Assembly: GCA_024408105.1 (NCBI GenBank)
Contig: JAKSVG010000001.1
Span: 1 to 50,853 of the forward strand
Reading direction: 5' to 3'
From: Bacilli bacterium
GTDB lineage: Bacteria > Bacillota_I > Bacilli_A > RFN20 > CAG-826
DNA length: 50,853 nucleotides
A program made the position numbers and the translations under genes. Shown one piece after another: positions 1 to 50,853 of this stretch. The number at the start of each line of letters is the position of its first letter. Within the stretch, counting starts at the first letter, position 1. The notes under the pieces are model-generated. The model had not been told where the DNA came from. It was given only the letters and a program-made list of their open reading frames with translations, and made no database searches.

Positions 1-5
1 CACTT

Positions 6-79
6 GCCTCCATAGTTAAGTGGTATAACGGATCCATGGTAAGGATCAATTCGTGGTTCAATTCCGCGTGGAGGCACCA
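6..79 (+). tRNA. tRNA-Thr (anticodon GGT)
   Basis: A complete cloverleaf can be folded by hand. The acceptor stem is 6-12 with 69-75, all seven pairs matched. The D arm is 15-18/26-29, the anticodon stem 31-35/43-47 and the T stem 52-56/64-68 with one G-U pair. The seven-base anticodon loop ATGGTAA (36-42) places GGT at 38-40, which reads ACC and ACU threonine codons. The CCA end is encoded at 77-79. It stands alone with its own terminator just downstream. Confidence 0.93.
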
Positions 80-92
80 GTTTTTGAAAAAT

Positions 93-116
93 GCACGATT
101 AATTCGTGCTTTTTTA
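93..116 (+). terminator. Rho-independent terminator after tRNA-Thr
   Basis: A six-pair stem GCACGA/TCGTGC (93-98 with 104-109), loop TTAAT, is followed by a run of T. It lies 14 bases after the tRNA CCA end. Confidence 0.85.
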
Positions 117-344
117 TTATTAATGTAAAAATTTAAGAAATGATAAATCGAATTTTTATCATTGATTCAATTTAAACTTTGGCCCTAATTCAAGCAAAAT
201 TAGTTAGAATAAAACTGAATTGTATTAATTAATTGACTCAAAAATTAAGTGCAATATTGCAATAAGTAACATCTCTGATGCTTGTTTAAGAAAATGAAAG
301 CACTTTAAATTATATAAATTATTAGAATATTGTATTATTTATTT
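117..344 (+). promoter_or_regulatory. Non-coding region upstream of the ECF S-component gene
   Basis: I see no gene in this stretch. It holds a perfect 12-bp palindrome TGCAATATTGCA at 250-261, preceded by a -35-like TTGACT at 233-238. A TGTATTAT extended -10-like box (hexamer 333-338) ends six bases before the ATG at 345. No known riboswitch could be recognised. Confidence 0.45.
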
Positions 345-914
345 ATGTCTTTAGTAAGGAAGATAGTTGGAACGGGAATATTATCTGCAATAGTAATTGC
401 TTTAACATTCTTTTCAAATTATATTTCCTTCGGTCCAGTTAGTATTACATTAGCTCTTATTCCTATTGTTATTGGCGCGGTGATTTATGGCCCAATAACA
501 GGATTGTTTTTAGGTCTTGTTAATGGAGCGATAGTTCTATTAGCCCCTAGTACAGGAATTTTTATTTCTCATAATTTAGGAATAACAATTGTTTTATGTC
601 TTACTAAAACTGGAGTTGCTGGTTTAATAGCAGGTTTATTACCTTTGTTAATGAAAAAGCACGAAAAAGTAGCTGTTATTATGTCTTCAATTTTGGTGCC
701 TATTATTAACACAGGAATATTCATATTATTTTGTTTGGGTTTTTTCATGGATATTTTTCCAGAACCAACACCAAGCTATCTAATTATGAGTGTTATAGGA
801 ATAAACTTTATTATTGAGTTTGCAGTCAACGCAATATTATCGCCGACAATATATTATATTGTTAACATTGTTAAAGAAAGGATATTTGCAAAGGGGAACA
901 AAAATGGATTATAA
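345..914 (+). CDS. ECF-type vitamin/cofactor transporter S component (substrate unknown)
   Basis: This is a small, very hydrophobic protein of about 189 residues with five or six predicted membrane helices. The run IPIVIGAVIYGP followed by GLFLGLVNG is typical of S components of energy-coupling-factor transporters, which bind a vitamin or metal and dock on shared EcfA/EcfT units encoded elsewhere. I chose ATG 345; an in-frame TTG at 330 is possible, but neither has a Shine-Dalgarno site. A TATTAT box ends six bases before ATG 345, so the mRNA may be leaderless. The gene overlaps the next one by 11 bases, which implies joint expression. The substrate cannot be read from the sequence. Confidence 0.75.
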   Translation: MSLVRKIVGTGILSAIVIALTFFSNYISFGPVSITLALIPIVIGAVIYGPITGLFLGLVNGAIVLLAPSTGIFISHNLGITIVLCLTKTGVAGLIAGLLPLLMKKHEKVAVIMSSILVPIINTGIFILFCLGFFMDIFPEPTPSYLIMSVIGINFIIEFAVNAILSPTIYYIVNIVKERIFAKGNKNGL

Positions 915-1329
915 GCGAAACGAAAACGAAATTTTCTTGCGAATTGATCGTGGTGAGGAAGTATTAGAAAAGATTCTTGAAGTTGTTAAAAAAGAAAATA
1001 TTAAATCAGGTAATATGACAGCAATCGGTGCGTGTGATGAATTCACAGTAGGCTTATATTCGGTATCAGAGCAAAAATATTATTCAAAACATTATAAAGG
1101 TGAATTCGAAATTGTCTCTTTCTTAGGCAATATTTCTCAAAAAGATGGAATGCCATATATCCATGTTCATATCGGTTGCTCTGGAGAAGACCACATTGTT
1201 ATAGGTGGGCATCTTAATAGATGCCATATATCTGGAACGTTTGAATGCAAAATCGAAATTTCAAATGTTTCAATCACCAGAAAAATCGATTCAAAAACCG
1301 GTTTAAACGTTTTTAATTTTGATAATTAA
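904..1329 (+). CDS. PPC/DUF296 domain protein
   Basis: A 141-residue protein that is essentially one PPC (DUF296) domain. The fold is shown by TAIGACDEFTVGLY, then EIVSFLGNIS, the histidine motif YIHVHIG and the glycine-rich GGHLNRCHISGTFE near the end. In bacteria these stand-alone domains form trimers with a putative metal site at the histidines; plant relatives carry AT-hooks, which are absent here. The start is ATG 904, preceded by AAAGGGG. The preceding S-component gene ends at 914, so translation is probably coupled. The role is unknown; the pairing suggests a link to the transported cofactor, which is inference. Confidence 0.8.
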   Translation: MDYKRNENEIFLRIDRGEEVLEKILEVVKKENIKSGNMTAIGACDEFTVGLYSVSEQKYYSKHYKGEFEIVSFLGNISQKDGMPYIHVHIGCSGEDHIVIGGHLNRCHISGTFECKIEISNVSITRKIDSKTGLNVFNFDN

Positions 1330-1338
1330 TTTTTGTGG

Positions 1339-1368
1339 TTGTTATTTTTACGAAATAACGATTATAAT
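1339..1368 (+). promoter_or_regulatory. Promoter with inverted repeat in its spacer
   Basis: TTGTTA at 1339-1344 and TATAAT at 1363-1368 are separated by 18 bases and precede the membrane-protein gene at 1398. The spacer holds a perfect inverted repeat GTTATTT-TTACG-AAATAAC at 1341-1359, placed where a repressor would block RNA polymerase. Confidence 0.55.
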
Positions 1369-1397
1369 TTAAATGTATTTAATATTGAGGTTAACTT

Positions 1398-1901
1398 ATG
1401 AAAGAAACTTTAAAAAAACTTAACAATTTCAGATTATCATCATTATTGATTTCAATTGGATCTCTTGTTGGCTTAATTACTGTCGCATTGTGTTTAATCC
1501 TTTATCAAACAAGTGGCACAAAAATAAATCAAGAGGGTGAAGAAGTTATCACAAATGCATTTGCCTCAAACCAGGCTCTTGGAATGTTATTCTTTATCTT
1601 TGCTATCTTAGCAATTGTCTGCGGTATTGTTGTTATTGGCAAAGCATTTAAATTTGTTATGCCAAAAACTAGAGAAACTCCAGATCACAGCTTAACTTGG
1701 ATTTTATTAGGAGAAAACGTGTTTGTTCTTGCATTACTTGTTCTTGTTTTTGTCTTATTAGGAACAGAAACAACAAGATATGCTGCTGGTTTTGTCATTG
1801 CAGTTGTTCTTGGAACACTCAGCATTGTTTATAGTGTACTTTTGGTTTATCCAAACCTTAAATGTCATTATTACATGCCAGAACTTGAAGTTAAAAAATA
1901 A
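1398..1901 (+). CDS. Hypothetical four-helix membrane protein
   Basis: A 167-residue protein that I do not recognise. Four hydrophobic segments are visible: about residues 14-37, 58-84, 98-122 and 130-152. A short soluble loop with an EGEEV acidic stretch lies between helices 1 and 2. The start is supported by GAGG nine bases upstream and by a promoter at 1339-1368. A strong terminator at 1921 closes a single-gene unit. A second four-helix protein is encoded convergently next door; the two share layout but no obvious sequence identity. Confidence 0.6.
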   Translation: MKETLKKLNNFRLSSLLISIGSLVGLITVALCLILYQTSGTKINQEGEEVITNAFASNQALGMLFFIFAILAIVCGIVVIGKAFKFVMPKTRETPDHSLTWILLGENVFVLALLVLVFVLLGTETTRYAAGFVIAVVLGTLSIVYSVLLVYPNLKCHYYMPELEVKK

Positions 1902-1920
1902 TAACTTACTTATTCAAAAT

Positions 1921-1947
1921 AATGCAGAAGTTGTTCTGCATTTTTTG
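1921..1947 (+). terminator. Rho-independent terminator
   Basis: A nine-pair stem AATGCAGAA/TTCTGCATT with loop GTTG (1930-1933) is followed by a T run. It ends the unit of the membrane-protein gene at 1398-1901. Confidence 0.88.
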
Positions 1948-2006
1948 TTTCTAAAACTTATTTAAGCCTTATAAAGCATGGTTTATTATGTTTGTATAAT
2001 ATCTCA

Positions 2007-2113
2007 AGAAGTTTCTCTTATGAGTGCTTTGTGCGTTAAGACATAAATCTTATATATAAATAGAGCAACAAAGCATTAAAAAACTTCCTCAGAGAGGAAG
2101 CATTTTATTTTTT
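2007..2113 (+). ncRNA. Candidate structured small RNA of about 105 nt
   Basis: TATAAT at 1995-2000 would start a transcript near 2007. Nested complementary arms follow: GAAGTTT (2008-2014) with AAACTTC (2081-2087), AGTGCTTTGT (2023-2032) with ACAAAGCATT (2068-2077), and an apical TAAGA/TCTTA hairpin (2037-2041/2048-2052). The terminator hairpin (2084-2090/2094-2100) reuses part of the outer arm and is followed by ATTTTATTTTTT. No plus-strand gene lies downstream, so a stand-alone RNA is more likely than a leader. The -35 box is weak, and the family is not recognised. Confidence 0.4.
2078..2113. terminator. Bidirectional terminator
   Basis: The stem CTTCCTC/GAGGAAG (2084-2090/2094-2100) with loop AGA has T runs in both readings: TTTTTT on the minus strand (2083-2078) and ATTTTATTTTTT on the plus strand. 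It ends the minus-strand membrane-protein gene at 2120-2542 and possibly the candidate small RNA. Confidence 0.8.
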
Positions 2114-2119
2114 GAATGA

Positions 2120-2542
2120 TTATTCTTTTGAAGCGAATTCAATTACTGAAATTAGTAATGAGAAGAATCCTGCTGCAAATAATAATGAGGCCATTCCAAT
2201 TAATCCTGGTTGATTATAAACAGGAAGTGTGGAATTTAAATTGGCTGGTGACATTAATGCAAGCACGCCACCTGCGATTAATAAACCTGCTGTAAGAAAT
2301 GCTGTGTATTTTCTGCATTTTGGAATAAAAACAAGAAGTAAGAATGCGCTTCCGGCAACAATGAGGAAGAATCCAACAACATTTAATGCAATTAGACTAT
2401 TTCCGCCCCAAACAATTTGATAATAATTTCCAATACTATGTTGAGCAACGTTATGAGCAGCGGTTATGCCACCAAGACCATAAGCAATGCCAACAAGAAT
2501 CATTGAGATAATATTCAATATAGGTGATAAGAATTTCTTCAT
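2120..2542 (-). CDS. Hypothetical four-helix membrane protein
   Basis: A 140-residue hydrophobic protein with four predicted helices, roughly residues 6-28, 48-73, 80-98 and 110-134. I do not recognise the family. A clear GGAG ribosome binding site precedes the ATG on the minus strand. The gene is a single unit ending at the hairpin at 2084-2100. The lysine at residue 2-3 and lack of a cleavage site suggest an integral protein rather than a secreted one. Its role is unknown. Confidence 0.6.
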   Translation of the reverse strand: MKKFLSPILNIISMILVGIAYGLGGITAAHNVAQHSIGNYYQIVWGGNSLIALNVVGFFLIVAGSAFLLLVFIPKCRKYTAFLTAGLLIAGGVLALMSPANLNSTLPVYNQPGLIGMASLLFAAGFFSLLISVIEFASKE

Positions 2543-2605
2543 AAATAACTCCTTTATTAAAGCACGATAAATTATATATTTTGATAGTCATATTTGCAAG
2601 TGCGA

Positions 2606-2749
2606 ATCTCTATTTTTTTATAGAGATATAATATTTTACTTGCATAATTGTCTAAAAATGTATATATTAACTTTACTCAAGTTTATCTTGAGCAAACTCT
2701 GAAAAAGAGTGGCTTGACGGCCACTCTTTGTCTTTGTTAGGAGGAAAAT
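2606..2749 (+). promoter_or_regulatory. rimP-nusA operon promoter and attenuator-like leader
   Basis: TATAAT lies at 2627-2632, just after an inverted repeat ATCTCTAT-N6-ATAGAGAT (2606-2627). The leader holds a hairpin CTCAAG/CTTGAG (2676-2681/2687-2692). A nine-pair hairpin AAAGAGTGG/CCACTCTTT (2704-2712/2721-2729) follows, with a T-rich tail. ACTCT (2696-2700) can pair with AGAGT (2706-2710), which would open the second hairpin. This looks like conditional termination before the operon encoding NusA; a regulator cannot be named. Confidence 0.5.
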
Positions 2750-3211
2750 ATGAGTATTGAAAAAGAAGTAACGTCTTTAATCGAAAAGCCTATTAAGGAC
2801 TTGGGCTACGATGAAGTCAGTGTTTCTTTGGTCCGAGAAAATGGCGTGATGTATTTGCGTGTTTTAATTGATAAAGATGACGCAATTTCACTAGATGACA
2901 TTATCAAAGTCAACGATTTGATTTCTCCATTACTAGATGAAGCAGATTTAATAAAAAGTGAATACTATCTTGATGTTTCATCTTATGGAGCAGAAAAACC
3001 AATAAAAGTTGATCGCTTAGAAAAATATATCGGAAAATATATCAATATTCATTTGACTAACCCTTATAAAGGCGAGAATTATTTAGAAGGTACATTAGAA
3101 GAAGTATCCTTAGATAAATTAGTTATCTCATTCAGAGAAAAGACTCGCTTAGTCAAAGCAGAAGTTAACAGAAAAGATGTTGACAAAGCTAGATTAGCCA
3201 TCAAGTTTTAA
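2750..3211 (+). CDS. rimP: Ribosome maturation factor RimP
   Basis: This 153-residue protein has the family length and two-part layout. The N-terminal alpha/beta domain ends in the YYLDVSSYGAEKP stretch, matching the conserved LEVSSPGxxRP region with SYG in place of SPG. An SH3-like C-terminal domain follows (about residues 85-150). RimP helps assemble the 30S subunit. The start is ATG 2750 after AGGAGG. It opens the classic rimP-nusA-ylxR-infB-rbfA operon, with nusA 15 bases downstream. Confidence 0.95.
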   Translation: MSIEKEVTSLIEKPIKDLGYDEVSVSLVRENGVMYLRVLIDKDDAISLDDIIKVNDLISPLLDEADLIKSEYYLDVSSYGAEKPIKVDRLEKYIGKYINIHLTNPYKGENYLEGTLEEVSLDKLVISFREKTRLVKAEVNRKDVDKARLAIKF

Positions 3212-3226
3212 GGAGGAAATAAGAAC

Positions 3227-4879
3227 ATGGATGGAAAAGCATTTATGGAAGCTCTTAATGCAATAGAAGAGCAAAAAGGCATTTCAAAAGAGTCAATTAT
3301 CGAAGCTTTAAAAGAAGCTCTAAAAAAAGCCTACATCAAAGAGATTGATGGGGATGAAGAAGCTATTGTTGATGTTACAATCACTGAAAGTGAAATCAAC
3401 ATGTCTATCACAAAAAAGGTTGTTGAAGAAGTTATAATTGATTATCTTGAAATTAGCTTAGAGGACGCAAAGAAAGTTAGCAAAAAAGCTAAAATTGGAG
3501 ACGATTTAGTAATTAATGTCGATGTTGAGAGTTTAAGAAGAATTACTGCAAATGCAGTCAAATCAATTCTTAGACAAAAACTTGCTGAAGCAGAAAAACA
3601 TGTTTTATATGAACAAAACAAAGACAAAATTAACGAAATGATTACTGGCATTGTTGATCATTGCGATGATCGTGGATGTGTAGTAAACGTTGGTCGTACA
3701 TCAGTTTATCTTTCACGCCGTGATTTAATTGGTGATGAAACATTTGAACCTGATCAATCAATTCGTATGTTTGTTGCTAATGTATCAAACGGTGAAAAAG
3801 GAGCAATGATTAAAGTTTCACGTAGTGATCCTGGTTTCTTGAAGAAACTATTTGAAGAAGAAGTTCCAGATATTTATAACGGAACAGTTATTATCAAGTC
3901 TCTTGCTCGTGAAGCTGGAATTAGAAGCAAACTCTCGGTTTACACAAACGATCCTAATGTTGATCCAGTTGGCTCATGCATTGGTGTTAACGGATCTGCA
4001 ATTAAGAAAATTGTTGAACAATTAGGAAACTCACGTGATAAAGAAAAAATTGATATTATTACGTACACAAAGAACGATGGTTTATATATTGTCGATGCTT
4101 TGCGACCTGCTAAAGTCCTTTATATTCATCTTGATGAACAAGTCAGCGAAGATGGCAAAAAGAAAGCTATTGCAATTGTTGAAGATGGTCAACTTTCTCT
4201 AGCAATTGGAAAACGTGGCGCAAATGCTCGTTTAGCGTGCCATTTGACTGGCTGGTCCATTGATATTCATGAAAAATGCGAAATGGATAATCTCTCCGAT
4301 ATTTCATTTAAATCTGTTGAAGAGTTACAAGAAGAAGAGAAAACCAGAGCCAAAAAAGAACTTTATGAAAACTATTTGGCGCAAGTTAAATCTGCCCGTG
4401 CTCAAAGAGAACCTGTGAAAGAAGATTTATCACAAGGCTTTGAGAAGGCAAAACCTCAACAAATTCTCGATGAAGATATTGCTGAAGAAAAACCAGTAGT
4501 AGAAGAAGTTAAACCGGTCGTTGAAGAAGCTCCAAAAGTTGAAGAAGTTGAACCAACAGTGAGCAAAACTGTTGTTAAAACAACAACAACTCTTGACGCT
4601 CTAGAAGCTTCACTTGAAAATGAAAAGAAGAAAGAGCCTTCATTTAAAGCAACTCATAAAACTTCAAAACGTCCACATAATATCACTGACGAGGAATTAC
4701 CTCATGAAAAACTTGAAGAGGTTAAACCAGTTGAGAAAAAAGGACCTCAAATGGATATTTACACCAAAGAAGAACTTGAGGATCTTGAAAACGAAGAATA
4801 CGTAGATGAAGAAACATATGAAGATGAAGATATCGATTACGATGAATATGATTCTTACTACGATGATGATGAAAAATAA
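3227..4879 (+). CDS. nusA: Transcription termination/antitermination factor NusA
   Basis: A 550-residue protein. The N-terminal RNA-polymerase-binding domain spans about 1-130, an S1 domain about 135-200, and two KH domains about 205-350 (markers VGSCIGVNGSAIKKI and LAIGKRGANARLA). NusA controls pausing and termination. The C-terminal 170 residues are a low-complexity tail rich in Glu, Pro, Val and Lys, ending in Asp/Tyr-rich DYDEYDSYYDDDE; the repeated acidic domains of E. coli NusA are absent. AAGGAGG precedes ATG 3227. The acidic tail is longer than in Bacillus NusA, which ends soon after the KH domains. Confidence 0.95.
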   Translation: MDGKAFMEALNAIEEQKGISKESIIEALKEALKKAYIKEIDGDEEAIVDVTITESEINMSITKKVVEEVIIDYLEISLEDAKKVSKKAKIGDDLVINVDVESLRRITANAVKSILRQKLAEAEKHVLYEQNKDKINEMITGIVDHCDDRGCVVNVGRTSVYLSRRDLIGDETFEPDQSIRMFVANVSNGEKGAMIKVSRSDPGFLKKLFEEEVPDIYNGTVIIKSLAREAGIRSKLSVYTNDPNVDPVGSCIGVNGSAIKKIVEQLGNSRDKEKIDIITYTKNDGLYIVDALRPAKVLYIHLDEQVSEDGKKKAIAIVEDGQLSLAIGKRGANARLACHLTGWSIDIHEKCEMDNLSDISFKSVEELQEEEKTRAKKELYENYLAQVKSARAQREPVKEDLSQGFEKAKPQQILDEDIAEEKPVVEEVKPVVEEAPKVEEVEPTVSKTVVKTTTTLDALEASLENEKKKEPSFKATHKTSKRPHNITDEELPHEKLEEVKPVEKKGPQMDIYTKEELEDLENEEYVDEETYEDEDIDYDEYDSYYDDDEK

Positions 4880-4887
4880 ATAAGTTT

Positions 4888-5154
4888 ATGAAGAATATTA
4901 TCCTAAGAAAATGTATAGCAACAAACTTGATGTATCCAAAGGATAGTCTTCTTCGTGTTGTTAAAAATAAAGATGGGTTAATCTTCTATGACCCTTCCGG
5001 AAAAGCTCCTGGTAGAGGAGCATACATATCTAAAAGTGAAGACGCTATTTTGATTGCTAAAAAGAAAAATGTTCTTTCGAAAGCATTCTCAACAAATGTT
5101 GATTCCTCAGTATATGATTCACTTTTAGAAATTACTAAGAAAAAGGAGGAATAA
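4888..5154 (+). CDS. YlxR/RnpM family RNA-binding protein (DUF448)
   Basis: An 88-residue protein with the family marks RKCIATN near the start and GKAPGRGAYIS in the middle. Members bind RNA and are encoded between nusA and infB across Firmicutes; the Bacillus protein has been described as an RNase P modulator. The gene begins eight bases after nusA with no strong ribosome binding site, so translational coupling is likely. The L7Ae-like gene (ylxQ) that usually follows is missing here; infB starts two bases after this stop. Confidence 0.9.
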   Translation: MKNIILRKCIATNLMYPKDSLLRVVKNKDGLIFYDPSGKAPGRGAYISKSEDAILIAKKKNVLSKAFSTNVDSSVYDSLLEITKKKEE

Positions 5155-5156
5155 AT

Positions 5157-6986
5157 ATGGCAAATAAGCAAAAAGACTCTCGCCGCGCTAATATACCCGC
5201 AAATAACTCTTTTAAAAATAAAGAAACTGTTAAGGTTCATAATGGTGTGTTCGTTTATACACGTAACATGAGCGTTGCAGAACTTGCAAAAGAACTAAAT
5301 ATAAACGCGACAGATATAATCAAATTCTTATTTTTAAATAAGAAAATGGTAACTATTAACCAAACATTAGACGATGAAACAATCGGTTTAATTTGTCTTG
5401 AATTTGGCTATGACTTTAAGAAAGAAAAAGTTGTTAGCGAAGAAAATTTCGAAGAAGTGGAAATAGTTGATAAACCAGAAGATCTTAAACCAAGAGCCCC
5501 AATTGTCACAATTATGGGCCATGTTGATCATGGTAAAACAACTTTAATCGACGCAATTAGAAGTTCTAAGTTAGTCGACACTGAAGTCGGCGGAATTTCT
5601 CAAGCTATTGGTGCCTACCAAAAAGAAATTTCTGGCCAAAAGATTACCTTTTTAGACACTCCTGGGCACGAAGCTTTTACTGCAATGAGAAGCCGTGGTG
5701 CTGCTGTAACAGATATTGTTGTTTTAGTTGTTGCAGCTGATGATGGTGTTATGCCTCAAACAGTTGAAGCAATTAGTCACGCTAAGGCAGCTGGTGTCCC
5801 AATTATTGTAGCTATCAATAAAATTGATAAAGAAGGCGCAAATCCTGAAAAACTTAAAAACGAATTAATGGCATATGACATTATTCCTGAAGAATATGGT
5901 GGTCAAAATATTTTCTGTGAAATTTCCGCTAAAAAGAAACTTGGAATTTCAGAATTATTAGAAGCAATTTTAGTTGTTGCTGAAATGCTTGAACTAAAAG
6001 CTAATCCAGATAGATATGCTATTGGAACAGTTATTGAAGCAAATCTTGATAAGGGTGAAGGACCTAAAGCAACATTACTCGTTCAAAATGGCACACTTTC
6101 ATTCCAAGACTATGTTGTCGTTGGTACAGCTTATGGAAAAATCCGTAGAATGACAAACGAATATAAGAAAATTGTCAAAATCGCGACACCATCAACCCCT
6201 GTTAGTGTTATTGGTTTAAGTGAAGTTCCTAATGCAGGCGATCACTTTATGGCTTTCCCGACAGAAAAGCAAGCTCGTGATATCGCTATGAAACGTTCAT
6301 TAATTAAGAAACAAGAAGAATTAAATTCTTCTGGTGGTGCATCACTCGATGATTTATTCAATAGAATTCATGAGGGTGAGGTTTCCGTTGTTAACATTAT
6401 TATTAAGGCAGATACAACAGGTTCTGCTGAAGCAATTAAATCTTCTTTATTAAAACTAAATAATGAACAAGTAAAATTAAATATCATACACTGTACTGCT
6501 GGTGCAATTAGTGATAGCGATATTATGCTCGCAAGCGCTTCTGGCGCAATTATATACGGCTTTAATGTTAGACCTTCATCAACCATCAGCCAAAAAGCTG
6601 AACAAGAAAAGGTGGAAATTAGACTTCATAGAATCATTTATGATCTATTAAACGAAATGGAAGCTGCTATGAAAGGCATGCTTAAAAAAGAAAAAGTAGA
6701 AAGTGTCACTGGACAAGCAGAAGTTCGTTCTCTAATCAAAATTTCTAAAATTGGTACAGTTGCTGGTTGCTATGTCACAAGTGGAGTGATTAAAGCTAAT
6801 TCAAATGTTAGAATTCTTCGCAACGGCATCATTACATATGAAGGAAAAATAAAATCTCTAAAGAGATTTAAAGATGATGCTAAAGAAGTTAAAGAAGGCT
6901 ATGAATGTGGCATCAACATAGAAAACTTCAATGACCTAAAAGAACTAGATATTATTGAAGGCTATGAAATGGTGGAGAAAGAATAA
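5157..6986 (+). CDS. infB: Translation initiation factor IF-2
   Basis: A 609-residue GTPase that brings fMet-tRNA to the 30S subunit. A compact N-terminal region (1-110) holds one IF2-N subdomain (about 38-85). The G domain shows GHVDHGKT (121-128), DTPGHEAF and NKID. Domain II, III and the C-terminal fMet-tRNA-binding beta barrel complete the protein. The N terminus is much shorter than in E. coli, as is common in small-genome Firmicutes. AAGGAGG precedes ATG 5157, and rbfA overlaps the stop by one base. Confidence 0.97.
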
Positions 6987-7348
6987 TGGCTGATAGAACA
7001 CAACGTATTCAATCAATCATTGGTAAAAACATAACTGAAATTATTCAATTTGAAGTCAAAAATCCTCGTATTGGATTTTGCACTGTAAGTGAAGTAGAAG
7101 TTAGTTCTGACTTTTCATATGCAAAAGTATATGTTTCATTTTTAGGAGCAAAATACCCTAAGCAAAATCTTGAAGAATTAAATAAGACTAAAGGATATAT
7201 TCGTTCATCTTTAGCAAAAAAGATTGATATTAGAAAAACACCTGAAATATCGTTTTATTTAGATGAAACATATGAAAAAAGTGAGCATCTTGATGAAATA
7301 TTAAAAAAAGATGCAAAAGCTATAGAAAAAATGAAGAACCCACATTAG
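6986..7348 (+). CDS. rbfA: Ribosome-binding factor A
   Basis: A 120-residue KH-fold protein of family length that supports late 16S rRNA maturation in the cold. Visible marks are the N-terminal RxxRI-type helix, DFSYAKVYVSFLG and the C-terminal PEISFYLDETYEKSEHLDEIL. The ATG overlaps the infB TAA (TAATG), so translation is coupled. The gene ends inside a terminator hairpin: its last codons form the 5 prime arm. Confidence 0.95.
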   Translation: MADRTQRIQSIIGKNITEIIQFEVKNPRIGFCTVSEVEVSSDFSYAKVYVSFLGAKYPKQNLEELNKTKGYIRSSLAKKIDIRKTPEISFYLDETYEKSEHLDEILKKDAKAIEKMKNPH

Positions 7349-7364
7349 TGGGTTTTTCTTTTTA
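7337..7364. terminator. Terminator overlapping the end of rbfA
   Basis: AACCCAC/GTGGGTT (7337-7343/7348-7354), loop ATTA, is followed by TTTCTTTTT. The rbfA stop codon (7346-7348) sits in the loop. On the minus strand the hairpin is followed by CTTCATTTTTT, so it may also end the convergent TtcA-like gene. Confidence 0.85.
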
Positions 7365-8417
7365 TATTTTATTTCTTATCTTAAAAGAAACAGGATCAAC
7401 TTTTCTTTCAATCTCTTTTTTTACAAAATTTAGAATATCGTTTTTAGTTTTTTCACTATTTCTAACTAAAGATGGTTTTTCAATAATAAAAAGATTATCT
7501 ATTTGTTTTAAAGCAATAACTCCTATTGGTTTATCAAGTTTATATATGATAAAGCGTTTTAAGCTTGGTTCTTGACTTAAATTTGGCTTATTTAACTTAG
7601 TCCTTAGATTTTGTTCAATTAGACTATCTTTTAACGAAATAACAGGCTTTAAGGACAAATCCTTCCTTTCGAGTTTATAATAAATGTCTTCGTAAAATAA
7701 TCCTTCTTTTTCATAATTAGATAACATAGTTAAAAAGTTCTCTTTTGCAGAAGGATATTTTTTATAGATTTGATTAAGGAGTTCTTTCATTTCAGCACGT
7801 TTTGTTATTCCTTCATTAGGACAATGAGATGAAAAAGAAGGTATATTTTCCTCTTTTTGACATTGAATTATTTCTGATTCACGAACAAGAATAAATGGTC
7901 TTATAAAGTTAATGTCAGCTCTTTCGAGATGCATTTTTGGCTGAAATGTTGCGACTCTACCTCCGTATATTTCATTTAGAAATAAAGTTTCAATTGCGTC
8001 ATCTGCATGATGGGCAAATGCAACTTTGTTGCAACCTAGTTCTTTCGCCACTTTATTGATAGCGGCTTTTTTCATTCTTGAACATATCGAACAAGGGAGT
8101 TGATTCGAGTCTTTTTGTTGAATCTTCAAGATTTTATATACATCAGTTGAATCAATAACATGAAGTTTTTGACCTATCGATTCAAAATATTTGACGATAC
8201 CAGTTGCATCAAAATTTGGAAATCCTAAATCTAGAATAGCTAATACAATTTCAAAATTAACAAATTCGAATTTTTGATATTGAATAAGGGAATAGGCTAA
8301 AACCATGGAGTCTTTCCCACCAGAAACGCCAATCAAAATCTTATCTTTTTCATTAAAAAGAGTAAACTTTTGGTCAGCTTGTCTTATTCCACCTAAAATA
8401 CCTTTTAATGCTTTCAT
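7362..8417 (-). CDS. TtcA-family tRNA 2-thiolation PP-loop ATPase with C-terminal extension
   Basis: A 351-residue protein. The PP-loop SGGKDS (32-37) activates tRNA with ATP. Cysteines 109 and 112 (PCSIC) and 199 (HCPNEG) match the three ligands of the TtcA iron-sulfur cluster, so 2-thiocytidine formation at tRNA position 32 is the likely role. The last 100 residues (about 250-351) are extra; residues 288-335 (YKLDKPIGVIAL, then a helix) loosely resemble a GNAT acetyltransferase core, which is tentative. ATG 8417 has no ribosome binding site but a TATAAT ends seven bases upstream. The gene lies antisense between rbfA and truB, breaking the usual operon. Confidence 0.8.
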   Translation of the reverse strand: MKALKGILGGIRQADQKFTLFNEKDKILIGVSGGKDSMVLAYSLIQYQKFEFVNFEIVLAILDLGFPNFDATGIVKYFESIGQKLHVIDSTDVYKILKIQQKDSNQLPCSICSRMKKAAINKVAKELGCNKVAFAHHADDAIETLFLNEIYGGRVATFQPKMHLERADINFIRPFILVRESEIIQCQKEENIPSFSSHCPNEGITKRAEMKELLNQIYKKYPSAKENFLTMLSNYEKEGLFYEDIYYKLERKDLSLKPVISLKDSLIEQNLRTKLNKPNLSQEPSLKRFIIYKLDKPIGVIALKQIDNLFIIEKPSLVRNSEKTKNDILNFVKKEIERKVDPVSFKIRNKI

Positions 8418-8424
8418 AAAATAT

Positions 8425-8432
8425 ATTATAAT
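8425..8432. promoter_or_regulatory. Shared palindromic -10 box of divergent ttcA-like and truB genes
   Basis: The 8-bp palindrome ATTATAAT gives a TATAAT on the plus strand (8427-8432) and on the minus strand (8430-8425). The minus hexamer ends seven bases before the TtcA-like ATG, and the plus hexamer eleven bases before the truB ATG. Neither gene has a Shine-Dalgarno site. Confidence 0.6.
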
Positions 8433-8443
8433 GATTTTTAATC

Positions 8444-9295
8444 ATGGATGCATTATCTGGTTGTTTATTAATAAATAAAAAGGTTGGAGTTACTTCACGA
8501 TATGAAGTTAACAAAGTTTCCAAAATTCTTAATGAAAAGAAATGCGGACATATCGGAACCCTTGATCCGTTTGCTTCTGGTCTATTAATTGTTCTTGTCG
8601 GTAAAGCCACAAAAATTTCTCAATTTTTAGAAGTTAAAGACAAAACATATATAGCATCATTAAAATTAGGTGAACAAACTGACACCGGTGATAAAGATGG
8701 AAAGATAATTAAATCTATGTCTGTTCCAACTATAACGAAAAAAGATATTTCTAATGTTCTTAATTCCTTTCTTGGCGAGAGTGAACAACTACCGCCAATG
8801 TATTCGGCATTAAAAAAGGATGGTAAGCATTATTACGACTACGCAAGAGAAGGAAAAGAAATTGAACGAACTCCTCGTAAGATTAATATCTATGATATTA
8901 TGCTGTTAGATTATCTAGATAATATTATCACTTTTGTAGTTCATGTTTCAAAAGGATGCTATGTTCGCACGTTAGGCGAAGATATAGCCTCAAGATTAAA
9001 TTGTGTTGGCCATCTTATTAATTTAGAAAGAACTAAAATTGGTTCAATTAATGTCTTAGACTCAATAAGTTCTGATGAAGTTACAATAGAGAAATTAATC
9101 CCAATAGAAGAAATGCTGAAGGATTATGAGTCAATTCTTTTAGATGGGAAAAATGCTTTCAAAGCAATAAATGGAGTTGACTTAATGTTGCCTTCAAAAA
9201 ATGATCTGGTTTTAGTTAAAGATAAAAATGGTTTAATTGCTATGTACCAAAGAAAAAATTTAGATGTATACTCTTGTTTAAGAGGCTTAAGATGA
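8444..9295 (+). CDS. truB: tRNA pseudouridine(55) synthase TruB
   Basis: A 283-residue enzyme that makes pseudouridine 55 in the T loop of tRNAs. The catalytic aspartate lies in GTLDPFASGLL (residues 38-48), and motif KGCYVRTLGEDIA is present. The C-terminal domain is short. There is no ribosome binding site at ATG 8444, and the promoter hexamer is so close that the 5 prime leader could be only about 4-5 bases. The stop overlaps the ribF start (ATGA). Confidence 0.95.
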   Translation: MDALSGCLLINKKVGVTSRYEVNKVSKILNEKKCGHIGTLDPFASGLLIVLVGKATKISQFLEVKDKTYIASLKLGEQTDTGDKDGKIIKSMSVPTITKKDISNVLNSFLGESEQLPPMYSALKKDGKHYYDYAREGKEIERTPRKINIYDIMLLDYLDNIITFVVHVSKGCYVRTLGEDIASRLNCVGHLINLERTKIGSINVLDSISSDEVTIEKLIPIEEMLKDYESILLDGKNAFKAINGVDLMLPSKNDLVLVKDKNGLIAMYQRKNLDVYSCLRGLR

Positions 9296-10182
9296 AAAAA
9301 GTTGAACTTTATAGCAATAACATAAACATTAACGAAAAAGATATTGCTATCATTCTTGGATATTTTGATGGTGTTCATTTAGGACACAAGGAAATTATTC
9401 AAAAAGCAATTAATAAAACGGATCTACCACTTGCTATATTAACATTTGATAAGCCTGTTTCAACATTTATAAACAACGGAAAATCAAAAGAAGTTTTAAC
9501 TTCTTTAGATGATAAATTTTCAATAATTGATCGTTATGGAGTTGATTATTTTTACGTTCAACACATTGATGAAGATTTTCTTAGCATGAGCGCAATTGAA
9601 TTTATTGATTATTTGAAGAAATTAAACGTCAAAGAAATATATGTTGGTGAGGATTATAAGTTTGGCAAAAATGCATCTGGAGATATCAAATTATTGAAAA
9701 AATATTTTGATGTATTTGTGATTAACTGTGTTACATTTAAAGGCAAAAAAATATCAACTCAAACAATATTAAATGAGATAAAAAATGGTCATATGGCATA
9801 TTCAAACTCATTAATGGGGCAAAATTACAAAGTTTCTGGTATTGTTGTTGAAGGCCATCAAAACGGAAGCCGAATTGGAATCAAAACTGCAAATATAAAA
9901 TTGAATGATGACTATATCATACCTCGATACGGTGTTTATAAAGTTATTACTCATATAGAAGGGTCTTCGTATCGCTCATTAGCCAATGTCGGCGTTCACC
10001 CAACAATTGATGAAGAAAATAGTCCTCTTATTGAAGTGCATATTCCTAATATAGACATTGATTTTTATGGTAAAAACATACAGGTAGAATTCTTAGATTT
10101 TATTCGCCCTGAGATGAGATTCAAATCGGTTCAAGAATTAGTTAGTCAAATAAAAAAAGATTTAACTTTGTTAGATAAATAG
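9292..10182 (+). CDS. ribF: Bifunctional riboflavin kinase/FAD synthetase
   Basis: A 296-residue protein converting riboflavin to FMN and then FAD. The N-terminal adenylyltransferase domain shows GYFDGVHLGHKEII; the C-terminal kinase domain shows GIKTANIKL, YGVYKV and NVGVHPT. ATG 9292 overlaps the truB TGA as ATGA; an upstream in-frame start lies wholly inside truB and is less likely. FAD made here could serve the two flavoproteins at 16.5-19.2 kb. truB-ribF is a conserved pair. Confidence 0.95.
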   Translation: MKKVELYSNNININEKDIAIILGYFDGVHLGHKEIIQKAINKTDLPLAILTFDKPVSTFINNGKSKEVLTSLDDKFSIIDRYGVDYFYVQHIDEDFLSMSAIEFIDYLKKLNVKEIYVGEDYKFGKNASGDIKLLKKYFDVFVINCVTFKGKKISTQTILNEIKNGHMAYSNSLMGQNYKVSGIVVEGHQNGSRIGIKTANIKLNDDYIIPRYGVYKVITHIEGSSYRSLANVGVHPTIDEENSPLIEVHIPNIDIDFYGKNIQVEFLDFIRPEMRFKSVQELVSQIKKDLTLLDK

Positions 10183-10193
10183 TGTAATCTTAC

Positions 10194-10222
10194 ATCGACA
10201 ATATAATTTGTCGATTTTTTAC
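10194..10222 (+). terminator. Terminator whose loop is a consensus -10 box
   Basis: ATCGACAA/TTGTCGAT (10194-10201/10208-10215) with loop TATAAT (10202-10207) is followed by TTTTT. It ends truB-ribF. The loop hexamer is also a perfect -10 sequence 19 bases before the ABC exporter ATG at 10227. Confidence 0.8.
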
Positions 10223-10226
10223 ACAT

Positions 10227-12041
10227 ATGTTACTTGGAAAACACATCAACAAATATTACAAAAGGTACTGGTACCTATTTTTAATAGGTTTCATTACATT
10301 AATAGCTGTTGACTGGATACAATTATATATACCTCAATATCTTGGTGAAATCGTTAATTTACTTGTTGAAGGATATATTGCAAAAGAAATTATTTCACAA
10401 ATTTTAATGATTTCGCTTTATGTCTTATTGATTGCTTTTGGCATGATGGCAGGACGAATTATATGGCGTTTTGCAATTTTTAACGCATCAAAACGAATTG
10501 AAGCAAATCTAAGACAAGAAATGTTTGAAAAAGCCGAAAGATTGCCACAAGAATTCTACCATAGCAATAAAGTTGGAACTATAATGGCGTGGTTCACAAA
10601 TGATGTTGAAACCATTGAAGAATATTTCTCTTGGGGCACAGTTATGCTTGTTGATGCGATATTTTTATCAATATTTGTCATCATCAAGATGTTCCAAACT
10701 AATTTAATTTTATCTTTAGTTTCACTTATCCCATTAATCCTAATTGTTATTTGGGGCGCATTAGTTGAGAAAGTAATGTCCAAAAAATGGGATGAGCGAC
10801 AAGTTGCTAATGATAAACTCTATGATTTTAGTGAAGAAAACTTTACAGGCATTAGAGTTATTAAAGCTTTCGTCAAAGAAAGAAAAGAAATTCGTGCTTT
10901 TGCAAAAGTAGCTGCTAAAGATAAAGATGTTAATGTTAATTTTGTTCGTATAAGTGTTATCTTCGACGTTGTTATCGAGGTTTTGCTATCTTTGATAACC
11001 GTATTGATATTGATGTTTGGTGGATATCTAGTTTATTTAACAGTAAACGGGATGAATTTCACCTGGTTTGGCTTAAATATTTCAATGGTTGAAAATCCAT
11101 TAAAAGCAGGAACATTGGTTGAATTCTATGGATATTTTGATTCAATTATTTGGCCGATGATTGCCTTAGGACAAATCGTTACTATGAAAGCTAGAGCGAA
11201 AGCTTCATTACTAAGAATATCAAGATTTTTGGATACACCTGAAACTATTAAAAATCCAGAAAATGCAGTGCTCTTGAACAACATAAAAGGAAAAATCACA
11301 TTTAAAAATTTCTCATTCAAATTTCCTGACGGCGCGGATGATGCATTAAAAAATGTTTCTTTTGAAATTATGCCCGGAGAAAAAGTTGGTATTGTAGGAA
11401 AGGTAGGTTGTGGTAAAACCACAATCGCAAATATTTTATGTCGATTATACAATGTAAATGAAGGTGGAGTATTTATTGACGATATCGATATTATGAAGGC
11501 TGATATTGATTCTTTGAGAAATGCTGTTGCATATGTTCCACAAGATAATTTCTTGTTTTCTGATTCAGTCAAAAATAATATTGTTTTTTCAAATACAAAA
11601 GCCGACTTAACAGTGGCAAAAGCAGCTGCTCAGTTTGCAAATGTTGATGCTGATATATCAAGTTTCCAAAAAGGTTATGAAACAGTTTCTGGAGAAAGAG
11701 GTGTCACACTAAGTGGAGGACAAAAACAAAGAATTAGTATTGCTCGTGCATTTGTGAAAGATTCACCAATAATGATTTTAGATGATTCTGTCAGTGCGGT
11801 TGATGTTTCAACAGAAGGCATTATTTTAAAGAATATTGAAGAACAAAGAAACGGAAAAACAACTATAGTTGTTGCTTCTCGCGTTTCTACCGTATCACAC
11901 TTTGATAAAATACTTGTTTTAAAAGATGGACAAGTTGAAGCTTTTGGTTCTCCTAGTGAGCTTATAAAAACAAGCGAAACATATGCGAAAATGGTTCGTT
12001 CTCAAGAACTCGAAAAAGAAGTTATGGGAGGAGGTAAATAA
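10227..12041 (+). CDS. Heterodimeric ABC exporter, subunit with degenerate ATPase site
   Basis: A 604-residue half-transporter. Six membrane helices span about 1-320 and the nucleotide-binding domain about 350-590, with Walker A GKVGCGKT and an intact LSGGQ signature. The Walker B glutamate is aspartate (MILDDS) and the H-loop histidine is serine (VASRVST where VAHRLST is usual). This is the asymmetry of TM287/288-type and BmrCD-type exporters. The partner follows two bases downstream. The start has no clear ribosome binding site; the substrate (drug, lipid or peptide) is unknown. The pair separates ribF from rpsO in an otherwise conserved gene order. Confidence 0.9.
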   Translation: MLLGKHINKYYKRYWYLFLIGFITLIAVDWIQLYIPQYLGEIVNLLVEGYIAKEIISQILMISLYVLLIAFGMMAGRIIWRFAIFNASKRIEANLRQEMFEKAERLPQEFYHSNKVGTIMAWFTNDVETIEEYFSWGTVMLVDAIFLSIFVIIKMFQTNLILSLVSLIPLILIVIWGALVEKVMSKKWDERQVANDKLYDFSEENFTGIRVIKAFVKERKEIRAFAKVAAKDKDVNVNFVRISVIFDVVIEVLLSLITVLILMFGGYLVYLTVNGMNFTWFGLNISMVENPLKAGTLVEFYGYFDSIIWPMIALGQIVTMKARAKASLLRISRFLDTPETIKNPENAVLLNNIKGKITFKNFSFKFPDGADDALKNVSFEIMPGEKVGIVGKVGCGKTTIANILCRLYNVNEGGVFIDDIDIMKADIDSLRNAVAYVPQDNFLFSDSVKNNIVFSNTKADLTVAKAAAQFANVDADISSFQKGYETVSGERGVTLSGGQKQRISIARAFVKDSPIMILDDSVSAVDVSTEGIILKNIEEQRNGKTTIVVASRVSTVSHFDKILVLKDGQVEAFGSPSELIKTSETYAKMVRSQELEKEVMGGGK

Positions 12042-12043
12042 CC

Positions 12044-13816
12044 ATGGATGAAGACTTATTAAAACTTCATGGTGATCATCCAATTCCAACTGGGGTTCTT
12101 TTAAAACGAACATGGAAGTATGTTAAGCCAGAACTTAAATGGATGCTCTTAGCATTGTTTTTGATTGCTTTGCATATAGTGTGCGACATTATCACACCAA
12201 TAATATTCCAAAATTTAATTGATTTATTTAAAACTGAAGATCCGTTAAAAATTACAATGGTTGCTATTTTTGGCTTAGTTGGTGGTGGACTTATACTAAC
12301 AGTTATCTCACAAGTATTTTTATATTTTGAATCCATGATTTTGCAAAAAGCAGGTCAGAGAATAATTTATAATTTAAGATTGGAAATATTTACTCATATT
12401 GAAAATATGTCCATTAATCAGTTTAATGAAATGCCGGTAGGATCATTAGTCACGAGGGTTTGTAATTATACAACCGCAATGAGTGAGTTTTTCACTAATA
12501 CAATCGTTTCGTTAATAAAAAACATTCTAATGATTATAGGTGTTTACTCGTTAATGATTTATTATTCCCCAATTTTATCTTTGATAATGTTAGGAATGAT
12601 GGTATTAATTTTTGGAATAACATTTATCACACGTCATTTCATTTCAAAAGAATATAGAAAAGAACGTTCAATGGTTTCAGATTTAAATTCATATATAAGT
12701 GAAAACCTATCAGGAATGAAAATTACTCAACTATTCAATCAACAAAAACGCAAAAAAGAAGAATTTAAAGATAAAAACACAAACTTAAGAAAACAAAGAT
12801 TTAAACTTGTATCCTTGTTTGCTATCTATCGACCATCTATTTCATTCTTATTTTATGCCTCCGTTGCTATAACCTTTATAGTAGGTGTAAATCTATCATT
12901 ATCAGCAGGTTCTATTGTCGCATTCTACCTTTATTTAGGTAGATTCTTCAATCCGGTTCAAGAATTAGCTGATCAACTTAACCGAATTCAAAAAGCTAAA
13001 ACAGCATCGGAACGACTATACAATTTACTCGATGTTATGCCTCAAGTCCTAGATAGCGATGACGCGATTGAAGTTGATCGTTTTGAAGGCAAAATTGAAT
13101 TTAAACATGTCTGGTTTGCTTACAAGGACGAGGATTGGATTTTAAAGGATGTTTCATTCACAATTTCGCCTAGAACAACTTGTGCATTTGTTGGTGCTAC
13201 TGGTGCAGGAAAAACAACTATTCTCTCACTTATAGTGAGAAATTTTGAAATTCAACGTGGACAAATATTGATAGATGGAATTGACATTAGAAAAATTAAA
13301 ATTGAGTCATTAAGAAAAGCAATAGGGCAAATGCTTCAGGATGTTTTCCTTTTTTCTGGAACAATTAAATCTAATATAACATTGCATGAGTCTGAATTTA
13401 GTGATGAGGAAGTTGCTGAGGCATGCAGATATGTGAATGCAGATTCTTTCATCGATAAGAGCGAAAAAGGGTTAGAAACTGAAGTCATTGAAAAAGGTGA
13501 AAATTTTTCACAAGGACAACGTCAATTATTAAGTTTTGCGAGAACGGTTTTGCACAAACCTCAAATACTAATTTTGGATGAGGCAACTGCAAATATTGAT
13601 ACTGAAACTGAATTATTAATTCAGGAATCGTTAGAAAAGATGAAATCAATAGGTACAATGCTCATAGTTGCACATCGACTTTCTACTATTCAAAAGGCTG
13701 ATCAAATTATTTGTCTACAAAACGGTAAAATTGTTGAAAAAGGAACGCATCAATCCCTTCTTAAAAACAAGGGGTATTATTACAAACTCTATCTTCTTCA
13801 ATTTGAAGAAAAATAA
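12044..13816 (+). CDS. Heterodimeric ABC exporter, subunit with catalytic ATPase site
   Basis: A 590-residue half-transporter complementary to the one before it. After six membrane helices the ATPase domain shows GATGAGKT, Walker B ILILDEAT with its catalytic glutamate, and an intact H-loop VAHRLST. The signature is altered to FSQGQ. Combined with the upstream LSGGQ, one consensus and one degenerate ATP site would form, as in TM288. GGAGGAGG in the end of the upstream gene provides the ribosome binding site. Confidence 0.92.
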   Translation: MDEDLLKLHGDHPIPTGVLLKRTWKYVKPELKWMLLALFLIALHIVCDIITPIIFQNLIDLFKTEDPLKITMVAIFGLVGGGLILTVISQVFLYFESMILQKAGQRIIYNLRLEIFTHIENMSINQFNEMPVGSLVTRVCNYTTAMSEFFTNTIVSLIKNILMIIGVYSLMIYYSPILSLIMLGMMVLIFGITFITRHFISKEYRKERSMVSDLNSYISENLSGMKITQLFNQQKRKKEEFKDKNTNLRKQRFKLVSLFAIYRPSISFLFYASVAITFIVGVNLSLSAGSIVAFYLYLGRFFNPVQELADQLNRIQKAKTASERLYNLLDVMPQVLDSDDAIEVDRFEGKIEFKHVWFAYKDEDWILKDVSFTISPRTTCAFVGATGAGKTTILSLIVRNFEIQRGQILIDGIDIRKIKIESLRKAIGQMLQDVFLFSGTIKSNITLHESEFSDEEVAEACRYVNADSFIDKSEKGLETEVIEKGENFSQGQRQLLSFARTVLHKPQILILDEATANIDTETELLIQESLEKMKSIGTMLIVAHRLSTIQKADQIICLQNGKIVEKGTHQSLLKNKGYYYKLYLLQFEEK

Positions 13817-13824
13817 TAATATAA

Positions 13825-13935
13825 TTGCTAATACATTTTATGTATGTATAATATTTAGTGCAGCTTATGCTATGTTATGCGAATAATCCGACGCTTAACG
13901 TGGGATAAGCCAAGTATTTATAGGAGGATTTAACG
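13825..13935 (+). promoter_or_regulatory. rpsO promoter and S15-type leader
   Basis: TTGCTA (13825-13830) and TATAAT (13847-13852) are 16 bases apart, with an inverted repeat ATACAT-TTT-ATGTAT (13831-13845, first half sharing no bases with the -35) between them. The transcript would carry GCTTAT (13863-13868) pairing with ATAAGC (13905-13910) around smaller hairpins, followed by AGGAGG. That layout fits a ribosomal protein S15 autoregulatory leader, though the exact family was not verified. Confidence 0.6.
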
Positions 13936-14205
13936 ATGGCATTATCAAAGGATAAAATTGCAGAAGTCGTTAAGAAGTATGGCAAGAACGATAAGGACAC
14001 TGGTTCTGTTGAAGTTCAAATCGCCTTACTTACCGAACAAATTAACGAATTGACAAGACATTTGAAAGCAAACAAAAAAGATGCTTCAGGACGTCGTGGA
14101 TTATTCGTTTTAGTCGGTAAACGTCGTGGTCTACTCGATTATCTAAATCGTACAGATCGTGATGCTTATGTGAAACTTCTTACAGCATTAGAAATTCGTA
14201 AGTAG
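13936..14205 (+). CDS. rpsO: Ribosomal protein S15
   Basis: An 89-residue protein of standard length. It has the usual marks TGSVEVQIALLTEQI, the LTRHLKANKKD helix and GRRGLFVLVGKRRGLLDYL. It binds 16S rRNA in the 30S platform. The start is ATG 13936 after AGGAGG. The neighbour pnp follows after a terminator, the conserved rpsO-pnp order. Confidence 0.98.
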   Translation: MALSKDKIAEVVKKYGKNDKDTGSVEVQIALLTEQINELTRHLKANKKDASGRRGLFVLVGKRRGLLDYLNRTDRDAYVKLLTALEIRK

Positions 14206-14224
14206 TTGTAACAAAACTGAAAAT

Positions 14225-14248
14225 GACCACCTATGGTGGTCTTTTCTT
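14225..14248 (+). terminator. Terminator between rpsO and pnp
   Basis: GACCACC/GGTGGTC (14225-14231/14235-14241) with loop TAT is followed by TTTTCTT. Confidence 0.88.
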
Positions 14249-14283
14249 ATGCTTTTATTTTATTATTCTTTTAATAACATTTA

Positions 14284-14292
14284 TGTTAAAAT
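14284..14292 (+). promoter_or_regulatory. Extended -10 promoter of the pnp operon
   Basis: TGTTAAAAT holds TG, one base, then TAAAAT, an extended -10 element. It lies 34 bases before the pnp start and after the rpsO terminator. The -35 region is not recognisable. Confidence 0.5.
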
Positions 14293-14325
14293 CTTAATAG
14301 TTTCATAAAAGGAGAAAAATTAATA

Positions 14326-16485
14326 ATGAAAAAAGTATTCGAATTAGAATTCGATGGCCGTAAGTTGGTTGTTGAAGCCGGTGAAATCGGTAAACAAACA
14401 AAAGCGGCAGTCTTGGTTCGTTATGGAGACACGGTCGTTTTAAGTAACGTTACAATGTCAAACCACACTGTTGATTGGGACTTTTTCCCACTCTCAGTAG
14501 AATACCAAGAAAGAATGTACGCAGCTGGTAGAATTCCAGGTTCATTCTTAAGACGTGAGACACGTCCAAGTAATCATGCTATTTTAGCAAGTAGAATTAC
14601 AGACAGAACTATGCGTCCTTTATTCCCTGAAGGATTCCGTAACGAGGTTCAAGTTGTCTCACAAGTAATGGCTGTTGATTATGATTATTCACCAGAAATC
14701 ACAGCTATGTTTGCAAGCTCATTATGTGTTTGCATAAGCGATGTTCCATTTAATGGCCCAATCGCAGGTGTTTACGTTGGTCGTGTTGATGGCAAGCTTG
14801 TTATCAACCCAACAGTTGAACAAAGAAAAGTATCTGATATCGATCTATGTGTTGCTGGTACTGAAGAAGCTATTAACATGGTCGAAGCAGGCGCCGCTGA
14901 AGTCAGCGAAGAAGACATGCTTGATGCTTTGATGTTTGGTCACGAAGCAATCAAGAAATTATGCCGTTTTGAAAAAGAAATTATTAAAGAAATCGGCGTT
15001 GAGAAAAACAAAAACATTCAATTCAAGGTTATTCCAGATGAATTGCGTGCTGAAGTTACAGCAAAAGTTGATAAAGAATTAAGAAAAGCTGTTTCAACAA
15101 AAGATAAATTAGAAAGACAAGAAAAAATTGATTCAATCGAAAAAGCGACTGAAGAAGAATACGCAGCCAATGGTGCTGATGCAAAAGTAGTTCAACAAGT
15201 CCATGAAATTCAAGAAGACATCGTTCATCATGAAGTTCGTAGATTAATTGCTGAAGACAAGATTAGACCAGATGGCCGTAAACCAGACGAAATTCGTCCA
15301 TTAGATGCTCAAGTTGATATTCTTGGGCGTCGTGTTCATGGCTCTGCCATGTTTACACGAGGTCAAACACAAGTCATCTCAGTAACAACACTTGGACCAT
15401 TATCTGATAAACAAATTATAGATGATTTAACTCCAGAAGAATCAAAGAGATTTATGCATCATTATAACTTTCCACAATGGTGTGTTGGTGGCACAGGAAA
15501 ACTCGGTGTTATTGCACGTAGAGAAATTGGTCATGGTGCATTAGGTGAAAGAGCCCTTTCATATGTTATTCCTTCAGAAGAAGAATTCCCTTACACAATT
15601 AGACAAGTAAGTGAAGTTGTCGAATCAAATGGTTCTTCATCACAAGCTTCTATTTGTGCTGGCTGTATGTCACTTATGGCTGCTGGTGTACCAATAAAAG
15701 CAATGGTTTCCGGTATTGCTATGGGTCTTATCTCCACAGGTGACTTAAATGATCACCCATATACTATTCTTACCGATATCCAAGGTCTAGAAGATCACTT
15801 CGGTGATATGGACTTTAAGGTTGCAGGTACAGAAAAAGGTATTACAGCACTTCAAATGGATATCAAGATCGATGGTGTTACAAGAGATGTTTTAGCTCAA
15901 GCATTAGCTCAAGCGCATAAAGCTCGTAAAGAAATTCGTGATGTTATGTCAAAAGCAATTGCTGAACCTCGTAAAGATGTTGCAGAATTTGCACCTAAAC
16001 TCGATAAGCTCACAATTGATGTTGATAAAATCCGCGATGTTATTGGTACCGGTGGCAAAGTCATCAATGAAATCATTGCTCAATGCGATAAAGTACAAAT
16101 TGATATTGATGATGATGGCCACGTAGTAATTTACCATATGAATCGTGAAATGATTAACAAAGCAAAACAAATGATTGAAGATATCGTTCGCGAAGCGAAA
16201 GTTGGTGAAGTTTACGAAGGACAAGTAACTCGTGTAGAAGATTACGGTGCATTTGTAAAATTATTTGGTGCTTGTGAAGGCTTATGCCACGTTTCACGTT
16301 TAGGCTGGGGATTTATCGACAAAGCACAAGACGTTGTAAAAGTTGGCGATGTATTAAAAGTACGCGTTACTGAAATTGATGATCACGGAAAAGTGAAAGT
16401 ATCACATCGCGAATTTGTTGAAAAACCTGCTGGCTATGTTGAAAAACCAGTAGAAAAGAAGCCTTTTAAAGGTCATAAAAAATAA
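14326..16485 (+). CDS. pnp: Polyribonucleotide nucleotidyltransferase (PNPase)
   Basis: A 719-residue 3 prime to 5 prime phosphorolytic exonuclease. It has two RNase PH domains (about 1-230 and 310-545) joined by a helical domain, then KH (IRDVIGTGGKVINEI) and S1 (VGEVYEGQVTRVEDYGAFVKLF) domains. Active-site stretches GQTQVISVTTLG and KVAGTEKGITALQMDIK are intact. AAAGGAG precedes ATG 14326. Its last base is the first of the next ATG, so the redox genes and the RNase J homologue downstream form one operon with it. Confidence 0.97.
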   Translation: MKKVFELEFDGRKLVVEAGEIGKQTKAAVLVRYGDTVVLSNVTMSNHTVDWDFFPLSVEYQERMYAAGRIPGSFLRRETRPSNHAILASRITDRTMRPLFPEGFRNEVQVVSQVMAVDYDYSPEITAMFASSLCVCISDVPFNGPIAGVYVGRVDGKLVINPTVEQRKVSDIDLCVAGTEEAINMVEAGAAEVSEEDMLDALMFGHEAIKKLCRFEKEIIKEIGVEKNKNIQFKVIPDELRAEVTAKVDKELRKAVSTKDKLERQEKIDSIEKATEEEYAANGADAKVVQQVHEIQEDIVHHEVRRLIAEDKIRPDGRKPDEIRPLDAQVDILGRRVHGSAMFTRGQTQVISVTTLGPLSDKQIIDDLTPEESKRFMHHYNFPQWCVGGTGKLGVIARREIGHGALGERALSYVIPSEEEFPYTIRQVSEVVESNGSSSQASICAGCMSLMAAGVPIKAMVSGIAMGLISTGDLNDHPYTILTDIQGLEDHFGDMDFKVAGTEKGITALQMDIKIDGVTRDVLAQALAQAHKARKEIRDVMSKAIAEPRKDVAEFAPKLDKLTIDVDKIRDVIGTGGKVINEIIAQCDKVQIDIDDDGHVVIYHMNREMINKAKQMIEDIVREAKVGEVYEGQVTRVEDYGAFVKLFGACEGLCHVSRLGWGFIDKAQDVVKVGDVLKVRVTEIDDHGKVKVSHREFVEKPAGYVEKPVEKKPFKGHKK

Positions 16486-17927
16486 TGATTGATGTTCTTA
16501 TTATAGGCGCTGGAATTACTGGCTCGCTTATAGCGAGAAAACTTTCATCATACAATTTGAATGTTCATGTTTTAGACAAAGAGAACGATGTTGGAAATGT
16601 CACATCAATGGCAAATTCAGCAATAGTTCATTCTGGATATGATCCTGTTCCTGGAACAAAAAAAGCAAAATTCAATGTTCTTGGTAATTCGATGTATCCT
16701 AAACTTTGTGAAGAACTCGATGTGCATTTTAAGATGATAGGTTCATTAACTGTCGCTTTATATGAAGAACAACTTAAATTATTAGAAAATCTCGCTGAAA
16801 GGAGTAAAGAAAATGGCGTTAAAGTCAAACTCCTTTCAGCAGATGAAGTTAGAAAACTTGAACCGAACATTTCAAGTGAGGTAAAAGGAGCTTTACTAGC
16901 GCCAACTGCTGGTATAGTTAATCCTTTTACATTAACTGTTCACGCTATGGAAAATGCCGTTGATAATGGTGTTTGTCTTCATTTAAATGAAGAAGTAATT
17001 AAAATTGTTAAAAACGGCAATTTCTATAACGTTGTGACAAAGAGTAACTCCTATCAAGCAAAAGTAGTTATTAATGCTGCTGGTGTTCATTCAGATCAAA
17101 TTCACGCAATGGTGGAACCGATAGATTATCAAATAACTGCTAGAAAAGGAGAATATTTTGTCCTAGATCATTACAAAGAGGGATTAGTTAATCATGTCAT
17201 TTTTCCTTTACCAAGCGAAAAAGGCAAAGGCATTTTAGTTAGTCCAACAACAAGTGGAAACTACATTGTTGGTCCATCAAGCGAAATAAATGATGATAGA
17301 GAGGATGTTTCTACAGATAAATTGACACTCGATGAAGTTAAAAGACAAGCTTTGGATATGGTTCCATCAATTCCATTCAATCAAGCGATAAGAACATTTT
17401 CTGGGAATAGACCAACTCCATCGACTCATGATTTTATTATAGACTTTGCAAAATGCGATAAACATTTTATAAATGTTTCTGGAATAGAATCACCAGGATT
17501 AGTATCATCGCCAGCAATCGCGGAATATGTAGTTAACGAACTTGTAAGTCAAGTTTTAACACTAACTAAAAAAGAATCTTTTAATCCTTATGTTAGAAAG
17601 AGAATTGACTTAGCAAAATTATCTTATAAAGAAAGAAACGAACTAATCAAAAAAGATCCTAACTTCGGATATGTAGTTTGTAATTGCGAAAAAGTTACTT
17701 TGGGAGAAATTTTAGACGAACTTTCTAGAAGCGTTCCTCCAAGAAGTGTGAAAGCCTTAAAGAAAAGGACTAGAGCAGGTTTTGGAAAATGCCAGGGTGG
17801 ATTTTGTCAGCCTTTAGTAATCAAAGCATTAGCAAAACATTTTGATATTCCTTGTTCAGAAGTTCCATTAGATGGACCAGGTTCTGAAATCTGCAAATTT
17901 GTAACAAAAGGTGGTAACGATAAATGA
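16485..17927 (+). CDS. GlpA-like FAD-dependent dehydrogenase with C-terminal BFD-like Fe-S domain
   Basis: A 480-residue flavoprotein. The Rossmann motif GAGITGSLIARKL (8-20) is followed by a DAO-type oxidoreductase fold (about 1-365). A BFD-like domain at about 395-455 supplies cysteines in VCNCEK and GKCQGGFC, likely ligands of a [2Fe-2S] cluster. This matches anaerobic glycerol-3-phosphate dehydrogenase subunit A and related oxidoreductases. The next two genes complete the usual triad, each overlapping by four bases (ATGA). No glpK or glpF is nearby, so the substrate is inferred only. Confidence 0.85.
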   Translation: MIDVLIIGAGITGSLIARKLSSYNLNVHVLDKENDVGNVTSMANSAIVHSGYDPVPGTKKAKFNVLGNSMYPKLCEELDVHFKMIGSLTVALYEEQLKLLENLAERSKENGVKVKLLSADEVRKLEPNISSEVKGALLAPTAGIVNPFTLTVHAMENAVDNGVCLHLNEEVIKIVKNGNFYNVVTKSNSYQAKVVINAAGVHSDQIHAMVEPIDYQITARKGEYFVLDHYKEGLVNHVIFPLPSEKGKGILVSPTTSGNYIVGPSSEINDDREDVSTDKLTLDEVKRQALDMVPSIPFNQAIRTFSGNRPTPSTHDFIIDFAKCDKHFINVSGIESPGLVSSPAIAEYVVNELVSQVLTLTKKESFNPYVRKRIDLAKLSYKERNELIKKDPNFGYVVCNCEKVTLGEILDELSRSVPPRSVKALKKRTRAGFGKCQGGFCQPLVIKALAKHFDIPCSEVPLDGPGSEICKFVTKGGNDK

Positions 17928-19180
17928 TTGAAAAAGATTTAGTTATCATCGGTGGCGGCTCTGCTGGTATGGCATCAGCATTAGAAGCACATAATCAAGG
18001 CATTAAAAGCATATTGATTCTTGAAAAGAATCCTTATTTAGGTGGGATTTTAAATCAATGCATTCATAATGGCTTTGGCTTGCATGAATTCAATGAGGAA
18101 CTAACAGGTCCTGAATTTATGACAAGATTTTCAGATCTAATTGAAAAAAATAAAATCGAATACCGCTTACTATCAAATGTTTTAAGTATATCTGAAGATA
18201 AAGTAGTAACATACTCAAATAGTTATGAGGGACTTGTTGAAATTAAAGCTAAAGCTATTATTTTAGCTACAGGTTGCTATGAAAGAAGTCCTGGTGCAAT
18301 CCAAATACCTGGAACAAGGCCTAGTGGTGTATATACAGCAGGTCAAGCACAATTATATTTAAACTGCTATGGTTATTTAGTTGGCAAAAGAGTTTTTATT
18401 CTCGGCAGTGGTGATATCGGCTTAATTATGGCAAGAAGAATGACGCTAGAAGGAGCAAAAGTTCTTGGAGTTGCTGAGTTAATGCCTTATAGCGCTGGTT
18501 TGAATAGAAATATCGTACAATGTTTAAAAGACTTTGACATTCCTTTATATTTATCTCATACAGTTAAAGAAGTTAAAGGAAAAGAACAACTTAGTAAAGT
18601 TGTTATTGCAAAAGTTGACGAAAAATTTAATTTTATTCCTGGCACAGAAATAGAATTTGATGCGGACACATTACTTTTATCAGTTGGATTGATACCAAAT
18701 TGCGATTTAATTAGCAAATTAGATATTTCATTTAGCAAAACTCGCGGTGCTAATGTCACACAAGATATGGAGACAGATGTTCCAGGAATATTTTCGGCAG
18801 GCAATGTTTTACATGTTCATGATTTAGTTGATTATGTTGTAAGTGAGGCAAAAGAAGCCGGAAGAGGCGCTGCAAAATATCTTAATGGTAAATTAACCCA
18901 CAAAGGGCATGTTTATTCTCTAAAACCTGGTTATGGCATAGGTTATGTAGTGCCTCAAAGAATATTTATAGAAGATGCGGGCGAACAAATAATATTAAAA
19001 TTTAGAGTGACACGTCCATTTAAAGATATCAATATCTTTATAAAAGAAAATGATAACTTAATAAAGAAAATATTTAAGCCTGCAATTATTCCAAGCGAAA
19101 TGGAAATAGTAAAACTTGATAAATCGTTATTTAAATCATTAGATAACACAATTGATGTTTATGTGGAGGAGAAAAAATGA
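17924..19180 (+). CDS. GlpB-like NAD/FAD-dependent oxidoreductase
   Basis: A 418-residue flavoprotein. The FAD motif is GGGSAGMASALEA (9-21); the second Rossmann motif GSGDIGLIMARRM (about 161-173) would bind NAD. CYERSPGAIQIPGTRPSG and FSAGNVLHVHDLVD are typical of the NAD(FAD)-dependent dehydrogenase subunit that accompanies GlpA-like proteins. Its role is probably to pass electrons between the GlpA-like subunit and NAD or a membrane acceptor. The ATG overlaps the previous stop, and its stop overlaps the next start. Confidence 0.82.
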   Translation: MIEKDLVIIGGGSAGMASALEAHNQGIKSILILEKNPYLGGILNQCIHNGFGLHEFNEELTGPEFMTRFSDLIEKNKIEYRLLSNVLSISEDKVVTYSNSYEGLVEIKAKAIILATGCYERSPGAIQIPGTRPSGVYTAGQAQLYLNCYGYLVGKRVFILGSGDIGLIMARRMTLEGAKVLGVAELMPYSAGLNRNIVQCLKDFDIPLYLSHTVKEVKGKEQLSKVVIAKVDEKFNFIPGTEIEFDADTLLLSVGLIPNCDLISKLDISFSKTRGANVTQDMETDVPGIFSAGNVLHVHDLVDYVVSEAKEAGRGAAKYLNGKLTHKGHVYSLKPGYGIGYVVPQRIFIEDAGEQIILKFRVTRPFKDINIFIKENDNLIKKIFKPAIIPSEMEIVKLDKSLFKSLDNTIDVYVEEKK

Positions 19181-19521
19181 AAGAACTAATTTGCATTACT
19201 TGTCCACGTGGATGTCATTTGAAAGTCGATGATAATATGAATGTAACCGGAAATTTCTGCCCTCGCGGAGCAAAATATGCTGTTAATGAATTGACGCATC
19301 CTGTAAGGACACTTACATCAACAATAAAAACAAACAGCGAATTGAATCCAAGGTGTCCTGTTAAGAGTAAAGAACCTTTGCCTAAAGAATTAATCTTCAA
19401 GGCGATGGACGAGATTAATAAGGTTGTTGTTAAATTGCCTATCAATATAGGTGATATAGTTATTAAAAATGTTTGTGGAAGTGGCGTTGATATTGTTGCC
19501 ACTAAAAAGATAGATAAATAA
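19177..19521 (+). CDS. DUF1667 iron-sulfur-type protein of the GlpA/GlpB triad
   Basis: A 114-residue protein whose N terminus holds CITCPRGC (residues 5-12) and NFCPRGAKYA (about 26-35), then PRCPVKSKEPLPK. These cysteines are a family signature and may bind a metal or Fe-S cluster. DUF1667 proteins are regularly the third gene after GlpA-like and GlpB-like flavoproteins in anaerobic Firmicutes and Thermotoga. It overlaps the preceding stop (ATGA). The RNase J homologue starts 14 bases later. Confidence 0.85.
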   Translation: MKELICITCPRGCHLKVDDNMNVTGNFCPRGAKYAVNELTHPVRTLTSTIKTNSELNPRCPVKSKEPLPKELIFKAMDEINKVVVKLPINIGDIVIKNVCGSGVDIVATKKIDK

Positions 19522-19534
19522 TTGGGAGTTTTAT

Positions 19535-21211
19535 ATGGAAGATAATATTCGTATCTTTCACCTCGGTGGACAAGATGAGGTTGGAAAGAATCTTACTGTT
19601 GTTGAAATAAATGGCGATATTTTTGTTTTAGATTGTGGTTTTAAACTCCCTGATAAATCAAAACACGGAATTGACTTTATAATTCCTCGTTTCGATTATT
19701 TAATCGAACATAAAAGCAAAATTAAAGCTTATATTTTAACTAGAGGAAACGATATAGCCCTTGCTGGCTTGCCATTTTTGATTAAAAGAGCACCTGCGCC
19801 AGTAATATGTACTGATATAACAAGGATCTTTTTAGAATCTTTTTGTGAATATGCTCATGCAAAGGTTGAATTTGATTTTGATATCATTGAGCCTAGCGAC
19901 GTCAGGATGATAGCAGGAAGAAAAATTAGATTTTTCCCAACAGCAACCAACACTCCAAGAAGTAATGGTGTAGCTATTTCAACAGATAAAGGCAATATTG
20001 TTTTTATTGATGACTTTGTCATTGATAATAACTGCGATAATGGTTATATTTCAAATTCGAAAGCAATGGCAGATATCGCAAGTGAAGAAACCCTTTTATT
20101 AATGTTGGATTCATTTTTCTCAGAAAGACCAGGCTATACAATTCCATCATTTAAATTAGCACCATTAATTGAATCATCATTTAAGGATGCACCAGGAAGA
20201 ATTTATATAGCTCTTGAATCACTCGATATTTATAATATCGAAATGGCCTCAAAACTAGCCTTTAAATATGGGAGAAAGATAATCTTTTTTGATGAAGGCA
20301 CGGAAACGTTATATAAAACAGTTAATAAATTTTATAAAGAAAGAATTCCAACAAAAAATATTGCATCTATTGACGATGCACTAAGATTGCCTCCTAAAGA
20401 GGTTGCTATTTTTATAACTGGTTTTGGAACGCGCATTTATCATAAAATTTCATTATTTGGTTGCAATGAACACAAAGATAAGCGTCTAAAACTTTTACCA
20501 GATGATACATTTATCATGGGGTTGCACGCCTCAAATTCAACAGAATTGCTTGCTTCAGAAGCAGTTGATGAACTTTATCATAATGATGTGGCAAAAATCA
20601 TTTATTTCAAAAAGAATGAATTTTTAACAATGCATCCTAGCGAAGAAGATTTAAAAACAATGATTTCTATTTTTAGGCCTAAATATTATGTGCCAATTAA
20701 TGGAACTTATAAGCAACTTCTTTCTAATGCGATGATTGCAGTAAATATGAATATTGGTCTAACATATACGAATATTTTTATCTTAGATAACGGCATGGTT
20801 TTAGACATAGACCAAAAAGGTGCATTCATATCAAAAGAAAAGGTGCTGACTGGTGAACTATATGTTGATGGTTTCAACATTGGTTTAGGTGATCTAAAAA
20901 CAATGGAACAACGTCGTACACTAGGAGATGATGGTGTTGTTGTGATTGGAGCAGTTGTTTCTTTAGAAACAAGAAAAATTACATACGGTCCTGATATTCA
21001 AACTCGTGGTTTGGTTTATGTTAAAGAAAGCGAATCATTGCTAAAAGAGTTGGAACGTTTAAGTCTTAACGCAATCAACGAAGAGCTTAAATGCGCACAG
21101 CCAAACTTAAAAAATATAGAAGAAAAAATCAAAGATGATTTGTTTAAGCACATTAAGCGTGTTACAACAAAATCTCCAATGATAATTTCTATGATAAACA
21201 AAGAAAAATAA
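19535..21211 (+). CDS. RNase J homologue lacking the metal-binding active site
   Basis: A 558-residue protein collinear with RNase J from HLGGQDEVGKNL to the C-terminal domain. RNase J is a metallo-beta-lactamase/beta-CASP ribonuclease that needs two zinc ions. Here the HGHEDH motif reads RGNDIA (70-75), and the THSIPDS motif reads ATNTPRS. The late HVSGH region reads TMHPS (365-369), and PVHGEY reads PINGTY (387-392). Only an aspartate in the DDF motif (about 160) seems kept. Loss of nearly all ligands predicts no catalysis. It most resembles a J2-type structural partner of an active RNase J1 that must be encoded elsewhere. GGGAG precedes ATG 19535. Confidence 0.88.
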   Translation: MEDNIRIFHLGGQDEVGKNLTVVEINGDIFVLDCGFKLPDKSKHGIDFIIPRFDYLIEHKSKIKAYILTRGNDIALAGLPFLIKRAPAPVICTDITRIFLESFCEYAHAKVEFDFDIIEPSDVRMIAGRKIRFFPTATNTPRSNGVAISTDKGNIVFIDDFVIDNNCDNGYISNSKAMADIASEETLLLMLDSFFSERPGYTIPSFKLAPLIESSFKDAPGRIYIALESLDIYNIEMASKLAFKYGRKIIFFDEGTETLYKTVNKFYKERIPTKNIASIDDALRLPPKEVAIFITGFGTRIYHKISLFGCNEHKDKRLKLLPDDTFIMGLHASNSTELLASEAVDELYHNDVAKIIYFKKNEFLTMHPSEEDLKTMISIFRPKYYVPINGTYKQLLSNAMIAVNMNIGLTYTNIFILDNGMVLDIDQKGAFISKEKVLTGELYVDGFNIGLGDLKTMEQRRTLGDDGVVVIGAVVSLETRKITYGPDIQTRGLVYVKESESLLKELERLSLNAINEELKCAQPNLKNIEEKIKDDLFKHIKRVTTKSPMIISMINKEK

Positions 21212-21266
21212 ATTCGATTATATCGTAATTTATTTATTATTACTTATATTTTAAAAAAATATATAT

Positions 21267-21272
21267 TAAAAT
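21267..21272 (+). promoter_or_regulatory. Putative -10 box of ftsK (leaderless)
   Basis: TAAAAT ends six bases before the ftsK ATG at 21279, so transcription would begin at or within a base of the start codon. No Shine-Dalgarno site is present. Confidence 0.45.
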
Positions 21273-21278
21273 TGAGAT

Positions 21279-24038
21279 ATGAAAAAAAGATTTGCAATTA
21301 CTAAAGACACATTACTATCACTTATTGGCATAGCCATTTGTCTTTTCTGTCTTGTTATTATTTGCTCAGCAAATTCTATTTTTTCATTTTTATCGGTAGG
21401 AATTCTAGGGGCTTTTGGATTTATCGGCTTTTGGATATTAATTCCTGCTGTTTTCTTACTTGGAGTTTACTTATTGCTTAGACGTAAACTAATAAAATTT
21501 AGAGTAGATATTTCTTTATGGGGAATATACCTAATTATTCTTGCTATTTTAATCCTTTCATCAGCATGGGGCAGTGAAGGTCAAAGAGTAATATCAAAGA
21601 CGATTGAAGGAAATCCAACAGTCGTTATTTCGATGTTTAATACCGGAAAAGATTCAGCAGGCAACACTTACGAATTTCTTCAATTTAATACATGCGTAGC
21701 TTACATACAACAAATTGCCAAAAATTTTGCAATCGCACACAAACAAACAGATGATTTAGTTAAAGGATTTGACATTGCCAACATAAATTTAGGCGGTGGA
21801 TACATAGGCTATGTTCTTTGTGGTGCACTTAATAGTGCAACAACACCTATCGGCACAACAATCATTTCTTGGCTAATTATAGTAGTCGGATTATGCCTTG
21901 TATTAAATCGACAAATCAAAAAATTATTTTATTTAATCAAAAACAAAGCTAAACATGATGCTGCTCAAAAAGCCGCTATAGAAGATGTCTATTCGCAAAA
22001 AGTTGACGATGATTTTGGAATGCATAATTTTTCATATGATGAATTAAACACATTTGAGCAAAATGAAATCGATGATTCAACTATTGAGACGCAAAATAAT
22101 GATGAGCCATCAAATCAACAGTTAAGTGATCTAACAATGAGAACTTACAATAGCACTCACGGACTACAAAAACCAAAGTTTTCGTTAAATGGAGAGATTC
22201 AACACGCTAATTCTCAAACTCAATTGTATCAAACAAATCCGTTTGCACGTGTTAGCGAGCTAGTCGTTGAACAAGATGTCAGTATTCCTGTTCAAGAAAT
22301 AGCGCCTGTTGAAACTGAAGAAAAAATTATGGAAACTGAAAGTCCAATCAACGATTTAGCAATAAATCAAACAAATGTTCAAACTCCAATAACTCAAGAA
22401 CCGCCTAAAGAGGTTGTTGCAGAAGTTGTGACAGATCCTCAGCATAGGCCTCAGCCTAAGGCTGTTATTAGACCGGAATTCAAACTTCCACCATTAAATT
22501 TACTTGATTATCATGAGAATCTTGATGATTTAACAAAAAATGACGAATCCTGTGCAAGTAGAATTGAATTATTAAACCAAGCATTTGTAGACTTAAAAGT
22601 AGGAGCCTCTGTTAGTGGCTATACAATTGGACCTTCAGTTACACGTTACGATATAAAAACAAATACTAGTGTTTCTGTAAGCGCGATTAAGAAAATCATT
22701 GAAGATATTTCGATTCGTCTCGGTGGTGTTATGGCAAGATTTGAGCCAATTGTTTTAGGTAAGCCAACATCAGGATTAGAAATTGAAAATGCAATAAGAA
22801 CAAATGTTGGATTAAGAGAGGCGATGGAGAAATTACCTGAAGGAGAGAAATTTCTTTGCAATATTCCGTTTGGTAAAGATATTTCAGGTCAACTTGTACA
22901 TGCTAATGTCAAAGATTTCCCTCATATGCTTGTTGCTGGCACAACAGGATCAGGAAAATCAATATTTATGCATTCTACGATTCTCGCACTTATAATGCGA
23001 AACACGCCATATCAACTTAAATTACTTTTAATCGATCCAAAGAAAGTTGAAATGTCCTATTATCGCGAAATTCCACATTTACTTTGTCCAAATATTAGCG
23101 AACCACGTAAAGCTCTAGTAGCTATGAAAAAACTTGTCGACGAAATGCAACGTAGATACAATTTGTTCGAGCAAAATAGAGTTCGTGATATAAAAGAATT
23201 TAATGCTTTTGCTAAAGCAAACGGAATTGAACCATTACCAGTTATTGTCGTCTGCGTTGATGAATACGCTGACTTAAGCGATGACTGCAAAGAAATACGC
23301 GATCCAGTCGTTAGAATTGCTCAGAAAGCAAGGAGTGCTGGTATCCATTTAATTATTGCAACGCAGCGTCCATCTGTTGACGTTATTGATGGCGTTATTA
23401 AAGCGAATATTTCAACACACGTTGCATTGATGGTTTCTAGTTTTGCAGATTCATCTGTAATTATCGGCGAAAGTGGTGCTGAAAAATTATTAGGCAACGG
23501 CGATATGATTGTTGATTGTGCCTCAATATCAAAGACAAGTAAGCCTCGTGTACAAGGATGCTTTGTTGATACTCCTGAAATCAATCGAGTGACAGATTAT
23601 CTAAGAAAACAAAGTGCACCATTATATGATCCTGAATTTTTAGATTTAACTGAGCACACAGAAGAAATGCCAACTCAATCATCTGAAACTATCGTCGATT
23701 TAGCTTCATTGAAAGAACAAAGTGAAGAAAAACTTTACGAAACAATTAAATTAGATCTTGCTAATAAAGAATATTGCTCGATTTCATTTATTCAAAGAAC
23801 ATATGGCGTCGGTTTCCCAAAAGCTGGGCGTTTATTTAATAAATTAGTAAAAGAAGGTATTGTTGCCCCTAGTGGTGATGCAAGAGGATGCAAAGTTCTA
23901 GTTCATTTAACTGAACAAAGTGATTCCTCTCCAACATCAATAGATCAATCAAATGTTTACGAAGATACATCTGAAAATGAACAAAATTCTTCTTTAGAAG
24001 AAAAAACAATAGAAAATAATGATTTAGGAGAGAACTAA
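21279..24038 (+). CDS. ftsK: DNA translocase FtsK/SpoIIIE
   Basis: A 919-residue motor that pumps chromosomal DNA through the division septum. About four membrane helices lie in residues 10-215. A low-complexity linker rich in Gln, Glu, Asn and Thr runs to about 390. The RecA-like motor follows with Walker A GTTGSGKS (554-561) and Walker B VVCVDEYADL. The C-terminal gamma winged-helix domain (YETIKLDLA to LVKEGIVAPS) recognises polarity sequences. ATG 21279 has no ribosome binding site. The pullulanase gene starts two bases after the stop and uses a GGAGA site in its end. Confidence 0.93.
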   Translation: MKKRFAITKDTLLSLIGIAICLFCLVIICSANSIFSFLSVGILGAFGFIGFWILIPAVFLLGVYLLLRRKLIKFRVDISLWGIYLIILAILILSSAWGSEGQRVISKTIEGNPTVVISMFNTGKDSAGNTYEFLQFNTCVAYIQQIAKNFAIAHKQTDDLVKGFDIANINLGGGYIGYVLCGALNSATTPIGTTIISWLIIVVGLCLVLNRQIKKLFYLIKNKAKHDAAQKAAIEDVYSQKVDDDFGMHNFSYDELNTFEQNEIDDSTIETQNNDEPSNQQLSDLTMRTYNSTHGLQKPKFSLNGEIQHANSQTQLYQTNPFARVSELVVEQDVSIPVQEIAPVETEEKIMETESPINDLAINQTNVQTPITQEPPKEVVAEVVTDPQHRPQPKAVIRPEFKLPPLNLLDYHENLDDLTKNDESCASRIELLNQAFVDLKVGASVSGYTIGPSVTRYDIKTNTSVSVSAIKKIIEDISIRLGGVMARFEPIVLGKPTSGLEIENAIRTNVGLREAMEKLPEGEKFLCNIPFGKDISGQLVHANVKDFPHMLVAGTTGSGKSIFMHSTILALIMRNTPYQLKLLLIDPKKVEMSYYREIPHLLCPNISEPRKALVAMKKLVDEMQRRYNLFEQNRVRDIKEFNAFAKANGIEPLPVIVVCVDEYADLSDDCKEIRDPVVRIAQKARSAGIHLIIATQRPSVDVIDGVIKANISTHVALMVSSFADSSVIIGESGAEKLLGNGDMIVDCASISKTSKPRVQGCFVDTPEINRVTDYLRKQSAPLYDPEFLDLTEHTEEMPTQSSETIVDLASLKEQSEEKLYETIKLDLANKEYCSISFIQRTYGVGFPKAGRLFNKLVKEGIVAPSGDARGCKVLVHLTEQSDSSPTSIDQSNVYEDTSENEQNSSLEEKTIENNDLGEN

Positions 24039-24039
24039 A

Positions 24040-26133
24040 ATGGCTGTTAAAGACGTTCGCCTACATTCATGGAAATCACTTATTGTTATCCTAGATAAAC
24101 CATCGTCATTGCATGCTGATTTATTGGTAGATGGTAATCCTATAAATATAGAACTTTCATCCAACAACGGAGAAACACTTATATATAATATCCTTGAAAA
24201 TATCGATTTATTAGGGCATGAGTTAATTTTCAAAACATTTGAATTTAATGAAAAACATGTCAATGTAACCGATGCAGTAGACTTCATTGACTTCGATCAA
24301 CGCTATTCATACTATGGTGATGATTTAGGCGCAACCTACTATAGCGATAGAACAGATTTTAAACTATGGGCGCCTCTTGCAAGTAAAGTTTCCATATTAA
24401 TAAACGGAAATACAATACCTATGAATAGATTGGAGAATGGTGTTTATTTCCAATCGCTAGATGGCAACTTTGACGGTGCTTTGTACAACTATTTAGTTGT
24501 AATTAACGGGAAAGAAGTCGTTGTGAGCGATCCTTATGGAAAATCATCAAATAGCAACGGTAAATCATCGGCTGTCATTAATCCATCAAAAATTGAAATG
24601 GATATGTTTGACGAATGCCTTCCACGTATGGATTCATATTTGGATGCAATTATATATGAAGCAAATGTACGCGACATGACTATTGATCCAAATACCGATA
24701 TAGTAAATAAAGGCAAATTTTTAGGATTAATAGAAAAAGATAAACATACAAAAGGCGGAAATTCTGCAGGTTTTGATTATCTAAAATCCTTAGGATTTAC
24801 ACATTTGCAACTGATGCCGGTTTTAGATTTCAAAACTGTTGACGAAAATAACTCAGATAATACATACAATTGGGGTTATGATCCTCAGCAATTCTTTACA
24901 CTTGAAGGTAGTTATTCATTAAATCCGAATGATCCCTACTCAAGAATCATCGAATTTAAAAAACTTGTTCGCTCATTTCATAGAGCAGGAATAAGAATTA
25001 ATCTTGATGTTGTTTACAATCATGTTTACGAAGCTAAAACATCGCTTCTTCAGTTAATAACGCCTAATTACTTCTTTAGAAGAGACTATAAAGGTAAATT
25101 TATCAATCATTCATTTTGTGGAAATGATTTCGCCTCAGAAAGGCCGATGGCTAGACGAATTATTGTTGATTCAGTTAAATATTTGATTAAAGAATACCAC
25201 ATTGATGGATTACGCTTTGATTTAATGGGTTTAATAGACGTAACAACAATGAATGAAGTGGCAAAAGAAGCAAAAATTCTTCGACACGATATCATGCTTT
25301 ATGGCGAAGGATGGAATATGTGTGCTGAAACAAAAGATGGAACACCATTGGCCAATATGGACAATGAACGACTGATTCCGGATTTTGCTTTTTTCAATGA
25401 TCGATATAGAAATATAGTTAGAGGATGTGGTTCTACATCTAAATTAGACGATTGTGGCTATCTATTAGGAAATTCATCCTATAAATTAGGATTCGAATTT
25501 GTTTATTGCGGTTCAACCTATGACATGGTTTTTCCAAAATTGTTTAACGAGATTGATTCATCTATAAATTATGTTGAATGTCATGATAATGCTACACTTT
25601 TTGATAGCATCAAAAATTCTACCGATATTGATGATCCATTAAGAACAGTTCGTAAAATTAACAAGGTCCTTCTTCTTTCCTTTGGAATACCATTTATTCA
25701 CGCTGGGCAAGAAATAGGCCTAAGCAAATATTCTCACCATAACACATATAATGAAGGAGATAGATTTAATTCCTTTAAATATGATTTATTAGATGAACGA
25801 ATTGATATGGCAAAAAGTCTATCTGTTTATATAGCAGCTAGAAAAGAAATACAAATTTTTAAATGTTTAGATAAAGATTTGGTTATAAAAAATTTAGAAT
25901 TTTTTGATAATGATGAAATCATGCATGTTTCATTTGTCGATCTAAAGGCAAATAAACAAAAATTCCATATCTTTGTAAATCCATCTGAAAATGGAAGACA
26001 TATTGAATTAGATAAATTTGTCGACGTTTATTATCCATATGGATATAGAAAGCAAATAGAAAAACACCCAAGAAACACGATTGGAATTTCACCAAATCAA
26101 GTATCAATTTTTGTTGAAGTAGAAGGGGAATAA
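24040..26133 (+). CDS. pulA: Type I pullulanase (alpha-1,6 debranching enzyme)
   Basis: A 697-residue GH13 enzyme. An N-terminal beta domain (about 1-85) and CBM48 (about 90-180) precede the catalytic barrel. The family hallmark YNWGYDP is present. INLDVVYNHVY, DGLRFDLMGL (nucleophile aspartate), YGEGWNM (acid/base glutamate) and VECHDNATLFD form the four conserved GH13 regions. There is no signal peptide, so it acts in the cytoplasm on glycogen-like or imported branched glucans. It is tightly packed between ftsK and plsC, a linkage without obvious functional meaning. Confidence 0.93.
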   Translation: MAVKDVRLHSWKSLIVILDKPSSLHADLLVDGNPINIELSSNNGETLIYNILENIDLLGHELIFKTFEFNEKHVNVTDAVDFIDFDQRYSYYGDDLGATYYSDRTDFKLWAPLASKVSILINGNTIPMNRLENGVYFQSLDGNFDGALYNYLVVINGKEVVVSDPYGKSSNSNGKSSAVINPSKIEMDMFDECLPRMDSYLDAIIYEANVRDMTIDPNTDIVNKGKFLGLIEKDKHTKGGNSAGFDYLKSLGFTHLQLMPVLDFKTVDENNSDNTYNWGYDPQQFFTLEGSYSLNPNDPYSRIIEFKKLVRSFHRAGIRINLDVVYNHVYEAKTSLLQLITPNYFFRRDYKGKFINHSFCGNDFASERPMARRIIVDSVKYLIKEYHIDGLRFDLMGLIDVTTMNEVAKEAKILRHDIMLYGEGWNMCAETKDGTPLANMDNERLIPDFAFFNDRYRNIVRGCGSTSKLDDCGYLLGNSSYKLGFEFVYCGSTYDMVFPKLFNEIDSSINYVECHDNATLFDSIKNSTDIDDPLRTVRKINKVLLLSFGIPFIHAGQEIGLSKYSHHNTYNEGDRFNSFKYDLLDERIDMAKSLSVYIAARKEIQIFKCLDKDLVIKNLEFFDNDEIMHVSFVDLKANKQKFHIFVNPSENGRHIELDKFVDVYYPYGYRKQIEKHPRNTIGISPNQVSIFVEVEGE

Positions 26134-26134
26134 T

Positions 26135-26971
26135 ATGCGAAAAGCAAGAAAATTATTTAGTTACATTCGTATTGTGTTAGAAGCAGGTCCGACTATTCTT
26201 TTTTATCATTTAACAAAAATGCATAAATACGCAAAACATCCTGAAAAATATCCTTTGGATATTCGATACAAAAATGCACGTACTGTTTTAAGTAGAATTA
26301 TAAAAGCATATCGCGTTGATATTCATTGTTCTGGACTAGAAAATCTAAGCAATGTTGATGGTAAAGTTATGTTTGTTTCAAATCACCTTTCAACAGCTGA
26401 TCCAGTTGCTTTAGTATCTTTGCTAGATAAACCAATAACTTTTGCTGCTAAACAAGAAACACTGGATATGCCATTTGTTGGTGCAGTTTTATTGGCTCTT
26501 GATGGTGTACCTTTAGATAGAGGCAACATAATGAATCAATTAAGCCAAATTAAGCTTCTTGTTAATACAATAAAATCTGAAAAATATGCAAATGTTTGTA
26601 TTTTTGCCGAAGGCACTAGAAATAAAGAACCTAAAAACCCTTGTTTAGAATTCCACGCTGGATCTATTAAAATGGCATATATGGCTAATACACCAATTAT
26701 TCCTATTACATTGTATGGAACTTGGAGAATATTTTCTGCAAAACATTTCTTAAGAAAATATCCTGTTTACGTAGATTTTGGAAAGCCAATTTATCCTTCA
26801 GAATATAAAAATATTAGCTCCGTTGAATTGTCTGATAAATTAAGACATCAAATTGATCAAAATGTTAATAGATTCAGATTATTAGACAAAAAAGAAATTT
26901 GCGCTCAAAGATTAACTAAAAAACGTAAATTATATGAGATAGAACCAGATAATATTAAATTATCTTCTTAA
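26135..26971 (+). CDS. plsC: 1-acylglycerol-3-phosphate O-acyltransferase
   Basis: A 278-residue member of the PlsC family that makes phosphatidic acid. The catalytic HX4D motif is NHLSTAD (His84, Asp89); the glycerophosphate-binding motif is AEGTRN, and the late PIIPITLYG stretch is present. It begins one base after the pullulanase stop, with GGGG as ribosome binding site. Its 3 prime end overlaps the convergent methyltransferase gene by 12 bases. Confidence 0.92.
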   Translation: MRKARKLFSYIRIVLEAGPTILFYHLTKMHKYAKHPEKYPLDIRYKNARTVLSRIIKAYRVDIHCSGLENLSNVDGKVMFVSNHLSTADPVALVSLLDKPITFAAKQETLDMPFVGAVLLALDGVPLDRGNIMNQLSQIKLLVNTIKSEKYANVCIFAEGTRNKEPKNPCLEFHAGSIKMAYMANTPIIPITLYGTWRIFSAKHFLRKYPVYVDFGKPIYPSEYKNISSVELSDKLRHQIDQNVNRFRLLDKKEICAQRLTKKRKLYEIEPDNIKLSS

Positions 26972-28213
26972 TCCTTTTGGATAAAGATTTTTTAAAACAT
27001 TATTAACTTGATATACTGCGCCAACGTTTAAACTATCGTATGAAACAAGGGCGTAGTTTTTATTTTCTTTTACATTAAGTGTTTCGCCATGCAGATATTT
27101 TTTAAGTTCCTCGTCAGACAACTTATATGATTGCGTTGAATCTAGATAATGAGAATAATGATGCGAAATATACCCTTTATTGGCGATTTCATATGTGGTT
27201 AGTAATCCTGGTCTAATTGATAAATCAATTAAATGCTTGATTGGTTCTTTTGGCAAAGAGAAATTGTATATAATTGGCTTTAAACCTTTTCCGATACTTT
27301 TTCTTGTTAATAAATATTGACAATTATTTTCGTTAATGGATAAAACTCCAGGTTTTTTTATTAATGCGATATAGTGACCCTCACCGCAAAATAGATTTGG
27401 GAATAGATGAATTGTTTCCGGAAATTTAGTTGATTTATAAAATCCTTCGTATGATGGCAATTCAACTAACTTTGCATCACTATTAAGTAGAAGAAACTCA
27501 ACAACTTCTTCATCTTCTTCGAATGAATATGAACATGTTGAATAAATTAAGCAACCACCTTTTTTAAGTAATGAATAAGCGTGCTTAATTAATTTCTTTT
27601 GAATTTCTGCTTGTTTGAGTACTTTTTGATATGTCCAATCTTTTTTCACTTCACTATCTTTACGGAACATGCCTGAACCTGAACATGGTGCATCTAAAAT
27701 AATATAATCAAAACGTTCTTCAAGATTTCTAACTTTAGTTAGATCGAGTGATGAAACAACAATATTTCCTAACCCCAAGCGTTCGACATTACTTAATAAA
27801 ATGTTAGCTCTTGTTTGAGAAATATCATTTGAATAAATAATGCCTGTTTCTTCAAGTAGTAAAGAAGCTTCAATAGATTTGCCGCCAGGGGCAGCGCAAT
27901 AATCTAAAACGTCCGAGTGCATCTTGGGAGAGAGAAAATAACTAACAAGTGATGCGCTTGGATCTTGGATGTAAAAGCAACCTAAATCATGGTAAATTGA
28001 TTTGCCAAATTCATACTTATCTTGGTCATATAAAAAACAATGTGGAACTATTGGATGTTTGATAACATCAGGAAAAAGTTCTTTGAACTTTTCATCGCTC
28101 ATTTTATTTGTGTTTAAAATCAATCCTTTGTGTTCCTTTTTATCAAATGTCGAAATCAGTTCATCCACAAAGGTTTCATCCAAATATTTAAGAAGATGTT
28201 CTTTAAATTCCAT
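26960..28213 (-). CDS. 16S rRNA m5C methyltransferase, RsmF/NOL1-NOP2-Sun family
   Basis: A 417-residue SAM-dependent enzyme. The SAM site DYCAAPGGKS (about 123-132) and the two catalytic cysteines in LDAPCSGSGMF and IYSTCSYSFEEDEEVV are intact. A C-terminal PUA-like region (about 290-417) follows, as in RsmF. The likely product is 5-methylcytosine in 16S rRNA; the exact base is not determinable. ATG 28213 has no ribosome binding site; TAATAT ends six bases upstream, which suggests a leaderless mRNA. No terminator hairpin separates it from plsC. Confidence 0.88.
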   Translation of the reverse strand: MEFKEHLLKYLDETFVDELISTFDKKEHKGLILNTNKMSDEKFKELFPDVIKHPIVPHCFLYDQDKYEFGKSIYHDLGCFYIQDPSASLVSYFLSPKMHSDVLDYCAAPGGKSIEASLLLEETGIIYSNDISQTRANILLSNVERLGLGNIVVSSLDLTKVRNLEERFDYIILDAPCSGSGMFRKDSEVKKDWTYQKVLKQAEIQKKLIKHAYSLLKKGGCLIYSTCSYSFEEDEEVVEFLLLNSDAKLVELPSYEGFYKSTKFPETIHLFPNLFCGEGHYIALIKKPGVLSINENNCQYLLTRKSIGKGLKPIIYNFSLPKEPIKHLIDLSIRPGLLTTYEIANKGYISHHYSHYLDSTQSYKLSDEELKKYLHGETLNVKENKNYALVSYDSLNVGAVYQVNNVLKNLYPKGLRR

Positions 28214-28301
28214 GGATATATATTACTACATGTTACATTAATTAATAAATTAATTTTATCTAGTTTGAGCTTATGATATACTTACACTGAGGTATTATTT
28301 T

Positions 28302-29603
28302 ATGAGAATGGTTGATGTTATTACAAAAAAACGTGACGGACACGAATTAACCGATGAAGAAATTTCTTTCTTTGTCGATGGATATGTTAAAGGCAAAATT
28401 CCTGATTACCAAGTTAGTTCATTACTAATGGCTATTCTATTTAAAGGAATGTCTAAACGCGAAATTGTCACTTTGACAGATCGCATGGAGCGTAGTGGCG
28501 ATGTAATGGACTTAAGCGTAATCAAAGGAGTTAAAGTAGATAAGCATTCAACTGGTGGCGTTGGTGATAAAACTAGTATTGCACTTGGACCAATGGTTGC
28601 AGCATGCGGTGCTAAATTAGCTAAAATGTCCGGAAGAGGACTTGGTCACACAGGTGGAACATTAGATAAATTAGAATCAATTCCTGGGATGCAAGTTTTT
28701 GTTTCGGAAGAACACTTCATCAAACAAGTTAATGAAATCGGCATCGCGATTATAGGTCAAACTGGAACATTAGTTCCAGCAGACAAGAAATTGTATGCTT
28801 TAAGAGATGTCACAGGCACTGTTGAATCAACACCATTAATTGCTAGTTCAGTTATGTCTAAAAAACTAGCAAGCGGTTCAGATTGTATATTACTAGATGT
28901 CAAATTCGGCAATGGCGCATTTATGAAAAATGCACAATCAGCAGAGGAATTAGCAAAAATTATGTGTTCAATTGGAAACGCACTCGGACGTGACACACGT
29001 GCTGTATTGACTGATATGGAACAACCACTTGGATTAGCAGTTGGTAATGCTTTAGAAATTAAAGAAGCAATTGCAACATTAAATGGTAAAGGTCCGAAAG
29101 ATTTTACTGAACTTTGCTTAAGAAGCGGTGCAATTATGCTTGAACAAGCAAAAATAGTTAAGTCAGAAGAAGAAGGTTTAGCTATGCTAAAGAAAGTGAT
29201 TGCCGATGGTTCAGCATTAAATAAATTAAAAGAAATGGTTAAGGCTCAGGGTGGTGATGTTAGCTATATTGAACATCCTGAAAAATTCGAACTTTCTAAA
29301 AATATCGTTGAAATCAAGGCTGCAAAAGATGGCTATATCAAACGTATTGTTGCACTTGAAATTGGCGAATCTGCTATGAGATTAGGTGCAGGAAGAGAAA
29401 CCTTTGATGATGTGATTGATATGTCTGCAGGTATAGTTCTTGCAAAGAAAGTCGGAGATAAAGTCAATAAAGGTGATGTGCTTTGCACAGTCCACACTAA
29501 TAAAGAGGAATTTAGCGAGATTCTAAAAGATATCGAAAATGCATTTGTGATTGTAGATGAATATGTTGAAGTTCCTCCAACTGTGCATGCATATATTCAT
29601 TAA
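28302..29603 (+). CDS. pdp: Pyrimidine-nucleoside phosphorylase
   Basis: A 433-residue homodimeric enzyme that splits uridine or thymidine with phosphate. The signature KHSTGGVGDKTS and the glycine-rich MSGRGLGHTGGTLDKLE match the family. The C-terminal PYNP domain (about 345-433) ends in TVHAYIH. GAGG lies nine bases before ATG 28302; TATACT near 28275 is a likely -10. The dtd start overlaps the stop (TAATG), and mnmA follows. Confidence 0.93.
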   Translation: MRMVDVITKKRDGHELTDEEISFFVDGYVKGKIPDYQVSSLLMAILFKGMSKREIVTLTDRMERSGDVMDLSVIKGVKVDKHSTGGVGDKTSIALGPMVAACGAKLAKMSGRGLGHTGGTLDKLESIPGMQVFVSEEHFIKQVNEIGIAIIGQTGTLVPADKKLYALRDVTGTVESTPLIASSVMSKKLASGSDCILLDVKFGNGAFMKNAQSAEELAKIMCSIGNALGRDTRAVLTDMEQPLGLAVGNALEIKEAIATLNGKGPKDFTELCLRSGAIMLEQAKIVKSEEEGLAMLKKVIADGSALNKLKEMVKAQGGDVSYIEHPEKFELSKNIVEIKAAKDGYIKRIVALEIGESAMRLGAGRETFDDVIDMSAGIVLAKKVGDKVNKGDVLCTVHTNKEEFSEILKDIENAFVIVDEYVEVPPTVHAYIH

Positions 29604-30055
29604 TGAGAGTAATAATCCAAAACGTAATTAATGCTTCTGTAAGCATAGATAACAAAATCGTGGGAAAAATTTCCCGCGGTTTTTGTCTTTTTGTAGGTTT
29701 CACTGATGGTGATGACGAAAACATCGTTTCTAAAATGGTAAACAAAATTATCGGTTTACGATTATTTAACGACGAGAACGGCAAAACAAATCTTTCTTTG
29801 AAAGATATAGATGGAGAAATTCTATCAATTTCTCAATTTACTTTGTATGGGTCTGTAAAAGATGGTAGACGACCTGCTTTTGTCAATGCGATGAGACCTG
29901 AAAAGGCATCTCATCTTTATAATTATTTCAATGATTGTTTAAAAGACAGTGAATTTCATATAGAAAAAGGTGGTTTTGGGGCAGATATGAAAGTATCATT
30001 AGTTAATGATGGTCCTTTTACTATGATTTTGGATAGCGAGGAATTATTCAAATGA
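29603..30055 (+). CDS. dtd: D-aminoacyl-tRNA deacylase
   Basis: A 150-residue protein of family length. The two active-site motifs are SQFTLYG (residues about 76-82, usual SQFTLYA) and NDGPFTM near the C terminus (usual NDGPVT). The enzyme removes D-amino acids, and glycine from tRNA-Ala, to protect translation. It is coupled to pdp by a one-base overlap and to mnmA by a four-base overlap. Confidence 0.95.
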   Translation: MRVIIQNVINASVSIDNKIVGKISRGFCLFVGFTDGDDENIVSKMVNKIIGLRLFNDENGKTNLSLKDIDGEILSISQFTLYGSVKDGRRPAFVNAMRPEKASHLYNYFNDCLKDSEFHIEKGGFGADMKVSLVNDGPFTMILDSEELFK

Positions 30056-31179
30056 AAGTAATGATTGGCTTAAGTGGCGGAGTTGATAGTGCTGTTGCTG
30101 CTTATTTATTAAAAGAACAAGGATATGAAGTTATTGCCTGCTTTATGCGCAATTGGGACGCAATGGCAAATAATGATTATTTAGGCAATCCAACAATAAA
30201 TGACAATCAATGCCCACAAGAAAAAGATTATCAAGATGCTCAAAAAGTAGCAGATCAACTTGGAATCCCTTTATTAAGAATTGACTTTATAAAAGAATAC
30301 TGGGATCACGTTTTTTCATATTTTATCGAAGAATACGAAAAAGGAAGAACACCAAATCCCGATATTTTATGTAATAAATACATAAAGTTCGATGCCTTTA
30401 GAGAATTCGCAAAGAAAAATGGTTGTGAAAAAATTGCAATGGGGCATTACGCAAAAAAGAAATTTGTTAATGGACACTGGTATTTGGAAAAATGCTACGA
30501 CCAAAATAAAGATCAAACTTATTTTTTAAGTCAAATTAATGAAGAACAAATTGAGTCATGCCTCTTCCCTCTTGGCGATATTGATAAAACAAAAGTTCGC
30601 GAAATAGCGCACAAATTGAATTTAGTTATTGCAGATAAAAAAGATTCAACTGGTGTGTGTTTCATTGGAGAAAGAAATTTTAGAGAATTTCTAAAAAATT
30701 ATATTCCTGCCCAGAAAGGCAAAATTATCGATATCGACTCCGGTAAAGTAATTGGTGACCATAAAGGGGTTTACTATTACACAATAGGTCAGCATAAAGG
30801 TTTAGGTATAGGTGGAATAAGCGGTGAAACAGCCTCGGGCTGGTTTATTGTAAAAAAAGATGCAAAGAATAATATTCTTTATGTAACTAGAGGCGATACT
30901 CAAAAATATTTATTATCAAATAAATGCATTGTTCGAAAACTAAATATAATAAATCCAAACGAACAATTTCCCCAAAATGTAGGGGTAAAATTCCGTTACA
31001 GGCAAAAAGATCATCCAGCTACTATTGATTTAAAAGACGGAGAAATTGTTTGCGTATATTCTGACTATAAAGCAGTTACGCCTGGTCAGGAGGCTGTCTT
31101 TTACAATAAAGATGGTTTATTGATTGCATCAGGTACTATTGATGAAGTTTATAAAGACGATAAAAGAATAGATATCTAG
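30052..31179 (+). CDS. mnmA: tRNA-specific 2-thiouridylase MnmA
   Basis: A 375-residue enzyme that makes 2-thiouridine at the wobble base of Lys, Glu and Gln tRNAs. The PP-loop GLSGGVDS, the FMRNWD stretch and the two catalytic cysteines (NPDILCNKYIKF and STGVCFIG) are intact. The C-terminal barrel domains are present. The ATGA overlap with dtd shows coupling, and a bidirectional terminator closes the unit at 31185. It is the second tRNA thiolase in the window, after the TtcA-like protein. Confidence 0.96.
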   Translation: MKVMIGLSGGVDSAVAAYLLKEQGYEVIACFMRNWDAMANNDYLGNPTINDNQCPQEKDYQDAQKVADQLGIPLLRIDFIKEYWDHVFSYFIEEYEKGRTPNPDILCNKYIKFDAFREFAKKNGCEKIAMGHYAKKKFVNGHWYLEKCYDQNKDQTYFLSQINEEQIESCLFPLGDIDKTKVREIAHKLNLVIADKKDSTGVCFIGERNFREFLKNYIPAQKGKIIDIDSGKVIGDHKGVYYYTIGQHKGLGIGGISGETASGWFIVKKDAKNNILYVTRGDTQKYLLSNKCIVRKLNIINPNEQFPQNVGVKFRYRQKDHPATIDLKDGEIVCVYSDYKAVTPGQEAVFYNKDGLLIASGTIDEVYKDDKRIDI

Positions 31180-31208
31180 AAAAAAAGCACCTTGCGGTGC
31201 TTATTTTT
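31180..31208. terminator. Bidirectional terminator
   Basis: AAGCACC/GGTGCTT (31185-31191/31196-31202), loop TTGC, has T-rich tails on both strands. It closes pdp-dtd-mnmA and the convergent ABC importer operon; the minus-strand gene ends just inside it. Confidence 0.85.
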
Positions 31209-32307
31209 CAATTAATTCTTGGTCGGCTTTATCAAATAGTTTTATTAAATCGCTAGGAGTTAATTTAGCTTTTTCATCCTTGGAAAAATCATGAATTATC
31301 TTTCCATTATGAAACATAATTAATCTATCGCCATAAGTTAGAGCGTCTTTCATATTGTGTGTGACCATAAGAGTTGTGAGTTTCTTTTCACGAACTATTT
31401 TATTTGTTAACAATAAAACTTTATTAGCCGTTTTTGGATCTAATGCAGCTGTGTGTTCATCAAGCAGAAGAATTCTTCTATCTTGATTAAATTCATGTAA
31501 TGCATCTGAAAATTCAATATATGCAGTAAGAAGTTCTTTCTCTTTTTGTTCAGCGGAAATTTGCTTATTCTTGATTTCGCTTACTTTATTAATGTAAATA
31601 AGCTTATTTTCATCATAATATCTTTCAGCTGTAGAACGTTTTTCTGAATATAGTTCTTTTAATTGAATTTTAATAGATTTTACTAAAGTTTTATCTTTGC
31701 ATGCTTTTGCTTCATCCATTTTTGAACGAAGAATTCCGGAACGGATATCAAGATACATTTTAATAAATTCATGCTTAGTATCTAAACGTGGATCCGTTGC
31801 TGCCATTAACAAAGTTAATGCTTGACGTTGTCCACCAGACATTACACCAACTTTTTGATCTAGTCTTGTTTCTAAGCCTAAATCAAATTCTTCAAGAAGA
31901 TTCATAAAATAACGTTTAACAACATTAGAAGAAAAGCCCCATTTAATTGCGGAATGTAATTTTCCTCTTCGAAACGCAATTTCTAAGTTCTCTAAGCATG
32001 ACATTTCAGCAGTAGTGCCCATCATAGGATCTTGGAAAACTCTACCAAAATATTTTGCTCGATTATGTTCCTTTATTTTTGTAATGTCCATCCCACTTAA
32101 AATAACTTGTCCTTCATCTGGTATTAAGGAACCACAAATGATGTTAATAGTGGTGGATTTGCCTGAACCATTCGAACCAATGATTGTCACAAATTCTCCG
32201 TCATTAATCTTAAGATTAACATGATCGAGAGCAGTTCTTTGATCGGATGCATTGCCTGTTAGATTGAAAACCTTTGTAACATTGCGTAACTCAATCATAT
32301 TATGCAC
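31201..32307 (-). CDS. TrpZ-like ABC importer ATPase with an inserted helical domain
   Basis: A 368-residue ATPase. Walker A GSNGSGKS (44-51), Q-loop FQDP (91-94), signature MSGGQ (156-160), Walker B ILLLDE (279-284) and H-loop TH (316-317) are all intact. In relatives about 15-20 residues separate the signature from Walker B; here there are 118. The insert (about 172-276, nucleotides about 31480-31794) is charged, rich in Lys, Glu and Leu, and looks helical or coiled-coil. The overall family is that of ATPases serving TrpXYZ-like importers. The start overlaps the permease stop by eight bases. Confidence 0.88.
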   Translation of the reverse strand: MHNMIELRNVTKVFNLTGNASDQRTALDHVNLKINDGEFVTIIGSNGSGKSTTINIICGSLIPDEGQVILSGMDITKIKEHNRAKYFGRVFQDPMMGTTAEMSCLENLEIAFRRGKLHSAIKWGFSSNVVKRYFMNLLEEFDLGLETRLDQKVGVMSGGQRQALTLLMAATDPRLDTKHEFIKMYLDIRSGILRSKMDEAKACKDKTLVKSIKIQLKELYSEKRSTAERYYDENKLIYINKVSEIKNKQISAEQKEKELLTAYIEFSDALHEFNQDRRILLLDEHTAALDPKTANKVLLLTNKIVREKKLTTLMVTHNMKDALTYGDRLIMFHNGKIIHDFSKDEKAKLTPSDLIKLFDKADQELIEK

Positions 32308-33274
32308 CCCTCTTTCTTAGCTTAAATAGTTTTTTAAATCCTTCTTTTATTAAAGGAAGACATAATGCAAACGTAATTAATAAAGCATACAACAAACTCT
32401 TAAGTTCAGTAGGGAAGCCAAATCTTGTGGCAAGAGTAATAATTACATAATAAACAACAGAACCAAGGGCAACAGATATTAGCCAATTCTTAAATGAACG
32501 TTTGCCAAATATTGCTTCTCCAATAAGAATTGAAGCAAGACCTACAACCAAATAACCTGTTGCAGAGGCTGTTGAAACTGTTTTTGTATCTTGGACATAT
32601 AGTGAACCTGCGAGTCCAATTAAAGCATTAGCGATACTAACGCAAACAATTGTTGCTATGTCAACATTGATGCCCTGTGATTTAGCCATTTTTTCATTCA
32701 TACCGGTTGCACGAATTGCCATGCCGTATTCTGTGCCAAAGAAGAAATAAATGATACCCATTGCTAATAAAACAACACCAAACATTACTGCGACTTTAAT
32801 AACATCTCCCCAAGGGTTAACTACCAGCCATTCACCATCAATATTTTGCCAAGGGAACAAAAGTGAATAAATTGTTTGTTTATCGCCTTGATATGTAATA
32901 TTGGTAAATGAAACCTGTGATGCAAAGATATTCAAATTTCCAGACTGAGCACCCATAATTATCATTGCGATTGATGCAGAAGCAGTCATAGTAATTATTC
33001 CACTTAATAATTTCGGAATTTTTAAATATCTATTTAAACATCCGGTAATTAATCCGCAACAAGCACCAGCAATAATTGATGCAAGAGTTGCTATCCAAGG
33101 ATTAACACCATTAAAAATTAAGACAGCAGACGTTGCAGCGCCAATAAGGAATGAGCCCTCTGCGGTTAGGTCTGCAAAATCAAGCAAACGATATGTCAGA
33201 AAAATGCCAAGAGCTAGTAAAGCGCAAGGTAATCCACTAGATAAAATATTTAATATTACGTCAAGAACTTCCAT
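32300..33274 (-). CDS. TrpY-like ABC importer permease
   Basis: A 324-residue membrane protein with eight to ten helices. GTEYGMAIRATGMNEKMAKSQGI (about 188-210) is the cytoplasmic coupling loop, and DFADLTAEGSF near the N terminus is typical of TrpY/LivH-like permeases. It pairs with the substrate-binding lipoprotein upstream and the ATPase downstream. The gene starts four bases after the lipoprotein gene. Confidence 0.88.
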   Translation of the reverse strand: MEVLDVILNILSSGLPCALLALGIFLTYRLLDFADLTAEGSFLIGAATSAVLIFNGVNPWIATLASIIAGACCGLITGCLNRYLKIPKLLSGIITMTASASIAMIIMGAQSGNLNIFASQVSFTNITYQGDKQTIYSLLFPWQNIDGEWLVVNPWGDVIKVAVMFGVVLLAMGIIYFFFGTEYGMAIRATGMNEKMAKSQGINVDIATIVCVSIANALIGLAGSLYVQDTKTVSTASATGYLVVGLASILIGEAIFGKRSFKNWLISVALGSVVYYVIITLATRFGFPTELKSLLYALLITFALCLPLIKEGFKKLFKLRKRGA

Positions 33275-33278
33275 TTTA

Positions 33279-34265
33279 TTATTTTGAAACGTCTACAGCG
33301 TTGCTTGTGAATGATTCAGGTAGAACAATTGAAGTCCCAACAAGATTTGCTGATGAATACATATATTTGCAATCTTCTTTTCCCATTAATTTAATAGGAA
33401 GTTGAGCTGCAGTTTTTTCACCTTTGATAATTTGTGCCGCCATTTTACCTGTGGCTTTACCTAAATCATTATAGCTGAAGGAGAAAGAAATATGTCCGCC
33501 GCTAGTTAAACTACCTTCTTCAGCAGCAACAACTAGAATATTTTTTGAATTTGCGCTTTGTAAAACAGCATTCATATTTGCAGCAACATTATTATCTGTA
33601 GGAACATAGATAGCGTCTATTCCTTCAACGGATGCAAGTGATAGTGCAACAGCACTAATGTCACTAGGACCTGTAACAGTCATAATTTCCGTACTCATTC
33701 CTAAAGATGTGGCTGCTGATTTAACTTGTTCAGCTTGAACTTTTGAATTTTCTTCTGTTTGAGTATAAATTACTCCGATTTTATCGGCAGATGGGTTGAT
33801 TAATTTAATCATTTGAATTTGGTCATTAATTGGTTGAGCATCTGATGCACCGGTTACAAAACCTTTTCCATTTTCTAACGATTCAACTAAAGTTGCATCA
33901 ACAGGATCTGTAACTGCTGAGAAAAGAATTGGATTTATTGATCCTTTATCTTTAGCAGCTGATTTAAGCATTTGAGATGCTCCTGTTCCTAAACCAAAAG
34001 TCATGTTGGTTGATGAGACTAAGTCTTTAGCATAATTGACCAAATCAGAATCTTTTCCACCAGCATTTCTGATAACTGTTTTAAAATCTTTTCCTTCAAT
34101 TAGGCCAGCTTCTTTAAGCCCTGCAAGAAAACCATCTGTGCATGATTGTAATGCTGCGTGTTCAACAGGTAAAAGAATTCCGATTTTATAAGTGTTATCA
34201 CATCCTGACAATGTCACCATCATTAGTGAAGCACTTAACAAAGTTAATAGTTTCGTTTTTTTCAT
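33279..34265 (-). CDS. TrpX-like substrate-binding lipoprotein of an ABC importer
   Basis: A 328-residue protein with a lipoprotein signal: positively charged start, hydrophobic core, lipobox LSGC with Cys at 22. The mature part shows the ABC_sub_bind fold (YKIGILLPVEHAAL, GTGASQML, NPILFSAVTDPVDA, VVAAEEGSL). Relatives bind tryptophan, tyrosine or other small ligands; the ligand here is unknown, and no tryptophan T-box is present upstream. AAGGAGG precedes the ATG. The gene heads a three-gene minus-strand operon with a structured leader. Confidence 0.87.
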   Translation of the reverse strand: MKKTKLLTLLSASLMMVTLSGCDNTYKIGILLPVEHAALQSCTDGFLAGLKEAGLIEGKDFKTVIRNAGGKDSDLVNYAKDLVSSTNMTFGLGTGASQMLKSAAKDKGSINPILFSAVTDPVDATLVESLENGKGFVTGASDAQPINDQIQMIKLINPSADKIGVIYTQTEENSKVQAEQVKSAATSLGMSTEIMTVTGPSDISAVALSLASVEGIDAIYVPTDNNVAANMNAVLQSANSKNILVVAAEEGSLTSGGHISFSFSYNDLGKATGKMAAQIIKGEKTAAQLPIKLMGKEDCKYMYSSANLVGTSIVLPESFTSNAVDVSK

Positions 34266-34385
34266 ATTTTCTTACCTCCTTAAGAAATAAATAATCCCGG
34301 TCAAACGCCGGGCTCTTTTTAGCAAGGCGTTCAACAATGTTTCCCGCCTTTATGCGTAGCAAGAAACAAACTACATGTAGTAGTA
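34266..34385 (-). promoter_or_regulatory. Structured leader and palindrome upstream of the TrpXYZ-like operon
   Basis: Three helices can form on the minus strand. They are 34324-34329 with 34345-34350, 34296-34300 with 34308-34312, and an alternative 34304-34309 with 34326-34331 that excludes both. On the plus strand the second hairpin is followed by CTCTTTTT and would act as a terminator. A perfect 12-bp palindrome ACTACATGTAGT lies at 34370-34381. The fold matches no riboswitch class I can name. Confidence 0.45.
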
Positions 34386-34523
34386 ATAGAAATAAAAGTT
34401 GAAACTTGCTAAATTGTTCATAAGTTTTCTCTTATTGGATATATTCTACAAAAAAGAAATACTTTTGTATAGAAAATTATTTTTATGTTTTAATAAAAAC
34501 ATTAATGTGATATATTATTTTTG

Positions 34524-34670
34524 CTCCGATAAAGGAACTAATGCCACTCCTTTGGAGATGATGAAAGTCATCGTAGTTCTGCGTTAAAGACATTAAATTA
34601 AGTGCAATACAAAGTATTGAACAAGGATGGTACCGCGATTTGTCGTTCCTTGGACATACTTTTTTATTTT
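34524..34670 (+). promoter_or_regulatory. T-box leader of alaS
   Basis: The T-box proper is AAGGATGGTACCGCG (34623-34637), close to the consensus AGGGTGGTACCGCG. Stem III, CAATAC/GTATTG (34605-34610/34614-34619), precedes it as usual. CAAGGA/TCCTTG forms the terminator stem with a T run from 34660. Stem I appears very short: CTCC/GGAG plus AAAGGA/TCCTTT closing the loop ACTAATGCCAC, where GCC followed by A (34543-34546) is a candidate alanine specifier. Uncharged tRNA-Ala would raise alaS expression. Confidence 0.85.
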
Positions 34671-34688
34671 ATTTAGGAGGACCTATAA

Positions 34689-37295
34689 ATGAAAAAATTA
34701 ACAGGTCAAGAAGTAAGAATGATGTGGTTAGACTTTTTTAAGTCAAAAGGTCACCATGTCGAAAAAGGCGCATCACTAATTCCGTATAAAGATCCATCAT
34801 TGCTTTGGATTAACTCTGGCGTCGCTGCTTTGAAAAAATATATGGATGGAAGCGAAGTTCCACCTTCAAGAAGAATCACAAATGTTCAAAAATCTATCCG
34901 TACAAATGATATGGATAATGTTGGATATACGTCGAGACATCACACATTTTTCGAAATGCTTGGCAATTTCTCAATCGGAGATTATTTTAGAAAAGAAGTT
35001 ATTGCTTGGGCTTATGAAATTCTCACAAGTGAGAAATATTTTGCAATGCCTAAAGAAAAACTATATATGACTTATAACCCAATTGATCAAGAATCACATG
35101 ATTTATGGCTTGCTCAAGGTGTAGATGAAGATCATCTTATACCACTTGATGCAAACTATTGGGAAATCGGTGAAGGTCCAGCAGGTCCAAATACAGAGGT
35201 ATTCTTTGATAGGGGTGAAAAATACGATCCAAACAAATTAGGAGTCAAACTTCTTAAAGAGGAAATAGAAAATGATCGTTATATTGAAATCTGGGGAATA
35301 GTTTTCTCTCAATATAATGCTGTTCCCGGCACACCAAGAAGCGAATATAAAGAATTGCCTAGCAAAAACATCGATACAGGAGCTGGATTAGAAAGAATTA
35401 CGTCAGTTTTGCAAGAAACACCGTCAAATTTTGAAACTGACTTATTTATGCCAATAATAAAAGCAACAGAAAAACTAGCTAATGTTCCATACGATGAAAA
35501 CAATTTAATTTCTTATCGAGTTATAGCTGATCATATACGTGCAGTTACTTTTGCACTAGGTGATGGAGAAGTGTTTTCTAACGAAGGAAGAGGCTACGTT
35601 TTACGTAGACTTGTTCGTAGAGCAATGCGTTTTGCTAAAAAAATCGGAATTACTAAACCGTTTTTATACACTCTTGTTGATGTTGTAATTGACAAATATA
35701 AAGATTTCTATCCAGAACTACTTACTAAAGGAAATTCTATTTCTTCAATGCTCAAAGCAGAAGAAGAAAAGTTCATTAAAACTTTATCAAGTGGTGAGAT
35801 TATTTTACGTGAAATGATTGAAGGAAAGAATAGTCTATCAGGCAAAGACGCTTTCCGCTTATATGATACATTTGGCTTCCCATTAGACTTAACAAAAGAC
35901 ATCTGCTTAGAAAACAATGTCAAAGTTGATGAAGAAGGATTTGCCAAAGAAATGGAAGAACAAAAAATTCGCGCAAGAAATGCAAGAAGTGGCGAACAAA
36001 GTATGCACAAACAGTCAAAAGACTTACTTGATTTTAATTTGGCTAGTGAATTTGACTATGATGATACGCCAATTAAGTCAAAAGTCATCGGCTTATTCAA
36101 AGACGGAGTAAGAGTTGATAAATTAACTGATGAAGGTGAAGTTGTCTTTGAAAAGACAACATTCTATGCTGAAAGCGGTGGTGAGGTTGCTGACTATGGC
36201 AAAATATCAAACAAGACCACATTTGCCGAAGTGTGCAATGTTCAAAAGGCGCCAAACAAAGAAAACCTCCACTTTGTAAAGTTAGTTAAGGGCGAAATAA
36301 AAGTTGGTGATGAATTTTTGCTAGAGGTCGACCATGAAGAAAGAGAATTTGTAAAAAGAAATCACTCTGCAACCCATTTGCTTCAAGCTGCTTTAGAAAA
36401 AGTTCTTGGAGACCACATTAAACAAATGGGCTCATATGTTTGTTCTGAATATATGAGATTTGACTTTACTCATTTTGAAAAGATTAAAGAATCTCAATTG
36501 AAAGAAATTGAATATGAAGTAAATAGATTAATTGCTTTAGCAATTCCATCAAACATAAGAGTTCTTCCAATCGAACAAGCCAACAAATTAGGAGCAAAGG
36601 CATTCTTTTCAGAAAAATATGGAGATAATGTTAGGGTTGTTTCATTTGGCGACGAGTCAATAGAATTTTGCGGGGGATGCCATGTTTCTAACACCAAAGA
36701 TATTGGTTTATTTGTAATCGAAAGCGAGGAATCTGTTGCCTCAGGTGTTAGACGTATTCAAGGAAGGTCATCCTTAGGCGCGTATAAATTATTAAAAGAA
36801 AGAGAAGAGATTCTCAACCAAACACGTGATATGTTAAGCGCATCATCAATAAGTGAGATAAACGATCGCTTATTAGCATTAATAAATGAGAAGAATGAAG
36901 CTAAAAAGAAAAATGAGCAATTAATGGATAAAATTGCTCAAGTTACAGCAACATCATTAGCGAACAATTTTAATGATTTAAAAGGTTATAAATATCTAGA
37001 AAGTTATATTGAAGATTTTTCAATGAATGGAATAAATCGAGTTGGAGATATTCTTAAGAATATCGAACCTGATTCAATTATTGTTTTAGCTGGTGGAAAT
37101 AGCAATGATATGCCTCTTGTTGTATTCGTTAACGGAAAAGCGCAAAACGATAACAAAGCAGGAGATCTTGTTAAGCAATTTGCAAGTGCATTAGGTGGAT
37201 CTGGTGGTGGTAGAATTAATATGGCAAACGGAAGAGGAAAAGATAAATCTTCTTTAAATAAAGGATTTGCCTTAGTTAAAGGATTAATTAAGTGA
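34689..37295 (+). CDS. alaS: Alanyl-tRNA synthetase
   Basis: An 868-residue class II synthetase with all parts. The catalytic domain runs to about 250 (SLLWINSGVAALK, RHHTFFEMLGNFSIGDYF). The tRNA-binding helices follow. The editing domain carries the zinc ligands HSATHLL and CGGCHV, and the C-Ala domain ends near GGSGGGRINMANGRGKD. AGGAGG precedes ATG 34689. Expression is controlled by the T-box upstream. ruvX starts with GTG overlapping the stop (GTGA). Confidence 0.97.
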   Translation: MKKLTGQEVRMMWLDFFKSKGHHVEKGASLIPYKDPSLLWINSGVAALKKYMDGSEVPPSRRITNVQKSIRTNDMDNVGYTSRHHTFFEMLGNFSIGDYFRKEVIAWAYEILTSEKYFAMPKEKLYMTYNPIDQESHDLWLAQGVDEDHLIPLDANYWEIGEGPAGPNTEVFFDRGEKYDPNKLGVKLLKEEIENDRYIEIWGIVFSQYNAVPGTPRSEYKELPSKNIDTGAGLERITSVLQETPSNFETDLFMPIIKATEKLANVPYDENNLISYRVIADHIRAVTFALGDGEVFSNEGRGYVLRRLVRRAMRFAKKIGITKPFLYTLVDVVIDKYKDFYPELLTKGNSISSMLKAEEEKFIKTLSSGEIILREMIEGKNSLSGKDAFRLYDTFGFPLDLTKDICLENNVKVDEEGFAKEMEEQKIRARNARSGEQSMHKQSKDLLDFNLASEFDYDDTPIKSKVIGLFKDGVRVDKLTDEGEVVFEKTTFYAESGGEVADYGKISNKTTFAEVCNVQKAPNKENLHFVKLVKGEIKVGDEFLLEVDHEEREFVKRNHSATHLLQAALEKVLGDHIKQMGSYVCSEYMRFDFTHFEKIKESQLKEIEYEVNRLIALAIPSNIRVLPIEQANKLGAKAFFSEKYGDNVRVVSFGDESIEFCGGCHVSNTKDIGLFVIESEESVASGVRRIQGRSSLGAYKLLKEREEILNQTRDMLSASSISEINDRLLALINEKNEAKKKNEQLMDKIAQVTATSLANNFNDLKGYKYLESYIEDFSMNGINRVGDILKNIEPDSIIVLAGGNSNDMPLVVFVNGKAQNDNKAGDLVKQFASALGGSGGGRINMANGRGKDKSSLNKGFALVKGLIK

Positions 37296-37720
37296 AAAAA
37301 ATATTAGGATTAGATCTAGGAACTAAAACATTAGGAATTGCTATTTCCGATTCTTTAGGAATCGCAGCTCATGGTTTAGAAAATTTTGCTTTTGAATTTG
37401 GAAATTATAAAAAAGCACGCGAGCATGTTCTCGAAATTGTTGAAAGAGAAAACATAGAAGAAATCGCGCTTGGGCTACCTTTGCACATGTCTGGCGAGAT
37501 GTCTCAAAGAGCTGAATCAGCAATTAGATTCAAAGATGACTTGCTGAAAGAAAATCCAAATCTAAAGATTGCGATGATTGATGAAAGAATGACAACAATT
37601 ATTGCAAATAGAAGATTGCTTGAAGCTGATTTATCAAGAAATAAGCGTAAACAAGTGATTGACGAAATGTCAGCTGTGGTAATTTTAGAATCATATATGG
37701 CTACAAGAAAGGAAAAATAA
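37292..37720 (+). CDS. ruvX: YqgF/RuvX family nuclease, putative Holliday junction resolvase
   Basis: A 142-residue RNase H-fold protein. The acidic residues of the active site are in LGLDLGTKTLGIAISD, DERMTT and the late VIDEMSAVVIL. In E. coli the homologue matures 16S rRNA; in others it resolves junctions. The start is GTG 37292, overlapping the alaS TGA. The alaS-ruvX-DUF1292 order is conserved in Firmicutes. Confidence 0.92.
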   Translation: MKKILGLDLGTKTLGIAISDSLGIAAHGLENFAFEFGNYKKAREHVLEIVERENIEEIALGLPLHMSGEMSQRAESAIRFKDDLLKENPNLKIAMIDERMTTIIANRRLLEADLSRNKRKQVIDEMSAVVILESYMATRKEK

Positions 37721-37721
37721 G

Positions 37722-37997
37722 ATGAGTGCAAAAATATCAGACAGTGAGATGATTATTATCAATGAAAAAGGTGAAGAGACTGTTTTAAATATCCTTTTTA
37801 CTTATATGAATGAAGAACGAGGAAAATCTTATGTTTTTCTCTATGAGAAAGATGATGAAGAAAACGTTATGGCGTTTATTTATGACGAGCAAAACGAAAC
37901 AATAAGTGAAATTGAAGATGATGAAGAATATGAAGAGGTCGAGGAAGTATTTAACGCATATAACGAAGACCCAAAGATAGCTGAGGCAAAAAAATAA
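37722..37997 (+). CDS. DUF1292 (YrzB-like) protein
   Basis: A 91-residue acidic protein of the DUF1292 family, found regularly after ruvX in Firmicutes. The N-terminal beta-rich part (SEMIIINEKGEETVLNILFTY, then KSYVFLYEKDDEENVMAFIY) is followed by the acidic helix EIEDDEEYEEVEEVFNAY. Function is unknown. It begins one base after the ruvX stop, with AAGGAAAAATAAG as a weak ribosome binding site. Confidence 0.85.
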   Translation: MSAKISDSEMIIINEKGEETVLNILFTYMNEERGKSYVFLYEKDDEENVMAFIYDEQNETISEIEDDEEYEEVEEVFNAYNEDPKIAEAKK

Positions 37998-38000
37998 AGT

Positions 38001-38027
38001 TTGTTTTATAACCAACTTTGTTATAAA
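38001..38027 (+). promoter_or_regulatory. Putative greA promoter with inverted repeat
   Basis: TTTATAAC-N7-GTTATAAA (38005-38012/38020-38027) is a perfect inverted repeat. TTGTTT (38001-38006) and TATAAA (38022-38027) could be promoter boxes 15 bases apart. It lies 32 bases before the greA start. Confidence 0.4.
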
Positions 38028-38058
38028 CTCATTAAGTGCATTTTAGGAGGACATAATT

Positions 38059-38532
38059 ATGGCCAACGAAATTATTGAATTAACCAAAGAGGGAAAAGCT
38101 AAATTAGAAGCTGAATACCGTCACCTTGTTGATGTTGAACGTCCACAAGTATTAGAAGATTTAAATGCTGCAAGAGCTCAAGGCGACTTAAGCGAAAATG
38201 CAGATTTTGATGCGGCAAGAAATAAACAAGCCGAAATCGAAGGAAGAATTAAACAATTAGAAAACATTTTTGCCAATGCAAAGATTATTGATGAAAAGAA
38301 AAATTCAAAAGTAGTGTCTATTGGTTCAAAAGTTGAATTGAAAGATTTAAGTGACAATTCAGTCGTCTCATACACAATTGTAGGAACAATCGAAGCAAAT
38401 CCAGTAAAAGGTTTGATTTCAAATATATCACCTCTTGGAAAAGCTATTGTCGGCAAACATGTTGGTGATGTTTGTGTTGTTAAAGTTTCAACAGAATATA
38501 AAGTTGAAATCTTGAAAATTGAAACAAGATAA
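38059..38532 (+). CDS. greA: Transcription elongation factor GreA
   Basis: A 157-residue protein of family length. The N-terminal coiled coil carries GDLSENADFDAARNKQ at its tip, with the acidic residues that stimulate RNA cleavage by stalled polymerase. The C-terminal FKBP-like domain holds ISPLGKAIVGKHVGD. AGGAGG precedes ATG 38059. A terminator follows at 38551. Confidence 0.97.
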   Translation: MANEIIELTKEGKAKLEAEYRHLVDVERPQVLEDLNAARAQGDLSENADFDAARNKQAEIEGRIKQLENIFANAKIIDEKKNSKVVSIGSKVELKDLSDNSVVSYTIVGTIEANPVKGLISNISPLGKAIVGKHVGDVCVVKVSTEYKVEILKIETR

Positions 38533-38550
38533 TTATTATTTTAAAAAATT

Positions 38551-38574
38551 GGGAAGCTTTGCTTCCCTTTTTTG
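38551..38574 (+). terminator. Terminator after greA
   Basis: GGGAAGC/GCTTCCC (38551-38557/38561-38567) with loop TTT is followed by TTTTTTG. Confidence 0.9.
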
Positions 38575-38625
38575 TTTCGACATTTATCTTTCTTAAAATG
38601 ACTACTAAAATATGGAGGATCATTT

Positions 38626-38805
38626 ATGAAAGTTGAATTAACAAAAACACAATGTGACAAAATATTTGTCGGAGAGGCTATTACCTTAACAGCTATTATG
38701 GCTATTTGTGCAGTCGCAATCGTTGCTGTTGTTGTATATAAGCTTTTTCTATCTAAATCAGGGGAAACTTCCATACCTGGTGGTTGGAAATTTTCTTGGA
38801 AATGA
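38626..38805 (+). CDS. 59-residue single-helix peptide coupled to radC
   Basis: A short gene with a good ribosome binding site (GGAGG, seven bases before ATG 38626). The product begins MKVELTKTQCDKIFVGEA, has one membrane helix at about residues 20-40, a short basic stretch (YKLFLSKS), and ends PGGWKFSWK. A VG step before the helix loosely recalls the double-glycine leader of secreted peptides, but no GG precedes it and no processing ABC transporter is adjacent. The stop overlaps the radC ATG (ATGA), so the two are translated together. I do not recognise a named family. Bacteriocin-like, signalling or membrane-anchor roles are guesses. Confidence 0.7.
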   Translation: MKVELTKTQCDKIFVGEAITLTAIMAICAVAIVAVVVYKLFLSKSGETSIPGGWKFSWK

Positions 38806-39479
38806 AAATAAAAGAAATTCCTAAAAAAGATCGGCCTAGAGAAAAAGCATTGACATACGGAATAGAAACAATTTCAGATGCTGAATTGTTGGCTATAATC
38901 ATAGGCAGCGGTGTTAAAAATAAATCTGCATTAGATATTGCAAATTCTTTAATTGATAACTACAAAAATCTGTTGCAATTATCAAATTCCAATAACGCTC
39001 TGCTAATGAAAGAATTTGGCTTAAGCCAAATAAGTGCCTTAAAATTGGAAGCTACATTTGAATTTTGTCATAGGTTAAATAAGCCAAAATATAAAGATGA
39101 AATATGCGTTAATACATCAAACGATTTGTACGAATTGTATAGGTATCTTGGCTACGAGAATCAAGAGTTATTTATTGTTGTAATGCTTAATCATAAAGGA
39201 ATGATTTTAAAAGAAAAAACAATTTATCGAGGAACAAATAATAGGATAGAAATAAATCTTCAAGAAATACTTAGAGAACTTCTAATGGTAAAGGCAAAAT
39301 ATTTTGCCATAATACACAATCATCCAAGTGGAAATTGCTTTCCGTCAAAAGAGGATGAAGAGTCAACAATAATTATTGCTGAGAAGGCTAAATTTTTAGG
39401 TTTAAAATTATTTGATCATCTTATTATTTGTTCAAAAGGATATTATTCATTCATGAATAGAGTTTCTAAAAAAATTTGA
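38802..39479 (+). CDS. radC: RadC/YeeS-type JAB domain DNA repair protein
   Basis: A 225-residue protein. The N-terminal helix-hairpin-helix region (about 1-100, PREKAL, AELLAIIIGSGVKNKSALDIA) precedes the JAB1/MPN metal site HNHPSGNCFPSKEDEEST. The metal-binding residues are intact. The role is uncertain despite the radC name. I place the start at ATG 38802, which overlaps the peptide stop and gives MKIKEIPKKDRPREK; a TTG 18 bases upstream is possible but lies inside the peptide gene. Confidence 0.92.
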   Translation: MKIKEIPKKDRPREKALTYGIETISDAELLAIIIGSGVKNKSALDIANSLIDNYKNLLQLSNSNNALLMKEFGLSQISALKLEATFEFCHRLNKPKYKDEICVNTSNDLYELYRYLGYENQELFIVVMLNHKGMILKEKTIYRGTNNRIEINLQEILRELLMVKAKYFAIIHNHPSGNCFPSKEDEESTIIIAEKAKFLGLKLFDHLIICSKGYYSFMNRVSKKI

Positions 39480-39487
39480 TAAATCAC

Positions 39488-39620
39488 TTGTAAAAATAAG
39501 CAAAGTAATTATAATATTACTCGTTGTCGCCTCACGAGCTACAACCGCATAGAAAAGGTTTGCCTAACTTATTACATTGTAATAGACCTTAATAGCGAGT
39601 CCTTAGTGAGATATAGGAGG
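39488..39620 (+). promoter_or_regulatory. rplU promoter and L21 leader
   Basis: TTGTAA (39488-39493) and TATAAT (39510-39515), 16 bases apart, start a leader of about 100 bases. It contains ACTCGT...ACGAGC pairing near 39520-39540 and a second pairing region ending in GCGAGT near 39594-39600, just before AGGAGG. Position and sequence fit the Firmicutes L21 ribosomal leader motif, thought to mediate feedback by L21. Confidence 0.75.
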
Positions 39621-39626
39621 TATCAT

Positions 39627-39935
39627 ATGTACGCTATAATCGAAACTGGTGGAAAACAAGTCCGTGTCGAAGTCGGACAAAAGGTTTTTGTCGAAAAGTT
39701 AGACGTTAAAGAAAATGATAAATACGTTTTCGAAAAAGTTCTACTTGTCGGCGGTGAATCATTAAAAGTTGGTACACCATATGTTGAAGGTGCTAAGGTT
39801 AATGCAAAAGTCGTAAAGAATGGCTTAAGCAAGAAAATTCGCATCTACAAATATAAAGCTAAACATAACGAACGTAAGACAATTGGTCATAGACAACCAT
39901 ACACTTGCTTAGTTATCGAAAGCATCAATGCCTAA
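39627..39935 (+). CDS. rplU: Ribosomal protein L21
   Basis: A 102-residue protein of standard length, starting [14 protein letters not shown] and ending with [28 protein letters not shown], the RNA-binding signature. ATG 39627 follows AGGAGG; a longer reading from 39606 would include the ribosome binding site and is rejected. rplU-prp-rpmA is the conserved Firmicutes operon. Confidence 0.97.
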
Positions 39936-40254
39936 AATGATTCGCATTGAATGCCAAAGAGAAGGCGGAAAAATTCTTAATTTATCCGTCAAGGGACACG
40001 CAAATAGCGCTCCACACGGTGAAGACTTAATCTGTAGTGCAGTAAGTGCTGTCGTATTCGGTGGATTAAATGCCTTAGAAAATGCTAAAGCATTTAAAAT
40101 CGAAACTGATGAAGAAAAAGGGATTCTAAATGTAGAAGCTAAAGAAGATGTCTCATTGCACGATTATCAAGTATTAGACACAATTATGATTCAATTGAAA
40201 TCAATTGAAGAAAGTGCTCCAAAATATATTAGGATAGTCGAGAAAGGATGCTAA
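39928..40254 (+). CDS. prp: Ribosomal-processing cysteine protease Prp
   Basis: A 108-residue protease that cleaves the N-terminal extension of ribosomal protein L27. The catalytic histidine lies in [20 protein letters not shown] together with the catalytic cysteine (C of DLICSA). ATG 39928 overlaps the rplU end; a second ATG at 39937 (MIRIECQ) agrees better with relatives and is equally possible. Its substrate is encoded by the next gene. Confidence 0.93.
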
Positions 40255-40255
40255 T

Positions 40256-40537
40256 ATGTTATTTAAATTAAATTTACAATTCTTCGCTAGTAAAAAAGGC
40301 GTCGGTTCAACTAAAAACGGCCGTGATAGCGAATCAAAGCGTCTTGGTGCTAAGTTGTCTGATGGTCAGTTCTGTACAGCTGGAAGCATCATCTATCGTC
40401 AAAGAGGAACAAAAATTCTTCCTGGTGTAAATACACGCCGCGGTGGAGATGACACAATATTCGCAACAATCGACGGTATCGTCAAATTCGAAAGAGTTGG
40501 CAAAAATAAGACACGTGCCAGCGTCTACGCTAAATAG
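40256..40537 (+). CDS. rpmA: Ribosomal protein L27 with cleavable N-terminal extension
   Basis: A 93-residue protein. The N terminus [15 protein letters not shown] contains the extension typical of Firmicutes, cut by Prp after LNLQFF so that mature L27 begins ASKKG near the peptidyl transferase centre. [17 protein letters not shown] and the [14 protein letters not shown] stretch are conserved. It closes the rplU-prp-rpmA operon with a terminator 19 bases downstream. Confidence 0.97.
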
Positions 40538-40555
40538 TTTAGTAAAGAATATAAG

Positions 40556-40581
40556 AGACACTCAATGAGTGTCTTTTTATT
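40556..40581 (+). terminator. Terminator after rpmA
   Basis: AGACACTC/GAGTGTCT (40556-40563/40567-40574), loop AAT, is followed by TTTTATTTTT. Confidence 0.9.
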
Positions 40582-40636
40582 TTTGTTATTTTACAAGCTA
40601 GATATTATGCATCTTTTATTTTAATAATAAAGCGGT

Positions 40637-40642
40637 TATAAT
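40637..40642 (+). promoter_or_regulatory. -10 box of obgE (leaderless)
   Basis: A consensus TATAAT ends six bases before ATG 40649, so transcription would start at or next to the start codon. There is no Shine-Dalgarno site; the -35 is weak. Confidence 0.5.
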
Positions 40643-40648
40643 AAATAT

Positions 40649-41923
40649 ATGTTTATTGATAGAGCGGTTATCGAAGTACGATCAGGCAAAGGTGGAGACG
40701 GAATGATTGCGTTTCTACATGAAAAATATATGCCAAAAGGTGGACCAAGCGGTGGAAATGGCGGGCGTGGTGCATCAATTATTTTCCGTGCAAATAAATC
40801 GATTAATACTTTATATAATTTCAGACATTCAAAAGTTTTTATCGGCAGTGATGGCGGTAAAGGATTAACAAAAAATAAATATGGACGTGGAGCAGATGAT
40901 GTAATTGTCGATGTGCCATTAGGAACGGTTATATATTTAGAAAAAGACCACACTCTTTTAGCTGATCTATCTAAAGATGGACAAATGATTACAGTTGCTA
41001 AAGGTGGACGTGGAGGTAGAGGAAATGCCGCATTTAAATCTGATCGAAATCGCGTTCCTAAAATTGCCGAGAATGGATTACCTGGCGAAACAAAAAGATT
41101 AATCCTTGAATTAAAATTATTAGCAGATGCTGGTTTAGTCGGGCTTCCAAATGCTGGCAAATCAACACTTTTAAGTGTTGTAAGTAATGCAAATCCAGAA
41201 ATTGCTGATTATCCATTTACTACTATTGAGCCAAATTTAGGCGTCGTAAATGTGAATAAATACGAAACATTTGTTATGGCAGATTTGCCAGGATTAATAG
41301 AAGGAGCAAGTGAAGGAAAGGGATTAGGATTATCCTTTTTAAGGCACCTTGAAAGATGCCGAGTAATTGTTCACCTTGTATCCATGGACGAAAATTCTAA
41401 TCCAATTAAAGATTTCAAAATTATTCAAAACGAATTGAAATCCTATGGATTAGGTCTAGACAAACGACCTTTAATTATTGTTGCGAGCAAAATGGATTCT
41501 GAAGGCGCTCATGAAAAATTAAATGAGTTTAAAAAGAAACTAAAAGTGGATGTCATTGAGATTTCTTCAATAACACACGAGGGAATAGATAAACTTATCA
41601 AAAAAATATTCGAAGTCTTGTCCGTGACAGAACCATTCGCATTAGTAATGGATGAAAGTTCATCAAAAACAAAAATATACGATGCGCATAAAGAAGATAA
41701 GCCTATTTATAATATTGTTAAAGAAAAAGATCACATATATAGGATTCAAGGTGAAAGTATTGAACGAACTTATGGTTTAATTAATATTTCAACTGATGAA
41801 GGTATGATGAGATTAATTAATTACTTAAGAAAAATAGGAGTAGAAGAAGCACTTAGAGAAAAAGGAGCCCAAAGTGGTGACTCAGTATTTCTATGTGATT
41901 TCGAATTTGAATACTTAGAATAA
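40649..41923 (+). CDS. obgE: GTPase Obg/CgtA
   Basis: A 424-residue ribosome-associated GTPase acting in 50S assembly. The glycine-rich Obg fold (1-158: GGDGMIAFLHEKY, GGRGGRGNAAFKS) precedes the G domain with GLPNAGKST, DLPGLIEG and the G4-like SKMD. The C-terminal OCT domain (about 345-424) is present, as in Bacillus. It opens an operon with nadE, which starts one base after its stop. Confidence 0.96.
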   Translation: MFIDRAVIEVRSGKGGDGMIAFLHEKYMPKGGPSGGNGGRGASIIFRANKSINTLYNFRHSKVFIGSDGGKGLTKNKYGRGADDVIVDVPLGTVIYLEKDHTLLADLSKDGQMITVAKGGRGGRGNAAFKSDRNRVPKIAENGLPGETKRLILELKLLADAGLVGLPNAGKSTLLSVVSNANPEIADYPFTTIEPNLGVVNVNKYETFVMADLPGLIEGASEGKGLGLSFLRHLERCRVIVHLVSMDENSNPIKDFKIIQNELKSYGLGLDKRPLIIVASKMDSEGAHEKLNEFKKKLKVDVIEISSITHEGIDKLIKKIFEVLSVTEPFALVMDESSSKTKIYDAHKEDKPIYNIVKEKDHIYRIQGESIERTYGLINISTDEGMMRLINYLRKIGVEEALREKGAQSGDSVFLCDFEFEYLE

Positions 41924-41924
41924 T

Positions 41925-42656
41925 ATGAATTTAAAAGAATATTGCTCAATTATCGAAAAGTTTTTAAAAGATTATTTAGAGTCTTCACATTGTGAAGCTT
42001 ATATTTTAGGTTTAAGTGGTGGAGTCGATTCTTCTCTTGTCGCGGCAATAGCAAGAAAAGCTGTCGGAAAAGATAGATTATTTTGTTATTCATTGCCAAT
42101 CCATTCAAATCCGTTAGATCAAAAGGATGCGGAGCGGGTTGCAAAACAACTTGATTTAAACTTTGAAACAATTGATTTGTCAAAAACATATGACTCATAT
42201 ATAGAAGATATTAATGGTCAAAATTTTGATAGATTAACAAAATCTAACCTTAAGGTTAGAATGAGAATGGTAGCGTTATTCGCCTATGCCCAACAACATC
42301 ATGGTTTGGTTTTAGGAACAGACAACATGGATGAAAGTTATGTAGGCTATTTTACGAAATATGGTGATGGAGCAGTTGATCTTTTGCCAATAGTATATCT
42401 AACAAAACAAGAAGTGCGAGAAGCATGCATGTATTACGGTGTAAGTGATGATTTGGCAAATAGAATTCCTTCTGCTGGATTATTCGAAGGTCAAACAGAT
42501 GAAGCTGAAATGGGAATTTCATATAAAGATTTAGATGCATTCCTTCTAGGAAAAAACGTGCCTTCAGAAGTGAAAGAAAAAATTGAGCATATGCATAAAA
42601 TAAGCGAACACAAAAGGTCTCCAATTCCTAGACCAAAGCCTTTTTTGAGAGATTAG
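41925..42656 (+). CDS. nadE: NAD synthase, ammonia-dependent
   Basis: A 243-residue PP-loop enzyme that turns nicotinate adenine dinucleotide into NAD. The motif SGGVDSSL and the substrate loop VLGTDNMDESYVGYFTKYGDGAVDLLPI are intact. No glutaminase domain is present, so free ammonia is the likely nitrogen source. It is cotranscribed with obgE; the association has no clear functional meaning. Confidence 0.93.
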   Translation: MNLKEYCSIIEKFLKDYLESSHCEAYILGLSGGVDSSLVAAIARKAVGKDRLFCYSLPIHSNPLDQKDAERVAKQLDLNFETIDLSKTYDSYIEDINGQNFDRLTKSNLKVRMRMVALFAYAQQHHGLVLGTDNMDESYVGYFTKYGDGAVDLLPIVYLTKQEVREACMYYGVSDDLANRIPSAGLFEGQTDEAEMGISYKDLDAFLLGKNVPSEVKEKIEHMHKISEHKRSPIPRPKPFLRD

Positions 42657-42677
42657 TCTCAGAAATAAAATGTTTAT

Positions 42678-42705
42678 TTGATAATTATTATCTTAACGAT
42701 AAAAT
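42678..42705 (+). promoter_or_regulatory. Promoter of the small-peptide/ruvAB unit
   Basis: TTGATA (42678-42683) and TAAAAT (42700-42705) are 16 bases apart, 15 bases upstream of the 32-residue reading frame at 42721. Confidence 0.55.
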
Positions 42706-42720
42706 AAAAAAGGAGGAAAC

Positions 42721-42819
42721 ATGAACGAAAAGAAAATTGACAAAGCTATAATTGCTTCATTAGCAGCAACAGTTATTATGTTTTTAGTCATATTCTTTTT
42801 TGTTATGGTATTTCATTAA
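42721..42819 (+). CDS. 32-residue single-helix membrane peptide
   Basis: A tiny gene supported by AAGGAGG six bases before ATG 42721 and by its own promoter. The product starts with a basic stretch MNEKKIDK and continues as one hydrophobic helix (residues about 9-31). The ruvA ATG follows the stop by two bases, so it may act partly as a translational lead-in for ruvA, which has no site of its own. No family recognised. Confidence 0.6.
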   Translation: MNEKKIDKAIIASLAATVIMFLVIFFFVMVFH

Positions 42820-42821
42820 TT

Positions 42822-43373
42822 ATGTATTTTAGTTTTAAAGGCCCAATTACATACATTGGAAAAGATTTCATTGTTATAGAAGTAAATAACATCGGATATC
42901 AAGTTTTTGTTCCTCACATCGAATACTTTTCATTAGGAAAAGAGACAACAATTTATTTATATAATGTCGTAAGAGAGGATGAACAATATTTAGCAGGATT
43001 TTCTTCATTAGAAGAAAAGGATGCATTTATTTCGCTTATTTCTGTTAAAGGAATAGGACCAAGAACAGCTCTTGGTGCATTATCGAAAACAACTGCAAAC
43101 GAATTATTTGCTGCAATAAGTGCGAACAATGTTACATACTTAAAAAAACTGCCTGGAATTGGCGGAAAAGCTGCCTCACAAATTATTTTAGATTTAAAGG
43201 GACAATTAACAAGCAGCGAGGCAAATCCAAATCAATATGATGAAGTCAGAGATGCTCTAAAATCAATTGGTTTTAAAGTCAAACAAATCGATACAGTTTT
43301 GGCATCAATAAATATTCCAGATGCTACAAATGAGCAAATCTTAAAGGAAGCTTTACGTAGACTTAAAAAATAA
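42822..43373 (+). CDS. ruvA: Holliday junction DNA helicase subunit RuvA
   Basis: A 183-residue protein. The N-terminal OB fold ([27 protein letters not shown]) and two helix-hairpin-helix motifs ([12 protein letters not shown] and [13 protein letters not shown]) recognise the four-way junction. The C-terminal RuvB-binding domain is short. The total is slightly below the usual 195-205 residues. It is translated directly after the small peptide and one base before ruvB. Confidence 0.95.
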
Positions 43374-43374
43374 T

Positions 43375-44370
43375 ATGGCTAGATTATTAGACGCAAGAAA
43401 TAAAGATGATGAAGAAGTCACATTAAGACCGCAATTTTTAAGTGAATATGTTGGACAAAAAGAACTAAAAAGAAATCTTGAAGTTTTTATTGGCGCAGCA
43501 AAACATAGAGACGAAAGTCTCGATCACATCTTGCTTTACGGACCACCAGGATTAGGCAAAACTACTTTAGCAAACGTTATTGCAAATGAGATGGGGACAA
43601 AGTTAAGAACTGTTACTGGTCCATCGATTGAAAAAACAGGCGATTTAATTGCTGTTTTAAATGAAATTGAACCAGGTGATGTTTTATTTATTGATGAAAT
43701 TCATCGTCTTCCAAAAGTTGTTGAAGAAGTATTGTATAGTGCAATGGAAGACTATAAGGTTTCAATTATATTGCCACGCGAAGGCGGTGCAAATTCTATT
43801 AGTTTCGACTTACCACCTTTTACGTTGGTTGGTGCAACAACAAGAGCAGGAGATTTAACGGCTCCATTGCGAGCTCGTTTCGGTATAACCGAAAGATTAC
43901 ATTATTATACTAATGAAGAAATTGCAGATATTATTAGAAGAACATCTCGCGTTTACAAAACCAAAATTAGTGAAGACGCTATAAAACTTATTTCTGAAAG
44001 AAGCAGGGGAACACCTCGTATTGCAAATAGATTATTCCGAAGAGTAAGAGACTTTGCCAACTTTGCTGGAAAAGATACAATTGATACAAATGACGCACTT
44101 AATGCATTGACTGCGTTACGTGTTGATTGCGTTGGACTAGATGACGTTGATGTTAAGTATTTAGAAGCAATAATAGATCGTTTTAATGGTGGTCCAGTCG
44201 GTTTAGAAACTATAGCATCGTCAATCGGAGAAGAAGTCATGAATCTTGAAGATGTCTATGAGCCATATCTATTACAAATAGGTATGATTAATAGAACACC
44301 TCGCGGTCGCGTCGTCACTGATAAAGCGTATGCGCACTTAGAAAAATTTCACAATCACAAATTATTCTAA
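43375..44370 (+). CDS. ruvB: Holliday junction branch-migration helicase RuvB
   Basis: A 331-residue AAA+ motor. Walker [10 protein letters not shown], Walker B FIDEIHRL, sensor 1 [12 protein letters not shown] and the arginine-finger region PLRARFGI are intact. The C-terminal winged helix ends near the terminal [12 protein letters not shown]. It works with RuvA; no RuvC is seen in this window (Firmicutes usually use RecU). Confidence 0.97.
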
Positions 44371-44377
44371 AGAAAAT

Positions 44378-44410
44378 GTAGGAACTTGTTCCTACTTTTT
44401 ATTTTTTTAA
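44378..44410 (+). terminator. Terminator after ruvB
   Basis: GTAGGAA/TTCCTAC (44378-44384/44389-44395), loop CTTG, is followed by TTTTTATTTTTTT. Confidence 0.88.
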
Positions 44411-44422
44411 ACTTTACATTGC

Positions 44423-44495
44423 ATATACGTGCACATATTTCGTTGCATTATACGCGAATGTGTAGTATTCTTATACGCGAACGTAAATTTATAAT
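44423..44495 (+). promoter_or_regulatory. Spaced TATACG repeats in front of the secDF promoter
   Basis: TATACG occurs at 44425-44430, 44449-44454 and 44472-44477, spaced 24 and 23 bases. The last two are in near-identical 13-mers, TTATACGCGAATG and TTATACGCGAACG. A TATAAT follows at 44490-44495, so the third copy sits in the promoter spacer. This looks like a multi-site operator; no regulator gene is adjacent. Confidence 0.5.
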
Positions 44496-44524
44496 TTACC
44501 GATACACTTGAAAGAGGAAAGATT

Positions 44525-47224
44525 ATGAGAAGATTTATTGCCTATATTGCAATGGCTATCACAGCGCTAATCTGTGTTGGTGTTGCATTTACCCCAGTGT
44601 TCACTCAAATGAAACCTGGAAGAGAATTCACAACTGGAAATGAGATTGTTTACAAAATTAGTGAAACAGAAGAACCAGAACGCGAACTTTCAAATGATGT
44701 TGCTGAAAAAGTTGCAGCAGAAATGCGTTCAAGACTAGAAACATATAAAATTGAAGATTATTCAGTTAAGGTTGAAGGAAACGACACAGTTCGTGTCTCT
44801 TTGAGTGTTAAGAGTGAATCACAATTAAATTACATCTCAAAATATTTATCTTTTAACGGCAAGAACTTCTCACTTGCTGGTGCTGAAGAAGAAACAAGAG
44901 TAACTGGCGATAAAATCTTTGTTAATACAGAAGCATATATTCTTCGTAAAGAAGATATCGTTCCTTATGTCATCATTCCTGTAAGTGATACCGCAGCTGT
45001 TAAGACTCTTATTGAAGCTGTTCAAAAAGAAGAGCAAGAAGAGCAACATGAAGAAAGTGCTATCCATGTGAAACGCGCTGGCGAAACAGCAGGTGAAGGC
45101 GAAGAAGAACCAAAGAGTCCAGATATTTTCCTATGGGCAAACCATGTTGAAGGTGACACATACGAAAAGGCTCAAAAAGATCAAGCTATCACAGGTCAAA
45201 AAATTCTCATGCAATTTGTCAGTGACAATATTTGGTACACTGATGATTTAAAAGAGGATGAAGAACCATCTAAGCTTCAATTCCTTTGTGGTTATGCAAA
45301 AGAAGGTGGCTCAGATTACGATACAGATAAACTTAGAGAAGCAAATGAACTTGCTACTTATTTAGTCAATATGCTTAATGCTCCAGCATTTACTTTCGCA
45401 GACAAAAATTATACAGTTGAAAACTGGTTTGTAAGTCAATCAGCTAGCGGTGTAACAAACAATCAAATTACAACACAGCCAACAGCTGAAAGTTTGCTGG
45501 TTTTTGGCACAGACATCAATGTTAGACTATCAACTACATTAATTGCTACATTTGTAGCCATTGCTATTGTGTTCTTGATTCTTGTTTTATTCTATCGTGT
45601 TGCTGCATTAGGAATAATCGCATCAGTTTTAGGATCAACATTCCTCGGATATACCATATTCTTTGCAATGGGAGCAACATTTAATGTTGCCGCGATTATT
45701 GGTGGCATCCTAGTTGCTGCTTCATCACTAGTTGTTTCAGTTTTATACATGAACAAACTTAAAGAGGAAGTTTATAAAGGCCGCGCATTAAGAAAAGCTC
45801 ATCAAGAAGCAATGAAGAAAATTAATCTTCCATCTATAGATGTTGCTGTTGTATTAGCATTTGCAGGCTTAATGATTTATTTCTTAGGTGGTCACGCCTT
45901 AAAACCTCTCGGAATTCTAATTTTCTTTGGTGGAATAATGTCATTACTCGTCACACAAATTATTTTCAGAATTATGATGTGGCTATTAACAAATTCAACA
46001 TCAATGCAAACAAATTTCAAAGCTTTGAATATTGATGAAAAACTTGTCCCAAATATTATGCAGGAAGAAAAGTCAACTTATGTTGCACCATATGAAAACA
46101 CAAATTTCACATCTAAAAAGAAACCAGTTGCTATTGTTGCTGGAATCGTGGCTGTAGCTTCAATTGCTCTTATTTCTGTATTCGGTGTTTTAAAAGGGTC
46201 TCCTCTTAATGTTTCTAATGCAACAAGAGACACAACTCAAATCTACACATCGATTCAATTAGATAATCCTCAATTATCAACAGAGCAATTATTTAAAGAT
46301 GACGTTCTTGCAAAAGTTTATATCAATGGCAAGCCATTAGCTTATCAAAATGTTACTGTTACAAATCGTGAAACATATGATTATGAAACAGATATTACAA
46401 CAAAAGAAATTTATTTCGTAACATCAATTGATTCGACATTTAAAGCAGAAGATAAAGTTGAAGTTAAAGTTTCTGACACATTAATGGAACCATATGATAA
46501 TGTTGAATCAGCAATTAGCGCAATTGTATATACAATTGAAGGTGAATCAAGTGTCGAATATAGTGAAACTAGAGCACTTGTTTCGCATGAAACAGTAACA
46601 ACACCTCACCAAGGCTATGTTGCACTGGCTTGTGCTATAACCATTGTTGGATTAACGCTTTATTACTCGTTACGTTATAGACCATCACGTGGTTTTGCTG
46701 CATTAGCAGTGTCTAGCGTCACAACTCTCATCACTTTTGGAATATTTGTAATGTGCAGAATTCAAACCACAGCAATTTGCTCGTTCGTTATGCCAATTGC
46801 AACGGTATTATCATTAGTATTTTGCATGCTTTTCTTTGAAAAAGAAAAATCTTTATCTAAAGAAGTAAAAGGAGAGCTTAAACCTGAAGTTAGAAAATCA
46901 ATTATGGTTAAAGCATCATCTTTATGTGCTGCTCCATTATTTATTTCATCTATTTTAACTGCTTATATTTCAATTAACTATTTTGGTTTTGGTTATAAGA
47001 GTTTCGCAATTATTTTTGCTGGAATGCTATTATCAATTGTTTTAAGTGCATTATTCGTAACAACATTGTTAGGACCAACTTCAGAATTGTTTAGCAAATT
47101 ATTCAAACACATTAAATTACCAACAATTAAAATTGATCGTGCAAAACGTCAAAGAATCAAACTTCAGGGTAAACCAAAAACAAGCGAACCTGAGGAAACA
47201 ACATTTATTGGTATTAATGACTAA
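44525..47224 (+). CDS. secDF: SecDF-like RND-family membrane protein (diverged)
   Basis: An 899-residue protein built as a SecD-SecF fusion. The first half has an N-terminal helix, a soluble P1-like region and a helix bundle (about 335-500). The second half starts at about 537 with another helix, periplasmic domain and bundle. The SecD entry motif is recognisable as TTGNEIVYKI. SecDF uses proton flow to pull exported proteins. The essential aspartates appear lost: the VDANVLIFERI region reads LVVSVLYMNKL (D to Val403) and the SecF NDTIVVF region reads SLVFCML (D to Leu764). A Glu-rich insert lies at about 170-200. GAGG precedes ATG 44525. Confidence 0.8.
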   Translation: MRRFIAYIAMAITALICVGVAFTPVFTQMKPGREFTTGNEIVYKISETEEPERELSNDVAEKVAAEMRSRLETYKIEDYSVKVEGNDTVRVSLSVKSESQLNYISKYLSFNGKNFSLAGAEEETRVTGDKIFVNTEAYILRKEDIVPYVIIPVSDTAAVKTLIEAVQKEEQEEQHEESAIHVKRAGETAGEGEEEPKSPDIFLWANHVEGDTYEKAQKDQAITGQKILMQFVSDNIWYTDDLKEDEEPSKLQFLCGYAKEGGSDYDTDKLREANELATYLVNMLNAPAFTFADKNYTVENWFVSQSASGVTNNQITTQPTAESLLVFGTDINVRLSTTLIATFVAIAIVFLILVLFYRVAALGIIASVLGSTFLGYTIFFAMGATFNVAAIIGGILVAASSLVVSVLYMNKLKEEVYKGRALRKAHQEAMKKINLPSIDVAVVLAFAGLMIYFLGGHALKPLGILIFFGGIMSLLVTQIIFRIMMWLLTNSTSMQTNFKALNIDEKLVPNIMQEEKSTYVAPYENTNFTSKKKPVAIVAGIVAVASIALISVFGVLKGSPLNVSNATRDTTQIYTSIQLDNPQLSTEQLFKDDVLAKVYINGKPLAYQNVTVTNRETYDYETDITTKEIYFVTSIDSTFKAEDKVEVKVSDTLMEPYDNVESAISAIVYTIEGESSVEYSETRALVSHETVTTPHQGYVALACAITIVGLTLYYSLRYRPSRGFAALAVSSVTTLITFGIFVMCRIQTTAICSFVMPIATVLSLVFCMLFFEKEKSLSKEVKGELKPEVRKSIMVKASSLCAAPLFISSILTAYISINYFGFGYKSFAIIFAGMLLSIVLSALFVTTLLGPTSELFSKLFKHIKLPTIKIDRAKRQRIKLQGKPKTSEPEETTFIGIND

Positions 47225-47233
47225 TTATTAATT

Positions 47234-47258
47234 GGGCTACTTTGTAGCCCTTTTATTT
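47234..47258 (+). terminator. Terminator after secDF
   Basis: GGGCTAC/GTAGCCC (47234-47240/47244-47250), loop TTT, then TTTTATTT. The recJ ATG (47259) starts immediately after it with no ribosome binding site. Confidence 0.85.
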
Positions 47259-48809
47259 ATGGAAAATCTATTTAATAAATTACTAGCATACTATTCTATT
47301 TCTTTAGAAGAATATCAATCTTTAACCAAACCAATCAGTGAAATTAAACTGCCAAATCCAAAAGAGATAAATGGGATGGATAAAGTAGTTTTAAGAATTA
47401 ACAATGCGATTAAAAATAAAGAAAAAATTATTGTATATGGAGATTATGATTGCGATGGAATATGCGCAACAACAATAATGATAAAAACTTTTGAAAAATT
47501 AAATTATAATGCTGCTTATTACATTCCATCCAGATACATAGATGGTAATGGACTTAACATTATAAATGTTAATAAGATTGCAAAAGCAGGATATAAATTA
47601 ATTATTTGCGTCGATAATGGCATTAGTGCAAACGATGCTATTGAAGAGGCTAAAAAACTTGGAGTTGATGTCATTATTATTGATCACCATGAACCAAGCA
47701 AAGAATTGCCTGATGCAAAAGGAATTATTCATCCAACAATATGCAAAATTGGCGATGTAATAGGTTCGGGTGGTTGCATGTCTTTATTTGTGAGTGCAGC
47801 ATTGCTTGGAAAATACGATGATTATTTGATAACTCTTGCTGGATTATCAACTATTTCAGATTTAATGGAACTTAAATCATACAATAGAGATTTAGTTAGA
47901 CTTGCAATCGATAATTTATCAAGATATCGTTATTTACCTTTAAGACTGTTAACTGAAAAACAAGTAATTAACGAAAAATCATTTTCTCTTGAAATAGCTC
48001 CTAAAATAAACGCAATCGGAAGGGTTATCGAAGATACAACAATAAATCGTTTGGTAAAATATCTTCTTAACAATAAAGACGAAGAAATATTTTTGTTAAA
48101 AGAATGGATTAATGATATCAATGAAGAAAGAAAATTATTAACTATTGAAGCAATAAATACATTGCCATCCATTGACACGCAAAAAGGCATTTGCCTTTTA
48201 ACAACGATGAAAGAGGGACTTATTGGTTTAATGTGCAATAAGCTATTGCAAATTCATAATGTCCCAGTAATCATCTTTACAAAAAATGCACAGGATAACA
48301 CTTTATTAAAAGGTTCAATAAGATCAAAAAATGGATTTAATGTTTCAAAAGCGTTTAAGTCGCTTGAAAAATACATAATAAATGGTGGTGGTCATGCTCT
48401 TGCTGGAGGATTAGAAATTAAAGCAAGTGATTTTGATTTATTTAAAAACGAATTTATTGAGCTTTGTTCAAAACATCAATTTATTGAAGATGATAAAGAA
48501 AATATTGAAATATCCATCAGCGATATTAATTTAGAAAATTACGAAATAGTTAATTCTTTTTCTCCGTTTGGAATGGGGTTTAATGAACCAACATTTATTG
48601 TAAAGAATTTACCAACTAAAAACCTTAAATTTACAGCTGATGAAAAACATCTTTCAACATCCTTGACAATGAAAACGAAATTACTTGGTTTTAATATGAA
48701 TCAAAGTGAAGTTAAATCTCATCAAACTATAGACATTATCGGCACCTTTAATCTAAACGAATTTAAAGGTATTAAAACGCTAGAATACAGAATCCAAAAA
48801 TACAAATAA
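47259..48809 (+). CDS. recJ: Single-stranded DNA exonuclease RecJ
   Basis: A 516-residue DHH-family 5 prime to 3 prime exonuclease. VYGDYDCDGICATT, VDNGIS, IIDHHEP and GGCMSLF give the catalytic metal site; EIAPKINAIGRV and NGGGHALAGGLEI are the family signatures of the DHHA1 part. A C-terminal OB-like region ends the protein. The start at ATG 47259 gives MENLFNKLL; the longer TTG reading from 47232 runs through the terminator and is rejected. No ribosome binding site is visible. Confidence 0.9.
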   Translation: MENLFNKLLAYYSISLEEYQSLTKPISEIKLPNPKEINGMDKVVLRINNAIKNKEKIIVYGDYDCDGICATTIMIKTFEKLNYNAAYYIPSRYIDGNGLNIINVNKIAKAGYKLIICVDNGISANDAIEEAKKLGVDVIIIDHHEPSKELPDAKGIIHPTICKIGDVIGSGGCMSLFVSAALLGKYDDYLITLAGLSTISDLMELKSYNRDLVRLAIDNLSRYRYLPLRLLTEKQVINEKSFSLEIAPKINAIGRVIEDTTINRLVKYLLNNKDEEIFLLKEWINDINEERKLLTIEAINTLPSIDTQKGICLLTTMKEGLIGLMCNKLLQIHNVPVIIFTKNAQDNTLLKGSIRSKNGFNVSKAFKSLEKYIINGGGHALAGGLEIKASDFDLFKNEFIELCSKHQFIEDDKENIEISISDINLENYEIVNSFSPFGMGFNEPTFIVKNLPTKNLKFTADEKHLSTSLTMKTKLLGFNMNQSEVKSHQTIDIIGTFNLNEFKGIKTLEYRIQKYK

Positions 48810-48842
48810 AAAAGACCGTTATTGCTAACGGTCAATTTTATT
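48810..48842. terminator. Bidirectional terminator between recJ and lipoprotein gene
   Basis: GACCGTTA/TAACGGTC (48814-48821/48826-48833), loop TTGC. The minus-strand reading is followed by TTTTTTATTTG; the plus-strand by AATTTTATT. Confidence 0.82.
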
Positions 48843-48856
48843 AATAGATTAATCTA

Positions 48857-50077
48857 TTATTCAACAACAATGTTGATTGTTAATGAATAGAAGCTTTGTG
48901 TGTAGGCTGCACCTGTTTGAACATCAATAAACAATTTGTCGTTATTGACTGTAAATGTATATGGAACATGATCACCTGTAGCTGTACCAGGAACGCCTTT
49001 TAGTTTTTCTCCTGAAGCCATTTCATTAGCATAGAAGTCGCCGCTTTGTGACTTATAGAATTCAGCTACAACTGTGGTAATTTTACCACATGGTGTTGCG
49101 AATAAGACGTTTCCACCTTTGCCGATTGTCCATTCACCATAATTTGATTGGTTATAGCACTTATTGCTATATTTTGCCTCTAATCTCTTATAGTAATGTG
49201 GATCTTCATCGGCTTTTAAAGAATATTTTTTATTCACAGCAACAGCACCAGCTGAGCTTTCGCCTAATCCACTATTAGTGTTTGTAATTACTAATTGATA
49301 ATTGCCTGCTGGTAAATCTTCTCTAACAGCATCTATTTCAACTTCGATATCTAATGTTGTTGGACCTAAGACGGTAACACTATATTTGCCATCTGTTCCA
49401 GGTTGTATAGCAACTCCATTAACTTTTACTTCAACAAGCCATCCAGAATCAACTGAAAGTTCAACTGGAATGACAGTACCATTGACATATTTTTCTGCAA
49501 ATGATGTTGGTGAAACAACGCTAACATGTTCAGCAGCTTTATTAACCGTAAGTGTTGATTGAGCACGTGTGACAGATGAAACAGTAACTGATCCGCCTTC
49601 TTCAACGTTAGCATTAGGGAAGAATGAATATCCTCCATTATAGTATTCTGCGTAACCAACAAGTGCGATTGTATCGCCTTTTCCAATTGGTTCGCTTGCA
49701 ACGCCTGCTCCTGGAACTGATCTTTGAACTTTTGCGCCTTTGCTGTCACTTAGACTATCTTTTAGATAGAATGTGTTGAATTGGCTGTAACCACTATCCC
49801 AAAGAGCATTGCCATCTGATAAACCTTTGACATAGAATGGGAAGTCTGAAAAAACTTCATCAACCTTTTCAACAAGGCGATCAACATTTGCTAAGAATTT
49901 TGCAATTGTTAATGGTGCTTCTGCTGTACCGTAGTCTTCTGCTGATGGGCCAATTGGTTGAGAAGTAGTTGAACTTGAACTTGATGAAGTTGTTGTACTT
50001 CCTGACGAATTATTGCCATTGCAGCCTGCGAGTAATAATGCAGCAGCTGGTAATAGAACGAATAATTTTTTATTCAT
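48857..50077 (-). CDS. Secreted lipoprotein with Ser/Thr linker and OB-like plus beta-rich domains
   Basis: A 406-residue protein with lipobox LLAGC (Cys19) and a low-complexity Ser/Thr tether (about 24-40). A first domain (about 45-160, EAPLTIAKFLANV, FYVKGLSDG, GDTIALVGYAEYY) looks like the OB-fold modules seen in Bacteroidetes and Firmicutes surface proteins. A middle beta domain with WLVEVKVNGVAI (about 165-250) resembles an Ig-like repeat. The C-terminal part (about 258-406) is Tyr/Asn-rich and beta. No enzyme motif is seen. AGGAGG precedes the ATG. It is divergent from a second lipoprotein gene. Confidence 0.7.
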   Translation of the reverse strand: MNKKLFVLLPAAALLLAGCNGNNSSGSTTTSSSSSSTTSQPIGPSAEDYGTAEAPLTIAKFLANVDRLVEKVDEVFSDFPFYVKGLSDGNALWDSGYSQFNTFYLKDSLSDSKGAKVQRSVPGAGVASEPIGKGDTIALVGYAEYYNGGYSFFPNANVEEGGSVTVSSVTRAQSTLTVNKAAEHVSVVSPTSFAEKYVNGTVIPVELSVDSGWLVEVKVNGVAIQPGTDGKYSVTVLGPTTLDIEVEIDAVREDLPAGNYQLVITNTNSGLGESSAGAVAVNKKYSLKADEDPHYYKRLEAKYSNKCYNQSNYGEWTIGKGGNVLFATPCGKITTVVAEFYKSQSGDFYANEMASGEKLKGVPGTATGDHVPYTFTVNNDKLFIDVQTGAAYTQSFYSLTINIVVE

Positions 50078-50250
50078 TTAATTGTGTGTCCTCCTTTTCT
50101 ATTACTTATATAAGACACTCAATAAATGAGATCGATCGTTTCTCATTTTTAAGAAGTGTTTATATTAATTTTATTATATATTAAATAAGAATAATTTCGT
50201 TATTAAATCTTTTTTATATATAATATACATATAAGAACGAGGAGCAATTT
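50078..50250. promoter_or_regulatory. Intergenic region of the divergent lipoproteins
   Basis: A nested inverted repeat lies at its centre: GACACT (50114-50119) with AGTGTT (50155-50160, one G-T pair), and AAATGAGA (50124-50131) with TCTCATTT (50141-50148) around TCGATCG. A TATAAT at 50219-50224 would serve the plus-strand gene. The repeat lies where a regulator could act on both genes. Confidence 0.5.
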
Positions 50251-50853
50251 ATGAAAAAAAGCGCATTATTGTTGGCTACTTCAGTTGTTTTACTTTTGTC
50301 ATCATGCGGTGGTGGGACAACAACATCATCAAGTGGTTCAACATCTACATCAACATCAACTAGCCAATCTAGTGGAAGTTCAAGTTCGTCAACAGAAACT
50401 TCAACATCTTCATCAACATCAACAACAATACCTGATCCAATTCCCGTAGGAATTCAATCGATTATTTCAAAGCCAGATTATATTTTAAAGGGTGAAATAA
50501 TTGATCCTTCTACAGTCAGGCTATTGATTGAGTTAGATAATGGAGGAACAATCGAAAAATCAGCAGAGTCAGTAGAGTGTGACACATCTAGTGCATCAAA
50601 GGGTGACGTTTTAACAGCAGTTGCGCATTATAAAACATTCACAAAGGAATTTAGTGTTACTGTCGTTGAATTAATTGATGAAGAGTTAACAGTTGATGCT
50701 GTTTCAGGAATTAGTGGTACATATCAAGCTGAATCAGTTCTTATTCCGTCACCAGTTAGTGGAGCGAAATATAAAGCTCGAATGATTAAAAAGAACGATA
50801 TCTATTATGGCGAAGAAAAATCAGCAGATTATAAATTAAGCTTCACAAACACC
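50251..50853 (+). CDS. Lipoprotein with Ser/Thr linker, truncated by window end
   Basis: An open frame of 201 codons without a stop runs to the last base. The start ATG 50251 has GAGGAG upstream. The signal peptide ends in lipobox LLSSC (Cys19), followed by about 40 residues almost entirely Ser and Thr. The remainder (GIQSIISKPDYILKGEIID, VSGISGTYQ) has the beta-strand pattern of a bacterial Ig-like domain. Tether and layout match the divergent lipoprotein, though the mature domains differ. The complete length is unknown. Confidence 0.7.
   Translation, partial: MKKSALLLATSVVLLLSSCGGGTTTSSSGSTSTSTSTSQSSGSSSSSTETSTSSSTSTTIPDPIPVGIQSIISKPDYILKGEIIDPSTVRLLIELDNGGTIEKSAESVECDTSSASKGDVLTAVAHYKTFTKEFSVTVVELIDEELTVDAVSGISGTYQAESVLIPSPVSGAKYKARMIKKNDIYYGEEKSADYKLSFTNT

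Follow-up and report, generated by a model that had tools for sequence, protein, structure and literature searches.

An RNase J2 homologue of an uncultured gut bacterium has lost its metal site and is most likely a structural partner of RNase J1

The window, i.e., the whole 50,853-nucleotide stretch of DNA analysed here, encodes an RNase J2 homologue in which all but one of the di-metal ligands have been replaced. The loss extends across the genus, the gene is under purifying selection, and the genome retains an intact RNase J1. In our opinion the window RnjB is most likely a pseudonuclease which serves the intact J1 as a structural or allosteric partner, acting through its C-terminal domain. 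The features on which this reading is based are collected in Table 1.

Table 1. Features of the rnjB region, in window coordinates
Feature	Position	Strand	Basis and remarks
pnp, PNPase, first gene of the string	14326..16485	+	NF008805, 928 bits (above the cut-off)
Three overlapping genes between pnp and rnjB	16485..19521	+	profile matches; order conserved in relatives
rnjB, RNase J2 homologue, metal site lost	19535..21211	+	558 aa; TIGR00649, PF17770 and PF22505 matches, J2 clade, AlphaFold2
Motif II, RGNDIA for HGHEDH	19742..19759	+	residues 70-75; alignment
Motif III, ATNTPRS for THSIPDA/S	19943..19963	+	residues 137-143; H142 replaced by T138
Motif IV, FIDDFVID for HTGDFKID	20003..20026	+	residues 157-164; D164 kept as D160
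Motif B, FLTMHPS for HSSGHPS	20621..20641	+	residues 363-369; H364 lost, H368 kept as H367
Motif C, PINGTY for PIHGDY	20693..20710	+	residues 387-392; H390 replaced by N389
C-terminal (oligomerisation) domain	20876..21199	+	residues 448-555; PF17770, 70.4 bits; J2/J1 distance ratio 1.02
ftsK/spoIIIE-type DNA translocase, next gene after rnjB	21279..24038	+	profile match

The rnjB product belongs to the RNase J2 clade and has the full RNase J fold
The rnjB gene starts with ATG, just 3' of a ribosome-binding-like GGGAG. Its product matched TIGR00649 with 333 bits (E 2.7e-99) and, although the curated subfamily cut-off of 400 bits is not reached, it is by its sequence an RNase J homologue. In the Pfam profile search we found RNase_J_C (PF17770) and RNase_J_b_CASP (PF22505), but no match to the metallo-beta-lactamase (MBL) domain. 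The top match among solved sequences was the S. epidermidis RNase J2 8yyj (phmmer 4.7e-78, residues 4-555), while the AlphaFold2 model (mean pLDDT 91.2) found its best PDB match with Foldseek in chain A of the B. subtilis RNJ2-RNJ1 integrative model 9a5v, the TM values for its two chains being 0.92 and 0.91. The three domains of RNase J (MBL, beta-CASP and C-terminal domain) are present and collinear over the full length, in agreement with the first-pass annotation, which had argued from collinearity that the gene is no pseudogene.

In a tree of J1 and J2 sequences built without the motif columns, the second copies grouped into a single clade (SH-aLRT 99) in which S. epidermidis J2 is basal, separate from the J1 clade (SH-aLRT 100) which holds the J1 proteins of B. 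subtilis and S. epidermidis. The rnjB product falls in the J2 clade and not in the J1 clade. This placement and the matches to 8yyj and 9a5v bear out the earlier assignment to the J2 type and, judged from sequence and predicted fold, the reading frame is the RnjB (RNase J2) orthologue of this uncultured gut bacterium, to whose genus Candidatus Fiminaster equi also belongs. In some genomes of one family (f18) there is a third RNase J, which branches outside both clades and whose active site is complete, e.g., L167 (G134:C1:2030215-2031852).

Only one of the seven metal ligands is retained
In RNase J1, whose numbering we use for the ligands, metal site 1 is formed by H74, H76, H142 and D164, and metal site 2 by D78, H79, D164 and H390 (PMC7864078, PMC5383250). 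The window J2 was aligned to the genome's own intact J1, to 88 J2s from the order and to solved J1 and J2 chains. Six of the seven ligands are replaced: site 1 reads R70, N72, T138 and D160, site 2 reads I74, A75, D160 and N389, and D160 (J1 D164) is the sole metal ligand retained. Thus, of the residues that mark a catalytically active RNase J (HxHxDH, H142, D164 and H390) only D164 is found, and the first metal site, whose retention is a usual though not strictly defining J2 trait, is lost as well, with R70, N72 and T138 standing for H74, H76 and H142.

The strings quoted in the first-pass annotation lie where it had placed them (19739-20706, residues 69-391), and its claim that almost every metal ligand is replaced stands. 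Its readings RGNDIA, ATNTPRS and PINGTY were confirmed; TMHPS for HVSGH was out of register, since HxSGH aligns with F363-L-T365-M-H367 and its second histidine, H368 in J1, survives as H367. In S. epidermidis J1, H368 belongs to the phosphate-recognition or 5'-end site and takes part in catalysis, and is not a metal ligand (PMC7864078). We rejected the possibility that the ligands are present but shifted elsewhere, because the alignment with J1, S. epidermidis J2 and the relatives runs without gaps through motif II and through the cores of motifs III and IV; the replacement residues, which differ among genus members, also speak against it. The ligands are replaced, not displaced. Both metal sites have been destroyed, from which we infer that the protein should not itself cut RNA.

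A weak nuclease or phosphodiesterase activity could still persist at a relocated or single-metal site, with D160, D73, D192, H367 and substrate-assisted chemistry. The family does tolerate altered sites, since a single metal is enough for S. epidermidis J2, which has H80/E166 replacements (PMC7864078). However, that protein keeps H76, H78, H144 and E166, and the window J2 has lost three of these four; moreover, the D160 equivalent is kept in only 4 of 23 genus members, and E. faecalis J2 is inactive with one such histidine mutated (PMC5383250). We therefore regard residual activity as quite improbable.

The ligand loss is genus-wide and recurs within the J2 clade
At least one RNase J copy was found in 96 of the 96 genomes searched. 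Every ligand is kept in the J1 copies of the order (41/41) and of the class (45/45), 86 copies being compared. Among the J2s of the 23 genus members sampled, window genome included, D78, H79 and H390 are never kept, H142 is kept once, D164 in four, H76 in eight and H74 in 11. As these 23 members lose the same positions while the J1s of the order and class stay intact, the loss seen in the window is not due to chance. Outside the genus, a complete first metal site is present in 59 of 64 order J2s, with H79 mostly changed to Q, N or E and H390 mostly to K or R, and by their sequences these proteins look like one-metal J2s. None of the 130 J2 copies in the larger tree has H390.

On the J2 tree, seven changes are needed to account for the near-complete loss of the first site (at most one ligand left), the exact figure being tied to a quickly built tree in which 36 forks are open. 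Separate losses of this kind occur in Mycoplasma-type genomes, whose copies contain in-frame TGA, and in other families. The window lineage is, as far as the aligned copies indicate, one case of recurrent J2 site loss. J2 was not detected in a few order members (G072, G073 and G083; 86-93% complete, each with a J1-like match). The protein may be dispensable there, though the absence is perhaps partly a matter of genome incompleteness; a partner that some members can do without counts against the role we favour for RnjB.

An intact RNase J1 is encoded elsewhere in the genome
The search for an intact RNase J in the rest of the genome, which the first-pass annotation had proposed, was successful. 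In the window genome (1.03 Mb, 73% complete) there is a single other RNase J, an RNase J1 at G000:C2:26155-27789, which is 27% identical to the window J2 and has all ligands intact (HGHEDH, THSIPDA, HTGDFKID and PIHGDY). Directly upstream of it lies def, a peptide-deformylase-like gene named from a reading of its translation. RNase Y is encoded as well, and with both enzymes present catalysis is not lost from the cell. No third, intact-site J2 was found in this 73% complete genome.

Gene order around rnjB is conserved
The three genes that follow pnp encode a glycerol-3-phosphate oxidase-like protein, an FAD oxidoreductase and a 114-aa cysteine-containing protein. The rnjB start lies 13 nt past the preceding stop, and all genes from pnp to ftsK are on the + strand. 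A terminator-like hairpin is found upstream of pnp (14225-14241), and from pnp to the end of rnjB the + strand contains only one terminator-like site, which is weak and lies within rnjB. Among 80 named relative loci, the fetched flanks contained, on the same strand, pnp in 52, the oxidoreductase in 51, the 114-aa gene in 51 and ftsK in 70, and relatives from the window genome's family share the order around rnjB. This tightly packed string supports, but does not prove, the earlier suggestion that rnjB shares one operon with PNPase. We take the B. subtilis rnjB neighbourhood, with pnp and ftsK/spoIIIE, to be comparable. The redox-type trio (16485-19521) is kept between pnp and rnjB in most family relatives. 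In S. epidermidis, too, rnjB follows pnp directly (PMC6447361).

Identity to the window genes within the genus (loci L255-L292) is mostly 83-92% for pnp and about 36-53% for rnjB, and rnjB thus evolves at a much higher rate than pnp, its operon neighbour.

The C-terminal domain of J2 is constrained as in J1, the catalytic half is not
Between close genus J2 pairs dN/dS was 0.05-0.14 (Nei-Gojobori); these pairs are relatives which themselves have no metal site, as the nearest relative of the window protein is at most 55% identical and dS would saturate. Together with the open frames conserved in the genus members searched, these values led us to reject a pseudogene or an assembly error. That rnjB is a decaying gene in transit to loss might be suspected from its rapid divergence relative to pnp and from the order members in which J2 is missing. 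The open frames and the dN/dS values contradict this, as do the conserved gene order and a C-terminal domain that is constrained as strongly as that of J1, so that decay is already largely refuted and we consider it very improbable.

We compared the divergence of the two paralogues domain by domain. In nine genus genomes with both, the J2/J1 ratio was 2.69 for the MBL domain, 3.05 for beta-CASP and 1.02 for the C-terminal domain; in 35 order genomes the corresponding values were 1.87, 2.49 and 1.02. The Pfam scores for J2 and J1 of the window genome follow the same division, being 70.4 vs 71.5 bits for the C-terminal domain and 28.5 vs 163 bits for beta-CASP, with 64 bits for the MBL domain of J1 and no match in J2. 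Constraint on the C-terminal domain is thus unchanged with respect to J1, and the catalytic half of J2 is relaxed. It is the C-terminal domain that governs J1 dimerisation (PMC7864078).

A mirror-tree comparison of the J1 and J2 C-terminal domains gave a partial r of 0.50, which fell to 0.13 (p 0.06) without the long-branch genomes G002, G030 and G055; as the signal rests on these three, we dropped coevolution of the two domains as evidence. In the same genomes the C-terminal domains of J1 and J2 are both unusually diverged (L022/L125, L027/L127 and L056/L099, respectively). Gene conversion between the two C-terminal domains was not seen, identity being 0.235 within and 0.231 between genomes.

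The RNA path of the window J2 is eroded
In S. coelicolor RNase J the residues F52, F241, R267, Q311 and I343 form the RNA base sandwich and pocket (PMC4652760). Their equivalents in the window J2 are L38, E228, E254, G298 and S333, and these five positions are not conserved across the genus, which argues against the canonical RNA path as a retained function. The first-pass annotation had proposed a purely structural or RNA-binding role. A dead nuclease might indeed still bind 5' ends or structured RNA, either presenting them to J1 or shielding them. The model retains the fold and interdomain architecture, and the equivalent of J1 H368 (H367 in the window J2), a 5'-phosphate site residue, is kept in the J2 of 21/23 members of the genus and of 63/66 others in the order. 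At the place of J1 S366, also a phosphate site, 20/23 genus J2s (e.g., L004, L011-L017, L030) have K or R, though the window protein has T. A K/R beside the retained histidine could possibly make a non-catalytic phosphate contact. Nevertheless, the replaced channel residues, and the 2.7-3 times faster divergence than in J1 of the catalytic half that forms the RNA channel, make RNA binding unlikely as the explanation, and of the two proposed roles it is the structural one that is favoured.

A probable role as a partner of J1
The structural reading is favoured because the C-terminal domain is conserved as in J1 and the catalytic domains are not, and because S. aureus carrying J2-AGA, in which two first-site histidines are mutated, grows like wild type, whereas deletion of J2 leaves the cells severely sick (PMC3937233). 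The window J2 would most likely pair with the intact J1 through its C-terminal domain, stabilise or allosterically stimulate it, and dock it in the RNA-decay machinery. Such a role has parallels in S. epidermidis, where J2 stimulates J1 and it is J1 that provides the active site (PMC6447361), and in E. faecalis, where the J2 mutants H69A/H71A are inactive and bind J1 with a similar Kd (74 vs 81-89 nM; PMC5383250). On the other hand, the catalytic histidines of E. faecalis J2 are required for pilus expression, and the mutants fail to restore pili (PMC5383250), so that J2 activity matters in some species, which speaks against a non-catalytic reading; we also count against it that D160 and H367 are still present in the window J2.

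What counts in J2 is disputed, its weak activity or just its being there alongside J1; the S. aureus data point to presence and those of E. faecalis to activity. A genus which has given up the entire metal site and yet maintains the gene under strong selection constitutes a natural experiment on the presence-only view. The J2s of the class, ranging from HGHEDH to RGNDIA, could serve as a graded set in which to ask at what point activity disappears and if J1 is still stimulated. As a speculation, which we hold with considerable doubt, RNase J2 may repeatedly have evolved in nature into an obligate non-catalytic subunit, comparable in bacteria to CPSF100/INTS9. It would be held chiefly through its C-terminal assembly domain, leaving the half that once carried the active site to acquire a lineage-specific binding function. 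There is also a warning for annotation, as such proteins would be named 'ribonuclease J' yet should not cut RNA.

Comparison with known systems
The J2 proteins described so far have weak nuclease activity and associate with J1. RnjB of Bacillus, Staphylococcus and Enterococcus resembles the window protein in being a J1 paralogue beside an intact J1, in having lost the D78/H79/H390 site and in its fold, and the window protein lies in the clade of S. epidermidis J2. However, the described J2s keep H74, H76, H142 and D/E164 together with weak activity, whereas the window J2 is without three of these four and, unlike them, has altered RNA-path residues. The S. aureus J2-AGA protein (PMC3937233) has likewise lost the H74/H76 equivalents and retains a structural role, but it is a laboratory double mutant; the loss in the window is natural, deeper and genus-wide. 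CPSF100 and INTS9 are also dead MBL/beta-CASP paralogues kept beside active CPSF73 and INTS11 (PMC4819959), but they belong to another family and to large eukaryotic processing complexes, and the likeness is one of convergence. The second RNase J of the Mycoplasma type (L198, L199, L206, L207, L209) shares both the J2 clade and the near-complete ligand loss, but in a separate lineage, by an independent loss and with other replacement residues. In the open-access literature searched we found no description of a natural near-complete J2 site loss, though one may exist. A weakened RNase J2 is a known kind of protein; what is new is how deep the loss of the site goes and that it has happened repeatedly in nature.
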